Assembly (NCBI RefSeq): GCF_900113575.1
Contig: NZ_FOPV01000014.1
Location: 1-64,000 of the forward strand
Length of the DNA: 64,000 nucleotides
From: Nitrosospira sp. Nsp14
Lineage (GTDB): Bacteria > Pseudomonadota > Gammaproteobacteria > Burkholderiales > Nitrosomonadaceae
Direction: 5' to 3'
The notes beneath the pieces are model-generated. The model had not been told where the DNA came from. It did no database searches and saw only the letters and a program-made list of their open reading frames with translations. Positions 1-64,000 of this stretch are shown here, in pieces. Numbering within the stretch: the first letter of the stretch is position 1; every line of letters starts with the position of its first letter. Made by a program: the position numbers and the translations under genes.

Positions 1-273
1 GCGCTTGAGCAGGATGCCGCCTACCCGCGGACGTATTTCAACCTCTTTGGCGCCTTCGGTCTGGGCCACCGCTTCCGCGCTGATTGGCACACTGGTCGGC
101 TGAACCTCGACTACGCTTACAGGAAGCGGCATGCCCGCGGGAGGCTGGGCGGACGCATGTTCGTTTTTGCTGCATGCGCTTAGCGCAGCGCATATAATAA
201 TGACCCAAGTTGTCGCCCAGCGGGACCTGATTCGGCCACGGTGGTTATTTTTATATCGTCTGGCACCTGACAT
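1..273 (-). CDS. RND efflux periplasmic adaptor (AcrA/MexA family), N-terminal part
   Basis: This is the start of a membrane fusion protein that links an inner-membrane RND pump to an outer-membrane channel; the rest lies outside the window. The 91 codons seen begin with a basic n-region and a hydrophobic segment ending in a lipobox-like LSAC, so it is probably a lipoprotein. They continue through PVSVVEVQP and QTEGAKEVEIRPRVGG to ILLKR, the beta-barrel and lipoyl start typical of AcrA/MexA. It diverges from an AcrR-type repressor gene, the usual arrangement for acrAB. The substrate cannot be told. No start-codon ambiguity was seen apart from a weak Shine-Dalgarno. Family call is firm; the exact gene name is not. 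Confidence 0.85.
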   Translation of the reverse strand, partial: MSGARRYKNNHRGRIRSRWATTWVIIICAALSACSKNEHASAQPPAGMPLPVSVVEVQPTSVPISAEAVAQTEGAKEVEIRPRVGGILLKR

Positions 274-320
274 CTCGGCTCCATAATTAAAACTAAAACG
301 AGCAATTCGAACAAACCTGT

Positions 321-344
321 TGCATACATTCACGTATGTATGTA
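321..344. promoter_or_regulatory. AcrR-like operator (24-bp imperfect inverted repeat)
   Basis: The left arm TGCATACATT and right arm GTATGTATGTA form an imperfect inverted repeat between the divergent efflux-adaptor and TetR/AcrR genes. From memory, the Escherichia coli AcrR operator has arms TACATACATT and AATGTATGTA with the same 24-bp length, so both arms match closely. Its position 48 bp from the adaptor start and 54 bp from the repressor start fits control of both promoters by the product of the next gene. Binding is inferred. Confidence 0.75.
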
Positions 345-398
345 AATTATTAATCAAAAAATGGTACATGTAAATAGGAAGAGAAACTATCTCTGACG

Positions 399-1043
399 AT
401 GGTACGGAAAACAAAGGAAAATGCGGAATTAACCCGCCAGCGTCTCATCGACGCGGCGCGGCAGGTGTTCCTTGCCCGCGGAGTCAGCCGTACGACCATG
501 GAACACGTGGCCCTTCAGGCGGGCGTTACGTGCGGTGCAATTTACTGGCATTTCAACAATAAACTCGATCTGTTTCAGGCGATGCGGCAGCAGGTATTTT
601 TACCACTGATTGATCGCATGGACGATACGCTGTTGGTTGAGGGCTCCGGGGATCCGCTTACCTGTATCGAAAATTTTTTATGCGGGACTATACAAGTGCT
701 GGCGGATAGTGTCGAAACGCGCGAAATCTACGAAATCATGATGATCAAGTGTGAATACGTGGACGAGTTCGGAACAGTTCTGCAGCAAATCCTTTCGAAT
801 TGCTCAGGTATTTTTCAAAAGCTGCGGCTGGTTTACGAGCGCGCCAAGGTTCAAAACCAGTTGCACCCTTCACACGATCCATCCCAGTTGGCGATAGACA
901 CACATCTCTTCTTTATTGGTCTGTTGCATATGTGGGTGAAAGACACGCGCGGAGATCAGTTTCGGTATCAGGCGATTGAACTGGTAAAAGCCCATATGGG
1001 GCTGCGTCGTCAGGACCGGCGCGATTCCGCAGCGCTGCGCTGA
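399..1043 (+). CDS. acrR: TetR-family repressor of a multidrug efflux pump (AcrR-like)
   Basis: A 214-residue one-component repressor that would release DNA when it binds a drug-like ligand. The N-terminal TetR helix-turn-helix is clear: residues 12-30 include TRQRLIDAARQVF, and residues 46-52 read GAIYWHF, the recognition-helix signature shared with AcrR. The start MVRKTKENAE is close to the AcrR start MARKTKQEAQ. The C-terminal ligand-binding half is helical and divergent, as is normal for the family. It lies divergent from an AcrA/MexA-type gene with an AcrR-like operator between them, which supports local control and autoregulation. TtgR or MexR-type analogues are possible alternative names. 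Confidence 0.88.
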   Translation: MVRKTKENAELTRQRLIDAARQVFLARGVSRTTMEHVALQAGVTCGAIYWHFNNKLDLFQAMRQQVFLPLIDRMDDTLLVEGSGDPLTCIENFLCGTIQVLADSVETREIYEIMMIKCEYVDEFGTVLQQILSNCSGIFQKLRLVYERAKVQNQLHPSHDPSQLAIDTHLFFIGLLHMWVKDTRGDQFRYQAIELVKAHMGLRRQDRRDSAALR

Positions 1044-1139
1044 GCGCAATATATACCTCTTCCTGCAAGCAACGTTCCTGAGGGGATACTCTCCCGGCGT
1101 CCGCGGCTTCCGGCGTCTTTGCTCTCCCGACGACCCGTT

Positions 1140-1192
1140 ATAGTTGACTAAATCTATCAAGTATCTTATAGTTGACTAAATCAGTCATGTAT
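1140..1192 (+). promoter_or_regulatory. iscR/suf promoter with two tandem IscR type-1 sites
   Basis: Two 25-bp copies start at 1140 and 1168, each beginning ATAGTTGACTAAATC. The second (1168-1192) continues AGTCATGTAT and matches the IscR type-1 pattern ATASYYGACT-RWWWY-AGTCRRSTAT at all but one position. The first has a weaker right half (TATCAAGTAT). A strong sigma70 promoter is embedded: TTGACT at 1144-1149, a 17-bp spacer and TATAGT at 1167-1172. The sites therefore cover both the -35 and the -10, the layout expected for repression by the [2Fe-2S] form of IscR encoded just downstream. Binding is inferred from motif match. Confidence 0.85.
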
Positions 1193-1268
1193 TGGTATTG
1201 GCGGAGCTGGTTTAGGACGATGTTCTCTATTTCAACGAAATCACGATAGTAAGAGGAAGGAGTTTATT

Positions 1269-1802
1269 ATGAGGCTAACAACGAAAGGACGGTTTGCAGT
1301 AACGGCGCTGTTGGACCTGGCCATGCAACGGAGCACCCGTCCGGTGACACTGGCCGAAATCAGTCAGCGTCAGCAAATCTCGCTATCCTATCTTGAGCAA
1401 CTGTTCGCCAAGTTGCGGCAGCGTGGGCTTGTCGACAGCGTGCGTGGCCCTGGCGGCGGGTATTACATCGCCAAGGATCTTGCGCAGGTATCTATCGCCG
1501 AGATCATCCTCGCCGTAGACGAGCCGATCGATTCAACCCAATGCAGTGGCAAGGAGAATTGCCACAACGACAAGAAATGCATGACGCACGATCTGTGGAT
1601 AAAGCTAAACGATCTTATTTTCGATCATCTTGGTGCGGTGAGTTTGAGACAACTTGTCGACGAACAAAAAGCAAGACATGAGGAACGAAAAGCGAAGGAG
1701 AAGGGTGTCGTCCAGATGCTGGACATGCGAACAGTAATGTCAGACAAGACCTTGTCCGAAAAGGTTATGCCTGAACGTGAACGTGCGGTAATTTCAGCCT
1801 GA
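1269..1802 (+). CDS. iscR: Fe-S cluster regulator IscR (Rrf2 family)
   Basis: A transcription factor that senses iron-sulfur status and here heads a SUF operon. The Rrf2 winged helix fills residues 1-80, with MRLTTKGRFAVTALLDLA and GPGGGYYIAKD, a wing motif of IscR. The cluster ligands C92, C98 and C104 plus H107 are at the same numbers as in E. coli IscR, so this is IscR itself rather than NsrR or CymR. The C-terminal tail after residue 140 is charged and variable. GGAAGGAG lies about 7 bp before the ATG. Two IscR-type sites over its promoter imply autoregulation and control of the downstream suf genes. Confidence 0.95.
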   Translation: MRLTTKGRFAVTALLDLAMQRSTRPVTLAEISQRQQISLSYLEQLFAKLRQRGLVDSVRGPGGGYYIAKDLAQVSIAEIILAVDEPIDSTQCSGKENCHNDKKCMTHDLWIKLNDLIFDHLGAVSLRQLVDEQKARHEERKAKEKGVVQMLDMRTVMSDKTLSEKVMPERERAVISA

Positions 1803-1877
1803 GAATCGAATAATTGGATCTGCGCAAAACTTTTACGTCATTTTGGTCGTCCTAATAAGGATGGAAACCGGGGAACA

Positions 1878-2222
1878 ATGATGGCGATAACATTGACCGA
1901 AGCCGCGGCAAACCAAATCCGCAAACAACTTGCCAAACGAGGCAAGGGGCTGGCGTTACGAATCGGTGTGAAGAAGGTGGGGTGCTCAGGGTTCGCCTAC
2001 ACCTTCGATTATGCTGACGAGGTCCGTCAGGGTGATGAGATTTTTGCGTTTCATGATGCCAGTCTAGTGGTTGATGCCGATAGTCTGCCGTTTCTTGATG
2101 GCTCGCGTGTCGACTATATACGGGAAGGTCTGAACGATTCATTCCGACTTCATAATCCCAACGTTGGCGATACGTGTGGTTGTGGTGAAAGCTTCAGCTT
2201 GAAGGAGCCAGCAAAGGTTTAG
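1878..2222 (+). CDS. sufA: A-type iron-sulfur carrier (SufA/IscA family)
   Basis: A carrier that takes Fe-S clusters from a scaffold to apoproteins. The 114-residue protein has the HesB/IscA fold and the three conserved cysteines C36, C100 and C102, the last two in a CGCGESF tail motif. Length is normal. Two adjacent ATGs exist (1878 and 1881); either fits the weak upstream GGGGAA. It lies 75 bp after iscR and 96 bp before sufB and is probably co-transcribed with both. The name SufA is chosen from context; by sequence alone IscA or ErpA would also fit. Confidence 0.92.
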   Translation: MMAITLTEAAANQIRKQLAKRGKGLALRIGVKKVGCSGFAYTFDYADEVRQGDEIFAFHDASLVVDADSLPFLDGSRVDYIREGLNDSFRLHNPNVGDTCGCGESFSLKEPAKV

Positions 2223-2318
2223 CCATATCTGGAATAACAAAGGGCGAACTCGAAATGCTTTCAGATAAGGTACAGTTACCATAACCGTCTTCGACGTGAA
2301 CGATATTGGAGCAAGCTA

Positions 2319-3755
2319 ATGAGTGCAGTATTACAAAATCTGGTCAATCAGCCTTACAAACACGGTTTTGTCACTGAAATCGAGTCGGATATCGCGCCGA
2401 AAGGATTAAACGAAGATATCATAAAACTCATTTCGGCAAAAAAAGGCGAGCCCGCGTGGATGCTGGATTTTCGTCTCAAGGCCTATTACCAGTGGCTCAA
2501 GATGGATGAGCCGAAATGGCCCAATGTTAAATATCCGAAAATCGATTTTCAGGCAATCAGTTATTACGCAGCCCCAAAGCCAAAAAAGAAGCTGAGCAGC
2601 ATGGATGAAGTCGACCCTGAGCTGCTGCGCACGTTCGAGAAACTCGGTGTGCCCATGCACGAGCGGGCCGCGCTTGCCGGAGTCGCGGTTGACGTGATCT
2701 TCGACAGTGTGTCAGTTGCAACGACTTACAAGCAAAAGCTGGCAGAGGTGGGTATTATCTTCTGCTCGATTTCCGAAGCGGTTCAGATGCATCCGGAACT
2801 GGTGAGGCAGTACCTGGGCACGGTCGTGCCAGTGGGGGATAATTATTACGCTGCGCTCAACTCGGCGGTCTTCACGGATGGGACGTTTTGTTTCATTCCC
2901 AAAGGCGTCCAGTGCCCGATGGATCTCTCCACCTATTTTCGCATCAACACCGAAGAATCGGGGCAGTTCGAGCGTACCTTGATCGTTGCCGAGGAGGGCG
3001 CGTCGGTGTCATACCTGGAAGGATGCACCGCCCCAAAATTCGACACGAATCAGCTCCACGCCGCGGTGGTCGAGCTGGTTGCGCTCGATAACGCTGATAT
3101 CAAGTACTCGACGGTTCAGAACTGGTACGCCGGCGATGAAAACGGCCTGGGCGGAATCTATAACTTTGTTACCAAGCGCGGGCTTGCCAAAGGCACCAAC
3201 TCACGTATTTCCTGGACCCAAGTCGAAACAGGTTCTGCAATTACGTGGAAGTACCCTTCCTGCATTCTGCAGGGAGACAACTCAGTCGGGGAGTTCTATT
3301 CGGTCGCGGTCACCAACAATTACCAGCAGGCGGACACCGGCACCAAAATGATCCATATCGGAAAAAACACGCGCAGCACGATCGTCAGCAAGGGTATTTC
3401 TTCCGGGCATTCGAATAACAGCTATCGGGGGCTCGTCAGGATTGCGCCGACCGCCGCAGGGGCACGTAATTATTCGCAATGCGACTCCATGTTGATCGGC
3501 GACAAATGTGGCGCGCACACATTTCCCTATATTCAGGTTCGCAACCAGGAGGCCAAGGTCGAGCATGAGGCATCCACGTCCAAGATTGGCGAGGACCAGC
3601 TGTTCTACTTTGCCCAGCGCGGTATCGGCAGTGAGGAAGCGGTATCGATGATCATCAATGGATTCTGCAAAGATGTATTTCAACAATTGCCGATGGAGTT
3701 CGCGGTCGAGGCGACCAAGCTGCTCGGATTCAAACTCGAAGGGAGCGTTGGATGA
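2319..3755 (+). CDS. sufB: Fe-S cluster assembly scaffold SufB
   Basis: Core subunit of the SufBC2D scaffold on which new clusters are built in the cytosol. At 478 residues it has family length. The C-terminal half carries the diagnostic block [20 protein letters not shown]388 and the H416-E417 pair keep the 28-residue spacing of E. coli C405 and H433-E434, residues needed for cluster formation. GGAG lies 7-8 bp before the ATG. The stop overlaps the start of sufC by four bases (ATGA), so the two are translationally coupled. Confidence 0.97.
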
Positions 3756-4540
3756 TACGCGAGGGCAGCAGGATTTTGCTGGAAGTACGCGGGCTGCGTG
3801 CCGTAGTCAACGGCATTGAGATCCTCAAGGGTATTGACCTTACCGTGAGAAGCGGGGAGGTCCACGCCATCATGGGCACCAATGGTTCGGGCAAAAGCAC
3901 TTTCGCCAAAGTGCTTGCCGGACACAGCGCCTATCAAGTGACCGGGGGCTCGGTATTATTCGAAGGCCGCGATCTGTTCGATCTCTCACCGGAAGAGCGT
4001 GCGCGCGCGGGAGTATTTTTGGCGTTTCAATATCCGATTGAAATACCGGGTGTTGCTAATAGTCATTTTTTGCGTCTTGCTTATAACACCGTGCAGGCGC
4101 AGCGTGGCAAGGAAGAGCTGGATCCGCTTGAGTTTGAAGATTTCGTGCGCGATAAAATGAAATTACTGGAAATGAATCCGGAATTTCTTGACCGGGGCGT
4201 GAATGAAGGTTTCTCCGGCGGTGAGAAAAAGCGTAACGAGATTTTGCAAATGGCGCTGCTGGAGCCAAGGCTGGCAATTCTCGACGAGACCGATTCCGGC
4301 CTCGACATTGATGCACTCCGAATCGTAACCACCGGGGTGAACAAGCTGTCGACGGCCGACAATGCAATCATATTGGTGACGCATTACCAGCGGATGCTTA
4401 ACTATATTGTGCCGGATTTCGTGCACGTGATGCGCGCGGGTCAGATCATCAAGACGGGCGGCAAGGAGCTGGCGCTCGATCTCGAGACCCGCGGTTATGA
4501 TTGGGTCGGCGCCGAGCAGCCAGCCATGGCTGGTGCATGA
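3752..4540 (+). CDS. sufC: SUF ABC-type ATPase SufC
   Basis: ATPase that drives conformational change in the SufBC2D complex; it is soluble and not a transporter. Walker [10 protein letters not shown] is at residues 42-50, the signature SGGEKKR begins at 155, and Walker B LAILDE is at 174-179 followed by DSGLD, the form typical of SufC. Length 262 is slightly longer than the usual ~250, with a short extra N-terminus. It overlaps sufB by 4 bp and sufD by 4 bp. Confidence 0.97.
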
Positions 4541-5859
4541 GCATGAGCATGGTGGTCAGCAACAGTTATCTCGACAGCATTCTTAAGGGGCAGCCGCAGC
4601 TGCCGCCCAGTTCAACGACGTGGTTTAACCAGTTGCGGGCCCATGCACTTGAGCAGGCCGGCACGCTACAGGTTCCGACCACTCGCGACGAGGAGTGGCG
4701 CTTTACTGACATATCTCCACTTACCAGGTTGCCGTTGCGCCCATCACACGCGATATCCGCCCCGCAAGTGACGGATGTCAAGCGTTTCCAGTTGGATGAC
4801 ACGACGATAAGGCTGGTGTTTGTCGACGGTGCGTTTATGCCGCACTTGTCTAGCCGACTCGAGGGAAGCGAACACGAAGGCCTGGTTGTTACCGATCTTT
4901 CCGTGGCTGTGGCGACGCATGCTTCTGTAATCGAGCCGCATCTCGGCCGACTGGCGGGTTTCGAGAACAACTTATTTGCTGCGCTCAATACTGCCTATCT
5001 GCATCACGGTGCACTGATCATTGTGTCGCGCAATGCGAAGATACAGAAGCCGGTGCACGTATTATTCATCGCCACGCAGGCGGGGACGGCAATACACCCC
5101 CGCTGCCTATTGATTGCCCAAGGGGGAAGCGAGGTAACACTGGTCGAGGATTACGTTGCCTTGCAGGACGAGGCTTATGTCACCAACGCGGTGACCGAGA
5201 TTGCGCTTGAGAATAATGCCCGGGTCAACCATGTCCGGGTCCAGCGCGACAGCATGGAGGCATTTCATATCGCAAACTGCGCGGTATCGGTCGCGCACGC
5301 AAGCTGCTATCGCTCGGTTAGCGTCGCGCTTGGCGGGCGTATTTCGCGCTACGACCTGAATGCAAGGCTTGAGGCCGAGGGAGCGGAGTGCTTCATCGAC
5401 GGGCTTGCCTTAATTAAAGGACGCCAACTTGCGGATACTCACACCTGTATCGATCATGCCAAACCGCCCGGGACCAGCCGTCAGTCACATAAGTGCATCG
5501 TGGACGGCGCCGCGCACGCGGTATTTAATGGCAAGATCCTTGTACGCGCAGGTGCTTTGCGTACTGATTCCGCGCAGTCGAGCCGCAACCTGCTCCTGAG
5601 TGCCAGGGCGCGTGTCGATACAAAGCCGCAGCTCGAAATTTTTGCGGATGACGTAAAATGTGCGCACGGCGCAACCGTGGGGCAACTGGATCACGAGGAA
5701 TTGTTCTATCTCAGGAGCCGCGGCCTCGCCGAGACTGCGGCCCGGAATCTGCTGACTTATGCTTTTGGCGCGGAAATAATTGATCGGATTCCCATCGCGT
5801 CTCTTAAGTATCAGCTCGAGCAGATCGTGCTCGAACAAACTGAAAAAACTGGACCATGA
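4537..5859 (+). CDS. sufD: Fe-S cluster assembly protein SufD
   Basis: Partner of SufB in the SufBC2D scaffold; a paralogue of SufB. The protein keeps the SufD features [15 protein letters not shown] near the N-terminus, then the parallel beta-helix, and ends with [22 protein letters not shown], the C-terminal SufBD signature. The start chosen is the ATG at 4537 in the ATGA overlap with sufC, giving 440 residues; in-frame ATGs at 4543 and 4549 are equally possible, and an upstream in-frame ATG at 4501 lies deep inside sufC. It overlaps sufS by 4 bp. Confidence 0.95.
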
Positions 5860-7115
5860 AGCTCATCGACTCTGCTTTGAAACCGGAATTCACTTCAATG
5901 TTTGACGTTGAACACATCCGCGCTGATTTTCCGATTCTTAAGCTCCAGGTCGAAGGAAAGCCGCTGGTTTATCTTGATAACGCGGCGTCAAGCCAGATGC
6001 CGCAGCAAGTAATCGACCGGCTGGTGCGTTACCAGACGAGCGAACACGCGAATATCAATCGCGGCGTCCATTACTTATCTGAAACGGCTACAGCCGAATA
6101 CGAGAGCGCGCGCCGCAGGTTGCAGCATTTCATTAATGCGCGCGAAGACCGGGAAGTCGTTTTTACTAGCGGGACAACCGATTCCATCAACCTAGTCATG
6201 CACGGTTACGGCCGCAAATATATCCGCGCAGGCGATGAAATCATTCTGACGACGCTTGAGCATCATTCGAATATCGTGCCCTGGCAGATGTTGGCTGAAG
6301 AGAAGGGCGCCAAGATTCGTGTAGTGCCTATCAGCGACGCCGGGGAACTTCTAGTCGACGAATACGAGAAGCTTTTTAATGCGCGTACCAAATTCGTCGG
6401 TGTGTTGCACGTCTCGAATGCTCTTGGCACCATTAACCCTGTCAAGGAAATGATTGCATTTGCGCACGCGCGGGGCGTGCCCGTACTGGTTGATGGCGCG
6501 CAGGCCGCACCCCACATGGCAGTGGACGTTCAGGATCTGGATTGTGATTTCTACGCTTTTTCGGGCCACAAGCTGTGCGGGCCCACGGGCATCGGCGTGC
6601 TTTACGGAAAGGCCGAGCTGCTTGAGCGAATGCAGCCGTTCAAGGGCGGCGGAGATATGATTTTGTCGGTAACGTTCGAAAAGACGACATACAATTCAAT
6701 CCCGCACAAGTTCGAGGCTGGCACACCGCCAATAGCAGCCGCGATCGGCCTCGGTGCGGCGGTCGATTATCTGTCGGCAATCGGACTCGATACGATTTCC
6801 GCATATGAATTGAAGCTGCTGAACTACGCGACGGAACAAATATCCAATTTACCGGGTGTGCGCGTTATCGGGACCGCTGCAAGGAAAACAGCGGTACTTT
6901 CATTTGTGATGGAAGGAGTGCATCCACACGACATCGGCACGTTGTTGAATCATGAGGGCGTTGCTGTTCGTACGGGACACCACTGCGTACAACCCGTAAT
7001 GCTGCGCCTCAGGGTTCCGGCGACGGCTCGCGCTTCGTTTGCGTTTTACAATACCATGGCAGAGGTCGACACATTAATCTCGGGCATTCGAACTGTGCAG
7101 AAGGTTTTTACGTAA
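5856..7115 (+). CDS. sufS: Cysteine desulfurase SufS (group II)
   Basis: PLP enzyme that takes sulfur from L-cysteine and passes it, as a persulfide, to its partner. The PLP lysine is K239 in AFSGHKLCGPTGIG. The catalytic cysteine is C377 in RTGHHCVQPV, the short-loop form that marks type II (SufS) desulfurases which need an activator such as SufU or SufE. Length 419 is normal; an in-frame ATG at 5898 (MFDVEHIRADFP) would remove a 14-residue extension. The gene overlaps sufD by 4 bp and sufU by 1 bp, placing its likely sulfur acceptor immediately downstream. Confidence 0.97.
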   Translation: MKLIDSALKPEFTSMFDVEHIRADFPILKLQVEGKPLVYLDNAASSQMPQQVIDRLVRYQTSEHANINRGVHYLSETATAEYESARRRLQHFINAREDREVVFTSGTTDSINLVMHGYGRKYIRAGDEIILTTLEHHSNIVPWQMLAEEKGAKIRVVPISDAGELLVDEYEKLFNARTKFVGVLHVSNALGTINPVKEMIAFAHARGVPVLVDGAQAAPHMAVDVQDLDCDFYAFSGHKLCGPTGIGVLYGKAELLERMQPFKGGGDMILSVTFEKTTYNSIPHKFEAGTPPIAAAIGLGAAVDYLSAIGLDTISAYELKLLNYATEQISNLPGVRVIGTAARKTAVLSFVMEGVHPHDIGTLLNHEGVAVRTGHHCVQPVMLRLRVPATARASFAFYNTMAEVDTLISGIRTVQKVFT

Positions 7116-7597
7116 TGAACTCCAAATCTCTTTATCAAGAGGTCATTCTCGATCACAATAAAAAGCCGCGCAATTATGGCACGCTCGATAAGGCAAGCCA
7201 TCACGCCGTCGGCCATAATCCGCTGTGTGGCGATCATCTCGACATCGAACTCAATCTGGATGGGGAACGTATCGACAACATCGCTTTCCACGGTGAATCA
7301 TGCGCCATCTGCAAGGCGTCCGCCTCTATGATGACCACCGTCGTGAAGGGCAAGACCCGTGCCGACGCGGAGACATTGATAAAGGAATTTCGCGAGATGT
7401 CCACAGGTACGCTCAACCTTAATGAAGATCATCACTTGGGACGGCTCACGGTATTCGCCGGTGTGCGCGACCTGCCGACGCGCGTGAAATGCGCTATTTT
7501 ACCGTGGCATACGCTGCATGCGGCGCTGAACTCGGTTACAACCACCTCGACCGAGGCGGAGGATGACCCCATGCACGCGGCGATAGGTGATGCCTAA
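7115..7597 (+). CDS. sufU: SufU-type sulfur acceptor / NifU-like protein
   Basis: Zinc-binding partner that accepts the persulfide from SufS. The 160-residue protein has the conserved C38-G-D40, C63 and C126 (RVKCAILPW) of the IscU/SufU fold. The 62-residue gap between C63 and C126 is about 20 longer than in IscU, which is the SufU-type insertion; SufU is best known from Gram-positive bacteria. No SufE-like gene is present in the operon, so SufU probably serves SufS here. An additional cysteine, C66, sits in the CAICKAS loop. The start overlaps the sufS stop. Confidence 0.92.
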   Translation: MNSKSLYQEVILDHNKKPRNYGTLDKASHHAVGHNPLCGDHLDIELNLDGERIDNIAFHGESCAICKASASMMTTVVKGKTRADAETLIKEFREMSTGTLNLNEDHHLGRLTVFAGVRDLPTRVKCAILPWHTLHAALNSVTTTSTEAEDDPMHAAIGDA

Positions 7598-7651
7598 AAA
7601 TTTGTGACGAGTCCTGTAGCGCTTGTTCGGGCTCCTCTAAAGGAACGTGAA

Positions 7652-8212
7652 ATGCCTAAAATCGCTGAAATCGAAGGTACTCCAAACCGGAACGCATTAA
7701 AATTCATTCTAAAGGAGCCGCTTACCTGGGGAGTGACGCGTTCGTATGACAATGCCGAGCAGGCGCAGGGCGATGCGCTTGCCGAGGCGCTGTTCGATAT
7801 TGATCATGTCACGAATGTATTTTATGTTGATCGCTGGATTACAATCACCCAGGACGGAGAGGCAGACTGGCAGGATCTCGCCCGCGCAGTGGCCGATCCG
7901 ATCCGTGCTGCCCCCGCAGCAGACGCGCACTCAGCCGCTACGGTCGCCGCGGCCGGCACCGCGATCGCGGGGTTGAGTCCCGAGGATCAGAAGCGCCTCG
8001 ATGCAATAAACGAAATGCTCGACGACGAGATACGCCCCTACCTGCAAAACGATGGCGGTGATCTTCATGTGCTGGGTCTCGCCGGCAACAAGCTCAGCGT
8101 TCATTATCAGGGCGCGTGCGGCACCTGTCCAAGTTCGATTTCAGGCACCCTCAGGGGCATTCAGAATATGCTCAGGTCGATTGAGCCAGAAATCGAGGTT
8201 GAGGCGATGTAA
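7652..8212 (+). CDS. Two-domain Nfu/NifU-like Fe-S carrier
   Basis: Likely late-acting Fe-S carrier protein. With the ATG at 7652 it has 186 residues; a GTG at 7604 opens the frame earlier but AAGGAACG lies just before 7652. The N-terminal Nfu_N-like half starts MPKIAEIEGTPNRNALKFIL. After an alanine-rich linker (about residues 88-108) comes the NifU C-terminal domain with C156-GT-C159 in ACGTCPSS, the cluster-binding motif. It is the last gene of the suf operon, 54 bp after sufU. The match to mitochondrial and bacterial Nfu proteins is by domain order. Confidence 0.9.
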   Translation: MPKIAEIEGTPNRNALKFILKEPLTWGVTRSYDNAEQAQGDALAEALFDIDHVTNVFYVDRWITITQDGEADWQDLARAVADPIRAAPAADAHSAATVAAAGTAIAGLSPEDQKRLDAINEMLDDEIRPYLQNDGGDLHVLGLAGNKLSVHYQGACGTCPSSISGTLRGIQNMLRSIEPEIEVEAM

Positions 8213-8512
8213 CTGCTGTTTCGCTGCCTGCTCGCGCCGCTCTATCGACTGCTCCCAGTGTTTTTTAAACTGGCCGGACATCACTGGATGAGTTGGCGGA
8301 GGCTGCAGAGCGCGGCATGAGCATTACCGAGCTTTGCCGCATGCTGCCCGGCCCAGCCGGCAAGCGTATAATTCCGATGTTGTTAGCCCTCCCACCCCTT
8401 CAGCTTTGATGGGTTAGCGGCTGACCGACGCGTACAGGTGCGCCTGAGCTCCGCTTGCCGGCGCTTCCGACAGGCAGTCGGATAAATTTACCAGTCTTGC
8501 TCACATAACCGG
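8213..8512. other. 300-bp gap between the suf operon and hemJ
   Basis: No convincing gene is seen. The nfu stop codon is followed by 35 further sense codons in the same frame before a second stop, including a hydrophobic stretch. It lacks its own start codon near the beginning and a ribosome site, so it is not called. No clear terminator for suf or promoter for hemJ could be picked out by eye. Confidence 0.4.
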
Positions 8513-8923
8513 ATGCTCTGGGTCAAATCCTTCCATATTATTTTTGTCGTGGCTTGGTTTGCGGGCCTGTTTTATTTACCACGGCTGTTTGTCTATCACG
8601 CGATGACCACGGATTTGCCAGGTATAGAGCGTTTCAAGGTAATGGAGCGCAAACTCTACTATGGCATAATGACGCCAAGTGCGGTCCTGGCGGTGATTTT
8701 TGGTCTGTGGCTATGGCTGGGTTATGGTATTACCGGTGGCTGGCTGCATGCCAAGCTCGTGCTGGTATTGATGCTTATTGCATATCACCTGTACTGCCAA
8801 AGACTGCTCGCCGATTTCAAGCATGATCGCAACCGCCATAGTCACGTTTATTACCGGTGGTTTAACGAAATACCGGTGCTGATTCTGATCGCGGTGGTGA
8901 TATTGGTGGTGGTGAAGCCGTAA
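8513..8923 (+). CDS. hemJ: Protoporphyrinogen oxidase HemJ
   Basis: Small membrane enzyme of haem synthesis that oxidises protoporphyrinogen IX. The 136-residue length, about four hydrophobic segments (roughly residues 5-25, 50-72, 78-96 and 118-135), the early histidine of [21 protein letters not shown] and [12 protein letters not shown] match the HemJ (former UPF0093) family. hemE lies a few genes downstream, which fits. The start has no evident Shine-Dalgarno. Confidence 0.9.
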
Positions 8924-8988
8924 AAATTTTTTTTATCCATCCGGGCTTCGCCAAGCACCAACGCTGCGGAGCCAATCCGGTTCGCACC

Positions 8989-10089
8989 ATGAAGACGATT
9001 ACGGTTAACCTTACCCCCACCTTGAACGAGCGGAGCTACCCGATCCTTATCGGTAGCGGTCTGCTCAGTCACCCTGAATTTATCTTGCGCCATCTGACCC
9101 AGCAACGCGTAGCGATCATATCCAATACCACGGTTGCGCCCCTCTATATGGAAAAGCTACGCAGCAAGCTGGAGACAAAAGGGGTTGCGTCGTTTCCGAT
9201 TATCCTTCCCGATGGGGAAGAATACAAAAACTGGCAAACGCTGAACCTCATATTTGACGCTCTTCTGGCGAATCGATGTGAGCGCAGCACTGCGGTCTTG
9301 GCTCTAGGCGGCGGTGTCGTCGGTGATTTGACCGGATTCGCCGCTGCAACATATCTGCGCGGTGTTCCCTTTATCCAGATCCCAACCACGCTTCTGGCGC
9401 AGGTTGACTCGTCGGTGGGGGGCAAGACGGGTATCAATCATCCGCTTGGCAAGAATATGATCGGCGCTTTTTATCAGCCGCGCACAGTCCTGGCAGACAT
9501 CGAAACGCTGGATACCTTACCGGACCGGGAATTGCGGGCTGGCATTGCCGAGATCATCAAGTACGGCCTCATCCGCGACCTGGTCTTCCTGGATTGGATC
9601 GAGCGTAATATTCAAGGGATGTTAGCGCGGGATGCCGCGATTCTGACGGAAGCGATCGAGCGCAGCTGCGCGAACAAGGCCGACGTCGTGGCAGCGGATG
9701 AGCGTGAAAGCGGTGTCCGCGCATTACTGAACCTGGGGCATACCTTTGGCCATGCGGTCGAGAACGCGATGGGGTATGGTGTCTGGCTCCATGGCGAAGC
9801 CGTGGCTGCAGGCACAGTGCTTGCGGCGGACCTGTCGCATCGACTGGGCATGATCGGACGCGAAGATGTGCAGCGAATCAGGGACCTTTACGTTCGGGCC
9901 GGGCTTCCCGTGGCTGCCCCGAATCTGGGTGCGGAAACTTATCTACGTTTGATGGGGCTGGATAAGAAAGTAGAGGGAGGGAAGCTTCGTTTTGTGTTAC
10001 TCAAGCACATCGGAGAGGCCGTGGTTCGGGCTGACGTTCCGCGGGACATGCTAATTGATACGCTTACTGAATGCACAGTCCATGCATGA
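8989..10089 (+). CDS. aroB: 3-dehydroquinate synthase
   Basis: Second enzyme of the shikimate pathway, converting DAHP to 3-dehydroquinate with NAD and a divalent metal. The 366-residue protein shows PDGEEYKN (substrate and NAD region), [27 protein letters not shown] (phosphate and metal region) and NLGHTFGHA (metal-binding histidines). Length is normal. It runs directly into the dgt gene with an overlap of a few bases. Confidence 0.97.
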
Positions 10090-11203
10090 GTTGGCGCCCT
10101 ATGCAGTATCGGAGAAAAACTCGCGCGGTCGCCGTGTTTCGGAAGAGCTGTCTCCAGGACGGACATCTTTTCAACGTGATCGCGATCGTATCATTCATTC
10201 GACTGCCTTCCGCCGGCTTGAGTACAAGACCCAGGTTTTCGTCAATCACGAGGGAGATTTATTCCGCACGCGGCTGACGCACAGCCTGGAAGTGGCCCAG
10301 ATTGGCCGCTCCATAGCCCGAAACTTACGCCTTAACGAGGATTTGGTGGAGGCCATCGCGCTCGCTCATGACCTTGGACACACTCCGTTCGGCCATGCGG
10401 GGCAGGACGCGCTGAACGAATGCATGAAAGAGCATGGAGGTTTTGAACACAACCTTCAGTCCCTGCGAGTGGTGGACGTGCTGGAAGAGCATTACGGGGG
10501 GTTCGACGGCTTGAATTTGTGCTTTGAAACCCGTGAAGGCATTCTTAAACATTGCGCCAGAAAAAAAGCCCGTCAGCTCGGCGACGTAGGTGAACGTTTT
10601 ATCGCCGACCGGCGTCCGTCGCTTGAGGCGCAACTCGCCAATCTTGCGGACGAAATAGCGTACAACAATCACGACGTCGATGATGGTCTGCGCTCCGGCC
10701 TCATAACCCAGGAACAGCTCGGAGAAGTGGAAATATTCTCGCGCCATTTAGCCATGGCTAAAAATGCTTATCCTGGAATCTCGGGTCGGCGGCTCATACA
10801 TGAGACCGTGCGGCGCATGATCAATACACTGGTTTCCGATCTGACCGGACAAAGCGCAAAAAATATTGAAGACGCTGCCCCGGTAACCTTGTCCATGGTG
10901 CGAGAAGCGCCCGCCCTGATTGGTTTCAGCAAGAAGATCCACCAGGAGCAGCAGGAATTGAAAAAATTCCTGCGCGACCATCTTTATCGGCACTATCAAG
11001 TGGCGCGCATGAGCGCAAAGGCGCGCCACACCATTGAAATGCTTTTTAAGGCATTTCATTCTGATACGCGGGTGCTTCCTCCCGCATTTCAATCGAAATA
11101 TGCTCAGGATGGGTATCAGGCGATTGCGGACTATATTGCAGGCATGACCGACCGCTATGCCATCCGTGAATACCGAAAGCTGTTCATAATTGAAGAGCGC
11201 TGA
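10082..11203 (+). CDS. dgt: dGTP triphosphohydrolase-like HD protein
   Basis: Predicted deoxynucleoside triphosphate hydrolase that releases triphosphate and so tunes the dNTP pool. HD-domain motifs are intact: the [17 protein letters not shown] segment, [17 protein letters not shown], and [16 protein letters not shown] further on. The start chosen, ATG 10082, overlaps the aroB stop by 8 bp and gives 373 residues; a TTG at 10055 would add nine residues. The aroB-dgt-hemE order is common in betaproteobacteria. Substrate preference cannot be read from sequence. Confidence 0.93.
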
Positions 11204-11449
11204 ACGCACGGATGCGGTGTCTGTGATTCGGATGGATTCCGAAAGAGGCCGGCGGCGCAGTTCAGGGGCAGCATGGATCGGGAATCGGCGTCGGCGTTGC
11301 CAGCCGATGAGCATATACCTGAGTGTCAATCGCTGGTAATATTGTAGGTTCGGCCCGTCCATCATGGTCGGTTTCCCTGCCCGGGTTACGATTCGGCGCA
11401 GCGCAAAGGGGAAAATGCCGAATCTCTTTCTCTGCGGTTGGATGAGCAA

Positions 11450-12517
11450 ATGACAAAATTAAAAAACGATACGCTGTTGCGGGCCCTCCTGCGCCAGCCG
11501 ACGGATTACACCCCTGTGTGGCTGATGCGCCAAGCCGGTCGCTATTTGCCCGAGTATAACCAGACCCGTAGCCGCGCTGGCAGTTTTCTCGCTCTGTGCA
11601 AGAATCCGGATTACGCTACCGAAGTTACGATGCAACCGCTGTCACGATTTCCGCTCGACGCCGCGATACTGTTCTCGGACATTCTAACGATACCCGATGC
11701 GATGGGGTTGGGTCTTTATTTTTCCGAAGGGGAAGGACCCAAGTTTGAGCGTCCCCTGCGCGAGGAATGGGAGATTCGCGCGCTCGCGGTACCAGATCCG
11801 GAGACGCATCTCCGCTATGTGCTGGACGCGGTGACCCAAATTCGCAGGACGCTGGATAACAGAATTCCCCTGATCGGGTTTTCGGGCAGTCCGTTTACCT
11901 TGGCCTGTTATATGGTGGAAGGCTGCGGCGGGACCGATTTTCGCCAGATCAAAACGATGCTGTATCAGCGACCTGATCTGCTGCATCACATCCTCAATAT
12001 TAACGCACAGGCTGTCACCGCCTATCTGAATGCTCAGATCGAATGTGGGGCTCAAGCGGTAATGATCTTCGATACCTGGGGCGGAGCCTTGTCTCATGCC
12101 GCGTATCGGGAATTCTCCTTACGGTATATGAGCCAGATCCTGGCTGGATTAAAGCGCGAGCATGGCGGTGAGCGCATTCCAAACATTGTTTTTACCAAGG
12201 GCGGGGGGCTGTGGCTCGAAAGTATTGCTGACAGCGGATGTGATGCGGTTGGGCTCGACTGGACCGTGGATATTGCCGACGCCCGCCAGCGAATTGGCCA
12301 TAAGGTTGCTCTGCAGGGAAATCTCGACCCGGCCGTGCTGTTCGCTTCGCCCGAGGTGATTACGGCTGAAGTGGAAAAAATCCTCTCAGGTTACGGTAAT
12401 GGTAGCGGCCACATCTTCAATCTGGGGCATGGCATTTCGCAGTACACGCCTCCGGAGAATGCTCTGATGCTGGTCGAGGCGGTCCACAGTAACAGTCGGA
12501 AATATCACCAGCAGTAG
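11450..12517 (+). CDS. hemE: Uroporphyrinogen decarboxylase
   Basis: Haem-pathway enzyme that converts uroporphyrinogen III to coproporphyrinogen III. The N-terminal signature [15 protein letters not shown], the active-site aspartate in [12 protein letters not shown], and [13 protein letters not shown] are present. The 355-residue length is standard. The ATG at 11450 is preferred over the in-frame TTG at 11438. The preceding 246 bp contain no gene. Confidence 0.97.
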
Positions 12518-12590
12518 AGCAGGTTTATAGCGCGATGTTAGTTGCGACAACCGATACAAAGATGTGCTAAATTCTCGTTTTAACCGAACA

Positions 12591-12617
12591 GGCCAGTTAT
12601 GAAACCAGATACTGGCC
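12591..12617. repeat. Short inverted repeat upstream of the response regulator
   Basis: A perfect 7-bp pair, GGCCAGT and ACTGGCC, is separated by 13 bp, 11 bp before the first possible ATG of the response regulator. There is no T-run, so a terminator is unlikely. It could be an operator for the two-component operon or a hairpin over the ribosome site; neither is shown. Confidence 0.4.
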
Positions 12618-12627
12618 CATCCTGAAT

Positions 12628-13392
12628 ATGGCCAACTTTTCGATGCAATTAGGTGAAAAACGGGTAAACTCAAGTGGTTCAGTTAGAACAAACCTAACGA
12701 AATTGCCAGTGCATATACTTATTATCGAAGACGATCCCGCGATCGCCACCAACCTCTACGATTTTCTCGAAGCACGCGGTCACAGTGTCGACGCTGCGGC
12801 GGATGGCATCACAGGTCTGCATCTTGCGGTAACGCAGAAATTCGATGGAATTCTGCTTGATCTCGGGCTGCCCGGCATGGATGGCATTACATTGTGCAGG
12901 AAACTTCGCAAGGAAGCCGATATCGATACGCCGGTACTGATGCTTACGGCGCGAGACACGCTGGACGATAAGCTTAAGGGGTTCGATTGCGGCGCCGACG
13001 ATTATCTGGTCAAGCCATTTGCGCTTAAGGAAGTTGAGGCGCGCCTGGTCGCGATGCATAAGCGTCACGGCGGCAAAGTCACGAGCCGCATGCTCGAAAC
13101 GGGTGATTTGTCTTTTGATCCAAAAACACTATCTATCCAGTTTGCCGGTGCAAGCGTCAAGCTGCCCCCCAAATGTATTCGGCTACTTGCCATTATGATG
13201 GGCGAACCGGGCCGGGTGTTCAGCCGCAGGGAATTGGAATCGGAAGTCTGGGGCGATGAGCAGGGCACGAGCGATACCTTGCGTAGCCATATGCACGAAC
13301 TTCGCCGCGCGCTGAGCCGGGCCGGAGGATATGATCCAATCGAGACAGTTCACGGCCTTGGTTATCGCCTGATTTCTCGTGCCAGGAGTTAA
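12628..13392 (+). CDS. OmpR-family response regulator
   Basis: DNA-binding regulator activated by the kinase encoded next to it. The receiver domain starts at about residue 28 (VHILIIEDDPAIA), with phosphoacceptor D78 in ILLDLGLPGMDG and the conserved K129 in YLVKPF. A winged-helix output domain follows from about residue 155 to the end (TLRSHMHELRRAL, VHGLGYRL). The first 27 residues are not part of the fold, so the true start may be the GTG at 12709, which opens exactly at the receiver; neither start has a good ribosome site. The gene overlaps the kinase gene by 14 bp. The regulon is unknown. Confidence 0.9.
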   Translation: MANFSMQLGEKRVNSSGSVRTNLTKLPVHILIIEDDPAIATNLYDFLEARGHSVDAAADGITGLHLAVTQKFDGILLDLGLPGMDGITLCRKLRKEADIDTPVLMLTARDTLDDKLKGFDCGADDYLVKPFALKEVEARLVAMHKRHGGKVTSRMLETGDLSFDPKTLSIQFAGASVKLPPKCIRLLAIMMGEPGRVFSRRELESEVWGDEQGTSDTLRSHMHELRRALSRAGGYDPIETVHGLGYRLISRARS

Positions 13393-14647
13393 GCGCGGTT
13401 TACGCCTGCGTGTTGCACTGGCATTTGCAATATTCTGCATTGTTGTCGTTGGAACCGTTGGTATCAGCCTCTACATCGCCTCGGATGATATTGAACAGGC
13501 GCATATCGAGCAGATTCTCGAAGCCGAGATGGATTATCTCGTGCAGCGCTATAGCGAGAGCAGCGATTTTGTTCCGCAGGTAGGTTCCAATCTCGAGAAA
13601 TATATCGTCCGCGATGCTGCGGATGAATCGCATCTGCCAACATACCTCCAAGGATTGAATTACAGGCGCCATAAAGTGTTTCGTGGCCCGGAAGAAATCC
13701 GGGTCGCGGTACGGCACGCCAATGGCGTCAAGTTTCTCGTTGCATATGAGATTGGACTTCACGATCTGCGGCAGCAGGAACTCCGGCTCCTTATCGTTTT
13801 ATCGCTCTTGTCGGTTGTTGGGGTAGCCTTGGTGGTTGGATATTTACTCGCCGGCGTGCTCGTCAGACAGGTCACTGATCTAGCCGAGCGGGTGCGGCAT
13901 CTTGCGCCGGGCGACGTGCAAGGCGCCACAATGATACAGCCAGGGCAGGACGAGGAGGTCGCGCAGCTTGCGCATGCGTTGGACGACTACCAGAACCGCA
14001 TTACGCGTATGTTGCGGCGCGAGCAGGAATTTACCGCCAACGTCAGCCATGAGTTGCGTACGCCAATCACCACCATTTTGACAAGCTGTGAGCTTCTGGC
14101 GACGGAGCCAAGCCTGCCAGAGCGGGCACGCGGAAGAATCGGGATGATCGAGAGTGCGGCCACCCGTATGGGTGAGCAATTACAGGCCTTGCTATTCCTC
14201 GCCCGTGAGCAGGCGCTAGGGATCATGGAGCCGGTCGCACTTGCGGAATGCGTTTACGACGCGGTGGAACCGGTATGTACGGAGATATATCGCAAGCGGC
14301 TTAATTTCGAGGTCGCAATCGAGCCAAAGGCGGTTCTTACGCTAAATCCACAGGCACTGCATACGGCTCTCGTGAATCTGCTCCGAAATGCGGTGCAGTA
14401 TACCGAGCGCGGTTTCATTCGCGTCAGTTTTAACCGGAACCGTCTTTCGATCTCGGATTCGGGTATTGGCATCGAGCCGTTTTACCTGCCACTTCTCTAT
14501 GAGCGTTTCTTCCGCGGAACATCTCAAGGCGAGGGTTTAGGCATAGGGCTTGCTATCGTCAAACGGATTTGCGATCACTACGGCTGGACCATTGATGTCG
14601 ATAGTACCCCTGGAAAAGGTACCACGTTTCACATCACATTTCCTTGA
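13379..14647 (+). CDS. Membrane sensor histidine kinase
   Basis: Partner of the preceding response regulator. Two transmembrane segments (about 11-33 and 137-161) bracket a periplasmic sensor of roughly 100 residues. Then follow a HAMP-like linker, the H-box FTANVSHELRTP with H224, the N-box LVNLLRNAVQYT, and the ATP-binding ISDSGIGI and GLGIGLAIVKR motifs. The start is a GTG inside the end of the regulator gene. The sensor sequence does not identify a ligand. Length 422 is typical. Confidence 0.92.
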   Translation: MPGVKRGLRLRVALAFAIFCIVVVGTVGISLYIASDDIEQAHIEQILEAEMDYLVQRYSESSDFVPQVGSNLEKYIVRDAADESHLPTYLQGLNYRRHKVFRGPEEIRVAVRHANGVKFLVAYEIGLHDLRQQELRLLIVLSLLSVVGVALVVGYLLAGVLVRQVTDLAERVRHLAPGDVQGATMIQPGQDEEVAQLAHALDDYQNRITRMLRREQEFTANVSHELRTPITTILTSCELLATEPSLPERARGRIGMIESAATRMGEQLQALLFLAREQALGIMEPVALAECVYDAVEPVCTEIYRKRLNFEVAIEPKAVLTLNPQALHTALVNLLRNAVQYTERGFIRVSFNRNRLSISDSGIGIEPFYLPLLYERFFRGTSQGEGLGIGLAIVKRICDHYGWTIDVDSTPGKGTTFHITFP

Positions 14648-15400
14648 AGGCCAAACTGAGCGGCTGGACAGTGTGCTTCTTCTGTACGCAGCCTATCCAA
14701 ACTCACTTCCATAAAAAAATCTCCTGGCTCAACCTCTTCACGCTCTCAAAAATAGTGAGGCGATATCGTTCGCTGCTTGGTAGCTTGGTAGTAATGCCTG
14801 AGTGATGAACAGGCCTCACGCCGCGAACCCGTCCCCCGTTTCAAATCAGCCCTACCCCGGTCCCCTTGCGGTTTTGTTATACGATACGTAGGAAGGCCTG
14901 GTGATTGTGCTCTGTTGTCACCTTCACCTGTTGCCAAATTCCTAAGCCTCTCCGTCCACCCGCTCCTTTGGAGGCTGCTAAGCTGGCGGCCCGTTAGCGA
15001 CACCTTATCCGTTTAACTCCACAGCTGCGCCAGATCGTTCGCCTCCTTCCAAGCTCAACGACCGCCTGTAAGAACTTCTGAACAGGTAAGCGTCCATCGG
15101 GGCAACAGGGATGTCTTGTGATTATCGCCATTTTTCGGTAGGCGATGCCCTGGCGGGGCCTATCTTGAAATTCTTTCGTTATGGTGATTCGCTCTGAGCC
15201 GCGACGGTCGTTTTCATGTCGACCGTATCGACTTGGATATTCTTGAAAAGCGCGCCGCGCCATAAACCCGGGAGCGATGCTAGTAATCCTCGCAGGGTGG
15301 GAAATAAATATTGCTCACTAAGATACTTTACTCAAATGAAATAGCGCTGGCTTGTTTTCAGGAAGAATTAAGACTTTTTTAAAATATTTTTATTTAGTTG
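14648..15400. other. Non-coding stretch with possible gene debris
   Basis: About 750 bp with no supported gene. Two minus-strand frames (14746-15003 and 14994-15263) are open, are arginine-rich and resemble no family I recognise; neither has a ribosome site. The region looks like decayed or intergenic sequence between the two-component operon and the carbon-uptake island. A remnant of a mobile element is possible but no terminal repeats or transposase motifs were found. Confidence 0.35.
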
Positions 15401-15406
15401 GCCCGA

Positions 15407-15445
15407 TTCACAAATTAATCACAGATACGAAATCTTTTCTTCACA
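15407..15445. promoter_or_regulatory. TTCACA box pair upstream of sbtA
   Basis: TTCACA occurs at 15407-15412 and again at 15440-15445 (within CTTCACA, 15439-15445), exactly 33 bp apart. The same hexamer appears in phased groups before the SulP gene and after the UspA gene, with 11, 22 and 33 bp steps. It lies some 610 bp before sbtA. The assignment as a regulator site is inference from the repeated spacing. Confidence 0.4.
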
Positions 15446-15451
15446 CCCACT

Positions 15452-15534
15452 GTGTTAATTTTTTATTAACACGCAATTCGAATCCCTTATAACACGCTTG
15501 TTTAATAATTATTAAAAATGATTAATATTAATCA
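15452..15534. repeat. Three perfect AT-rich palindromes
   Basis: Within 83 bp lie GTGTTAAT-5-ATTAACAC (15452-15472), the 16-bp TTTAATAATTATTAAA (15501-15516) and the 16-bp TGATTAATATTAATCA (15519-15534); all are perfect. The block is far more AT-rich than its surroundings. It lies about 520 bp before sbtA and directly after a TTCACA pair. LysR-type or other operator function, or an AT-rich bending segment, is possible; no protein can be named. Confidence 0.55.
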
Positions 15535-16054
15535 ACGCATTACAGAAATCTGTTTCTCAGTAGGCACCCGAGGGGGATTTAATTGAAAGCTAATTACTCG
15601 CGTAACCCCCGGCATGTGGAAGGAAGCGTGCTCGCGTTAAACTAATCAAAAATATGACGGCTGTGAATAGGGGTGGGTTTGTGGCGAAAGGCGTGGACTT
15701 AATTTGGATTCGGATAATTGTCCCCGTCTCAAAGAAAAATATGACCATGGATTATACAGGAATTAGAAGCTAATGAATGCGATCGCTTTTGGGGGTTGTT
15801 CTCCCGAAACGGCCAGAGTTGGAGCCAGAGCGATTGGCCCTCCAGTCCCTCGCGCTGAGCCAATGGAGCGAATTGAGACGCGTCCGCCGCGATAGAAATG
15901 ACATGGCGTGCGCCAGGTAGATAAACGCTTTCTGGGGGGTAAAAAATGAATCAACAACTGAGGAGTATAAGGTTACACAGCAGGGACTGCAACACAACAG
16001 ATCTAACGTGCACGTCGTTAGGACAACTAATAATCACAATAGGAGGATGACGCA
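15535..16054. other. Long leader before sbtA without a gene
   Basis: About 520 bp with no supported gene. A 40-codon frame at 15773 has a poor ribosome site and no recognisable product. The end of the stretch holds the good ribosome site AGGAGG of sbtA. Promoter elements could not be located with confidence, so this may be a long 5' leader or plain spacer. Confidence 0.35.
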
Positions 16055-17008
16055 ATGTCCACCATACAACCTGTAGTGCTGTTCTTCGTTCTGGGGGTTT
16101 TGGCCGGAGTGATGAAATCCGACCTCAAGATCCCCGAGGCTTTATACAAGAGCCTGAGCATCTTCCTGTTGATTGCCATCGGCTTCAAGGGAGGGGTATC
16201 GATGGCCAAGTACGAAATCATGGAGGTGCTGCCCATCGCCCTGTCGATGGTTGTACTCGCGGCGCTGGTGCCACTGACAGCCTATCCGATATTGAGGAAG
16301 CTCGGAAAATTCAGTCAGGCCGATGCTGGCGCTATTTCCGCCCACTATGGTTCGGTGAGCGCGGTGACCTTTGCGGTAGGTATCGCCTTCCTGGAGGGGG
16401 TCAAGGAGACGTCCGAAGGCTACATGGTCCTCATCATGGCGCTGATGGAGATACCGGCGTTGGTAACCGGCACCGTTTTGGCGCGGGCTGGAGCAAAGGG
16501 TACGACCCAGTGGGGGAAGCTATTGCACGAGATCCTGACCGGCACCAGTATTTTCCTGATGGTGGGTGGGGTCATCGTCGGTTACTACGCCGGGATGGTA
16601 AAACTTGTATCGCCGCTGGATAAGATGTTCATGGACCTGTTCATGGGTGTGCTCGCGTTGTTCCTGCTGGAAATGGGCTTGCTCGCGTCAGCGCGGTTGC
16701 AGGTAATCAAGGCAAAAGGCCCGTTCCTGATCGGGTTTGGCATACTGTTTCCATTGACAGCCGGGGCTTTTGGCGCCTTTCTCGGCGCGGCATTCGGTTT
16801 ATCCCTGGGCGGTGCCATGATGCTGGCCGTGCTGTACGCCAGTTGCTCTTACATCGCGGCCCCCGCGGCCATGCGCATCGCGGTACCCGAAGCCGACCCG
16901 GCGGTGTCGATCGGTGCCTCCCTGGGGATTACCTTCCCGTTTAACATCTTCGTCGGAGTGCCCATTTACTATGAGATGGCGAAGTTCTTTAAAGGCATGG
17001 TGGCATAA
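16055..17008 (+). CDS. sbtA: SbtA-type sodium-dependent bicarbonate transporter
   Basis: Inner-membrane permease expected to import HCO3- with Na+. The 317-residue protein is almost wholly hydrophobic, with about ten segments in two inverted halves. It carries family hallmarks such as GFKGGVSM, SAHYGSVSAVTF and YIAAPAAMRIAVPEADP, the conserved half-site motifs of SbtA (DUF897). It is shorter than the ~370-residue cyanobacterial protein. AATAGGAGG sits 8 bp before the ATG. The PII-like SbtB gene follows 144 bp downstream, the arrangement known from cyanobacteria and from several chemoautotrophs, supporting a role in supplying inorganic carbon. Confidence 0.93.
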   Translation: MSTIQPVVLFFVLGVLAGVMKSDLKIPEALYKSLSIFLLIAIGFKGGVSMAKYEIMEVLPIALSMVVLAALVPLTAYPILRKLGKFSQADAGAISAHYGSVSAVTFAVGIAFLEGVKETSEGYMVLIMALMEIPALVTGTVLARAGAKGTTQWGKLLHEILTGTSIFLMVGGVIVGYYAGMVKLVSPLDKMFMDLFMGVLALFLLEMGLLASARLQVIKAKGPFLIGFGILFPLTAGAFGAFLGAAFGLSLGGAMMLAVLYASCSYIAAPAAMRIAVPEADPAVSIGASLGITFPFNIFVGVPIYYEMAKFFKGMVA

Positions 17009-17152
17009 GGTTGCAGGAGAGGATAGACGTACTATCACCGGAGGGGTGGCGTTAAATAGCAAAGATCTTTTCCGAGGTGGCAGTACGTTTAATGAAGTCA
17101 CATCAATAGCAAGTGCCGTTATCCGACAGTCTTCACTTTCTAGGGGGAAATC

Positions 17153-17470
17153 ATGGATTCCGCAATCGCAATGAAGAGAATAGAAATCGTAATCGATGAG
17201 GAAAAACTCAAAGAACTGATTGGCATATTGAATGATTTAGGCGTACGGGGATACACGTTCATAAAGTCCGCTGGCGGCCTGGGGTCAAGGGGTACAAGGC
17301 GTCCTGACGACATCTTCTTCGAGCAAAACAATGCCATGCTGATTCTTGCTTGCCAGGAGTCTCAGGCACAGAAGGTGGCCACCGCACTTCGGCCCAAGCT
17401 GAAGGAGTTCGGCGGAATGTGTCTGGTTTCGGACTGCTACTGGATCGAGGGACCGCCAGTTTCGTATTAA
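17153..17470 (+). CDS. sbtB: PII-like regulator of SbtA (SbtB family)
   Basis: Trimeric PII-like signalling protein that in cyanobacteria binds adenyl nucleotides and gates SbtA. The 105-residue protein has the PII fold order: MKRIEIVIDEEKLKELIGIL (beta1-alpha1), VRGYTFIKSAGG, and a T-loop with GLGSRGTRRPDD. A C-terminal tail carries two cysteines (CLVSDC) where cyanobacterial SbtB has its redox-sensitive R-loop. GGGGGA lies 5 bp before the ATG. Position right after sbtA supports the pairing; nucleotide specificity is not visible. Confidence 0.9.
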   Translation: MDSAIAMKRIEIVIDEEKLKELIGILNDLGVRGYTFIKSAGGLGSRGTRRPDDIFFEQNNAMLILACQESQAQKVATALRPKLKEFGGMCLVSDCYWIEGPPVSY

Positions 17471-18062
17471 ACATCGATTCTATTTCCATGGGGACATTCC
17501 TTGGGTTGTGGCTGGTTCATTATAAACGCCCTGGAGCATACAGAATTTCACGGGTTCCAGCTTGTTTGCAGTCATGAGGGTTGATCACCGGTCACTTATC
17601 CAAGGAGTGGGCAATGTTACAACCCCATTTGTTTCACGATTCATTTTCGGCAGTGAGTTGCTGTTGATTTGTCATCGACACCGGCCGTACCTGCGGGCGC
17701 GAGCTAAGCGTGGTTTTCATCCAACCTCGCTTAGGGTCAGGCACCTGTCTCAGGCAAGCTGAAGCAAAAATTCTTTCGACGTAGAGAGAATGAAGCCTTG
17801 CCGAAGGTACGCTCGGACATTTAACGACATTTTTATGAATCGGTGCTCCTGAGTCCGGTATCAGGTGCTCTGAATAGATTTGACGGACGGGTATGACGAC
17901 AATTGAGGTCAGCAGTCCGTTAACTTGGTCGGGCGTCCCATTCAGTCAAGTCGTTGACCTGAGTATGGGAGAAGGGGGCTCACTAAAAGACGGAAGAGAT
18001 AGAGCCAGACGGGGGAGTTTAACGTTCAGTACGTATGTCTCATTAACCTAATTGAGAGCGCC
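17471..18062. other. 592-bp intergenic region after sbtB
   Basis: No supported gene. A 17-codon frame at 17614 has an excellent ribosome site (AAGGAGTGGGCA) but is too short to call. No hairpin followed by a T-run was found for the sbtAB transcript. Confidence 0.35.
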
Positions 18063-18563
18063 ATGGCAAGACCTGCGACGGGACGGGAGTTTGTGGAAAC
18101 CGCAAAGGCAAGAATCGCATCGGCCAAAACCGTAGATGCATTGCGTGCCGCCCAGGCATTACTGCTTCCGCTGGAGTTTGGGCTCTCGCTCGAGCAAACA
18201 GCGATCGTGATTGGATTATCCAAGAGCCGGACGGGAAAACTGAGGACTCGATTTCAGCGAATTGAATGCGGCGTTGAGCAGGTTAAAACCAAGAAAGGAT
18301 TACGTAACCATGCACGGATGAGCCTGGATGAAGAGGTAAAATTTCTTGCTCCCTTCATTGCGCAGGGTCACGATACAGGTGTGTTGCCGGTTCCTCAACT
18401 AAAAGCCGAGCTTGAGCGACGTATTGGAAGAAAAGTTTCAACGTCAACCGTTTATCAGTTACTGCGCCGCCATGGGTGGTCGAAGTTCGCACAGCAGCAT
18501 CGCGCGGAGCAAAAGGGGGTAAAATCGAGCAGTCCCGCGAGGCAAAAAAAGGATGACAACTGA
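18063..18563 (+). CDS. Isolated IS630-type winged helix-turn-helix protein
   Basis: A 166-residue basic protein made of the DNA-binding part of IS630-family transposases and nothing else. It shows a first helix-turn-helix near residues 58-80 (LSLEQTAIVIGLSKSRTGKL) and a winged helix near residues 115-150 (LKAELERRIGRKVSTSTVYQLLRRHGW). The catalytic DDE half is missing: the frame ends in a lysine-rich tail (PARQKKDDN), and no continuation was found in the next 250 bp. No terminal inverted repeats were found. It is either a truncated transposase or a stand-alone DNA-binding protein; intact codon structure and a full stop favour the second slightly. Confidence 0.7.
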   Translation: MARPATGREFVETAKARIASAKTVDALRAAQALLLPLEFGLSLEQTAIVIGLSKSRTGKLRTRFQRIECGVEQVKTKKGLRNHARMSLDEEVKFLAPFIAQGHDTGVLPVPQLKAELERRIGRKVSTSTVYQLLRRHGWSKFAQQHRAEQKGVKSSSPARQKKDDN

Positions 18564-18816
18564 TGGAGAGCGTCTTCGACGCTAATCGTTTATGAATACT
18601 CGCGCGGGGCAGGCGGTAAGGGAAAGGGTGGAAAGGGTGCTTTCGGAAAGTATTTCTGCTTTTCGACGCTGCTCGAACGAGCTGCGTTTTGTTTTTGTGT
18701 TATTCCCATCCAAGGATTTGCCGCCTCCTGGGTGAAACCATAGTTGCTATTTCCGCGGAGCGCCCTTGTTCGATGTAAGCCATCGCAGCGGGACGACGGC
18801 TTACATCAGATAGTAC
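18564..18816. other. Gap with an inverted repeat after the CA-like gene
   Basis: No gene. A perfect 10-bp inverted repeat, GATGTAAGCC at 18772 and GGCTTACATC ending at 18807, has a 16-bp loop and begins 9 bp after the stop of the minus-strand carbonic-anhydrase-like gene. It may end that transcript, although no T-run follows. Confidence 0.5.
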
Positions 18817-19158
18817 TCAATCTGCTTTGACTTCTTCCCAAGTGCCATCGAGCTTGATGTAAAACAGCTTAGGCTCAAACCCAAGTGAACGGGCTGTTTC
18901 TGCAGCCTTGAGCAGATCCTCCTTCTTGGCGCCGGCCCCGCAATCCTCATGCACGGAAAGCACCGCCGTGCTGCTATCATGCAGTTTTTTTGAAAGCCCC
19001 AAGTGTGTTTTAAGCTGGTCGGCATTTGCCGCGCCACCTGCGCACGTCACGCGGTCAAATGATCCTTGAGGAATATTCAGGTGCTCAAGCAAGTTGTCCA
19101 CCGTTTTTTGTATCCGAAAGTCCATACATCCGACAACAGCGTGGCTACAGGTATGCAT
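18817..19158 (-). CDS. Very small beta-carbonic-anhydrase-like protein
   Basis: Predicted zinc protein that would interconvert CO2 and bicarbonate. The 113 residues contain the complete beta-class set: C11-x-D13-x-R15 (CMDFR) and H70-x-x-C73 (HEDCGAG), i.e. all three zinc ligands plus the Asp-Arg dyad. A glycine-rich CAGGAANAD segment at 39-47 occupies the place of the usual RNAG block. Normal beta-carbonic anhydrases have about 170-230 residues, so helices outside the core are missing. GAAAGGAC precedes the ATG. It lies between sbtAB and a SulP permease, which supports a role in inorganic carbon supply. Activity is inferred; a CO2-sensing or other zinc role is possible. Confidence 0.75.
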   Translation of the reverse strand: MHTCSHAVVGCMDFRIQKTVDNLLEHLNIPQGSFDRVTCAGGAANADQLKTHLGLSKKLHDSSTAVLSVHEDCGAGAKKEDLLKAAETARSLGFEPKLFYIKLDGTWEEVKAD

Positions 19159-20063
19159 AAATTTGTCCTTTCTGGGTTATATGTCGTGTAAAGCCAATGT
19201 GATGATTCCATGATGATTGTGCCTCCCGCCGCCCCTACGCGTCAAGTAGAGTTTCAGACCGGCGGCGCCAGTGCGCAACAAGTACGAGTCGCGAATATCG
19301 CGCTTGAGTTGCTGTCACCGGATTATCGTGGTTGAAATGGCGCCGGGCGGGTAGAGACGACGTGGTCGATAAAAGCTTGTATTCGGGATCCACCGGTATT
19401 GCATCTTCAATTCGTGCTTGCCGTACTGTGATTTGGGTAAGAAGGGGCTCGTTTTGTTTCTCCCGTTCTAATCGGATCCCCGTCCGCCGCGGTACGCACC
19501 TCGCACTGCTACCCTTTATCTCCGATCTCCTCAACTCCGACAACAAGCGGTGGTGATGCAGCGGTTACTGCTGCGCCTTGCCTCTTCCATCTAACACAAA
19601 AACTTCACAAACGTCATTGTTATTTGAAAGAGGGTTTTTAAGCTAATCTCGAATAAACCTGCAATGTACAACATTATCCCTTGTATTTACGTGTAAATTA
19701 TTAAAGTGACTCGTGGCAGGATATTTCCGTTACAAAAATGTGTGAAGAACTAATGATTAGACTTCACAATTTCTTCACATTTCCTAAACATCGACTTCAC
19801 ATTCCCAGTGGTATGTTAGCGCCGTCTTTAAAGCTTGAAGAAGTTAGGGATATTTTCGTGTCACAAACCCATGACCAGATGGTGTCCTGAGCTGCGGCTG
19901 GGGTGCTGTCGACGGGGCCGTGGATAAGCTTTTAAAGGGACGTGAAGTGACTCTATATAGCGATTTTTCATCATCCAGCATGAGGAACCACAGCGGGAGT
20001 TCCACATTTTGTGCATGGGGAAAATTTTTTATATCAAATTTTTAACAAGGAAGGACAAGCGAC
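19159..20063. other. 905-bp non-coding region before the SulP gene
   Basis: No supported gene. Frames on both strands around 19235-19556 are open but unlike any family and lack ribosome sites. From about 19600 the sequence is AT-rich and carries five CTTCACA/TGTGAAG boxes. The last 20 bp contain AAGGAAGGA, the ribosome site of the SulP gene. Their number and spacing suggest that most of this stretch is control DNA. Confidence 0.5.
19603..19801. promoter_or_regulatory. Phased CTTCACA/TGTGAAG box array before the SulP gene
   Basis: CTTCACA is found at 19603-19609, 19762-19768, 19773-19779 and 19795-19801, and its complement TGTGAAG at 19741-19747. The last three direct copies are 11 and 22 bp apart, on one face of the helix. 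The 19741 and 19762 copies form an inverted repeat with a 14-bp spacer. Tandem heptamers at 11-bp steps are typical of sites for OmpR/PhoB-type regulators. The half-site spacing does not fit CRP. The regulator is unknown. Confidence 0.6.
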
Positions 20064-21413
20064 ATGAGTTCATTAACTTCAGATAAGCCTATTTCACCCC
20101 CCGATGACCATGCACCGAGCAGTACACCGGAGCCGGTAGTTGCTCCTGGATCGGCGGGTTTTCAAGCCAAATACGTAGCCCGGGACATCCAGGCCGGAAT
20201 TATATGCGGAGCGATGGCGATACCGCTCAGCACAGGTATTGCGATGATGTCGGAATACCCGATCAAGGTGGCGCTGGCCACGGTGGTGTTCGCGTGTTTT
20301 ATCGGGTGGATCAACTCGTTCTTCAAGCCGGGTAACTACATTGGGGTGCCGGGCGTTGCCGCAGGTCTTGCGCCCGCTCTGGCCTTGGGCGTTCAGTCGT
20401 TCGGCGTTGAAAATATGGCGTTCTGTATTTTCCTTACCGCGGCCATACAGGCCGTGGTTTGGAAGTACAACTGGCAACGGTACATAATCCTTGCGGTGCC
20501 GGTATACCTGGTGGAAGGGCTGCTCGCCGGGATAGGGTTGAAAATCGCGCTTAAGTTCGTGACCTTTACTTATGAGCTCCCCGCTGGCGCGGAAGATGCT
20601 GACGCGTTCTGGAACGGCGCCCGGATACAGATAGTCCTTCTATCCTTGGTTGGGTTCGCCGGTTTTGTATATCTGTTCTCCAAGTTCAAGGATACAAAGC
20701 CAGCTGTGCCTTACTTCCTTTTAATAGCGGCAAGCGTAGTAGTTGCTCAGTTCGTGGCGGTTCCCATGCTGCATGTGGATGATGTGGATCTCCAGCTGGC
20801 CCTCCCAATACCCCATGTCGAAAACGCGATGATGTGGGTCTATATGATCGGGTTCTGCTTCATGCTTGCAACGATAGATGTGATTGAACAGGTAATGAGC
20901 AACGCTGCGATCGAAAAAATCGATCCCCTGGGTCGCAAGTGCAATACCAACAATAGCTTGTTCGCTATCTGGATCGCCAATATGGGTTCCAGTTTCTTTG
21001 GCGGCATGACAAACCTCGACGGCTTGGCCAAGAGCACCACCAACAAGCTGGCAGGGGCATATACAAAGTTTTCAAACCTCGTCGTAGGCTCGGTTATTGC
21101 CTTCTTCGTCTTGAATACTCATTACCTCGAGTTTCTGCCGAAGTTTTCGTTGGCGGCTATTATGATTTTCTCCGGCTGGAAGATGATCATGGGATTGTGG
21201 CATGTCGCGCACTACGGCCAATATGCATTGATACTCGCGACCGTTACCGGTTTACTGGTGTTTAAAATAGGTATCTTCGAGGGAATGATCGTTGCTCTCG
21301 CGGTGCATGGCCTCATTAATTACATTGTCTTCAAGCAGGCCGGCAAGATCCCTGGGAAGGTTATTGTCAAAAAGTATTTTGAGAAATTTTCCACGGGTGG
21401 GGGCGCTGATTAA
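20064..21413 (+). CDS. SulP-family anion permease lacking a STAS domain
   Basis: Inner-membrane anion transporter, here probably for bicarbonate. The 449-residue protein starts with a proline-rich cytosolic tail (1-38), then ARDIQAGIICGAMAIPLSTGIAM, the SulP transmembrane-1 region, and about 12-14 hydrophobic segments. The conserved block NMGSSFFGGMTNLDGLAKST with the following NKLAGAYTKFSNL marks the family. It ends at the membrane domain, without the STAS domain found in BicA and most SulP proteins, and is about 100 residues shorter. A UspA gene follows. Substrate is inferred from the sbtAB and carbonic-anhydrase-like neighbours; sulfate or another anion cannot be excluded. Confidence 0.8.
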   Translation: MSSLTSDKPISPPDDHAPSSTPEPVVAPGSAGFQAKYVARDIQAGIICGAMAIPLSTGIAMMSEYPIKVALATVVFACFIGWINSFFKPGNYIGVPGVAAGLAPALALGVQSFGVENMAFCIFLTAAIQAVVWKYNWQRYIILAVPVYLVEGLLAGIGLKIALKFVTFTYELPAGAEDADAFWNGARIQIVLLSLVGFAGFVYLFSKFKDTKPAVPYFLLIAASVVVAQFVAVPMLHVDDVDLQLALPIPHVENAMMWVYMIGFCFMLATIDVIEQVMSNAAIEKIDPLGRKCNTNNSLFAIWIANMGSSFFGGMTNLDGLAKSTTNKLAGAYTKFSNLVVGSVIAFFVLNTHYLEFLPKFSLAAIMIFSGWKMIMGLWHVAHYGQYALILATVTGLLVFKIGIFEGMIVALAVHGLINYIVFKQAGKIPGKVIVKKYFEKFSTGGGAD

Positions 21414-21435
21414 AGTTTGGCGATAGACTCAAACC

Positions 21436-21468
21436 GGCGGGCGCCTTTACGCGCGCCCGCCATTTTTC
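21436..21468 (+). terminator. Intrinsic terminator after the SulP gene
   Basis: A 9-bp perfect stem, GGCGGGCGC (21436-21444) and GCGCCCGCC (21453-21461), is followed by ATTTTTC. It lies 23 bp after the SulP stop and 33 bp before the UspA start, so the two genes are probably transcribed separately or with partial read-through. Confidence 0.85.
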
Positions 21469-21500
21469 ATTGAATCACCACTCTAATACGGGAGTTCGCA

Positions 21501-21923
21501 ATGTATAAGAAGGTCATGGCGGCTATCGCCGACGATGAGATTTCCTGGAATGCTCTGCAAGAAGCTATCCATATCGCCAGCGCAGATGGGGCCAAACTTT
21601 GCATCGTCCATGCGGTGGCAACAGCTAACGACGACGAGGAAAACCGCCGCAACAGGCAAGCCGGAACGGATTTGCTGGAGCGGGCCGGGGCCAGGGCTGC
21701 CGGAAAACTGGACGTCGAAAGCCGGTTGCTGGAAGCGGAGGGGGAATATGGTCTAAAGGGTATTTCAGAAGCAATCGCGCATGCTGCGGAAGAGTGGGGC
21801 GCTGACTTGCTGGTTGTTGGAACTAAAGGTCGCCGAGGCCTGGAGCGTTTGGTGATCGGATCTGTGGCCGAGCAGCTCGTCAGTACCGTAGCCGCCTCGG
21901 TTTTGCTTTCGCGTTTACGCTGA
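21501..21923 (+). CDS. Universal stress protein, UspA family
   Basis: Small cytosolic nucleotide-binding protein of the Usp fold. The 140-residue protein begins YKKVMAAIADDEISWNALQEAI and ends with the ATP-binding pattern VVGTKGRRGLERLVIGSVAEQL (G-2x-G-9x-G-S type), followed by ASVLLSRL. Such proteins often sit beside or within SulP and other transporter genes and may regulate them. Here it follows the SulP gene, separated by a terminator. Role is inferred only. Confidence 0.9.
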   Translation: MYKKVMAAIADDEISWNALQEAIHIASADGAKLCIVHAVATANDDEENRRNRQAGTDLLERAGARAAGKLDVESRLLEAEGEYGLKGISEAIAHAAEEWGADLLVVGTKGRRGLERLVIGSVAEQLVSTVAASVLLSRLR

Positions 21924-21959
21924 CCTAACCGTTTAGTCGCAAAAATTTTTTGCCCCAAA

Positions 21960-22040
21960 TGTGAAGAATATGTGTACAAAGCATGAAAAACTTGTGAAAT
22001 TGTGAAAAATGTGTATAATCTATGTTAAGGAATTGTGAAG
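21960..22040 (+). promoter_or_regulatory. Promoter with phased TGTGAA boxes before the two-helix protein
   Basis: TGTGAAG (21960), TGTGAAA (21993), TGTGAAA (22001) and TGTGAAG (22034) are arranged as two pairs, each exactly 33 bp apart. A good sigma70 promoter is embedded: TTGTGA at 21992-21997, a 16-bp spacer and TATAAT at 22014-22019. Boxes cover the -35 and also lie just past the predicted start near 22026. The same motif precedes the SulP gene. Control by a common regulator is inferred. Confidence 0.6.
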
Positions 22041-22047
22041 TACCTCT

Positions 22048-22074
22048 CACCCTACTCACAGGGTGGTTTTTTTT
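22048..22074 (+). terminator. Intrinsic terminator, possibly an attenuator
   Basis: CACCCT (22048-22053) and AGGGTG (22060-22065) form a 6-bp stem with a 6-base loop, followed by G and eight T residues. It lies downstream of the TATAAT promoter at 22014 and 24 bp before the next gene's start. It could end the UspA transcript, or act as an attenuator in the leader of the following gene. Confidence 0.75.
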
Positions 22075-22097
22075 AAACGAACGTTTGGAGATCTACC

Positions 22098-22310
22098 GTG
22101 AAAACTATTTTCGCATTGGTCTTGCCGCTTAGTCTCGCTTTACTCTGGGCTGTGCCCATTTTTACGTCGGGCGAATTCAGTCTAGGTTGGGGTTGGTTCG
22201 TTGTCGATTTCCTGGTCGTCGCGGCAACATACCTTATGCTTGCTTACCCTGGCTTGTTTAAAGCAATAGCTCGTCGGCACAAATCCTTTTCTAGCCGCGC
22301 TTTGGCGTAA
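22098..22310 (+). CDS. Small two-helix inner-membrane protein
   Basis: A 70-residue protein with two hydrophobic helices (about 3-22 and 31-52) joined by a short loop with GEFSLGWGW, and a basic C-terminal tail (FKAIARRHKSFSSRALA) that should face the cytosol. It starts at GTG with TTTGGAG upstream. I do not recognise the family. It lies behind a promoter loaded with the TGTGAA boxes seen at the SulP gene, so a link to that transporter is possible. A terminator closes the gene. Confidence 0.75.
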   Translation: MKTIFALVLPLSLALLWAVPIFTSGEFSLGWGWFVVDFLVVAATYLMLAYPGLFKAIARRHKSFSSRALA

Positions 22311-22318
22311 TAGAGATT

Positions 22319-22352
22319 CGGGCGGAACGAATGATTCTGCTCCGCCCGTTTT
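22319..22352 (+). terminator. Intrinsic terminator after the two-helix protein gene
   Basis: An 8-bp perfect stem, CGGGCGGA and TCCGCCCG, with a 14-base loop is followed by TTTTC. It begins 9 bp after the stop codon. Confidence 0.85.
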
Positions 22353-22453
22353 CGAATTAGCTTGAATTGGTTTTTTGTGGTGTTAAGTAGCTCCCGAATA
22401 AAGAGTTTTGTTCAGGGTTCTCCGCTGTTCTGTTCGTGTATTGTGAAATCCAA

Positions 22454-22879
22454 ATGAGAAATATCGTCATTCAAGTACTTCTGTCTATTAGCGTGCTACT
22501 TGCCAGTTCTTCTGTTTTTGCGCAGCAAGGGACCAGCAAGGCGCCGCGAGACGCAGATATCTCCTGCATTCAAAACATAATCGACGAACGCGACACGTCG
22601 CTGGCGAATATGACCACTGGCTGGTCGTCGTCCGTTAAAGGAGCACTTGAAGCACGGCGGGACGCGGAAAAGGCCAGTTGGAATATTTCTGACTACAAGG
22701 AACGGCGTGTCGCGCAAAGAAAGGCATGGAGCGACTATGACAAGATTCTTCGCACTGCGAACAAGGCAAAAACCAAAGAACGCGTTCAGGCATGGAAAAA
22801 GTTTGATAACGACCGGCAACAATGTGAGGTTTATTCCCCTGAGATGGTCGCAGGTAGCACACACGATAAAAATCTCTAA
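22454..22879 (+). CDS. Secreted hypothetical protein
   Basis: A 141-residue protein with a clear signal peptide: MRNIVIQVLL, a hydrophobic core and SSVFAQQ, with likely cleavage after VFA. The mature part is charged and helical (EARRDAEKASW, ERRVAQRKAW, RVQAWKKFDND) with two cysteines that could form one disulfide. An in-frame GTG at 22436 would spoil the signal peptide, so the ATG is preferred. A single TGTGAAA box lies 6 bp upstream of the ATG. I do not recognise a family; a periplasmic location is inferred. Confidence 0.75.
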   Translation: MRNIVIQVLLSISVLLASSSVFAQQGTSKAPRDADISCIQNIIDERDTSLANMTTGWSSSVKGALEARRDAEKASWNISDYKERRVAQRKAWSDYDKILRTANKAKTKERVQAWKKFDNDRQQCEVYSPEMVAGSTHDKNL

Positions 22880-23144
22880 ATAGGGAATGATTTTTCAACA
22901 ATCGGTCGGGTATGGGGCAAGAGTAACTGCCCAAGCTTCACGGTTTAACTGAACCAAATAATTAAAAGTAGGGAAGAAATGTTAGGAAAGGTTACCTGAA
23001 CGACGTTTCAGCGGATTGTGCGTTGAGTGGTTGATCGGGGCCAGGGGTGAAGGCGTAACCTTATTCTAATTTGGAAGCTGACTTAACTTACGTCCGGGCG
23101 TTACCAACATATATTTATCAACCTCTTTCTACCACTTACCTATC

Positions 23145-23735
23145 ATGCTAAAAACATCTAATTCATCCAGCACCTTCCTGTATTTCGCGTACGGGGCAAA
23201 TATGTTATCCAGGAGACTTACCGCTCCGAACAGAGCTCCCTCCGCTGTTGCCATAGACATTGGCTTCGTCGAGGGTCGGCGGTTTTCATTTGGCAAAGTG
23301 AGCCGCGATAAATCTGGCAAGTCCCATCTTGAAGCGACGGGCAATCCGTTGGATCGCGCTTATGGTGTTCTCTTTAAAGTAAATGTAAAAGATAAGCCAA
23401 CTCTCGATATTGCCGAAGGACTCGGTATCGGGTATAGCGAGACGAATATCCAAGTTGTAACTGCAACTGGTGTCTACACGGCGCAAACCTATGTTGCCAG
23501 CTTTAGGGAAGATCCGCTTTTGCCGTATCAATGGTATAAAGCATCCGTCGTAGCAGGCGCCGTTGAGCATGATCTACCCTTTGAGTATATCGAATGGCTA
23601 CGCACCTTCGAGTCTCAACCCGACGCGAATGCGAGGCGCGGCACCGAAAGGGAAGCGTTGATCTTCGGTGATCTGCCATTGCATCGGTTCGAGTTCGAAA
23701 GGGGCAGGCGCCCGGCGGCAGTTAACGAGGCCTAG
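23145..23735 (+). CDS. Gamma-glutamylcyclotransferase-like protein
   Basis: A GGCT-fold protein (AIG2/ChaC-type superfamily) of 196 residues. The N-terminal substrate loop FAYGANM is at residues 14-20 and the expected catalytic glutamate is E90 in DIAEGLGIGY. The middle (DRAYGVLFKV) follows family pattern. Bacterial members act on gamma-glutamyl amines or peptides, but the substrate here cannot be told. No ribosome site stands out. The gene stands alone and converges with rsgA across a shared hairpin. Confidence 0.85.
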   Translation: MLKTSNSSSTFLYFAYGANMLSRRLTAPNRAPSAVAIDIGFVEGRRFSFGKVSRDKSGKSHLEATGNPLDRAYGVLFKVNVKDKPTLDIAEGLGIGYSETNIQVVTATGVYTAQTYVASFREDPLLPYQWYKASVVAGAVEHDLPFEYIEWLRTFESQPDANARRGTEREALIFGDLPLHRFEFERGRRPAAVNEA

Positions 23736-23764
23736 GAAAAAAGTCAGGCTTTCCAGACTTAAAT

Positions 23765-23802
23765 AACAGCGGGTGGAAATGAGGCAAATTCCGCCCGCTG
23801 TT
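23765..23802. terminator. Shared hairpin between convergent genes
   Basis: A 14-bp stem with one G-U pair, AACAGCGGGTGGAA and TTCCGCCCGCTGTT, lies between the GGCT-like gene and the end of rsgA. The T-run is poor on both sides, but the position is that of a bidirectional terminator. Confidence 0.7.
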
Positions 23803-23847
23803 ATTCATCTCAATTAAGATCCAGGCCTATTAGAGCCTGCGACGGGC

Positions 23848-24759
23848 TCACGGAAGCCAGGACTGGCTACTGGGAACCGCCAATTTCTGATAAAAAGCAA
23901 AGCGGCGCGCATTAATCTTACCTTCTCGCATTGCCTGCGAGAGAGCGCAGCCAGGTTCGCACCCGTGGCGGCAATTGTTAAATTTGCATAGCCCAAGGTA
24001 AGGGCGAAACTCAATAAATCCCCACGCCAGTTCCTCGCAATTCAAGTGATGTAGACCAAACGCTTGCACGCCAGGGGAATCAATTAGCCCAGTATCCTCC
24101 TCGAGATAATAGAGCCGCGCATGAGTCGTGGTATGCCGTCCGGAGTCCAGCGCGAGGGAAATATCGGCCGTAGCACGCTCTGCAGCGGGAACGAGCGCAT
24201 TAAGCAGAGTAGACTTACCCATGCCCGATTGACCAATGAGAATACTGAGATGGCCGTGCAGGTACGATAACAGCGGCGAGCTGTCGGTTTTTGCGCTGAG
24301 CTGCAATACGTTATAGCCTAGCTCCCGGTAAAGAGCCAGGGTGGCTAACGCCAGACGGGACGGCACCACCAAGTCGGACTTATTGCACACGAGCAGCACC
24401 TTGAGCTGCTGTTGTTCAGCCGCAGCAATGCAGCGATTAATCAATTCTTCGCTGAAAGTCGGTATCGCCGCGATGACGATAACCAGCTGGCTGACGTTGG
24501 CGGCGATGAGTTTTTGTCGAGCCGCGTCGCTGCGATACAGCAGCGAGGTGCGAGGCAGGATATCCTCGATTACCCCTTGGCCGTCCCCAGCCACGCTGAT
24601 GTTTACCCTGTCACCGCATGCTGCCCCGCCTTTTTTGCCACGCATGACGCAAGATAAGTCGGTTCCATTAACCGTTTTAACGAGAAAATTTCTTCCAAAC
24701 GCGGCAATTATCTGCCCCGAAATAAGCGGTACGGAGGAGGTAGGATGAAACCGGCTCAA
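23848..24759 (-). CDS. rsgA: Ribosome small-subunit GTPase RsgA
   Basis: Circularly permuted GTPase that checks late 30S ribosome assembly. The order of motifs shows the permutation: OB-fold first (1-70), then G4 NKSD (126-129), G1 GQSGMGKST (176-184), switch RHTTTH (208-213) and G3 DSPG (227-230). The C-terminal zinc site is C258, C263, H265 and C271. Length 303 is normal. The gene overlaps the upstream pterin dehydratase gene by 4 bp, and both are read from the minus strand. Confidence 0.96.
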   Translation of the reverse strand: MSRFHPTSSVPLISGQIIAAFGRNFLVKTVNGTDLSCVMRGKKGGAACGDRVNISVAGDGQGVIEDILPRTSLLYRSDAARQKLIAANVSQLVIVIAAIPTFSEELINRCIAAAEQQQLKVLLVCNKSDLVVPSRLALATLALYRELGYNVLQLSAKTDSSPLLSYLHGHLSILIGQSGMGKSTLLNALVPAAERATADISLALDSGRHTTTHARLYYLEEDTGLIDSPGVQAFGLHHLNCEELAWGFIEFRPYLGLCKFNNCRHGCEPGCALSQAMREGKINARRFAFYQKLAVPSSQSWLP

Positions 24760-25100
24760 ATCTTAAATAGCGTATCTACTTTAGCGGCGCAGATAAAATC
24801 ATTCTCCGATAACCCGCCGATCGCGTGCGTGGTGTACTCCACGGTGCAATGATTGTAGCCCACGGTCAAATCGGGATGATGATCTTCTCGATGCGAGATC
24901 CAGGCGACCGCATTGACAAAGGCGGTAGTCTGATAATAATTCTTGAATTGAAAGTCTTTCCGGATCATTTTCTCCAGGAACTCCCATCCTTCGAGCTGTT
25001 CCATCAGTATGGCCACTTCACTGGATGAGAGTGGTGGCATGACACCCTCGCAGGGTCTGCATTTCTTATGGGCAAGCTCACCGATATCGCTCATTTTCAT
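24756..25100 (-). CDS. phhB: 4a-hydroxytetrahydrobiopterin dehydratase
   Basis: Pterin-4a-carbinolamine dehydratase family enzyme. The 114-residue protein has the family core HREDHHPDLTVGYNHCTVEYTTHAIGGLSENDF, with the three-histidine active-site pattern. An N-terminal CRPCEG segment precedes it, as in many bacterial members. No phenylalanine hydroxylase lies nearby, so the physiological pterin substrate is uncertain; a moonlighting or molybdopterin-related role is also known for the family. Coupled to rsgA by ATGA overlap. Confidence 0.92.
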   Translation of the reverse strand: MKMSDIGELAHKKCRPCEGVMPPLSSSEVAILMEQLEGWEFLEKMIRKDFQFKNYYQTTAFVNAVAWISHREDHHPDLTVGYNHCTVEYTTHAIGGLSENDFICAAKVDTLFKI

Positions 25101-25137
25101 TCCTCATGGTTATTAGAATAAGGTTCTGGGCGCGTAT

Positions 25138-26400
25138 TCAAGCGTTATTTCGCGCAAGGCTCTGAAGGCGCGCTACTCTCTGCGCTGCTGGCGGATGTGA
25201 GTCGTAAAATGCCGAATGTAACGGATCTGGGGTAAGTGTCGATGCATTGTCCTGGTAGAGCTTTACCAGCGCCCGAGTGAGATCAGTAGCGGAAGCATTG
25301 CGCGCGGCGTACTCATCGGCTTCGAATTCATGTTTGCGGGAATATAGGCTCGACACCGGCTGGAACAGGAACGTGAACGCGGGCATGACGATAAAAAACA
25401 ATAACAGGGCGATTGCCGGCGACGGGACCGATGAGACGGAAACCCCCAGGCCTTCGTAAAACCAGTTTTTCTGCATCAGGTAGCCGAGTCCCCATAAAAA
25501 TAACAGGCTCATGGAAAAACTCAACGCGATGCGCTTGATAACGTGGTGGCGCTTGAAGTGCCCCAGCTCATGCGCAAGCACTGCTTCGATTTCCGAAATG
25601 TCCAGACGCGAAAGCAGCGTATCAAAAAAAACGATCCGTTTGGTTTTGCCGAAACCGGTGAAATAAGCGTTCCCGTGGTTGCTACGGCGCGAGCCATCCA
25701 TCACAAAAAGACCACTGGATTTGAAACCACATTTTCGCATCAGCTGTTCAATGCGCGTTTTGAGCGACGGGTCAGCAAGGGGCGTAAATTTGTTGAAAAT
25801 CGGCGCGATCCAGGTCGGGAATATTGCAAGTAATATGATATTGAACGCCATCCATGCAAGCCACGCATAAAACCACCAGTTCGCCCCCATTCCCTCCATC
25901 AGCCACAGCATGCCCAGGAGCAGCGGCATGCCAAGCAGGACCGCCAATATGCCCTGTTTAGCCAAGTCAAGAAAAAACATTTGGGGAGTCATTTTGTTGA
26001 ACCCGAACTGCTCTTCAATAACGAATGTCCGGTAGTAACTTACAGGAATTCCAACAGCACTCATCAGCAAAACCGTACTGATAATGAGGGCCGCACCATG
26101 GGTGATAGGATCGCTAAACCAACTCGACCACAAACCGGCCAGCAAATTTAATCCCCCCCCTAAAGTAAGTATCATCAAAACGATGACTTCCAGGAACATA
26201 CTGACATACCCCAGTCGCGTCCTGGCGCATGTGTAATCAGCGGCCTTCTGGTGGGCTTCCAGCGTAATCTGGGAAGAAAACTCCGTCGGCACGCGATCCC
26301 GATGGGCCTGAATATGGCGGATATGGCGCGTTGCCAGCCATATTCGGGTACCCAGGGTAAGGATCAGGGCGGCAAGAAAGATAGCGGTAAAAGGTTGCAT
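25138..26400 (-). CDS. M48 CAAX-prenyl-protease-like membrane metallopeptidase
   Basis: Ste24-like zinc protease in the inner membrane. With the ATG at 26400 it has 420 residues; a longer frame reaching 26508 would run into the divergent orn gene and is rejected. HELGH at 277-281 holds the zinc histidines and catalytic glutamate, and EFEADEYAA near residue 357 supplies the third ligand. Six or so hydrophobic segments flank the site. The natural substrate in bacteria is unknown; membrane-protein quality control is plausible. Confidence 0.92.
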   Translation of the reverse strand: MQPFTAIFLAALILTLGTRIWLATRHIRHIQAHRDRVPTEFSSQITLEAHQKAADYTCARTRLGYVSMFLEVIVLMILTLGGGLNLLAGLWSSWFSDPITHGAALIISTVLLMSAVGIPVSYYRTFVIEEQFGFNKMTPQMFFLDLAKQGILAVLLGMPLLLGMLWLMEGMGANWWFYAWLAWMAFNIILLAIFPTWIAPIFNKFTPLADPSLKTRIEQLMRKCGFKSSGLFVMDGSRRSNHGNAYFTGFGKTKRIVFFDTLLSRLDISEIEAVLAHELGHFKRHHVIKRIALSFSMSLLFLWGLGYLMQKNWFYEGLGVSVSSVPSPAIALLLFFIVMPAFTFLFQPVSSLYSRKHEFEADEYAARNASATDLTRALVKLYQDNASTLTPDPLHSAFYDSHPPAAQRVARLQSLARNNA

Positions 26401-26499
26401 GGTCAAAATGTGGGTTCGACGCTTTCTAGTCAAAAAGTGACGGCTCAGTAGCGTTATGACACAATTACATATTGAAAATTCCGCAAGGGATGGCCCATT

Positions 26500-27045
26500 A
26501 TGGCACAAGATATCAACAACCTCATCTGGATAGATATGGAAATGAGCGGGCTTAGCCCGCAGACTGATCGTATTCTGGAAATTGCTTTGGTGATCACGAA
26601 TTCCGAGCTGGATACCATCGCCGAGGCGCCGGTGCTGGTGATATTCCAGCCGGAGGCAGTGCTGGATGCCATGGACAGCTGGAATAAATCAACCCATTCA
26701 AAATCGGGCCTGATTGACAAGGTGAGATCCTCCGTCCTGGCGGAGGAGGCGGTGGAAGAACGCATGATCGCGTTCCTGCAAGATCACGTTCCCCCGGGGA
26801 TTTCTCCCATGTGCGGCAATTCGATCTGCCAGGACCGCCGTTTTCTCGCGCGGTGGATGCCCCAACTGGAAGAATATTTCCATTATCGAAATCTGGACGT
26901 AAGTACGCTGAAGGAACTGGCGAAACGCTGGAAGCCCGATATTCTGGCCGGCCTCGTCAAACAGGGCAAGCATGAGGCGCTTGCGGACATATATGACTCC
27001 ATTGCCGAAATGAAATATTATCGGCAAAAGTTTCTCAACGCATAG
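26500..27045 (+). CDS. orn: Oligoribonuclease
   Basis: DEDDh 3'-5' exoribonuclease that finishes RNA decay by cutting dinucleotides, including pGpG from c-di-GMP turnover. D12 and E14 in WIDMEMSGL, the D of [15 protein letters not shown], and H-x4-D in [10 protein letters not shown] form the catalytic set. Length 181 is standard. It diverges from the M48 peptidase gene. Confidence 0.96.
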
Positions 27046-27128
27046 GCCGTTGAATAGCTCAACGTAGCACGAAATACACCCCGGTTGAGTTTGCTTCACT
27101 CCTACACGCTTTCAAGGAAAACTAACCC

Positions 27129-29684
27129 ATGCCACACGCAACCCCATTCACCCTCGCGGTCAACCCCAAGATACCGCAGAGATTGGCTCGCCTTGAGGAA
27201 CTCGCCAACGACCTCTGGTACAGCTGGGATCGCTCAACGCGTTCGCTGTTCTCGCGTCTGCACCCAGGACTTTGGGGCGCTGTCGGTCACAACCCCAAGG
27301 CTTTCCTTAAACGGGTGGATGAATCGTTGCTGTTGAAAGCCGCGGAGGATCAGGTGTTCCTCGCTAATTACAACAGCATCCTCTCTGCCTACGATTCCTA
27401 TCATGGGGAACCCGTACGGACCGAGACGCCTGGGGGGTTAAACCCGTACGACGAGGTGGCGTATTTTTGTTTTGAGTTCGGGTTCCATGAAAGCTTCCCA
27501 ATTTACTCGGGGGGGCTTGGCATCCTGGCAGGTGATCATTGCAAGGCCGCCAGCGATCTACGTTTGCCGCTGATCGGTGTTGGCCTGCTCTACCGTCAGG
27601 GATATTTCTTTCAGACTATCGATAATCATGGAAATCAGCAGGTCACGTATACCAGTTCGGATTTCGAAGACCTGCCCGTCGTACCCGTACTGAACGCCAA
27701 TGGTTCGGAAGTCCGGATCGTGGTGGACCTGCCGCAACGTAAAGTGATGGTGAAAGTCTGGCGGGCCAAAATAGGCCACGTCACGCTTTATCTGCTGGAT
27801 ACCGATTTGCAGGAAAATTCAGCAGATGACCGCGATATTACTCATCAGCTATACGGTGGAGACGGGACAAATCGGATTGAGCAGGAAATCATTCTGGGCA
27901 TTGGCGGCGTCCGGGCATTGCGTGAGCTTGGAATCAAGCCGACGATATGGCATATCAATGAGGGCCATGCGGCATTCATGATGCTGGAACGGATGCGTGG
28001 TCTGGTACAGCAAGGATTGGATTTCCCGAGTGCGCTGGAGGCAGTGGCGGCAAACACAGTATTCACTACGCATACGGCGGTTCCCGCAGGGCACGATCAC
28101 TTCAGCGCGGACATGATGTCCACATATTTTTCCAGTTTCCATCATGAACTTGGAGCAACCCGGGAAGAGTTCATGGGGCTCGGCTGGGATCCCGATACCC
28201 ACGATTTCAACATGACCGACCTGGCTGTCCGCGTTTCACGCTTTCATAATGGGGTGAGTAAAATCCACGGCAGCGTGTCCGCACACATATGCAGGGATCT
28301 ATGGCCGCATATAGAGCCGGAAGAGAATCCGATGGCCTACATTACCAACGGCGTGCATGTTCCCACCTTTCTCGCGCAAGAATGGGCCGATTTATTCGAC
28401 CGCTATCTTGGTTACGAATGGCGCAACAATATGAGCGACCCGGAGTTCTGGCTCCGCATCGACGCTATCCCGGACCATTTATTCTGGAGCGTGCGTCAGT
28501 CGCTGAAGTCGCAGATGCTTTATGGCATACGCGCGCGGCTCGCCAAACAGAATCTGCGCAACCGGGGCTCCGAAGCGCATCTCGACCGTTTGCTCAAATT
28601 TACCGATCCGCTTAACCCCAATATGCTGACGCTCGGGTTTGCCCGTCGCTTCGCTACCTACAAGCGCGCAACGCTGCTTTTCGAGGATCTCGACTGGCTG
28701 CGCAGGATCGTGCTCGATCAGGAACGTCCGGTGATGATCATCTTTTCGGGCAAAGCCCACCCCGCCGATGTACCGGGTCAGGATCTTATTCGGCGCATCA
28801 GCGAGGTGGAGCGCATGCCCGAGTTCGAAGGGCAGATTCTTCTGGTGGAGGATTATGACCTGCGGCTTGCCCGGCGACTGGTGGCCGGAGTGGACGTCTG
28901 GCTTAACAGCCCTGTTTATCCCTTGGAGGCGAGCGGTACCTCAGGCATGAAAGCCGGGATCAATGGGACCCTGAACCTGAGCGTACTCGACGGCTGGTGG
29001 GGAGAGGGCTATAACGGCAAAAATGGCTGGGCTATCAAGCCCGGACTGGAGAACATGGCTTCCGCACAACGCGATAAGGAAGAAAGCAAAGAATTCTACG
29101 AAACGCTGCAGGATCATGTGGTGCCCCTTTATTATGCCCGGGATAAGCTGGGTTATTCACCTGGTTGGGTGAAAATGGCCAAGAATTCCATGATGTCACT
29201 GCTGCCGCGCTACAATGCCGCTCGCATGGTGGGCGAGTATGCAGCCAAATTTTATGTGTCGGCCAGCAGACAGGGAACCCGTTATGCTGATAACGACTTT
29301 AACGGCGCTAAACGGGTGGCTGCCTGGAAGGCATACGTGAGGAAAGTCTGGGGGGGTGTCGCAATTCGCCGCCTGGATACGCCACTCAAACGCATCAGTT
29401 TTGGCGAGGGCTTAAAGTTGCAGGTCGCGGCCAAGCTGAACGGACTGCAGCCCGAGGACGTGGTGGTGGAACTCTTGATTTGCCGAAAGATAAAATCCGC
29501 CACGCTATGCGAGTTCAAGCATTTTCGCTTCGGGTTCACGGGCGTCACGCAATCCGATGAGCATCTGTTTGCGCTGGATCTCACTCCCGATTTATGCGGC
29601 AAGCTTGACTATTATATTCGCCTGTATCCGTATCAGCCGTTGCTGACGCATCCGTTTGAAATGGGGATGATGATATGGTTGTAA
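27129..29684 (+). CDS. glgP: Alpha-glucan phosphorylase (GT35, DUF3417 type)
   Basis: PLP enzyme that releases glucose 1-phosphate from glycogen or maltodextrin. The 851-residue protein begins with a DUF3417 domain (about 10-120), then CFEFGFHESFPIYSGGLGIL, and carries the PLP lysine in EASGTSGMKAGINGTLNLS. This is the alternative phosphorylase branch found with GH57 enzymes, distinct from E. coli GlgP. It converges with glgA and opens the glycogen cluster; the synthesis genes are on both strands next to it. An extra C-terminal region of about 120 residues follows the catalytic core, as usual for this branch. Confidence 0.93.
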   Translation: MPHATPFTLAVNPKIPQRLARLEELANDLWYSWDRSTRSLFSRLHPGLWGAVGHNPKAFLKRVDESLLLKAAEDQVFLANYNSILSAYDSYHGEPVRTETPGGLNPYDEVAYFCFEFGFHESFPIYSGGLGILAGDHCKAASDLRLPLIGVGLLYRQGYFFQTIDNHGNQQVTYTSSDFEDLPVVPVLNANGSEVRIVVDLPQRKVMVKVWRAKIGHVTLYLLDTDLQENSADDRDITHQLYGGDGTNRIEQEIILGIGGVRALRELGIKPTIWHINEGHAAFMMLERMRGLVQQGLDFPSALEAVAANTVFTTHTAVPAGHDHFSADMMSTYFSSFHHELGATREEFMGLGWDPDTHDFNMTDLAVRVSRFHNGVSKIHGSVSAHICRDLWPHIEPEENPMAYITNGVHVPTFLAQEWADLFDRYLGYEWRNNMSDPEFWLRIDAIPDHLFWSVRQSLKSQMLYGIRARLAKQNLRNRGSEAHLDRLLKFTDPLNPNMLTLGFARRFATYKRATLLFEDLDWLRRIVLDQERPVMIIFSGKAHPADVPGQDLIRRISEVERMPEFEGQILLVEDYDLRLARRLVAGVDVWLNSPVYPLEASGTSGMKAGINGTLNLSVLDGWWGEGYNGKNGWAIKPGLENMASAQRDKEESKEFYETLQDHVVPLYYARDKLGYSPGWVKMAKNSMMSLLPRYNAARMVGEYAAKFYVSASRQGTRYADNDFNGAKRVAAWKAYVRKVWGGVAIRRLDTPLKRISFGEGLKLQVAAKLNGLQPEDVVVELLICRKIKSATLCEFKHFRFGFTGVTQSDEHLFALDLTPDLCGKLDYYIRLYPYQPLLTHPFEMGMMIWL

Positions 29685-29707
29685 ATTTCATCTGATTTCT
29701 TATCGGT

Positions 29708-29725
29708 CGCAGCATGATCGCTGCG
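29708..29725. terminator. Weak hairpin between convergent glgP and glgA
   Basis: CGCAGC and GCTGCG form a 6-bp stem with a 6-base loop in the 62-bp gap between the two stop codons. No T-run follows on either strand, so termination here is only possible. Confidence 0.35.
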
Positions 29726-29746
29726 CGTGGCATGATTCCGGAGGGA

Positions 29747-31219
29747 TCAGGTCAGGAGCGAAAGATAGACGTTTCGATAGCCCGCAGCGCTGGCGCGCCA
29801 GCTGAAATCCTTCATCATGCCATTGTGCATCAGGCTGCGCCAGACCGGTTTATCTTGATACGCAGCCCTGACGCGGAGGATGGCATCGAGAAAACTGCTG
29901 GCAGTCATATCCGTGAACAAGAAACCACTCGCGCTGCCGTCTGCCAGCGTGGCGGGAGTGCAGTCCACTACCGTGTCCAACAGACCGCCGGTGGCGTGAA
30001 CCACGGGAGGGGTGCCATAGCGCTGGCTATACATTTGATTAAGCCCGCAGGGTTCGAACCTGGAAGGCATTAAAAAGCTATCGGCGCCGGCTTCGATCAA
30101 GTGCGCGAGTTTTTCGTCAAAGCCAACACGAACCGAGACTTTACCTGGATGCTGCCGGGCTATACTGGTCAACTCCTGCTCCAGCGCAGGATCCCCGCTG
30201 CCCAGCACGATCAGCTGAGCGGGTAGATCAGTTAACCGAGTCGCGATTTGAAGCAACAGGTCGTAACCCTTCTGATAAGTAAATCGGCTGACAGCGCCAA
30301 ATAACGGAATGTGAGGTGCCACGGCCAAACCCATACGCCGCTGCAGTGCCATTTTATTGGCAGCCTTTACCGATAGGCTGGCAGCAGCATAGTTGCGTAC
30401 AAGCGCCCGATCGCTGGAGGGGTTCCATTCTGCAGTGTCGATGCCGTTGACAATGCCGCTGATATGCGCGCATCGTGCAGCCAGCAAGCCTTCCATGCCA
30501 AATCCAAGCGGCGCAGTCTGGATTTCCCTGGCGTAGGTCGGGCTTACGGTGGTGATATGGTCGGAATAATATAGTCCCGCCTTTAGAAAGGACAGGCCGC
30601 CAAAATATTCAACACCATTTATTCCAAAGCTTCGAAGCGGCAGGCCCAATTGAGCGACGGTATCCGGCGGGTAGAAGCCCTGGAAAGCGAGATTATGGAT
30701 TGTCATCAGGGAAACCGCTTTCTCGCCCGGATGGAAGTGCAAGTATGCCGGTACGAGGCCGCTTTGCCAGTCATTGCAATGGGCAATTTCCGGGCGCCAT
30801 GAAAGGGGGCTGGCATCACTCGCGAGGATCGCGCCGATTTTTGAGAGCAAGCCAAAACGTACGGCGTTATCGGGCCAGTCGCGTCCACGAGCATCGACAT
30901 AAGGACTGCCGTCACGCTGGTAAAGCGCAGGGCAATCGACGATGAAGATTGGAACCGACGCAGGTGAGTTTGAAGATAGCAGCCTCGCCGCCGGGAACGG
31001 AGGCTGAGCAGCGAATTGCGCGATTGTTTGCTCGTCTCGGAGTCCGGCTAATACAGAAGGATATCCGGGAATAAGCACGCGAACATCCACATTCAATTCG
31101 CGTAACGCCCGGGGCAATGCTGCGCTGACGTCGCCAAGGCCGCCAGTTTTAATCAGAGGATGAAGTTCAGGTGTGATGAATAACACACGAGGGGTGGAAT
31201 GCGGTGAAGCGGGCGCCAT
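29747..31219 (-). CDS. glgA: Glycogen synthase (ADP-glucose type)
   Basis: GT5 enzyme that adds glucose from ADP-glucose to a growing alpha-1,4-glucan. KTGGLGD with K24 near the start is the ADP-glucose-binding motif, and the C-terminal half has FEPCGLNQMYSQRYGTPPVVHATGGL, the second nucleotide site. With the ATG at 31219 it has 490 residues, family length; a GTG at 31324 would add 35 residues that do not belong to the fold. It follows glgB on the minus strand, 125 bp apart, so the two are probably one transcript. Confidence 0.96.
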   Translation of the reverse strand: MAPASPHSTPRVLFITPELHPLIKTGGLGDVSAALPRALRELNVDVRVLIPGYPSVLAGLRDEQTIAQFAAQPPFPAARLLSSNSPASVPIFIVDCPALYQRDGSPYVDARGRDWPDNAVRFGLLSKIGAILASDASPLSWRPEIAHCNDWQSGLVPAYLHFHPGEKAVSLMTIHNLAFQGFYPPDTVAQLGLPLRSFGINGVEYFGGLSFLKAGLYYSDHITTVSPTYAREIQTAPLGFGMEGLLAARCAHISGIVNGIDTAEWNPSSDRALVRNYAAASLSVKAANKMALQRRMGLAVAPHIPLFGAVSRFTYQKGYDLLLQIATRLTDLPAQLIVLGSGDPALEQELTSIARQHPGKVSVRVGFDEKLAHLIEAGADSFLMPSRFEPCGLNQMYSQRYGTPPVVHATGGLLDTVVDCTPATLADGSASGFLFTDMTASSFLDAILRVRAAYQDKPVWRSLMHNGMMKDFSWRASAAGYRNVYLSLLT

Positions 31220-31344
31220 GAATAAACCGAATGTTGTTGTTTGTATCGTTCGCTCGGCTACTGCCAGCCTAGAGAGAATCAGCTTGAAAATTGATGGGCC
31301 CGGCTTCGCCACCGACCCTGACACATGCGGTAATCAGCATGATG

Positions 31345-33564
31345 TCAGGCGGACTGTGGAGAAAGAATAATTCCTGCAAGAGGCGGCAGCGTAATGACCA
31401 CCGAATGGCTCCGCCCCATCCACGGGTGGTCGGTAGCATTTATATACCCCATGTTTCCAAGGTTGCTGCCGCCGTAGTGGTGGGAATCGCTATTGAATAT
31501 CTCATGATAATTTCCGCCCTCAGGTACGCCGAGGCGGTAATGAGTACGGGGCACTGGCGTAAAATTCAGAACGACGAGCACAAACGAGCCATCGCATGCA
31601 TAACGTAAATAGCTGATGACCGAGTTGTCCGCATCGTGGCAGTCCACCCAGGAGAAGCCGGTGGCCGCGAAATCGAGCTGATGTAATGCGGGCAGCATGC
31701 GGTAGAGACGGTTGAGATCGCGCGATGCGGTGTGTATGCCTCTGTGCTGTTCGTGTCCTAGTTGCTCCCAATTCAGTTCCCGTCCCGAGTTCCATTCGCG
31801 TCCCTGCGCAAACTCGTTGCCCATGAAATTGAGCTTCTTCCCGGGATACGTTATTTGATAAGTAACCAGGAGGCGCAGATTGGCGAACTGCTGCCACTCA
31901 TCTCCCGGCATTTTCCCTAACAGGGACGCTTTGCCATGAACCACCTCATCGTGCGATAACGGCAACACAAAATTCTCTGTATACGCATACAATTGACCAA
32001 AGGTAAGCTGGTCTTGATGGAAGCGGCGGAATACAGGATCAATACTCATATAAGAAAGTGTATCGTTCATCCACCCCATGTTCCATTTCATGGAAAAGCC
32101 CAAGCCCCCGACATAAGTCGGGTGCGATACGGCTGGCCATGCCGTGGACTCTTCAGCCAGTGTCAGCGCGCCGGGAAACTCCTCGTGTACCATGATATTC
32201 AATTCGCGCAAAAAATCGATGGCTTCAAGATTTTCCCTGCCGCCAAATTTGTTCGGTAACCATTCGCCAGGATCGCGGGAGTAGTCGAGATAGAGCATGG
32301 AGGCGACGGCATCCACCCGCAATCCGTCCAGGTGAAATTCGGCAAGCCAGTAGTGGGCGCTCGACAGGAGAAACGATTTCACCTCGTTACGTCCATAGTT
32401 GAAAATGCACGTGCCCCAATCCCGATGGAGACCCAAACGGGGATCTTCATGTTCATACAGGGCACTGCCGTCGAATCGGGCCAGGGCGAACGCATCCTGT
32501 GGGAAGTGCGCCGGCACCCAGTCGAGAATGACGCCGATTCCTTCTCGATGACAGGCGTTAACGAAAAATTTCAAGTCATCCGGTGAACCATAACGACTGG
32601 TAGGGGCAAAATATCCGGTGGTTTGATAGCCCCACGATTCGTCCAGCGGGTGTTCTGAAACAGGGAGCAGTTCGACGTGGGTGTATCCCATTTCCTGTAC
32701 ATACGGGATCAGATGAAGGGCGAGTTCCCGATAGGAATAAAAACGGCCGTCACGATGCCGTTTCCACGAACCAGGGTGGATTTCGTAGATGTTGAGCGGG
32801 GCGTGCAACCAATCCCATATCGCCCTGCGCGCGATCCATTCGGAGTCCTGCCAGATCGCTTCGCTGCCGTGCGGGGTGAGGGCAGCGGTGTGCGGCCGTA
32901 ATTCATATTGCATTGCATAAGGATCCGTCTTAAGCAGGATTTCGCCGCTGTCGCGGTTGCGGATTTCATATTTGTATAGCGAATTCGACGCTAGTCCCGG
33001 AATGAATAATTTCCAGACGCCGCTGAGGCCCTCCACTGCCATCTGATGTACTCGCCCATCCCATCGGTTAAATTCGCCGACCACGCTAACTCGCCCGGCA
33101 TTAGGAGCCCATACGGAAAAAAGAACACCTGCAACTCCATTGATCTCCACGCTGTGAGAACCTAAAGTGCGATAAGCCTGTCTCAGCTTCCCTTCATTAA
33201 ACAGATGAAGATCATACTCGGGAATTTGCGGCGCAAAGCCATACGCGTCATACGTTTCATGGATCAGAGGGGCGGGAAGTGCTGCACTGCTGTCCTCGAC
33301 ACGCAAAAGATAGGGCATGGGCGGCATGGAGCTGCCCCGCCATTCAAAAACCCCGGCGGGATGGATCCGCGTCATGGCGGTGAAAGTGCCGCCTGTATCT
33401 ATCCACACCCGGCTGACGTAAGGATAGAAAACCCGTACCAGACTATAATCATATTCTGTGCGGGCCCCGAGATAGTTGAACGGATCGTGGAGCCTTGCTG
33501 TCAATAGTGCTTCAACAAGCAGGCTAGACCGTGAGGAAGTGTCGAGATTCAGGTTGGATGGCAT
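31345..33564 (-). CDS. glgB: 1,4-alpha-glucan branching enzyme (GH13)
   Basis: Makes the alpha-1,6 branches of glycogen. The 739-residue protein has two N-terminal beta-sandwich domains (the second is CBM48, [21 protein letters not shown]) and a GH13 barrel. The nucleophile Asp is in [16 protein letters not shown], the acid Glu in LAEESTAWP, and the third acid in [12 protein letters not shown]. The ATG at 33564 is chosen because the fold begins soon after ([12 protein letters not shown]); upstream in-frame ATGs at 33609 and 33651 exist. A TATAAT lies only 11 bp before 33564 on the minus strand, which leaves the start somewhat open. Confidence 0.95.
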
Positions 33565-33651
33565 GAAGGGGATTATAGCTTGCCCGGGGATACTCTGGGC
33601 AGCGTACATGAGTTGGTCAATGATTGCTGCGTAAAGGCTCAACAACTGCAA

Positions 33652-34008
33652 TAATATATCCCGCGCAGCCTCTCAAGCTACCGACAAATCGGCCTTGCGT
33701 GCTACCTGTATAATCAGAGTGGCGTGGTACCCTTCTGAAGAGTGGGTGCAAGAGGGCTGCCAAGAGGGCTGCCAAGAGGGCTGCCAAGAGGGCTGCCAAG
33801 GGAGCTGCCTTAAGGCTCTCGTTCCTATGAGATTGGAAAACCCGGGGCTCAAGTTAGCTCGTGGCGCACGTTACCAGGCTCGTGAACGCATTCGCGTATG
33901 CGCGTGCATATTAAAAATATACTCGCTTCAGGCTCTATCTAGAGCAGCTGGAATTACAGAAAGGGTGGAATAAATGCGTGTTCCGAAATTTATAAAGAAG
34001 GATTTCCG
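33652..34008. other. 357-bp divergent region between glgB and glgC
   Basis: Holds the control DNA for both glycogen genes. A TATAAT at 33709-33714 on the plus strand is a candidate glgC promoter with no good -35, followed by a 12-bp tandem repeat at 33749. A frame across it (33695-33973) has no ribosome site and is not called. AGAAGGA before 34009 is the glgC ribosome site. Confidence 0.5.
33749..33808. repeat. 12-bp tandem repeat, four perfect copies plus one degenerate
   Basis: CAAGAGGGCTGC is repeated head to tail four times without change (33749-33796), followed by a diverged copy CAAGGGAGCTGC. If the TATAAT at 33709 is used, the repeat lies in the glgC leader some 200 bp before the start codon. 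Such repeats often change copy number between strains. The unit holds GAGGG and GGCTGCC, which could also form RNA structure. Confidence 0.9.
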
Positions 34009-35286
34009 ATGAAGCGGGATGCTGACGCGCGTTTTTACAGCCATCTTACGCGTAATTCGATGGCTATCATACTCGCCGGCGGACGCGGCAGCCGGCTACG
34101 GCAGTTGACGGATTGGCGCGCAAAGCCAGCGGTCCCCTTCGGCGGCAAATTTAGGATAATAGATTTCCCGCTTTCCAACTGTGTTAATTCCGGCATCCGC
34201 CGTATTGGGGTCGCGACTCAATACAAATCACAGAGTCTGATCAGCCATATTCAGCAGGGATGGGGCTTTCTTGATGGGCGTTTTGAGGAATTTGTGGAAT
34301 TGCTGCCGGCCCAGCAGCGTATCGAGGAAACCTGGTATCAGGGCACCGCTGATGCCGTGTATCAGAATATCGACATACTTCGAGTTTATAATCCCGATCA
34401 CGTGCTCATCCTGGGCGGGGACCACGTGTATAAAATGGACTACAGCAAACTGCTCGCCTGGCACGTGGAGAAATCCGCAGACATGACTGTCGCGTGCGTT
34501 GGTGTCCCGGTAGGGGAAGCCAGCGGGTTTGGTGTCATGGGCGTAGACGAGGACTGGCGTGTCATCAGTTTTGACGAGAAACCAGCCCACCCTGCCTCGA
34601 TGCCTGGCCAGCCTGGGTATGCGCTTTCAAACATGGGTGTCTATGTCTTCAACGCCCAATTCCTGTTCGAGCAGGTGATTCGCGATCATGACGACCCGCA
34701 CTCGTCTCATGATTTTGGTAAGGATGTGATTCCACACCTGGTACCTCGCCGCCGGGTATTTGCTCACCGCTTTGCGGACAGCTGCGTCAACATGGTGTCA
34801 GGTGTGCCATACTGGCGGGACGTCGGGACGGTGGACGCATACTGGGAAGCGAATCTTGACCTTACCCACGTCACGCCGGACCTCAACCTATATGACAAGG
34901 ATTGGCCAATCTGGACTCACCAGGAACAATTGCCTCCCGCCAAATTCGTTTTCGACGACGAGGATCGGCGGGGGCAGGCGCTGGATTCGATGGTTTCCGG
35001 CGGTTGTATTATCAGTGGGGCGACGGTACGCAGGTCATTATTATTCTCCAATGTGCAGGTACGCAGTTACAGCAGCATCGAAGACTCGGTGATACTGCCA
35101 AATGTGGATATTGGCCGCCATGTGCGCCTGAGACGGGTTGTGGTGGACAAGAGCTGCATCATTCCTCCCGGACTGGAGGTAGGATTTAATCTACAGGAAG
35201 ACCAGAAGCGATTTTACGTCACCGATAATGGCGTTACGCTCATCACGCCGGAAATGCTGGGGCAAAAGATACATTATGTCAGATGA
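34009..35286 (+). CDS. glgC: Glucose-1-phosphate adenylyltransferase
   Basis: Makes ADP-glucose, the committed step of bacterial glycogen synthesis. The nucleotidyltransferase start [28 protein letters not shown] carries the pyrophosphorylase signature and the allosteric-site region. GDHVYKMDY holds the metal-binding aspartate, and [10 protein letters not shown] contains the glucose-1-phosphate lysine. The C-terminal left-handed beta-helix is present. Length 425 is normal. It reads away from glgB and is followed by two GH57 genes on the same strand. Confidence 0.97.
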
Positions 35287-35371
35287 GAACGAATCCTAGC
35301 GAGGGAACACGGTAGCGCACGCGGCGTTTTTGGAGAGGGTTTCAGGCTCCTTTCATCAGGTTTGAATCGAA

Positions 35372-37075
35372 ATGCAACAATTACACTTTGTCTTGCTTTG
35401 GCACATGCACCAGCCGGATTACCGAAACTACGAAACCGGTGAGTTCATGCTGCCCTGGGTTTACTTGCACGCCATCAAGGATTACAGTGATATGGCTGCC
35501 CATCTCGAAGCACATCCGTCGATTAAGGCGGTTGTTAATTTCGTGCCTGTCCTCCTGGACCAACTGGAGGATTACGCCGCACAGTTCGTGTCCGGGCAGT
35601 TGCGGGATCCGCTCCTGCGCATGCTCGCCACCCCCGATCTAGACAAGATTTCCACCGAGGATCGCCTGCGCACGTTCGATAGCTGCTTTCGCAGTAATCA
35701 TTCGACCATGATGCAACCGTATCCGGCCTACAAGCGCCTGCATGAGATGCACGAAACGCTGCGCCAGCGGGGCGAGGCCGAGTTGACTTATCTTTCCGGG
35801 CAGTATCTGGCCGACTTGCTCGTGTGGTATCACTTGGCATGGACGGGTGAGAGCGTCCGCCGAAGCAATGAGACCGTGGTACGGTTAATGACGCAAGGTC
35901 GGGGTTTCAGTTATTCGGACCGGAGTCAGTTACTTGCCGTCATTGGGGAACTGATCCAAGGATTGATCCCCCGCTATCGCAAGTTGGCCGAGTCCGGCCA
36001 GATCGAATTGTCCACTACGCCGCATTACCATCCGCTGGCGCCATTACTAATCGATTTTTCTTCTGCGCGTGACAGCATGCCTAGCGCCAATTTGCCGGCG
36101 GAAAATAATTACCCGGGCGGCCGCAGTCGCGTTGCGTGGCACTTATCTTCCGCGATCGAGAGCCACACGCGGCGTTTTGGCATCAGGCCCAGCGGGGTAT
36201 GGCCGGCCGAGGGCGCCATTTCAAGTCCGCTATTGGAAATTCTGGGTGAGCAACACTGCCACTGGAGCGCAAGCGGCGAAGGGGTGCTCGCCAACAGCCT
36301 GCGCAAATCGTTTCCGAGCGGCTCGTTGCCAGAAAGGAACCGTTATCTTTACCGGCCGTATCGGCTTGAAGGGCGGGCCGAAAGCGTTACCTGCTTCTTC
36401 CGCGATGAGAGACTTTCGGACATGATCGGCTTCGAGTATTCGAAATGGTTCGGCCGCGACGCCGCTGAGCATCTTGTACACTCGCTCGAAGATATTGGCC
36501 GGAATGCGGCTCCCGACGAGAATCCAGTTGTCAGCATCATACTTGATGGCGAAAATGCCTGGGAATACTATCCCTACAACGGATATTATTTTCTCAATGA
36601 TCTCTACGAAATTCTGGAGAACCACCATTCAATTCGGGTCACCACTTACCGCGACTATATTTCTTCGCTCCATCCTGGAGAGATTACAGCTCTGCCTGTT
36701 CTCTCCGCGGGCAGCTGGGTCTACGGCACATTTTCCACCTGGATCGGCGATCCGGATAAAAACCGGGCGTGGGACCTGCTCTGCGCGGCCAAGCATAGCT
36801 ATGATCTGGTAATGCAAAGCGGACGCCTGACTGACGAGGAAAAGCAGAAAGCTGAACGGCAGCTGGCCTCCTGCGAAAGCTCTGACTGGTTCTGGTGGCT
36901 GGGAGACTACAACTCTCCCTACGTGGTCGCGAGCTTTGACCGTTTGTTCCGTGATAACCTCGCCAATCTGTACAGCTTGCTCAGACTTCCGGTGCCGGAA
37001 TCCGTACATGAGCCGATCAGTCAGGGTTGCGTCGAGGTATCTGAATCGGGGGGCACGATGAGACGGGCGTCCTAA
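35372..37075 (+). CDS. GH57 glycoside hydrolase (amylopullulanase/alpha-amylase-like)
   Basis: A 567-residue GH57 enzyme acting on alpha-glucans. The family opening LHFVLLWHMHQPDYRN supplies metal and substrate histidines. GVWPAEGAIS contains the expected nucleophile glutamate, and SIILDGENAWEYYPYNG the acid aspartate region. There is no signal peptide, so it should act on intracellular glycogen. Position between glgC and a second GH57 gene supports a role in glucan turnover or branching. Exact specificity (amylase, pullulanase or branching) cannot be read from sequence. Confidence 0.88.
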   Translation: MQQLHFVLLWHMHQPDYRNYETGEFMLPWVYLHAIKDYSDMAAHLEAHPSIKAVVNFVPVLLDQLEDYAAQFVSGQLRDPLLRMLATPDLDKISTEDRLRTFDSCFRSNHSTMMQPYPAYKRLHEMHETLRQRGEAELTYLSGQYLADLLVWYHLAWTGESVRRSNETVVRLMTQGRGFSYSDRSQLLAVIGELIQGLIPRYRKLAESGQIELSTTPHYHPLAPLLIDFSSARDSMPSANLPAENNYPGGRSRVAWHLSSAIESHTRRFGIRPSGVWPAEGAISSPLLEILGEQHCHWSASGEGVLANSLRKSFPSGSLPERNRYLYRPYRLEGRAESVTCFFRDERLSDMIGFEYSKWFGRDAAEHLVHSLEDIGRNAAPDENPVVSIILDGENAWEYYPYNGYYFLNDLYEILENHHSIRVTTYRDYISSLHPGEITALPVLSAGSWVYGTFSTWIGDPDKNRAWDLLCAAKHSYDLVMQSGRLTDEEKQKAERQLASCESSDWFWWLGDYNSPYVVASFDRLFRDNLANLYSLLRLPVPESVHEPISQGCVEVSESGGTMRRAS

Positions 37076-37297
37076 GGAAGGACTTCATCGAGACACCGCC
37101 TCATAAGTGGCGGCTGGGTCGATATCTGCGGTCTCGCTTTCCTCACGCTGCTCCCACAGCCTCATGCTGCGATTCCGGCTGAGAAATCGGCCCAATTCAA
37201 ATGGCCACTTCGAATAGTTGGGAGATGTGCCTGTTGTCTGGGACTTATCGAAGCGTTTTGACAAACGGACAGCGGCGGAGGTTAGACGCGCGAGTTT

Positions 37298-37338
37298 GCC
37301 GTTAAACGTTTTTCTTATTTCGCCGTTAAACGTTCTTC
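37298..37338 (+). repeat. Direct repeat before the second GH57 gene
   Basis: GCCGTTAAACGTTYTTC occurs at 37298-37314 and 37322-37338, with starts 24 bp apart, and ends 15 bp before the ATG of the next gene. It may be an operator or a recent duplication. The rest of the 278-bp gap after the first GH57 gene holds nothing I can name. Confidence 0.6.
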
Positions 37339-37353
37339 AACTTGAGGAACTTG

Positions 37354-39378
37354 ATGTCCCAACCCGTTTCTCTGCTTTTCGGCGTTCACGCACACCAGCC
37401 CGTCGGCAATTTTCCCGAAGTGCTCGCAGATGCACATCGACGCTGTTACAAACCCTTTCTTGAAGTACTTTACCGCTATCCGCGGTTTCGTTTTGCGTTG
37501 CACATTTCCGGCTGGCTACTGGACTATCTGAGTGATCATTATCCCGAAGATATTGCGTTGCTGCGGGAAATGGTGACGCGGGATCAGGTCGAGTTATTCG
37601 GCGCAGGCGATACCGAGCCGGTCCTTGCGGCAATTCCGAACCGCGATCGCATCGGCCAAATTGAGACGTTTTCGAATAAGCTGGAAATGAAGCTCGGCAG
37701 GCGGCCAGAAGGCGCGTGGTTAACCGAGCGCGTATGGGAATCGACAGTCGTGCCGGCGTTGGCCGACTGCGGAATTCGCTACGTAATCGTGGACGATTAT
37801 CATTTTCTCTGCGCCGGCAAAACTACAGCCGAATTGACCGGCTATTTCACTACCGAGGAGGATGGGCGCGTACTCGACCTTTTTCCTATTTCAGAAGCGT
37901 TGCGTTACAGGTTGCCGTTTTCTCCGCCTCATGAAGTCGTAGCCCACATCGAGTCCCAGGCTAACGCCATTGGAGGGGGCCGCAGTATGGCTGCCATTTA
38001 TTTCGATGACATCGAGAAATTTGGCATCTGGCCGGAGACCTACCACTGGGTCTACGAAAAAGGCTGGCTCGACAATTTCATTCAAGGCGTTCTGGCCTCG
38101 CCCCTGATCCGCACCCAGCACTATAGAGACTATCACGCCGCCGAAAAAACGAGGGGCGTTGTATATCTGCCGACTACTTCCTATATTGAAATGAACGAGT
38201 GGACGCTTCCCGCCCAGCCGGCCAATATTTATGCCAGCCTCGTGCGGCAGGCAAAGACGGCAGGATGGTATGAGGGGAACCGGGCATTTCTGCGGGGCGG
38301 CATCTGGAAAAATTTCTTTTCCCGTTATCCTGAATCCAACTGGATGCACAAACGCATGCTGGGTCTTTCGTCGCGCCTGTCCATGCTCCGGGACCGGACG
38401 CATGATGAAACCATGACGCGCAAGCTCTACGAGGCGCAAGCCAATGATGCGTACTGGCACGGGTTGTTTGGCGGGCTATATTTACCCCATCTGCGGCGCG
38501 CGGTATTCAGGGCCATGATCGAATTGGAAGCGATGCTGGACGCATGTGAGGGACGCGCGGCACAATTCGTGGAAGATACCGATCTCGACGGCATCGAGGA
38601 GCTGTATCTCCAAAACGGCCTTATTCAGGCAGTGCTTAAACTGGACGGTAGCGGCAGTATCTTCGAACTGGATTCTTATGCGCTGAAGCATAATTTTGGC
38701 GATACGTTGAAGCGTCAGGTGGAGCATTATTACGAGCGGATTTTTCGAAGCGGAAGTGGATCGCAGCACAGTGGGGACGGCATCGCATCCGCCCACGAGA
38801 GGGTCAGTTTCAAGCATACAATTGGCGCCGCCGACCTGGAAGCTGATGATCATGCGCGAAGTTTATTTGTCGATCGGCTGAACGGCGGTTATGTAGCTTA
38901 CCCGCATCCGAGCGTTCCTGCTGAGGGACGAGGATCGAGCGTGGAGCTGTTATCGGAGCATGTTGGGAAAAATATCGAGCTCGCCGGCAACGGAATTTAT
39001 GTATCGTATCGCTTCCCCTCTGGAGCCAGCGGTGTATTTAGCACGGAAATCAATATCGCGATGCCTAGTTGCGACGGATGGGGTGGACGCTATATCCATG
39101 AGGGCGCAATCCTTTGCGGTTTCGGACAACTGCTTGAACTTTCGGCGATGGATGGTCTGACACTGGATGATAATGTGCTGGGGGGGAGTGTCAAGCTGAC
39201 GACTTCATCTCCAGTGGCACTAATTGCCAAGCCGTGCTATTCGGTTTCGCAGTCTGAAGGAGGGTTTGAAAAAATCATGCAGGCTGTGACCCTCACTCTG
39301 GAGTGGCCACTAAGATCGGCTGACATGGTCGTTTCCCTTGAAGTTAGCACGAGTCAGGACATCGCCGTTCCCGTCTGA
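37354..39378 (+). CDS. GH57 4-alpha-glucanotransferase/alpha-amylase (DUF1925-DUF1926 type)
   Basis: A 674-residue GH57 enzyme of the Thermococcus glucanotransferase type. It shows LLFGVHAHQPVGNF at the start, the nucleophile glutamate in WLTERVWEST, and the acid aspartate in IYFDDIEKFGIWPE, followed by DUF1925- and DUF1926-like beta-rich C-terminal domains. The ATG at 37354 has GAGGAA 7 bp upstream; a TTG at 37342 also opens the frame. No signal peptide is seen. It probably moves maltodextrin segments in the cytosol and feeds the phosphorylase. Confidence 0.9.
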   Translation: MSQPVSLLFGVHAHQPVGNFPEVLADAHRRCYKPFLEVLYRYPRFRFALHISGWLLDYLSDHYPEDIALLREMVTRDQVELFGAGDTEPVLAAIPNRDRIGQIETFSNKLEMKLGRRPEGAWLTERVWESTVVPALADCGIRYVIVDDYHFLCAGKTTAELTGYFTTEEDGRVLDLFPISEALRYRLPFSPPHEVVAHIESQANAIGGGRSMAAIYFDDIEKFGIWPETYHWVYEKGWLDNFIQGVLASPLIRTQHYRDYHAAEKTRGVVYLPTTSYIEMNEWTLPAQPANIYASLVRQAKTAGWYEGNRAFLRGGIWKNFFSRYPESNWMHKRMLGLSSRLSMLRDRTHDETMTRKLYEAQANDAYWHGLFGGLYLPHLRRAVFRAMIELEAMLDACEGRAAQFVEDTDLDGIEELYLQNGLIQAVLKLDGSGSIFELDSYALKHNFGDTLKRQVEHYYERIFRSGSGSQHSGDGIASAHERVSFKHTIGAADLEADDHARSLFVDRLNGGYVAYPHPSVPAEGRGSSVELLSEHVGKNIELAGNGIYVSYRFPSGASGVFSTEINIAMPSCDGWGGRYIHEGAILCGFGQLLELSAMDGLTLDDNVLGGSVKLTTSSPVALIAKPCYSVSQSEGGFEKIMQAVTLTLEWPLRSADMVVSLEVSTSQDIAVPV

Positions 39379-39524
39379 CATGATGGGAACCATCTGCCCC
39401 ACTTCAGCTCGAAGCAGCATGAGCGCACGATATCGAGGCCGGTCCTAGTCGTAGAGTTATAGCGGCGCTTTAGAAATTTCTGGTAAAATCGCAAATTCTC
39501 AAAAGAGCTCAGCAAGGATCTGTC

Positions 39525-39848
39525 ATGACTTACGTAGTAACTGAAAGTTGTATCAAATGCAAATACACTGATTGTGTGGATGTGTGCCCGGTGGATTGTT
39601 TTCGTGAAGGGCCCAATTTTCTAGTGATTGATCCCGATGAATGCATTGATTGCACCCTATGCGTCGCTGAGTGTCCGGTAGAGGCGATTTTCTCCGAGGA
39701 TGACGTGCCAGCAGACCAACAGCATTTTACCACGCTGAACGCCGAACTATCCAAGGCCTGGAAACCCATTATCGAGAAAAAGGACGCCCTGCCCGAGGCT
39801 GATGAATGGGCGAAAGTAACAGAGAAGCTGGAACAGCTGGAACGCTGA
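39525..39848 (+). CDS. fdxA: 7Fe-8S ferredoxin (FdxA)
   Basis: Small electron carrier with one [3Fe-4S] and one [4Fe-4S] cluster. C9, C17 and C50 would hold the 3Fe cluster, and C21, C40, C43 and C46 the 4Fe cluster, matching Azotobacter ferredoxin I shifted by one. C12 and C25 are the extra cysteines also found there. Length 107 and the acidic C-terminal extension are typical. AAGGA precedes the ATG. It lies 25 bp before the AddB-like gene, whose product itself should carry a 4Fe-4S cluster. Confidence 0.95.
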
Positions 39849-39873
39849 CCGGACGACGATAGCCCACCGCCGC

Positions 39874-42639
39874 ATGCGGTCCCTTCTGAATTTTCCGAAA
39901 GTCCTTCCTAACGAAGTTTTTATACACCTTGCCGCCGGCTTGAAGGCCGGCGTCTCGGTCATTACGCCCAATCGGCGACTCGCGACGGCGCTCAAGCGCG
40001 AGTTTGATGGATTTCAAGCTGCAAGAGGAGTATTGGTCTGGGATTCCGCCGACATCCTGCCGATCTCGGCCTTCATGGTTCGCCTCTATGAGGATGCGCT
40101 TTACTCCGATCAAGGAGGACATTTACCGACGCTCTTGACGTCTGCCCAGGAGCAGGTCGTGTGGGAGAACGTGATCTCGCATTCGGATGAGGGCGCAGCG
40201 CTGCTCTCAGTCCCGGAAACCGCACAGCTTGCGCGCGAGGCATGGGAGATTGCCCACGCATGGCGCCTCATCCCCAGGCTCCGGAATTCGCCCCTCAACG
40301 AAGACTGCAAGGCATTCCAGGATTGGTCCGGGCGCTATGAAAAAATTACCGGTGGCGGGCGGCAAATAGATATTGCGCGGCTTGGCGATCTCGCCGCAGG
40401 TTTCTATGCGAGCACAGAAGTAAGCAAACCCGCGCGACTGATCTGCTATGGGTTCGATATCGTTACACCACAACAGGCGCGGTTTTTGGTCTCCCTGGCC
40501 GAGACCGGTTGTGAGGTGATGCTGTCAGAACCTCAACCGCAACTCGAGTACTGGGGCCGCAACCTGCGGCGTGTCGAAAGCCCGGACCGCGAAGATGAGG
40601 TTTACCGGGCAGCGGTATGGGCACGCGCGCGCATCGAGGGCAACGGCGCCGCCCGTGTCGGAATCGTTGTTCCCGCATTGTCCGAGTATAGAAGTGTTGT
40701 CATGCGTGTCTTTGGTTCCGTAATGGAGCCTGACGTGCGCCAATCACTACCGGGAGCACCCAGGCGCACTTTACCCTTCAACGCGTCGCTTGGTCACCCT
40801 CTTCTCTCCTACCCGCTCGTCAGTGCTGTATTCCTGATACTCGAACTTGGCGCAGGGGAAGTTGAATTCGAACGGGTGAGCCTGCTGCTGCGATCGCCTT
40901 TCCTGGCTGGCGGGGAAACTGAAATGGGCGGTCGTGCCCGGCTTGATGCGAACTTGCGAAAACGCGCCGAGCCAACAATTTCGCTTGAAGCACTGCTCAC
41001 CCTGCTCGAGCTGGAGGATGCGGGTAAACATTGCCCGGTTCTTGCGCAGAGCCTGTCAGCCTATGCGAAGTTCCGCAAAGCACAACTTTTACGCTCGCAA
41101 GCCCCTTCCCAGCTCGCGAGAGCAATTTCCGAAGCGCTGCGGGTGATCGGATTCCCAGGTGAGCGTGAGCTCGATTCCGCCGAATATCAGGCGTTGAAAA
41201 AGTGGCAGGAAGTGCTGGCAAATTTTGCCAGCCTCGACCTCGTGTTGTCCCGCAGCAGCTACAAGGCAGCGATACCCCGCCTTCGCCGCATGACGAGTGA
41301 AACGATGTTCCAGCCCGAGACGCCCGATGTTCCTATCCAGGTTCTGGGTGTCCTGGAGGCTGCCGGTATGACGTTCGATTGCCTGTGGGTCATGGGTTTA
41401 TCGGCTGAAGTTTGGCCGCCCCAACCACGACCCAACCCTTTCCTCCCCGCTGAACTACAACGTGCCGCCGAGTTGCCGCAAGGTTCTGCCGCTGCCACAT
41501 TCGCGCTTGCGCATCGTCTTACCAATGCATGGTTCTCGTCCGCGAACGAGGTTATTCTGAGCCACGCGCGACACTTTGGGGGCTCAGATGCGAGAGACTC
41601 CCCCCCCAGCCCGCTGATCGCAAATATCGCTATTGGCGAGCTTGCGTTACCCGATTATCCTGATTACGGCCGCCTTATTCATTACGCGCGCCAATTGGAG
41701 CGCATAGAAGATCATACCGCGCCGGCATACGTCCCCTTGCAAGGCGAAATTGAAGTGGCCGGGGGCATCGCGGTAATAAAAGATTACGTTACCTGCCCAT
41801 TCCGCGCGTTATCTTTGCATCGTTTCGGTATTGAACGAATTCGTATGCCTCACGCGGGGCTCAATGCCATGGAGCGCGGCACATTGCTCCATTACATACT
41901 GGCGCAAGCATGGAGCCAGCTCAAGACTAAAAGCGGCCTCGATTCCATCAGTGAGAAAGACCTTGAAGCGATACTCATGCACGGCGCGGCAGAGGCGGTG
42001 GCGCGTATCCGGCGGCAGCGTCCGGGCCTGGCATGGGGACGATTCGCAGAAATAGAGCAGGGTCGACTCATCCGCTTAACGCTGGGATGGCTGAAGGAGG
42101 ATAGAAAGCGGAGCAACTTCACGGTTGTTGCGATCGAGGCCAGGCGCAAGGTGGCAATTGGTGGGCTTACGTTGACGACGCGCCTTGACCGGGTCGACGA
42201 GCTCGATGATGGACGGCGCATTATTATCGATTACAAGACGAGAGCGCCTTCCGTAACCACCATGCTTGGCGATGGGCCAGAGGAACCGCAATTGCCTTTA
42301 TATCTCGTCACGGCCGAGCCCGATGCTGTGGCCCTTGCGTTTGCCCAGGTCAAGGCCGGCGATATGCGTTTCGCGGCAGTTGCACGTGACAACGATTTAC
42401 TCCCGGGGGGAAAGGCGCTGAGCGAGTCGCGTTACCGTGACTGGTACGGTTCATGGGAAGATCTGGTCGCCGCGTGGCGTATTAATCTGGAGCGATTCGT
42501 CGCTGGCTTCATGAGCGGGAGCGCGAAAATCGAGCCGAGAAAATACCCCGATACCTGTCGCAATTGTGATGCTAGACCGTTATGTCGGGTGTACGAGCGC
42601 ATGGAGAGCGGGGTTGTGGACAAGGCGGGCGAAGATTGA
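39874..42639 (+). CDS. AddB-like PD-(D/E)XK nuclease with Fe-S staple
   Basis: Subunit of an AddAB-type double-strand-break processing enzyme, of the kind often annotated as a probable DNA repair protein in beta- and gammaproteobacteria. The 921-residue protein begins with a degenerate helicase domain (VSVITPNRRLATALKREF in place of a normal Walker A). It ends with a RecB-type nuclease: LTTRLDRVDELDDG and IIIDYKT, flanked by one cysteine in DYVTCPFRAL and three in DTCRNCDARPLC, the 4Fe-4S staple of AddB. It overlaps the AddA-like gene, so the two products likely form a complex. Confidence 0.9.
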   Translation: MRSLLNFPKVLPNEVFIHLAAGLKAGVSVITPNRRLATALKREFDGFQAARGVLVWDSADILPISAFMVRLYEDALYSDQGGHLPTLLTSAQEQVVWENVISHSDEGAALLSVPETAQLAREAWEIAHAWRLIPRLRNSPLNEDCKAFQDWSGRYEKITGGGRQIDIARLGDLAAGFYASTEVSKPARLICYGFDIVTPQQARFLVSLAETGCEVMLSEPQPQLEYWGRNLRRVESPDREDEVYRAAVWARARIEGNGAARVGIVVPALSEYRSVVMRVFGSVMEPDVRQSLPGAPRRTLPFNASLGHPLLSYPLVSAVFLILELGAGEVEFERVSLLLRSPFLAGGETEMGGRARLDANLRKRAEPTISLEALLTLLELEDAGKHCPVLAQSLSAYAKFRKAQLLRSQAPSQLARAISEALRVIGFPGERELDSAEYQALKKWQEVLANFASLDLVLSRSSYKAAIPRLRRMTSETMFQPETPDVPIQVLGVLEAAGMTFDCLWVMGLSAEVWPPQPRPNPFLPAELQRAAELPQGSAAATFALAHRLTNAWFSSANEVILSHARHFGGSDARDSPPSPLIANIAIGELALPDYPDYGRLIHYARQLERIEDHTAPAYVPLQGEIEVAGGIAVIKDYVTCPFRALSLHRFGIERIRMPHAGLNAMERGTLLHYILAQAWSQLKTKSGLDSISEKDLEAILMHGAAEAVARIRRQRPGLAWGRFAEIEQGRLIRLTLGWLKEDRKRSNFTVVAIEARRKVAIGGLTLTTRLDRVDELDDGRRIIIDYKTRAPSVTTMLGDGPEEPQLPLYLVTAEPDAVALAFAQVKAGDMRFAAVARDNDLLPGGKALSESRYRDWYGSWEDLVAAWRINLERFVAGFMSGSAKIEPRKYPDTCRNCDARPLCRVYERMESGVVDKAGED

Positions 42640-45600
42640 GGAACGAATCGACATCGCCGGATAGGCCAACTGCCAAGACACCGTACACCGATACCCCGGA
42701 CTTGGCCGAGCGCCTTCGTGTCCTTGATCCCGGCGAGTCTTTTATTGTTCAGGCACCCGCCGGGTCGGGAAAAACGGGACTTCTGATCCAACGCTATCTC
42801 AGGCTGCTCGCGTGCGTCAACGAACCCGAGGAAATTGTAGCGATCACATTCACACGCAAAGCCGCTGCGGAGATGCGCGAGCGCCTGATGAAGGCGCTGG
42901 TACAGTCCCGCATCACATCTCACCCGACCGGAATTGCTGAAACCGGATATGAAAAAACCACGCGCGAAGCGGCAAGCGCCGTGCTGCATCGCGACATCGA
43001 GGCAAGTTGGCATATCCTCGAAAACCCGGCCCGATTGCGCATTCAGACTTTTGATTCGTTATGCGCCTGGCTGACACGCCAGATGCCCGTGCTATCCGGG
43101 TTCGGCTCGCAGCCGGAAACCGTGGAGGATGCGACCGACTTATATCTTGAGGCGGCGCGCGCGATCGTTCGTCTTGTAGAGGGCGAAGCGGTCGAGGAGG
43201 GGGTGGCGCACGATACCGGGCGCTTGCTCGAGCATCTTGATAACGACGTCGAGCGGCTGGAAAAACTCCTCATTGGAATGCTGGCGCGCCGCGACCACTG
43301 GCTGCGCCATATCCACGGCAGGGAGCGGGACGAGCTGGAAGCGGCGTTGAGGAATACGCGGCATGAGGTACTCCGGCGCGTATGCGGATTGTATCCTGTC
43401 GCGGCCCGGGATGAACTGACCGCGCTGATACGATATGCAACCGATAACCTCGCTGCCGCTGGCAGAGACTCCCCTATCGTTGCGTATGAGCAATGTGGGG
43501 ACCTCACGGCATTTCCGGGCGATGACGAGCAGGATACGTCCCGCTGGCAGGCAGTGGCCGCTCTGCTGCTTACAAGAGAAGGCGCCTGGCGCAAGCAGTT
43601 TACCGAGAGAGAGGGTTTTCCCTCCGAGCCCCCAGCTCGTAAAAACGTAGCTGCATCATGGAAGGAGCGGGCGCGCGTACTGGTTTCGCTATTGGCTGAA
43701 AAGGATACCGGTTCGCTGCGTGAGGCATTGGATGAGGTTCTTCACCTGCCGCCATCCACCTACACGGACGCCCAGTGGGAAGTACTCAGATCGATCACCC
43801 GGCTGCTGCCCCATGCCGTTGCGCAGCTCAAGCTTGTGTTTCAATCACGTAACCAAGTGGATTTCACGGAAGTCGCACAAGGCGCGTTGCGGGCGCTCGG
43901 TGACCTTCACGCGCCTACCGATCTTGCGCTTGCGCTCGATTATCGCATCCACCATTTACTCGTAGATGAGTTTCAGGATACGTCTATCAGCCAATATGAA
44001 TTGATCGAAAAGTTGACTGCCGGATGGGAGTCAGGGGACGGGCGCAGTGTGCTGGCGGTGGGAGACCCCATGCAGTCCATCTATCGCTTTCGCGAGGCTG
44101 AGGTTGGTTTGTTTCTTCGCGCCCGTGCTGCGGGAATCGGAAACATTTCGTTGCAGCCGGTTACGCTTTCCGCCAATTTCCGGTCGCAACGAGGAGTCGT
44201 GGACTGGGTGAACGCTGCCTTCTCCCAGGTAATGCCAAGGCGAGAGAACATCACCATCGGTGCGGTATCCTATACTGATTCGATCGCCACGCATGACCTG
44301 CTGACGGGGAGCGCGGTCAGCTTGCATCCTTTTTTTAATGATGACCGCGTGGCGGAGGCAGCCAAAGTGGTGGAGATTGCCGCACAAGCGCGAAATGAAC
44401 GGGCAGCGACCACGGCGATTCTGGTACGTAACCGTAGTCATCTCATAGACATCATCCCTCGGCTAAGAGAAGCAGGTTTGCGTTTTCGCGCAATCGAAAT
44501 CGAGGGGCTGGGTCACAGGCCTGTGGTTCAGGATCTGCTGGCGCTGACCCGGGCACTAGCACATCCCGCAGACAGTTCAGCATGGCTCGCATTGCTGCGA
44601 GCGCCATGGTGCGGCCTTTTGCTGGCCGATATTTATGCGCTCGCCTCGCCGAACACCGTATTGAGTTCTGATCGCAGCGATGTGCTCCAGGAGGAAGGCG
44701 CAAGCGCGCCCGAAGGCAACCCATCTGTACGTGCTGGCATCGTCTGGGAGTGGCTCAGCGATGAGACTCGTCTGAACTCAATCTCGGCCGATGGCCGCCA
44801 CCGGTTGCTGAGAGTGCGTGACGTGCTCCAGGCGTGCTTGAACAATCGCGGCCGGCAATCTTTACGGTCGACAGTTGAAGCAGCGTGGCTCGCGCTAGGT
44901 GGACCCGCCGCTATTGAAGATCCGACCGACTTTGAAGATGCGGCGGTTTATCTCGATTATCTTGAAAAGCAAGAGGATGCCGGCGATATTCCCAGCGTTG
45001 CGGCGCTGGAGGAAGGACTCGGCCACCTCTTTGCCTTGCCGGACGTGAAGGCGGACGACAGGCTACAAGTGATGACCATACACAAAGCAAAGGGACTCGA
45101 GTTTGATTGGGTAATCGTGCCCGGCCTGGGGCGGTCGCCCCGCAGTAACGATAAGAAACTGTTCATGTGGATGGAGACCGTTCGGTCGGCATCGGGAGTG
45201 CGCGGCGCAGGGGGCGGGAACGATCTGTTGCTGGCCCCAATCCAGGAAACGGGGGCGGATGAAGATTCGATCTATTTATGGCTGGAAAAACTCGAAGGCG
45301 AAAAAGAACGCCTGGAGGATGGGCGCCTGCTGTACGTTGCCGCCACTCGTGCGAGGCAGCGTCTGCATTTGCTTGGCAGCACCAGCGCCGCGCTGGCAAA
45401 AGACGGAGGACTTGAGCTGAAGCCGCCACCCAGCCGGTCGCTGCTGAGCAGGATTTGGCCAGTGGTGGCGCCGGAGTATGCGCAAGCCGCGGCACGGGCG
45501 ATATCCTTGGGTTTCGTGTTTCAGCGCGGTGGCGGAGACGGAGCAGGAAATTGCATCGATCAGTCATTGCGTCGCTTCGTCTCCGGTTGGGTGTTACCGC

Positions 45601-46214
45601 CTCCGCCGCCACCAGTGCGGTGGCTGGCCCGGCCGCACACGGCTTCCGCACAGGGCAGCGTTGAATATTCCTGGGCGGGAGAAACTGCGCGTGTTATCGG
45701 CAATGTCGTGCACCGCTGGCTGCAGCGCATCGCAACCGAAGGTATTGAAAAATGGGATGTAGCGCGCATCCGGGTTTTTCGGAATACTTTCAGGCACCAA
45801 CTGGTTGCATGCGGCATGATCCTCCACGGAGGGGAGATGGATATGGCTCTAGAACGCGTGTTAACGGCTCTTACCCACGCAGTGACCGATCCGCGCGGCC
45901 GCTGGCTGCTCGGGCCGCAGCAAGATGCCCGCAGCGAGTTGCGCATGACCACGGTTGCCGGCGGGGAATATTTCGATCATGTCATTGACCGTACTTTTCG
46001 TGATGCAAACGGACAACGCTGGGTTGTGGACTACAAAACCAGCAGTCATGAAGGCGCGGATATCGAGGGTTTTCTCAATCGTGAGCAAGAGCGTTATCAT
46101 GTTCAACTCGATCGTTATGCAAATCTTATGCACTTGGTCGACGGCCAGGCGGTAAGGCGAGGTTTATACTTTCCACTACTGAAGGGTTGGCGGGAATGGG
46201 GCGATGACGGCTAA
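42582..46214 (+). CDS. AddA-like UvrD/Rep helicase-nuclease
   Basis: Motor subunit of the AddAB-type enzyme. Walker A QAPAGSGKTGLLIQRYL, motif Ia AITFTRKAAAEMRERL, motif II LLVDEFQDTS, motif III GDPMQSIYRFREAEVG, and motifs V-VI (VMTIHKAKGLEFDWVIVPGL, LLYVAATRARQRLHLL) are complete. The C-terminal RecB-like nuclease has DYKTSS. The frame's ATG at 42582 overlaps addB by 58 bp; a TTG at 42636 overlapping the stop as TTGA is an equally plausible start (1192 residues). There is no recC gene nearby. Confidence 0.92.
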   Translation: MSGVRAHGERGCGQGGRRLRNESTSPDRPTAKTPYTDTPDLAERLRVLDPGESFIVQAPAGSGKTGLLIQRYLRLLACVNEPEEIVAITFTRKAAAEMRERLMKALVQSRITSHPTGIAETGYEKTTREAASAVLHRDIEASWHILENPARLRIQTFDSLCAWLTRQMPVLSGFGSQPETVEDATDLYLEAARAIVRLVEGEAVEEGVAHDTGRLLEHLDNDVERLEKLLIGMLARRDHWLRHIHGRERDELEAALRNTRHEVLRRVCGLYPVAARDELTALIRYATDNLAAAGRDSPIVAYEQCGDLTAFPGDDEQDTSRWQAVAALLLTREGAWRKQFTEREGFPSEPPARKNVAASWKERARVLVSLLAEKDTGSLREALDEVLHLPPSTYTDAQWEVLRSITRLLPHAVAQLKLVFQSRNQVDFTEVAQGALRALGDLHAPTDLALALDYRIHHLLVDEFQDTSISQYELIEKLTAGWESGDGRSVLAVGDPMQSIYRFREAEVGLFLRARAAGIGNISLQPVTLSANFRSQRGVVDWVNAAFSQVMPRRENITIGAVSYTDSIATHDLLTGSAVSLHPFFNDDRVAEAAKVVEIAAQARNERAATTAILVRNRSHLIDIIPRLREAGLRFRAIEIEGLGHRPVVQDLLALTRALAHPADSSAWLALLRAPWCGLLLADIYALASPNTVLSSDRSDVLQEEGASAPEGNPSVRAGIVWEWLSDETRLNSISADGRHRLLRVRDVLQACLNNRGRQSLRSTVEAAWLALGGPAAIEDPTDFEDAAVYLDYLEKQEDAGDIPSVAALEEGLGHLFALPDVKADDRLQVMTIHKAKGLEFDWVIVPGLGRSPRSNDKKLFMWMETVRSASGVRGAGGGNDLLLAPIQETGADEDSIYLWLEKLEGEKERLEDGRLLYVAATRARQRLHLLGSTSAALAKDGGLELKPPPSRSLLSRIWPVVAPEYAQAAARAISLGFVFQRGGGDGAGNCIDQSLRRFVSGWVLPPPPPPVRWLARPHTASAQGSVEYSWAGETARVIGNVVHRWLQRIATEGIEKWDVARIRVFRNTFRHQLVACGMILHGGEMDMALERVLTALTHAVTDPRGRWLLGPQQDARSELRMTTVAGGEYFDHVIDRTFRDANGQRWVVDYKTSSHEGADIEGFLNREQERYHVQLDRYANLMHLVDGQAVRRGLYFPLLKGWREWGDDG

Positions 46215-46251
46215 AGAACAAAGGCGTGTGCCTTTTCCTGATCGGAGGATT

Positions 46252-47247
46252 ATGCGATTTCTCATGTATATGTTGGGCCTGCTTGCGCTTGCCGGATGTG
46301 CGTCAGCATCGACGACAGCGCCAGTGGCGCCGATGCGGCCCGACATTGAGGCCTTTATCGCCGAAATGGTGGAAAGGCATGGATTCGGGCGGGCCGAGCT
46401 TGAAGGCACCCTTCGCATGGCACAGTTTCAGCCGGCGATTATCAAAGCAATTTCACAGCCTGCTACGGCGAAGCCATGGTATGAGTTTCGTCCTCTCCTC
46501 GTCAGTCCGCAGCGCGTGGCAGATGGCGTCGCATTCTGGAATAATCATGCTGCCACGCTGGAGCGGGCACGCAGGGAGTTCGGCATCCCGGAGGAGATCG
46601 TAGCGGCGGTGATCGGGGTGGAAACGAATTACGGCATGCAGAGCGGCAGGCATCGCATCCTGGACGCGTTGACCACCTTGGCCTTCGACTATCCTAAGCG
46701 CGCGGGATTCTTTCGGGCGGAACTGGAGCAATATCTGTTGTTGAGTCGGGAGCAGGGTATGGATGTGCTCGGCGTCAGGGGATCGCATGCGGGGGCTATC
46801 GGCATACCCCAATTCATGCCCAGCAGTTACCGGCGGTACGCGATAGATTTTGACAGTGATGGCAAAGTCGACTTATCCGGGAGCCCAGCGGACGCGATCG
46901 GTAGTGTGGCGAATTATCTCAAGAGCTACGGCTGGGAAGCCGGCCAAGCGGCCGTCTTCCCAGCCCTGGTGAATGGTACCGACTACCGCGGTGCCTTGTT
47001 CACGGGGACGAAGTCGTTTTATCCCTTGAGCGAACTGCGGGAACGAGGCGTCATTCCCTACGGGGAATCGCCTGGTAATCTTCCGGCTACATTGATCGAA
47101 CTGGAGAATGACGGCGGAAACGAGTATTGGCTGGGTTTCAATAATTTCTTCGTCATAACGCGTTACAATCGCAGTGTGAATTACGCGATGTCGGTATTGC
47201 AGCTGGCCGATGAAATCCGGGCAGCAAGAAATTCAAATTTCCAATAA
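46252..47247 (+). CDS. mltB: Membrane-bound lytic murein transglycosylase B
   Basis: Lipoprotein that cleaves peptidoglycan to 1,6-anhydro products in the periplasm. The start at 46252 has GGAGG 4 bp upstream, and gives a signal peptide ending in the lipobox LALAGC with C16. The catalytic glutamate is E124 in VIGVETNYGMQ, followed by the MltB motifs GAIGIPQFMPSSYRRYAIDFD and GSVANYLKSYGW. Length 331 is normal. An in-frame start at 46204 overlaps the helicase gene and would bury the signal peptide. Confidence 0.95.
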   Translation: MRFLMYMLGLLALAGCASASTTAPVAPMRPDIEAFIAEMVERHGFGRAELEGTLRMAQFQPAIIKAISQPATAKPWYEFRPLLVSPQRVADGVAFWNNHAATLERARREFGIPEEIVAAVIGVETNYGMQSGRHRILDALTTLAFDYPKRAGFFRAELEQYLLLSREQGMDVLGVRGSHAGAIGIPQFMPSSYRRYAIDFDSDGKVDLSGSPADAIGSVANYLKSYGWEAGQAAVFPALVNGTDYRGALFTGTKSFYPLSELRERGVIPYGESPGNLPATLIELENDGGNEYWLGFNNFFVITRYNRSVNYAMSVLQLADEIRAARNSNFQ

Positions 47248-47333
47248 GCACGAATCATCCTTTTTCCGCATCGACTGCGCAGATTGCGAGACTGCGGAAC
47301 GGTTCTCTTAGCACAGATGCCGTCGCGGTGAGC

Positions 47334-48404
47334 TCAGACCTGCCGGCTGAATGCCACCACGTGATCTGCTTCCAGCCTGATGCCGATTTTCTCGCCGATA
47401 GGGTGATTGTGATGGCTGGGCACGAGCGATAGCGCGGTGCTTCCGCCGGGGAGGCGCAAAGTGTAGAGGATGTCAGCTCCCCGGAAGGCCTTTTGCATGA
47501 CGACGGCTCTAACGGGGCTGGCGTCGTCATGCACGATATCATCCGGACGGATGAGCACGTCCACGCTACCACCGCTGCGGCACAGTTGGCACTCAGGACC
47601 GCAACGATGTGCAACCTCGCCCTGGAGAACGCCCAGTTCTATTTCCACCTGGTTGGGGCCAAGTATCTTGCCCGGGACAAATACGCCTTCGCCGATGAAA
47701 TCCGCCACAAACCGGTTAGCGGGCTTATGGTACAAGTTATATGCGGTGTCCCACTGCTGGATTTGGCCTTGATGCATCACGCCAATCTCATCGGCGATGG
47801 CAAAAGCCTCTTCCTGGTCGTGCGTCACCAAGATAGCGGTAGCGTTTTGATTCTTGAGAATATCACGCACTTCGAGGCTTAAGCGCGCACGCAGGGTAAC
47901 GTCTAGGTTCGAAAAAGGCTCATCCAGCAAAAGCAGATCGGGGCGGGGCGCCAGGGCACGCGCCAAGGCAACCCGCTGCTGCTGTCCGCCCGACAGTTGA
48001 TGAGGATATTTTTCCGCATCATGTGTGAGACCCACCGTTTGGAGCATATCGGTGATGCGTTGGGCCCGCTCAGCCTTTCCCACCCGATGCAGACCAAAGC
48101 CCACATTGCCGCGAACGGTTAAATGAGGAAACAGCGCATAATCCTGGAATACCATGCCGATATGGCGTTGTTCCGGGGGAAGGCAGAAGCTCGGGCTGCT
48201 TATTACCACGCCGTTCAGCCAAATTTCACCGGCGGAAATGGGCTCGAATCCTGCGATGCTACGGAGTACCGTGGTTTTGCCGCATCCGCTTGGACCCAGC
48301 AGGCAGCCGATTGTCCCTTTTCTCAGGGTGAGTGAAAGATCCTCTACTACTGTTTGCTGCCCATAGGCATGCCGGATATTCTTGAGCTCAAGCAGCGTGT
48401 TCAT
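47334..48404 (-). CDS. fbpC: Fe(III) ABC transporter ATPase (FbpC)
   Basis: ATPase of a ferric-iron importer. Walker A GPSGCGKTT is at 37-45, the signature LSGGQQQR at 137-144 and Walker B LLLLDEP near 158-163. A C-terminal TOBE-like regulatory domain follows, with LIRPDDI. A cysteine pair (CGPEC and C in the same loop, about residues 266-274) is unusual. Length 356 is typical of the FbpC/FutC branch. It is the last gene of the fbpA-fbpB-fbpC operon. Confidence 0.92.
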   Translation of the reverse strand: MNTLLELKNIRHAYGQQTVVEDLSLTLRKGTIGCLLGPSGCGKTTVLRSIAGFEPISAGEIWLNGVVISSPSFCLPPEQRHIGMVFQDYALFPHLTVRGNVGFGLHRVGKAERAQRITDMLQTVGLTHDAEKYPHQLSGGQQQRVALARALAPRPDLLLLDEPFSNLDVTLRARLSLEVRDILKNQNATAILVTHDQEEAFAIADEIGVMHQGQIQQWDTAYNLYHKPANRFVADFIGEGVFVPGKILGPNQVEIELGVLQGEVAHRCGPECQLCRSGGSVDVLIRPDDIVHDDASPVRAVVMQKAFRGADILYTLRLPGGSTALSLVPSHHNHPIGEKIGIRLEADHVVAFSRQV

Positions 48405-48418
48405 GGAGCGGCATTCTA

Positions 48419-50119
48419 TTATTTTTCAGCTTGCCGCATAAGAAAGATAATGGGAAGCAGGCCGGCGAGCACCAACGTCACCGCGGGAAGCGCGGCCTGT
48501 TCCCATTCACCCTCTGAAGTCATTTCGAATATCCTCACCGCCAGAGTGTCCCAGCCGAAGGGCCGGGTCATCAGGGTAATGGGCATTTCCTTCATCACGT
48601 CCACGAATACGAGCGATGCGGCGGTAAAAATTCCTCCTTTCAAAATAGGCAGGTGCACACGCCGCAGTGCCGCCCATCCGGTTAAGCCAAATCCCCTGAC
48701 GGCTTCATCGATGCTGGGGGTGATACGGTGCATGGCACTATCTATCGGGTTATAACTGACCGCCAGGAAACGCGTCAGGTAAGCGATCAGCATGGTGAGA
48801 AGGGTGCCTTGCAGAATCAGCCCGCTATGGAAATCAAATAATCGCAGAGCCATTTCGCTCAACTGGTTATCCAGCCAGGCGACCGGAATGAAAATCCCAA
48901 CTGCCAGCACTGCGCCAGGCAAGGCGTAGCCTATGGTGGAAATGCGAACCGCGGCGCCTGTAATCCGATCAGGATGGCGCCGGGCTGCATAAACCATGAG
49001 TAGTGCGACACCACAGGTAAGCGCGGCCGCCACAGCGGAAAGCAGCAATGAGTGCCAGAGAAATTCGAGGTAGCGCTGATCGAAATCACTGGCAAAAACA
49101 CCCGCCGCCCAAATGCTCAACTGACTTACTGGCAAGATGAACGCAAGGAACAGGGTGCCTGATGCGAGGGCGGCGATAGACCATGCGCGCCACCCCGAGA
49201 GCGGAATGCGGTCAATTCTCGCGCTTTGCCTGCTTTCGGCATAACGCATACCGGACCGCATTCGCTGCTCTACTATGATTACGACGAAGACAATCACAAT
49301 CAGTACCGAGGCAAGCTGGGAGGCCGCAGACAACGAAAACATGCCAAACCAGGCTTTGTAAATGGCGGTGGTGAAGGTATCGTAATTGAAGACGGCAACG
49401 GTGCCAAAATCTGCAAGCGTTTCCATCAACGCCAGCATCACGCCGCCTGCGATCCAAGGCCGGGCCATCGGCAGCGATAGTTTGACGAACCCATGGGTGC
49501 GGTCGAAACCCAACGATTGTGCCGCTTCAAGCGTACGTTTCCCCTGAGTGAGGAAGGCGTTTCGCGCCAGCAGATAGACATAGGGATAAAATGCCAGAAT
49601 CATGACAACGATAACGCCCAGTCTGCCGCGCACGTTGGGAAACCAGGCCAAGTCCGATTGCAGCCACGCACGCAGCGCGGTTTGGACCGGACCGACATAA
49701 TCAAACAGACCAAGTGCAACGAATGCGATGACATAAGCTGGGATGGCGAGCGGCAGAAGCAGGGCCCAGGAAAAAAATCCCCTTCCCGGAAAATCACATA
49801 CCGCAGTAAACCATGCCAGGCTCACTCCCAACAACGCGGTGCCGAGAGACACCCCTAAAGCGAGCCAAAAGGTATTCGCAACTAGCTCGGCCAGTGTCGT
49901 TTCGACCAGATGTTGCCATACATCGCCCGCCGGCGCGAAAAGCGAGGAGACGACCGTACCGACGGGTATCAGTACAAGCGTGGCGATGAAAACAGGAATC
50001 AGGCGCCAGCCGACGGAAGTACGCACGGCGCGGATTGACGAGCTGTAGAAAGAGCTGCCGGTATTTACGTTCGAGTCAGTGCCGGCGGATTGCAGCGCCT
50101 CGCCATTCGAAGCCTTCAT
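48419..50119 (-). CDS. fbpB: Fe(III) ABC transporter permease (FbpB)
   Basis: Fused two-domain inner-membrane permease of 566 residues with about 12 hydrophobic helices. Two binding-protein-dependent transport modules, each with an EAA-type loop, are seen: ARNAFLTQGKRTLEAAQSLGF in the first half and DEAVRGFGLTGWAALRRVHLP in the second. This doubled form is typical of FbpB/SfuB. It starts 2 bp after fbpA ends and stops 14 bp before fbpC begins. Confidence 0.93.
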   Translation of the reverse strand: MKASNGEALQSAGTDSNVNTGSSFYSSSIRAVRTSVGWRLIPVFIATLVLIPVGTVVSSLFAPAGDVWQHLVETTLAELVANTFWLALGVSLGTALLGVSLAWFTAVCDFPGRGFFSWALLLPLAIPAYVIAFVALGLFDYVGPVQTALRAWLQSDLAWFPNVRGRLGVIVVMILAFYPYVYLLARNAFLTQGKRTLEAAQSLGFDRTHGFVKLSLPMARPWIAGGVMLALMETLADFGTVAVFNYDTFTTAIYKAWFGMFSLSAASQLASVLIVIVFVVIIVEQRMRSGMRYAESRQSARIDRIPLSGWRAWSIAALASGTLFLAFILPVSQLSIWAAGVFASDFDQRYLEFLWHSLLLSAVAAALTCGVALLMVYAARRHPDRITGAAVRISTIGYALPGAVLAVGIFIPVAWLDNQLSEMALRLFDFHSGLILQGTLLTMLIAYLTRFLAVSYNPIDSAMHRITPSIDEAVRGFGLTGWAALRRVHLPILKGGIFTAASLVFVDVMKEMPITLMTRPFGWDTLAVRIFEMTSEGEWEQAALPAVTLVLAGLLPIIFLMRQAEK

Positions 50120-50121
50120 CC

Positions 50122-51132
50122 TTATCGATAGCCTGCCCGATCCATCAACTTGACTGCTTCGGCCTGCAACTCTCCGGCTTTGTTAACGTTTATGGTGTTC
50201 TGTTTGAACGTACCCCAGGCAGCGACAGCAGGGTCAGGTTTCACTCTGGGATTGACCGGGTATTCCATATTCACATCGGCAAACAGGTTTTGCGCTTTCT
50301 CCGATGACAGGAATTCCAGCAACCGGATCGCAGCTGGCGCATTGTGTGCATACCGGGTAACACCCCCCCCTGAGATGTTTACGTGAACCCCGTTGCTCTC
50401 CTGGTTGGGCCAGAAAATCCCAAGCGGCAGCGCAGGGTTTTTTTCCATCAGACGCCCGTAATAATATGTGTTGGCAATGGTGACATCACATTTTCCCGCC
50501 GCGACGAATTCCATCGCCCTGGTATCATCGGACAATGGATCAGTGGCCAGATTCGCAACCCAACCTTTCACAATTTTCTCGGCTGTGCTCTCGCCATGCT
50601 CGGCAATCATCATTGCTACAAGTGACTGGTTGTATACCTTCTTTGACGTGCGTAGACACAACCGTCCCTTCCACTTGGGGTCTGCGAGTGCTTCGTAGGT
50701 CGAAAGATCGGAGGGCTTTACTTTTTGTGTGTTATAAATGATAGTGCGGGCACGCACCGACAGACCGAACCATTGATTGCCGGGATCGCGAAGATGAGCG
50801 GGAACATTGGACTCCAGCGTTTTGGACTCGACCGGTCTTAATAGACCTTCGCGCGCGGCTTCCCATAAGTTGCCCGCATCGGCGGTAATAAGCACATCGG
50901 CAGGCGTGTTTTTTCCTTCCGCCTTCAGACGCGCGAGCAGCGCGCCTTCTTTGTCGGTAATGAATTTAACCGTTGTACCGGTCTCCTTAGAGAACGCGTC
51001 GAACATCGGCTTGATTAATTGCTCGATGCGGGCTGAATAGACGACGACCTGGTCGGCATGAGATGTGCTGGCGGCAAACAGCGTGACACAAGAGAACATT
51101 ACGGTAAGATAGCGGTTAAGATCTTTCAGAAT
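50122..51132 (-). CDS. fbpA: Fe(III)-binding periplasmic protein (FbpA)
   Basis: Periplasmic ferric-ion receptor of the FbpABC importer. The mature protein starts about ADQVVVYSARIEQLIKP and keeps TYYYGRLM, the paired tyrosines that bind iron in FbpA. A good signal peptide (KDLNRYLTVMFSCVTLFAAS-TSHA) precedes it, but no ATG lies at its head. GAGAGGG stands just before an ATT (51132) and a CTG (51129); the first ATG inside is at 51099. The frame is also open upstream to an ATG at 51462 with a strong ribosome site, so a long N-terminal extension is possible. The start given here is the signal-peptide limit and is uncertain. Confidence 0.85.
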   Translation of the reverse strand: MLKDLNRYLTVMFSCVTLFAASTSHADQVVVYSARIEQLIKPMFDAFSKETGTTVKFITDKEGALLARLKAEGKNTPADVLITADAGNLWEAAREGLLRPVESKTLESNVPAHLRDPGNQWFGLSVRARTIIYNTQKVKPSDLSTYEALADPKWKGRLCLRTSKKVYNQSLVAMMIAEHGESTAEKIVKGWVANLATDPLSDDTRAMEFVAAGKCDVTIANTYYYGRLMEKNPALPLGIFWPNQESNGVHVNISGGGVTRYAHNAPAAIRLLEFLSSEKAQNLFADVNMEYPVNPRVKPDPAVAAWGTFKQNTINVNKAGELQAEAVKLMDRAGYR

Positions 51133-51551
51133 AGTGCCCTCTCGGGAATGATGGCCGAAGCGGGGAGCGGGACGGATGGGATGGGTAGCGGAAGACCGGA
51201 GCAACGGTTCAGCTCGCGGAGCTGCATTGTCAGCGGCTTGGCACTGCAACCGGCCTGTCACGCCCCTGAAGCCCCATCTCATACGGTTTGTTGTAAAATC
51301 AGCTACTCGCGTTGCACTCCTATGCAGCGCCCTGAACGTAGACGCGCAAACTAGGACCTTCGTCGTGCGGCTTGCGTTTACCCTGGTTTTGCCAGCTCGT
51401 TTTCGAACGGAGCACTCCACGGGGATGTTGTTCATCGGTTCCTTGACGCAGGAATTCAACATTTTATTCTCTCCGTATCTAAATAGCATGGCCGGTCGTC
51501 GCCATATTATAAATGATAACAATTATCAGTAAAGCTTCGTATTAATATATC
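51133..51551. other. Leader region of the fbp operon, open frame without a known product
   Basis: On the minus strand an ATG at 51462, preceded by CGGAGAGAATAAA, opens a frame that runs without a stop into FbpA, adding about 110 arginine- and cysteine-rich residues (MLNSCVKEPMNNIPVEC...). No family is recognised. It may be a translated leader, a real extension, or chance. The Fur-box promoter lies at its upstream end. Confidence 0.45.
51506..51528 (-). promoter_or_regulatory. Fur box over the fbp promoter
   Basis: TGATAACAATTATCA at 51514-51528 is a perfect TGATAA-3-TTATCA inverted repeat, and a 7-1-7 Fur box with one mismatch. Adjacent on the minus strand is TATAAT (51511-51506), a perfect -10, so Fur would sit in the spacer of the promoter reading into fbpABC. 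The box is also 24 bp before the divergent small gene at 51552. Iron-dependent repression of the ferric importer is the expected use. Confidence 0.8.
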
Positions 51552-51815
51552 ATGGATAAACCAGAACCGATCCCGTCTTCCGGCAGACTGAAGGAGCTTC
51601 TCGCCATTCCTGAGAGACAGCGTACCGAAGCGCAATGGGACGAAATCAACGAGCTTGAAATTACACTGACGCCTGTAAATCGAGTTGTAACGCCCGACCG
51701 CACGGTCCGGCGGCAAGCCCCAGCTTCCCCCGATCAGCTCAAGCAGCGGGATCATACGCAGGGAAAGCGGTCTTTGAAGAAGTTGCGTAAAAGACCGAAA
51801 CCGGGCGCTGTATGA
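51552..51815 (+). CDS. Small basic hypothetical protein
   Basis: An 87-residue protein of unknown function. The first half is acidic to neutral with a likely helix (LKELLAIPERQRTEAQWDEINELE); the second half is basic and proline-rich, ending GKRSLKKLRKRPKPGAV. There is no ribosome site close to the ATG, so translation may be leaderless or start later. It lies 24 bp from a Fur box and could share iron control with fbpABC. No family recognised. Confidence 0.55.
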   Translation: MDKPEPIPSSGRLKELLAIPERQRTEAQWDEINELEITLTPVNRVVTPDRTVRRQAPASPDQLKQRDHTQGKRSLKKLRKRPKPGAV

Positions 51816-51970
51816 GAAAATTACGCGGTTGAGCGGCGACAAAAGCCAAGGCATTGTGCATCGGATGAAGGACTCCCGCTGGCAAGGGGCTGTGACCGGT
51901 AGACGGCGAATATCAGGGGAATCATCCAATTTGTGTCTTATTAACCAACCGACAGCACAGGGGGAAGAAT

Positions 51971-52291
51971 ATGGAATTAACGACTACGCCAAACATAGAG
52001 GGAAAGCGCGTGACGAAGTACCTCGGCATCGTCGCGGGCGAGGCTATCCTGGGCGCCAATTTGTTCAAGGATCTTTTCGCCGGGATCCGTGACCTTGTGG
52101 GGGGCCGTTCGGCGACTTACGAGAAAGAGTTGCAGCGCGCACGCGATATTGCGCTTGAGGAGCTACGCCAGCGCGCGCAGGACCTGGGTGCAAATGCAGT
52201 CGTTGGGATCGATATCGATTACGAAATAATGGGTAAGGAGAACGGCATGCTGATGGTTTCTGCCAGCGGCACTGCCGTAACCGTTGAGTGA
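51971..52291 (+). CDS. YbjQ-family protein (UPF0145)
   Basis: A 106-residue protein of the YbjQ fold, a small family thought to form pentamers and sometimes called a heavy-metal-binding domain. It shows [28 protein letters not shown], the [11 protein letters not shown] block and [14 protein letters not shown], all family-typical. Function is not established in any organism that I can name. GGGGAAG lies before the ATG. Confidence 0.88.
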
Positions 52292-52323
52292 GAGGGCTGG
52301 TCGGGAGGAGATTCCGTCCCTTT

Positions 52324-53022
52324 CTACCACGGTATCGCTTTTCCATCAAAAGAGATGAACCTGCCCGAGTCTTCGATAGTGAGACGGCTGATGACCTCGC
52401 GCATTCCCGACACGCTCTGCATGCTTGAAATCAATGCGTGCGGTCCTCCCATATCAGTTTTCACCCATCCGGGATGTAATACCAGGGCGATGACACCCGC
52501 AGGTTTCAAGTCTATTGCCAGCGTCTTGACGACCATATTTACCGCCGCCTTGCTGGACCGGTACATATAGCTTCCACCGCTGCTGTTGTCCGCAATGCTG
52601 CCCATTTTGCTGCTGATCGTCACCACGGTTTTTTTATCGCTACGAACGATATGGGCACGAAATGCCCGAACCATTTTAAAGGTCGCCATTGTATTGACCA
52701 GAAAAGCGCGCATCCAGGCTTCATAATCGCTGTTATTTGAAGGGCCGGCATGAGGATCGGTATAAATACCCGCATTATTGATCAGCAGGTCGATCGATTG
52801 ATCAGCAAGCGATACCGCTAGCTGATCAATCTCCGGATGATCGGCCACGTCCAGTCGATGTACCGAGAGTTGACCGGGATATTGGGCAGCCAGTGTATTG
52901 AGGGCATCAGATTTTTCCGGATTACGGGCGCACGCCAGCACACGCCAGCCATCCGCAGCATACTGTCTGGAGAATTCCAGTCCGATGCCGCGATTCGCTC
53001 CGGTGATCAATGTCGTGTTCAT
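52324..53022 (-). CDS. Short-chain dehydrogenase/reductase (CsgA/carbonyl-reductase-like)
   Basis: Classical SDR of 232 residues with TGANRGIGLEF (cofactor site), INNAGIY and the catalytic YRSSK. An arginine in the first cofactor loop (CARNPEK) suggests NADPH. Substrate unknown. It diverges from a second SDR gene across a 159-bp gap with a perfect 11-bp inverted repeat. Confidence 0.88.
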   Translation of the reverse strand: MNTTLITGANRGIGLEFSRQYAADGWRVLACARNPEKSDALNTLAAQYPGQLSVHRLDVADHPEIDQLAVSLADQSIDLLINNAGIYTDPHAGPSNNSDYEAWMRAFLVNTMATFKMVRAFRAHIVRSDKKTVVTISSKMGSIADNSSGGSYMYRSSKAAVNMVVKTLAIDLKPAGVIALVLHPGWVKTDMGGPHALISSMQSVSGMREVISRLTIEDSGRFISFDGKAIPW

Positions 53023-53041
53023 ACCCTTCTCCTAATGGGAA

Positions 53042-53074
53042 CGACGGTATTGCCCAAGCCTGACAATACCGTCG
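53042..53074. repeat. Perfect inverted repeat between the divergent SDR genes
   Basis: CGACGGTATTG (53042-53052) and CAATACCGTCG (53064-53074) form an 11-bp perfect pair with an 11-bp spacer. It starts 19 bp upstream of the minus-strand SDR gene's start. It lacks a T-run, so an operator shared by both genes is likelier than a terminator. Confidence 0.65.
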
Positions 53075-53181
53075 AGTATAAATGATCAGATCACGTTAAT
53101 GCCAAGTTCTGCTTTTGCCAGCTTGCTCCGCAATTATGAATAAAAAGCGGGACGAAGTGAAACGATAAAAAGGAGCGAGAC

Positions 53182-54006
53182 ATGACTGAGCGAATTGCAC
53201 TCGTAACCGGGGCATCCAGCGGTATTGGGAGGGCGACGGCTGAACTGCTTGCCCGGAACGGCTATTACGTATTCGCCGCAGCACGGCGTATGTATAGGCT
53301 GGAACAGATACGTTCCCATCACATTGAGCCTGTTGAACTGGATGTGACTGACGAGGAAGCCATTCACCGAGTGGTAGGCCATGTCATGTCAACGAAAGGG
53401 CGCATCGATGTACTGGTGAATAACGCCGCATACGCCCAGCTGGGTGCGATTGAATGTGTTTCGATGGAAGCTGCGCATCATCAGTTCGAGGTGAACGTAT
53501 TCGGCTACGCCCGGTTCATGCAATCCGTCGTCCCGCACATGCGGACGCAGAAGTCGGGGTGCATTGTCAACATTACCTCGGCCCTGGGGAAGATGACGAT
53601 ACCGGGATTTGGCTGGTACACCGCTTCCAAACATGCCTTGGAGGCGCTCTCCGAAACCCTTCGTGGTGAGGTAATGGAGTTTGGGATCAACGTCGTGGTT
53701 ATTGCGCCTGGATTGATAAAGACGGAATTCGTTCCCAACCAGTTGCGCTTACTGGATACAATCGCGCATCCAGCGGCCTATGAAAAGCTGGTCGCGGGCG
53801 CGCATCAGATTGTGTCGCACGAACCGAGATGTCCCGGACCGGAGATCATCGCCCAGGCCGTACTCGATGCCATCACAACCTCAAACCCGCCGTTGCGGCA
53901 TGCGTTGCCGCTCGACTCGAAGATGGCCGTGGTGGCCAGGTGGCTGCTGGGCCCGCGTTTATTTGAGTGGGCGGTGCGGCAGCAGATGAAACCGTGGAAA
54001 CCCTGA
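53182..54006 (+). CDS. Short-chain dehydrogenase/reductase
   Basis: Classical SDR of 274 residues: TGASSGIGRAT (cofactor site), VNNAAYAQ, catalytic serine in NITSALGK and YTASK. The longer C-terminus with RWLLGPRLFEWAVRQQM is seen in membrane-associated or lipid/retinol-type SDRs. AAAAGGAG lies 5 bp before the ATG. Substrate unknown. Confidence 0.9.
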   Translation: MTERIALVTGASSGIGRATAELLARNGYYVFAAARRMYRLEQIRSHHIEPVELDVTDEEAIHRVVGHVMSTKGRIDVLVNNAAYAQLGAIECVSMEAAHHQFEVNVFGYARFMQSVVPHMRTQKSGCIVNITSALGKMTIPGFGWYTASKHALEALSETLRGEVMEFGINVVVIAPGLIKTEFVPNQLRLLDTIAHPAAYEKLVAGAHQIVSHEPRCPGPEIIAQAVLDAITTSNPPLRHALPLDSKMAVVARWLLGPRLFEWAVRQQMKPWKP

Positions 54007-54036
54007 GACGTACGTTTCATCAACCCGCAGTTTCGT

Positions 54037-55092
54037 TTACACCTGTTCATTTTTGGAAGAGGAAAAGATATCCCAGGCAGCGATGAATAATGCTGCAATG
54101 ACCGGGCCAATGACGAATCCGTTAAGACCGAAGAGAACCAGGCCGCCGAGAGTGGAGATGAGTACGACGTAATCGGGAATTTTTGTATCCCTGCCGACAA
54201 GTATGGGCCGAAGCACGTTATCCACCATCCCGATCACCAAGACACCAAACAGGATCAGGGTGATGCCCTGCACCAAAGCACCGGTAAGCAGGAAATAGAT
54301 GGCTACCGGCGCCCAGATGAGGCCGGCGCCAATTGCTGGCAACAGAGAAAGCAGGGCCATCACCGATCCCCACAGCAATGCGCCTTGTATGCCCAGGAAC
54401 GAAAACATCGCGCCACCCAGCGCTCCCTGTATCGCGGCCACAGCAATGTTGCCTTTTACAGTCGCGCGTACCACAGTAGTGAATTTGCTGAGCAGATGGC
54501 GCTTGTGCTCCAGGCTGAGCGGAATCGCCTGGTTTATCTTGGAGGTTAAGATTGTGCCATCCCTCAGCAGAAAAAACAGGAGGTAAAGCATGATACCGAA
54601 ACTGATAATAAATTCGAATGTGTTCTGTCCAATATTGAGGGCCTCAGCTGCGATGAGCTGACTTCCCTGTAAGGCACTGTCTGAGAGCGCGTCCCTTATG
54701 CCGGAAATATCCGAGAGACCGAGACGGTCGAGGAGGTTGGCCAGCCATTGCGGCAACGCAGCCATGATTTGCTGGAAATAGGTGCCGAAATTCAGTTGCC
54801 CCGAGCGGATTCTCTCGTACACGGTCAGTCCCTCCTGTAGCAACGAACCCGCAAGGACCGTAAACGGCAGAATGACGATAAGCAGGCAGAACAACAGTGT
54901 CGTGAGCGCGGCGAGGTTGCGGCGCTGGTTCACCATCACCAATAACCGTCGGTGAAGAGGGGCAAATATGATCGCGAGCACAGACGCCCAAAATACCGTG
55001 CCATAGAAGGGCAGCAGTATCCATACAAACGCCACCGAAACGATGATCAACAGCAACAGGAAGGTCTTTTGTTGAAGCTCCGGGGAATTCAT
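54037..55092 (-). CDS. AI-2E-family (PerM/YdiK-type) membrane transporter
   Basis: Inner-membrane protein of 351 residues with about eight hydrophobic segments. The C-terminal block FGLNGFVIGPVIAALFIAAWDIF and VVRATVKGNIAVAAIQGALGG, LLPAIGAGLIWAP and DNVLRPILVG match the AI-2E transporter family. Substrates differ across the family (autoinducer-2 export, Na+/H+ antiport); none can be assigned here. The ATG at 55092 is preferred; 55137 is an upstream alternative. Confidence 0.9.
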   Translation of the reverse strand: MNSPELQQKTFLLLLIIVSVAFVWILLPFYGTVFWASVLAIIFAPLHRRLLVMVNQRRNLAALTTLLFCLLIVILPFTVLAGSLLQEGLTVYERIRSGQLNFGTYFQQIMAALPQWLANLLDRLGLSDISGIRDALSDSALQGSQLIAAEALNIGQNTFEFIISFGIMLYLLFFLLRDGTILTSKINQAIPLSLEHKRHLLSKFTTVVRATVKGNIAVAAIQGALGGAMFSFLGIQGALLWGSVMALLSLLPAIGAGLIWAPVAIYFLLTGALVQGITLILFGVLVIGMVDNVLRPILVGRDTKIPDYVVLISTLGGLVLFGLNGFVIGPVIAALFIAAWDIFSSSKNEQV

Positions 55093-55337
55093 GTGATTCA
55101 GTATTCCAGAGGAAATGCAATAGGGCGACAGCCTCATCCTACCCTAACTCATCCCCAAGTGGGAGAGGCAGGAAGTTCAGGGCCACGGCAACAGATGACA
55201 GAAGCGCGAAGCTGAAACCGTTCAGGTGCGTAGACTGGGAAGGGGACAGGTCGAAAAAAGTGGGATGAACGCGGCGGCGTTAATGATTTCCGGAAACGTA
55301 TTCTATGGTCTCTACTTCAACTGGATGAGGCCAAAAG

Positions 55338-55748
55338 TCAGAGATTCCCCGGCAAAGCATTCAGTCCGGCTTGTGCAACCTGCGCATCCTCATTCGACCT
55401 TACGCCGCTTACGCCCACGGCGCCAATGAACTCACCCTCCACTACAACAGGCAATCCGCCCTCGATCGGCAGTGTTCCAGGCAAGCCGAGATAGCGCAGC
55501 CGACCTTCACCCACGTGTTCATCCCATACTTTCGTAGGCCGGCGAAAGGCGATAGCTGCGCGGGCTTTCTGGATCGCTACTTCAATGCTGCCGAATTGGG
55601 TGTTGTCGCGGCGCAGAAGATGAATGAGGTGACCGCCTTCATCAACAATTGCAATGACAACTGCCCATCCGTTGCGACTGGCCTCCGCTTCCGCGGCAGC
55701 GGCAATATTTTTGGCATCGCTGAGCGTGAGTGAACGAGTGTTATTCAT
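55338..55748 (-). CDS. GlcG/HbpS-like protein (DUF336)
   Basis: A 136-residue single-domain protein of the GlcG/HbpS family. It shows LTLSDAKNIAAAAEAEA, VVIAIVDEGGHLIHLLRRD, and the C-terminal GGLPVVVEGEFIGAVGVSG. Some members bind haem or cob(I)alamin adenosyl groups; the ligand here is unknown. No signal peptide. It lies alone between a 245-bp gap and the terminator of hppA. Confidence 0.9.
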   Translation of the reverse strand: MNNTRSLTLSDAKNIAAAAEAEASRNGWAVVIAIVDEGGHLIHLLRRDNTQFGSIEVAIQKARAAIAFRRPTKVWDEHVGEGRLRYLGLPGTLPIEGGLPVVVEGEFIGAVGVSGVRSNEDAQVAQAGLNALPGNL

Positions 55749-55813
55749 GACTATACGGGGAGCTAGTTACGAAATCGAAACAATGTGCCAGCCCATTCGC
55801 TTCGTTCAAAACG

Positions 55814-55841
55814 AAGCACGCCGGATAGTTCCGGCGTGCTT
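55814..55841 (-). terminator. Intrinsic terminator of hppA
   Basis: AAGCACGCCGGA and its near-perfect complement form a 12-bp stem with a 4-base loop, followed on the minus strand by CGTTTTG. It lies 15 bp after the hppA stop. Confidence 0.8.
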
Positions 55842-55855
55842 TGAACGTTCAGGAT

Positions 55856-57889
55856 TTATATTAGCGGCACGATGAGCAGGGCAACAATATTCATGATCTT
55901 GATGAGCGGGTTGATCGCAGGGCCCGCCGTGTCTTTGTAAGGATCGCCGACCGTATCCCCGGTTACCGCAGCCTTATGCGCCTCCGAGCCCTTGCCGCCG
56001 AAATGGCCATCCTCGATGTATTTTTTAGCGTTATCCCAGGCCCCGCCCCCTGCGGTCATGGAGATGGCTACGAAAATGCCGGTGATGATGGCACCGATCA
56101 GGACGCCACCCAAGGCTACGGGCCCAAGGATAAGACCGACGAGTACGGGCACAGCCACCGGCAGCAATGAAGGAACAATCATCTCCTTGATGGCCGCCTT
56201 CGTTACCATATCCACTGCTCTGGAATAGTCCGGCTTGGCGGTGCCTTCCATGATACCCGGAATCTCCCTGAACTGGCGGCGCACTTCCACAACCACCGAA
56301 CCCGCGGCGCGGCCGACGGCTTCCATCGCCATAGCGCCGAACAGATAGGGCACCATGCCCCCGAGAAACAAGCCGATGATTACCATATGATCGGATAAAT
56401 CGAAGTTCACGATTTTTCCGCCGCTGGAAAGCGCGTGCGTGTAATCGGCAAACAGGACTAGCGCGGCGAGGCCAGCCGAGCCGATGGCATAACCTTTCGT
56501 CACTGCCTTTGTAGTGTTTCCCACCGCATCCAGCGGGTCGGTGATATCGCGCACCTCGGGTGGCAGGCCCGCCATTTCCGCGATCCCACCGGCGTTATCC
56601 GTGATCGGGCCATATGCATCAAGCGCCACGATGATGCCGGCCATTGACAGCATAGAGGTCGCAGCAATAGCAATGCCGTACAGTCCCGCCAGTTCAAATG
56701 TGCACCAGATCGAGAGGCAGACGACGATCACGGGCGCGGCGGTAGATTTCATGGAAACGCCGAGTCCGGCGATTACGTTGGTGCCATGACCGGTGCTCGA
56801 CGCTTCGGCGATATGCTGCACGGGCTTATATTCAGTAGAGGTATAGTATTCGGTAATCCATACCATCGCGGCGGTCAGCACTAGACCTACCAATCCGGAC
56901 AAGTATAGATTCATCGAGGACACCAGCTTGCCTTCAATCATTACGCCATCACCAAGCATAATGGTAGTGATGGGATAGAAGGCAACCGCCGCCAGTCCAC
57001 CAGCAACCGCCAAACCACGGTAAAGCGCATTCATGATTTTGCCGCCTTCGCGCGCTTTTACGAAGTAGCAGCCGATAATGGACGCAATAATGGATATTCC
57101 GCCGAGTACCAGCGGATAGAGCACGGCATTAGGACCCGCATCGGTGATAAGCAGGCCGCCGAGCAACATCGTGGCGATTATGGTCACCGCGTAAGTTTCG
57201 AACAGGTCAGCTGCCATTCCGGCACAATCGCCTACGTTATCGCCCACATTGTCGGCTATGACTGCAGGGTTACGGGGGTCATCCTCGGGAATACCCGCTT
57301 CGACTTTTCCCACCAGATCGGCGCCAACGTCCGCGCCCTTCGTGAATATGCCGCCGCCAAGCCGGGCAAAAATGGAAATTAGCGAACTACCAAAGGCTAC
57401 GCCTACGAGAGCATGCGTTGCTTCGGATTCGGTTGCGCCCATGCCGGTAAGAACAGCAAAGTAGCCGGCGACACCCAGCAGGCCCAACCCCACCACCAGC
57501 ATGCCGGTGATGGCGCCGCCTCTAAAGGCCACATCCAGGGCGGCGTTAAGGCCATGTCTGGCAGCTTCCGCCGTGCGAACGTTGGCGCGCACCGACACGT
57601 TCATGCCGATGTAGCCGGTCAGACCCGATAGAAATGCGCCGAGAGCGAAGCCGACAGCGGTTTGCCAGCCCAAAGCCATGAAGATCGCTACCAGGAGGAT
57701 AACGCCCACGATGCTGATCGTGGTGTATTGACGATTGAGGTAAGCGGAAGCGCCTTGCTGAATTGCGGCAGCGATCTCGCGCATGCGTTCGTTGCCTGTG
57801 GGCAACGCCACGATCCATTTTATCGAAATTACTCCGTACAGGAGTGCGGCCATTGCGCAACCGATTGCTATGATCAAACCAGTAGCCAT
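55856..57889 (-). CDS. hppA: Membrane H+-translocating pyrophosphatase
   Basis: Integral membrane pump that uses PPi hydrolysis to move protons. The 677-residue protein has about 16 hydrophobic segments and the catalytic motifs [40 protein letters not shown] and [16 protein letters not shown]. The [16 protein letters not shown] block has lysine where K+-dependent enzymes have alanine (GNTTAA), pointing to the K+-independent class. GGAG precedes the ATG. Its neighbour is a PPi-dependent phosphofructokinase, so both use PPi as energy carrier. Confidence 0.96.
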
Positions 57890-58019
57890 TTAAATCTCCA
57901 TTGAAGCGTTATTCACCCAAAAACGAAAACAATACGTTTGCATTAAATATCGGTTGGCAAACCCGAACGAAAATCAAGCCGCTACGACACCTCCATCTTC
58001 CAAGACGTCCGGGATGACC

Positions 58020-59279
58020 TCAAATCGTAAAATCGCTCAATTTTTTTGTGACTGCCAAATTTTTCAACCGTACGTAGGTCGGTAGACCATCCTTATACGG
58101 CGGATAGTCCTCGCCCATAATGAGCGGCGCAAGGTACTCGCGGCATTTATCAGTGATGCCGAAGCCGTCCTGGCTGATGAAATCCTTGGGCATCATTTTT
58201 TCCACATTTGCCACACTGGACAGTTGCGCCATGCCGACTTTCCATTGATAGGGCGCATCAGAAAGGCGCTCGATGGTGGGCATTACAGAGTTATGGCCTT
58301 GGACGGCAAACTCAACGGCGGCCTTACCCATCGCATACGCCTGCTCAACATCGGTTTTGGACGCGATGTGACGCGCTGCGCGCTGAAGGTAATCCGCAAC
58401 CCCCCAATGATATTTAAGGCCGAGGCCCTCCCTGACGATATTTGCGACGACAGGCGCAACACCACCCAGCTGGGCGTGGCCAAAGGCATCGCGTATTCCC
58501 TGATCGGAGAGAAACTTGCCATCTTCCCCTTTTACGCCTTCCGATACCACAACCGAGCAATAGCCGAATTTCTGGACATTACTGTTCACCTTGGCGAGAA
58601 ATTTCGCTTTGTTAAACGGGATCTCGGGAAACAGGATGACGATCGGGATTTCGCGGTCGCTCGTCGATGCGAGGCCACCCGCGGCCGCAATCCAGCCGGC
58701 ATGTCGTCCCATCACTTCCAGAACGAACACCTTGGTGGATGTTTTTGACATGCTGGCGACGTCAAAGCTGGCTTCGAGCGTCGAAACGGCAATATATTTC
58801 GCCACCGAGCCATATCCCGGGCAGCAGTCGGTGATCGGAAGGTCATTATCCACTGTTTTCGGCACATGGATGGCCTGTATGGGATAGCCCAGCGTGTCGG
58901 CGAGTTGCGATACCTTCAGGCAGGTATCCGCGGAATCACCCCCTCCGTTGTAAAAGAAATAGCCGATGTTATGCGCTTTAAATACCTCGATCAGGCGCTC
59001 GTACTCACGCCGGTTTTGCTCGAGACTTTTCAATTTGTAGCGGCACGAACCAAACGCGCCAGATGGCGTGTAGCGCAAAGCCCTGATGGCCTCGATCGAG
59101 TCCTTGCCGGTATCGATCAGATCTTCCGTCAAGGCGCCGATGATTCCGTTACGGCCCGCATATATTTCTCCTATCGTTTCCTTTTGCTGGCGGGCGGTTT
59201 CAATTAGTCCGGCGGCTGATGCGTTGATGACGGCGGTGACACCGCCCGACTGAGCATAAAAAGCATTTTTTGCTGCCAT
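58020..59279 (-). CDS. pfp: PPi-dependent 6-phosphofructokinase
   Basis: Reversible phosphofructokinase that uses pyrophosphate. The 419-residue protein (ATG at 59279, with GGGGGAGA upstream) has GGGDSADT near residue 120, the PPi-type IHVPKTVDNDLPITD with the conserved lysine, and VMGRHAGW. The longer frame to 59375 lacks a start-site signal. It lies 130 bp upstream of hppA on the same strand. In autotrophs such enzymes can serve in the Calvin cycle as well as in glycolysis; which applies here is inference. Confidence 0.94.
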   Translation of the reverse strand: MAAKNAFYAQSGGVTAVINASAAGLIETARQQKETIGEIYAGRNGIIGALTEDLIDTGKDSIEAIRALRYTPSGAFGSCRYKLKSLEQNRREYERLIEVFKAHNIGYFFYNGGGDSADTCLKVSQLADTLGYPIQAIHVPKTVDNDLPITDCCPGYGSVAKYIAVSTLEASFDVASMSKTSTKVFVLEVMGRHAGWIAAAGGLASTSDREIPIVILFPEIPFNKAKFLAKVNSNVQKFGYCSVVVSEGVKGEDGKFLSDQGIRDAFGHAQLGGVAPVVANIVREGLGLKYHWGVADYLQRAARHIASKTDVEQAYAMGKAAVEFAVQGHNSVMPTIERLSDAPYQWKVGMAQLSSVANVEKMMPKDFISQDGFGITDKCREYLAPLIMGEDYPPYKDGLPTYVRLKNLAVTKKLSDFTI

Positions 59280-59480
59280 GTATCTCCCCCTTGATTTTTC
59301 GAATCTTTTGTCAAATCTCCAGTGCACGTGGCGACCGGCGCCTCTAGACGCGTCCCCACCGATCTGGCGCACCATAGTACACCAGCAGTGGACAATGATG
59401 CCGCTGCGGTATTGCTCGGTTCTCGGATTAAAGCGGCGGCGATACCGTAATGCGTAAGCCGCCAGGGATCTTGACTGAGG

Positions 59481-60185
<705 letters not shown>

Positions 60186-60187
60186 TT

Positions 60188-60213
60188 ATTCGCCCTTTTG
60201 GGCGATGATTATA
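60188..60213 (-). promoter_or_regulatory. Candidate adk promoter with overlapping hairpin
   Basis: On the minus strand TATAAT lies at 60213-60208 and is followed by the short hairpin TCGCCC-AAAA-GGGCGA (60204-60189). The -35 is weak (ATCCAA at a 17-bp spacer). The hairpin may instead help to end the valS transcript, which stops at 60250. Confidence 0.45.
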
Positions 60214-60249
60214 GCGCAGCCTGACTGATGTTGGATTGTTTACTCCGAT

Positions 60250-63030
60250 TCACGATTTCAGCTTGTGCAACTGCTCCTTCAGTTTATCCAGCGTTGCGCC
60301 GAAACCGGCAAGCCGGCATTTTTCCTGCTCGACCACGTTGCCAGGGGCGCGCTTGAGGAAATTATTATTCGCAAGCTTCGTTTCCGCTTTAGCGATCTCC
60401 GCTTCTATCCTCGCGATTTCCCTCCCAAGGCGCTCGCGTTCGGCAGCGATATCCACTTCAATTTTCAGCATCAACCTGAATTCCCCTACGATCGCCACTG
60501 GGGCTTCGGCATCAGGTAATCCCTCTGGCATAATTTCGACACCCGAAAGCTTGGCTAAGGCCACCAGATAGGGAGAAAAATCGGAAAGTGTTTCCGAATC
60601 ACCTGTTGCGAGCAACGGAACTCTTATTGCGGGGGACAGATTCATTTCCCCTCTCAACGCGCGGCAGGCAGTGACGATGTCCCTGAGCGCATGGATGCGG
60701 CCGAGTGTGTTTTCGTTGATTTTTGCCGGATTGGCCTGGGGATACGGTTGTAGCATAATGCTGACCCCTTCCACCCCGGCGAGCGGTGCGACTTTCTGCC
60801 AAAGTTCCTCGGTAATGAAAGGGATAATGGGATGGGCGAGTCGTAGGGCAGCTTCCAGCACCCGTGTTAGCGTGCGACGGGTTGCGCGTTGTACTGCGTC
60901 GTCTCCATTGCTCAACTGTACTTTCGCGAACTCAAGGTACCAGTCGCAATACTCATCCCAGACAAATTCATAAATTTGACGCGCCGCCAGGTCAAAGCGA
61001 TAGTCGTGAAAAGCCTGCTCTACAGCGCTTTCCGCCACTTGCAGGCGGCTGACGATCCACCTGTCCGCATCAGAATAGGCAAATGGCTGCGAATCATTCA
61101 ACCCAGTGTCGTTTCCTTCGCAGTTAATCAGCACATAGCGAGTGGCATTCCACAGCTTGTTGCAGAAATTCCGGTATCCTTCACAGCGCTGCATATCAAA
61201 CTTGATGTCGCGGCCGTGAGAGGCGAGACTGGCGAAAGTAAAACGCAACGCGTCGGCGCCGAACGCAGGAATGCCCGCAGGGAAATGCTTGCGAGTGTTT
61301 TTTGCGATGGACTCGGCCTGTCTCGGATTCATCAGGCCCGTGGTCCGCTTGGCGACGAGATCCGGTAGCGTGATGCCATCGATCAGATCCAGGGGGTCCA
61401 GCACGTTACCTTTCGATTTGCTCATCTTGTGCCCTTCGGCGTCGCGTATGAGCCCCGTGATGTAAACTTCGCGGAAGGGAATTCTGCCGGTGAAATGCAG
61501 CGACATCATTACCATGCGCGCCACCCAGAAAAAGATGATATCGAAGCCGGTGATCAGAACCGAAGTGGGCAGGAAGGTCTTGAGTTCCGGTGTGTCGTCC
61601 GGCCATCCCAATGTGGAAAATGGCCACAGCGCGGACGAGAACCAGGTGTCGAGAACGTCTTCGTCCTGAATCAGGATGCGCTCACCTGCGAGCTGTTGCG
61701 CCTCATCCAGACTATGTGCAACAAAGATATTGTTATCTTCATCGTACCAGGCCGGAATGCGGTGACCCCACCACAATTGGCGCGAAATGCACCAGTCCTG
61801 TATGTTTTCGAGCCACTGGTCATAGACGTGACGCCAGTTTTCCGGGGTGAATTTGATATCCCCGTTTGCTACTGCCTCAAGCCCGCGCTTGGCCAGGCCC
61901 TCCATCGCCACATACCACTGATCGGTCAGCATCGGTTCGATTACCGTATGCGTCCGGTCGCCTCTGGGCACCATCAGTTTATGCGGTTTGGTATCTACCA
62001 GAAGCCCCTGATACTCCAGCTCCGAGACGATTTTTTTCCTGGCGTCGAAACGGTCCAGACCCTGATACTCGGTAGGTCCGCACTCGTTTATTTTTCCATC
62101 CAACGCGAGAATACTGAGCGGGACGAGCTTGTGCCGCTGGCCTATCTGATAGTCGTTAAAATCATGCGCCGGAGTTATTTTGACGCAGCCGGTCCCGAAC
62201 TGTGGATCGACAAAGGCATCGGCAATCACTGGAATGCGCCGCTCGCATATCGGTAGCCGCACGTGGCGCCCGATCAGATGGCGGTAACGCGCGTCGTCTG
62301 GATGCACGGCGACAGCCACATCGCCAAGCATTGTTTCCGGACGGGTGGTGGCGACGATGAGTCCGCCTGGGCTTTCTTCATCCACATTCCTTCCGTCTTC
62401 TTTTTCAAATGGGTAAAGAATGTGCCAGAGAAATCCTTCTTCTTCTACCGAGACCACTTCCAGGTCAGAAACAGCGGTTTGCAATACCGGATCCCAGTTC
62501 ACCAGCCGTTTCCCGCGGTATATCAGGCCTTCGCGATAAAGCCGCACGAAAACTTCGGTAACTGCCCGGGACAACCCCGGGTCCATGGTAAAACGCTCGC
62601 GCGACCAGTCGCACGAAGCGCCCATTCGTCTCATCTGGCGGCTGATGATGGAGCCGGACTCTTCCTTCCATTGCCACACGCGCTGCACGAACACCTCGCG
62701 TCCGAGATCCCGCCGGTCGATATCTTGCTGATCCAGTTGTCTCTCGACCACGATCTGGGTAGCGATTCCAGCATGATCCGTGCCGGGTTGCCATAGCGTA
62801 TTATCGCCTCGCATCCGTTGATAACGGGTGAGCGCGTCCATTAACGTGTGCTGGAAAGCGTGGCCCATATGCAGCGTACCGGTTACGTTCGGCGGTGGCA
62901 GCATGATGCAGTAGGCAGGGGTTGTTTCACTTGTGTCGCCAGGCGTGGGTCTGAAAAAACCCGACGATTCCCAGTACGCATACCAACGGCTTTCGATTTG
63001 GCGGGGGTTAAAGCTTTTTTCGAGTTCCAT
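60250..63030 (-). CDS. valS: Valyl-tRNA synthetase
   Basis: Class I aminoacyl-tRNA synthetase. [15 protein letters not shown] (HIGH motif) near residue 43 and KMSKSKGN near residue 545 are intact. The editing domain with [17 protein letters not shown] lies between, and the C-terminal coiled-coil (about 855-920, [21 protein letters not shown]) is the tRNA-binding arm specific to ValRS. The ATG at 63030 ([13 protein letters not shown]) is preferred over 63051. Length 926 is normal. Confidence 0.97.
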
Positions 63031-63227
63031 GAACAGAAGCCGTAGTGGCAAAAATGGGCAATTATAACGGAAGGCGTCGGTACAACGCCGGCTGTTACCA
63101 AAAGCGGGAGGCTTCTATCCGACCATGACCTTCGTGTCCCGAAATGGGTTCCTCCTCGGGTCCGTAGCGCACGGGAACAAGTGGGCCTATTGATGCTATC
63201 GGTTGAAGGACTACGCTCCGGGCAGGA

Positions 63228-63605
63228 TCAGAGGCCGAATAACTTTGACTCCAGTGCTTGAACCAGGGCCGCGCGTGCTCGCGCATCGAGGGCGGTGCCC
63301 GCATCCTTGAGCGCGGAGTCCACGATTTGGCCTATAAGGGATGTGATGCTGCTGCATGGTGCGAGCATTGCGGGCGCAAGATGCACCGTCTCGGTGAGAG
63401 TGGGAATGTTATCGGCTGCCGTTAACGGTACCTGTTCTGATCTTCGGCCCAAGACCGAATTCGACAGGAAGTCCGCTGCCGCGTTTGCATCAGTTCGAGC
63501 TGAAACGGATGATTTGCCTTGATGCCTGCTTAACAAGGTGTCCAGCTTACGCAAGATTTCGTCGTACTCGGCTTCTGACGCTGTTTTATCGCGGATATTT
63601 GTCAT
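63228..63605 (-). CDS. Hypothetical protein between holC and valS
   Basis: A 125-residue, mostly helical protein with the short motif NIPTLTETV. A similar small gene (DUF2486 type, with an IPVLTE-like motif) sits between holC and valS in Burkholderia-type genomes, so this may be a divergent member; that link is from memory and position. The C-terminal part (ALDARARAALVQALESKLFGL) resembles a DnaK-suppressor-free helical tail and has no known function. No signal peptide. Confidence 0.65.
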   Translation of the reverse strand: MTNIRDKTASEAEYDEILRKLDTLLSRHQGKSSVSARTDANAAADFLSNSVLGRRSEQVPLTAADNIPTLTETVHLAPAMLAPCSSITSLIGQIVDSALKDAGTALDARARAALVQALESKLFGL

Positions 63606-63688
63606 AATAGCCCCCGGAGCGTGGGAAAGAGTGGATAGGTAGGCGGGAGAGAAGTGGGAAGGAGCTGGAATTGTTTCTGAATCGTTGA

Positions 63689-64000
63689 TTAAACGGTTCC
63701 CAGCTTGTGATGGCGGATCTCATATCCGCGATCCTGATAAAAGCGGTAGCGCTTTCTGGCTGCCTGTGTGTCTTCTGACGTTGTTCCGGTGATTTCAATC
63801 AAACGGTGAAAGCGGCTGAAGAAGGCGGGGGTATCAACGTCCAGGTTTAGCAATACCTCGTCATGTGGCAGCTTATTTGCGCTATGGCTGAGTATGACAG
63901 GCGTTACGTCGGCCAGTTTATCGTCAGCGCGGCAGTGGGGAACGAAATCCGTGGGAGCGAACGTCCACAGCAGTTTGTCAATCCGGTCCATCATCGCCGC
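63689..64000 (-). CDS. holC: DNA polymerase III chi subunit, C-terminal part
   Basis: Clamp-loader accessory subunit that links the holoenzyme to single-strand-binding protein. The visible 103 residues begin inside the gene and show IDKLLWTFAPTDFVPHCRADD and HDEVLLNL, the family pattern. The N-terminal third lies beyond the window edge, so the ATGs at 63994 and 63991 are internal methionines. Downstream order (small protein, valS) is usual for betaproteobacteria. Confidence 0.9.
   Translation of the reverse strand, partial: AAMMDRIDKLLWTFAPTDFVPHCRADDKLADVTPVILSHSANKLPHDEVLLNLDVDTPAFFSRFHRLIEITGTTSEDTQAARKRYRFYQDRGYEIRHHKLGTV

Follow-up and report, generated by a model that had tools for sequence, protein, structure and literature searches.

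Direct repeats spaced at 11 bp upstream of a -10 element form the binding sites of PhoB in proteobacteria and of PhoP in Bacillus, where the repeat is TT(A/T/C)ACA, and the pho box reads CTGTCAT; in both cases the signal is phosphate. Carbon uptake and fixation in autotrophs (bicarbonate transporters or RuBisCO) are controlled by LysR-type regulators such as CcmR/CmpR and CbbR. ColRS of P. putida pairs an OmpR-family regulator with a membrane kinase. ColR switches on the operon that follows its own genes as well as certain other targets, and represses others; the targets known are mostly membrane and lipid genes. The signal is Zn, Fe3+, Mn or Cd in excess, and the sensing of Zn and Fe3+ depends on an ExxE motif of ColS proximal to the second transmembrane helix (TM2) (PMC2689224, PMC4074579). 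RaxRH and VgrRS of Xanthomonas, two further kinase-regulator pairs, belong to the same broad type and have a sensor part in the periplasm; RaxRH adjoins lpxE, eptA or arnT and has been linked to lipid A remodelling, VgrS is an iron sensor, and, in contrast with the nitrifier pair described here, neither is described as acting on carbon uptake (PMC8306577). Literature searches, with subscription papers mostly outside their reach, returned no joint paper for Nitrosomonas and sbtA, and none for Nitrosospira with sbtA and two-component or for ammonia-oxidizing with ColR and two-component; passages of PMC10880623, on carbon-uptake toolkits, contain no match for two-component or LysR.

We analysed a window of 64,000 nucleotides from Nitrosospira sp. 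Nsp14, in which an earlier note had listed TTCACA boxes phased at 11, 22 and 33 bp. Every listed copy was found, with small offsets (19762 and its companions begin at the preceding C, and 19603 corresponds to 19604): on the + strand at 15407, 15440, 19604, 19763, 19774 and 19796, and on the - strand at 19741, 21960, 21993, 22001, 22034 and 22442, with an additional copy absent from that list at 15662 (-). Overall, the window contains no excess of the motif (24 copies observed, 27.5 expected from shuffles), but 13 of the 24 copies fall within 15407-22447. No known RNA was identified at the Rfam gathering score in 15300-22500. The island additionally contains carbonic anhydrase and stress-protein genes.

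The gene sbtA (16055..17008, +), encoding a Na+-dependent bicarbonate transporter (PF05982, 3.8e-110), is preceded by a ladder of boxes (15407..15445, +) at 15407, 15418 (ATCACA), 15429 (degenerate) and 15440, after which comes the putative -10 element TGTGTTAAT (15451..15459, +). This ladder lies 648 bp upstream of the start codon, and the leader of about 580 nt is poorly conserved except for the promoter, the ribosome-binding region and the start of a short ORF. An SbtB-like PII protein (17153..17470, +; PF00543), which adjoins sbtA in relatives, is encoded downstream. A SulP-family transporter (20064..21413, +; PF00916), probably serving bicarbonate uptake as judged from its context, has a ladder of the same kind (19763..19801, +; boxes 19763, 19774, 19785 (degenerate) and 19796) and a putative extended -10 element, TGGTATGTT (19809..19817, +), with TATGTT beginning 10 bp past the last box. 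Among nine sulP promoters compared, TATGTTAGCG is retained in eight (the exception being L161), and the inverted box at 19741..19746 (-) has a counterpart in six, where TGTGAAG stands roughly 20 bp before the ladder.

These boxes are conserved near orthologues, as expected for the shared regulon proposed earlier: a box pair is present upstream of 15 of the 16 genus sbtA genes examined (of 21 genus sbtA matches), of all 11 genus sulP genes examined, and of sbtA1 in g3 (3/3). Box 4, which was not a selection criterion, is TTCACA in 13/14 promoters, with commonest-base fractions of 0.50 and 0.47 in its flanks. The ladder can be seen by eye in all five g2 sbtA promoters, none of which passes the 11-of-12 cut because box 1 is CTCACA or ATCACA. 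No boxes precede the sbtA of G040, two of the g3 sbtA2 genes or, within the genus, the sbtA2 of L134. The layout of ladder plus -10-like element is common to promoters across genera, with a TRTGYTAAT-like element at the same position in most sbtA and dabA promoters compared, and in nine genomes without sbtA both ladder and -10-like element precede dabA. A second boxed sbtA in the Nsp14 genome is located after rbcL-rbcS-AAA (RuBisCO).

A double inverted ladder (21960..22039, -) precedes an ORF call for a 70-aa membrane-protein-like product (22098..22310, +) with no Pfam match. Its two arrays comprise 21960, 21971 (TGTGTA), 21982 (CATGAA) and 21993, and 22001, 22012 (TGTATA), 22023 (TGTTAA) and 22034, weaker boxes partly occupying the gaps here as at 15418. 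The double ladder is retained in at least five genomes, and homologues of the 70-aa protein in other genomes also stand behind inverted boxes. TATAAT (22014..22019, +), a putative -10 with a similar element there in relatives, lies beneath the second array. Because the ladder is reversed, overlaps this -10 and covers the -35 as well, the 70-aa gene would probably be controlled in the opposite sense, which suggests repression by the same regulator. The earlier proposal of one shared regulator is supported, with two corrections: the ladders identified belong to sbtA, sulP and the 70-aa gene, so that control of the whole island would go beyond them, and the third ladder is opposite in orientation to the others.

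At the genome scale, phasing is far above chance. A search of the Nsp14 genome for two TTCACA at most 36 bp apart gave 24 close pairs against 3 for the reversed motif used as control, of which 13 have a ladder spacing, 6 of them at 11 bp, 3 at 22 bp and 4 at 33 bp (with 3 of 31 spacings as the chance share, binomial p = 6e-8); exact 11-bp pairs number 6 against 0 in the control. Across 22 congeners, exact copies of TTCACA-N5-TTCACA number 103, and those of the reversed motif 3. In loci chosen by protein homology and with no motif selection (34 of 40, 460,745 bp, six near-duplicates being excluded), pairs matching at 11 or more of 12 positions number 55 at 11 bp, 44 at 22 bp and 47 at 33 bp, whereas background spacings of 6-60 bp that are not multiples of 11 have a mean of 4.1 and a maximum of 15. 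Sites around hits were examined in 80 stretches, with several of G015, G022, G032, G033 and G035 excluded. Clusters elsewhere in the Nsp14 genome, held earlier to be a threat to the regulon idea, include some at promoters, namely those of a porin-like gene and the second sbtA, an outcome that favours it. Three of the six exact pairs (C16, C19 and C20) are not regulon-promoter-like, C20 lying about 115 bp upstream of a tRNA-Lys gene, and of 24 genomes that belong to the order but not to the family, and have no close orthologue of the regulator, six contain exact pairs (9 in total). The boxes form a genuine conserved ladder, which confirms the original observation and makes it stronger than claimed.

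The OmpR/PhoB type of regulator suggested before is strongly supported, the sites being direct repeats with a period of one helical turn close to a putative -10, and a specific candidate can now be named: the most likely box binder is the OmpR-family pair at 12628-14647. Its response regulator (12628..13392, +; Pfam Response_reg and Trans_reg_C) has a receiver (PF00072) and a winged helix (PF00486), and the cognate membrane histidine kinase (13379..14647, +; Pfam HisKA and HATPase_c) has orthologues 64-91% identical in Nitrosospira, Nitrosovibrio and Nitrosomonas records. The conserved part of the regulator starts near 12706. The periplasmic part of the kinase appears to span about 100 aa, and the sensor carries conserved histidines H42, H98 and H128. 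A structure model of the kinase (mean pLDDT 73, pTM 0.40), in which the periplasmic part forms a long helix and then a small beta sheet, gave no functional clue.

The distribution of the pair correlates with that of the boxes. Among 37 family genomes, regulator orthologue and exact boxes are both present in 29 and both missing in 6, with one genome having the regulator only (G001, 80% complete) and one having boxes with no regulator found (G018, 93% complete), a co-occurrence (Fisher 2e-5) that is phylogenetically clumped, the 6 genomes without either falling in two genera. Among the 19 loci with both, the distance from the pair to sbtA is at most 1.5 kb in 14, 11-13 kb in four and about 70 kb in G024; the pair adjoins dabA in nine genomes and sulP in one, its named neighbours in nitrifier loci being hemE and sbtA, sulP or dabA. 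In Nitrosomonas (15 loci), the ladder is found upstream of the linked sbtA or sulP in 12/12, and none was seen after the kinase in the three loci without such a linked gene. A ladder directly 3' of the kinase is present in 2/3 Massilia/Noviherbaspirillum loci and in 10/28 loci of class-level homologues (other spacings giving 0-2), while the remaining 18/28 show none within the short stretch covered. Many congener boxes precede genes of unknown role, so that the regulon would be wider than carbon uptake.

The nitrifier ladder shares spacing and core with the footprinted ColR sites of P. putida, where an 11-bp TTCAC repeat occurs in 5/7, but it extends to at least four half-sites, unlike ColR, and recurrently targets carbon-uptake genes. 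The kinase also differs: an ExxE just before the second transmembrane helix is absent in 26/26 nitrifier kinases, 24 having none anywhere in the periplasmic part and the other two having it elsewhere in that part, and we therefore do not file the system as ColRS. Class-level homologues are 45-55% identical. Apparently the system works like ColR, re-aimed at inorganic carbon, and would exemplify a regulator with a constant site and changed targets. The box also resembles the Bacillus PhoP repeat, whereas CcmR, CmpR and CbbR differ from the nitrifier regulator in both protein family and site.

We consider it quite probable that the boxes are half-sites of one OmpR-family regulator, most likely that at 12628-13392, activating inorganic-carbon uptake. 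The ladder would most likely be the docking site of the adjacent two-component regulator, acting as a shared bicarbonate/CO2-uptake switch in ammonia-oxidizing bacteria. The kinase (13379-14647) would phosphorylate the regulator, and two head-to-tail dimers would fill the four half-sites, 11 bp or one helical turn apart. The last box ends about 8-10 bp upstream of the -10, with no evident -35, suggesting that the regulator recruits RNA polymerase. Targets switched on would be sbtA-sbtB, sulP, the second sbtA beside RuBisCO, and dabAB in relatives, together with porins and small secreted-looking proteins, and the signal may reflect pH or inorganic carbon, or else a state of the envelope linked to these.

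Chance clustering of a common hexamer would fit the lack of overall enrichment and the odd placement of a few phased pairs, e.g., near a tRNA gene, but it is refuted by conservation and by phasing relative to the reversed-motif controls, and its probability is negligible. If another OmpR-family regulator such as PhoB bound the boxes, the neighbouring pair would be a bystander; this is improbable, given that the boxes track the pair's own regulator orthologue across genomes, that exact boxes are missing from G027 and G030, two genomes with 22 and 20 regulator candidates but not this orthologue, and that the ladder lies 3' of the kinase gene in a good share of distant homologues. As for PhoB itself, the regulator scores 169.8 bits with NCBIfam TIGR02154, below the cut-off of 296.2, and TTCACA differs from the pho box.

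That the same regulator belongs to a ColR-like system for stress from metals, pH or envelope damage, with carbon transporters as only one branch of its targets, appears rather unlikely. The ColR-type sites would be consistent with it, as would boxes preceding BBP2 porins, a DUF6733 family and secreted-looking proteins, and, in Massilia, the ladder upstream of an apparent efflux operon and of an apparent sugar-nucleotide epimerase gene (both judged by eye); however, the neighbours retained by the pair in the genus, g2 and Nitrosomonas belong to three unrelated carbon-uptake families (sbtA, sulP and dabA), a second target lies beside RuBisCO, and the TM2-proximal ExxE of ColS is absent. Returning to the activation of carbon uptake, we tentatively propose as a serious possibility that Nitrosomonadaceae ammonia oxidizers have a dedicated two-component switch for it, in which a ColR-type regulator would act through a ladder placed before the lineage's own pump (SbtA, SulP or DabAB), and a sensor without the TM2-proximal metal motif could report pH or bicarbonate through H42, H98 and H128. 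Tracking SbtA, SulP and DabAB across genomes, a single conserved site together with its candidate regulator would offer a testable handle on the carbon-limitation response of nitrifiers, and a way to predict more carbon-uptake and porin genes.

A 41-bp matrix trained on genus sbtA and sulP promoters was dropped because it was too narrow for Nitrosomonas, missing ladders found there by the two-box scan, in which G at the sixth place counted half a point. A box 2 kb upstream of sbtA in G037 (L162), which had seemed to give support from another family, was also dropped; its flank looks by eye like a tRNA 3' end, ARAGORN identified no tRNA there, and no homologue of the regulator or kinase was found in that locus. 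In the Nsp14 genome, a LysR gene adjoins RuBisCO, apart from the box system.

All TTCACA boxes (reverse TGTGAA) listed in the earlier note were found in the window sequence. Because the hexamer is not over-represented there (24 copies vs 27.5 expected), the signal lies in position rather than number: 13 of the 24 copies fall, phased, within 15407-22447, and gaps between strong boxes are partly occupied by weaker ones. Of the 24 TTCACA pairs lying at most 36 bp apart in the whole genome, 13 are spaced by 11, 22 or 33 bp (p = 6e-8), and the exact pair TTCACA-N5-TTCACA occurs six times, against none for the reversed control. Across 22 congeners, 103 exact pairs were counted vs 3 reversed, with at least one pair in 21/22 genomes; 24 genomes of the order outside Nitrosomonadaceae hold nine in total, spread over six. 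When spacings of 6-18 bp were allowed in the genus, 11 bp accounted for 80 of 150 among the matches listed, the runner-up for 13. Forty loci were also chosen by protein homology, blind to the motif; the 34 counted after exclusion of six near-duplicates give pair peaks at 11, 22 and 33 bp (55, 44 and 47 vs a mean of 4.1). Three other TTCACA clusters of the Nsp14 genome (L002, L003 and L014, on contigs C19, C20 and C33) have spacings of 9-12 bp; L003 adjoins a tRNA-Lys gene and L002 an ORF that is integrase-like by eye, and the three look like mobile-element or attachment-site sequence rather than regulon promoters.

The expectation that the boxes would recur near sbtA and SulP orthologues was borne out in the genus: a box pair matching in 11 or all 12 positions lies in the 1 kb 5' of the start codon for 15 of the 16 sbtA genes examined (of 21 matches listed by homology) and 11/11 sulP genes, in a locus set that includes near-identical species pairs (G015/G022). 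The same 1-kb scan found the pair before 3/3 sbtA1 and 0/2 sbtA2 genes of genus g3, and in 0/5 cases in genus g2, where the promoters carry the ladder (boxes in 11-bp steps) with a weaker first box. In 14 ladder-aligned promoters (13 sbtA, one sulP), most of them picked via boxes 1 and 2 with box 4 playing no part, boxes 1, 2 and 4 have commonest-base fractions of 0.98, 0.99 and 0.98, box 3 has 0.69, the spacers 0.83 and the flanks 0.50 and 0.47; box 4 reads TTCACA in 13/14. The architecture common to unrelated genes is TTCACA-N5-(A/T)TCACA-N5-weak-N5-TTCACA, followed in most sbtA promoters by a TRTGYTAAT-like element. Promoters of dabA retain this element together with two of the boxes (TTCACGAATTCTTCACA), and those of sulP have an extended -10-like form ending in TATGTTAGCG.

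Inorganic carbon is the recurrent theme of the boxed genes. In nine genomes without an sbtA match (L142, L143, L146, L149-L154), the regulator-kinase pair and boxes are followed by dabA and dabB (PF10070 in the one DabA member scanned), and in G016 sulP stands in place of dabA. The Nsp14 genome has a second sbtA with a ladder 188 bp upstream, in the order rbcL, rbcS, AAA gene, sbtA; the opposite end of this cluster carries a LysR gene. Carbon is not the sole theme, however, since boxes also neighbour a porin family (Nsp14 and four relatives; L174, L176, L206, L212, L231; BBP2 in 2/2 members scanned), a DUF6733 family (six loci, one member scanned), secreted-looking proteins of ~145 aa (the single member scanned matched no family) and, in one case, a transketolase (L240). 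The densest ladder seen, ten box pairs in 11-bp steps within one promoter (L229:2629-2765, G009), lies 5' of a DUF6733-cluster protein.

Two ladders before the 70-aa membrane-protein-like ORF (22098..22310), at 21960-21998 and 22001-22039, are oriented opposite to the others, and the second covers a TATAAT at 22014. This arrangement is kept in five of the genomes compared; in two others (L211 and L242), inverted boxes lie upstream of the small membrane protein with no clear -10 covered. From this layout, the gene in the window might tentatively be read as repressed.

The candidate regulator is the pair at 12628-14647, an OmpR-family response regulator (12628..13392, +) and a HisKA kinase (13379..14647, +). 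Regulator orthologues (at least 73% identity) occur in 30 of 37 family genomes, Nsp14 included; exact boxes are present in 29 of these 30 and absent from 6/7 genomes without the orthologue (p = 2e-5, which implies more independent events than there are, because genomes lacking both are confined to two genera). Among 19 loci with both, the distance between the pair and sbtA is no more than 1.5 kb in 14, 11-13 kb in four and ~70 kb in G024. Fifteen Nitrosomonas loci retrieved via the kinase include 12 with sbtA or sulP, all 12 with a ladder 5' of the gene; the other three have no ladder within 330 bp 3' of the kinase.

Similar repeats accompany more distant homologues. In Massilia (kinase identity 35-37%), a ladder, mostly TTCACG, lies 3' of the kinase in 2/2 loci; none was found after the kinase of a Noviherbaspirillum locus. 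In 29 class-level homologue loci drawn from 274 genomes, TTCAC pairs (9/10 match) peak at 11, 22 and 33 bp (24, 18 and 22; other spacings 1-14), and they lie near or just 3' of the kinase end in 10 of the 28 loci with an assigned end (other spacings 0-2). Five of the seven footprinted Pseudomonas putida ColR sites (PMC2689224) carry the same 11-bp TTCAC repeat as the nitrifier boxes (at most one at each other spacing from 7 to 15). Regulator linkage, distant homologues and ColR sites are largely independent lines, and together they point to one site type serving one branch of regulators.

By a ColS criterion from PMC8306577 and PMC4074579, an ExxE adjoining the second membrane helix, the kinase does not qualify: the motif is missing there in 26/26 nitrifier kinases, so the pair is described as ColR-like in its action rather than as ColRS. 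PhoB identity is unlikely, as the PhoB model cut-off was not reached. Periplasmic E39 and H98 are conserved in 28/28 aligned kinases, and H42 and H128 are present in 26/26 nitrifier kinases and absent from both Massilia ones; a sensing role is a guess, and the kinase structure model has moderate confidence. At L343 and L349 (G140 and G265, which share a genus in another family), the gene of a SulP-STAS transporter ends directly 5' of a regulator homologue, giving a second link to SulP outside the family.

Around sbtA (16055..17008), ~580 nt (15480-16055) separate promoter from start codon; the corresponding interval holds a carbonic anhydrase gene in G011 and G003 and, in several other genomes, a small ORF with an MTxIYLxD-like start, which is just 10 codons long in the window. 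The HTH protein at 18063-18563 shows a weak match, at 31.6 bits against a cut-off of 100, to IS630-type transposases in their N-terminal part; it lies downstream of sbtA-sbtB at sbtA1 and sbtA2 loci alike in the genus (74-87% identical), and is perhaps a domesticated transposase piece in service of the sbt operon. The island also holds a putative Pro_CA_2 carbonic anhydrase (18817-19158, 113 aa), of which G011 has two copies, one placed between box and sbtA.
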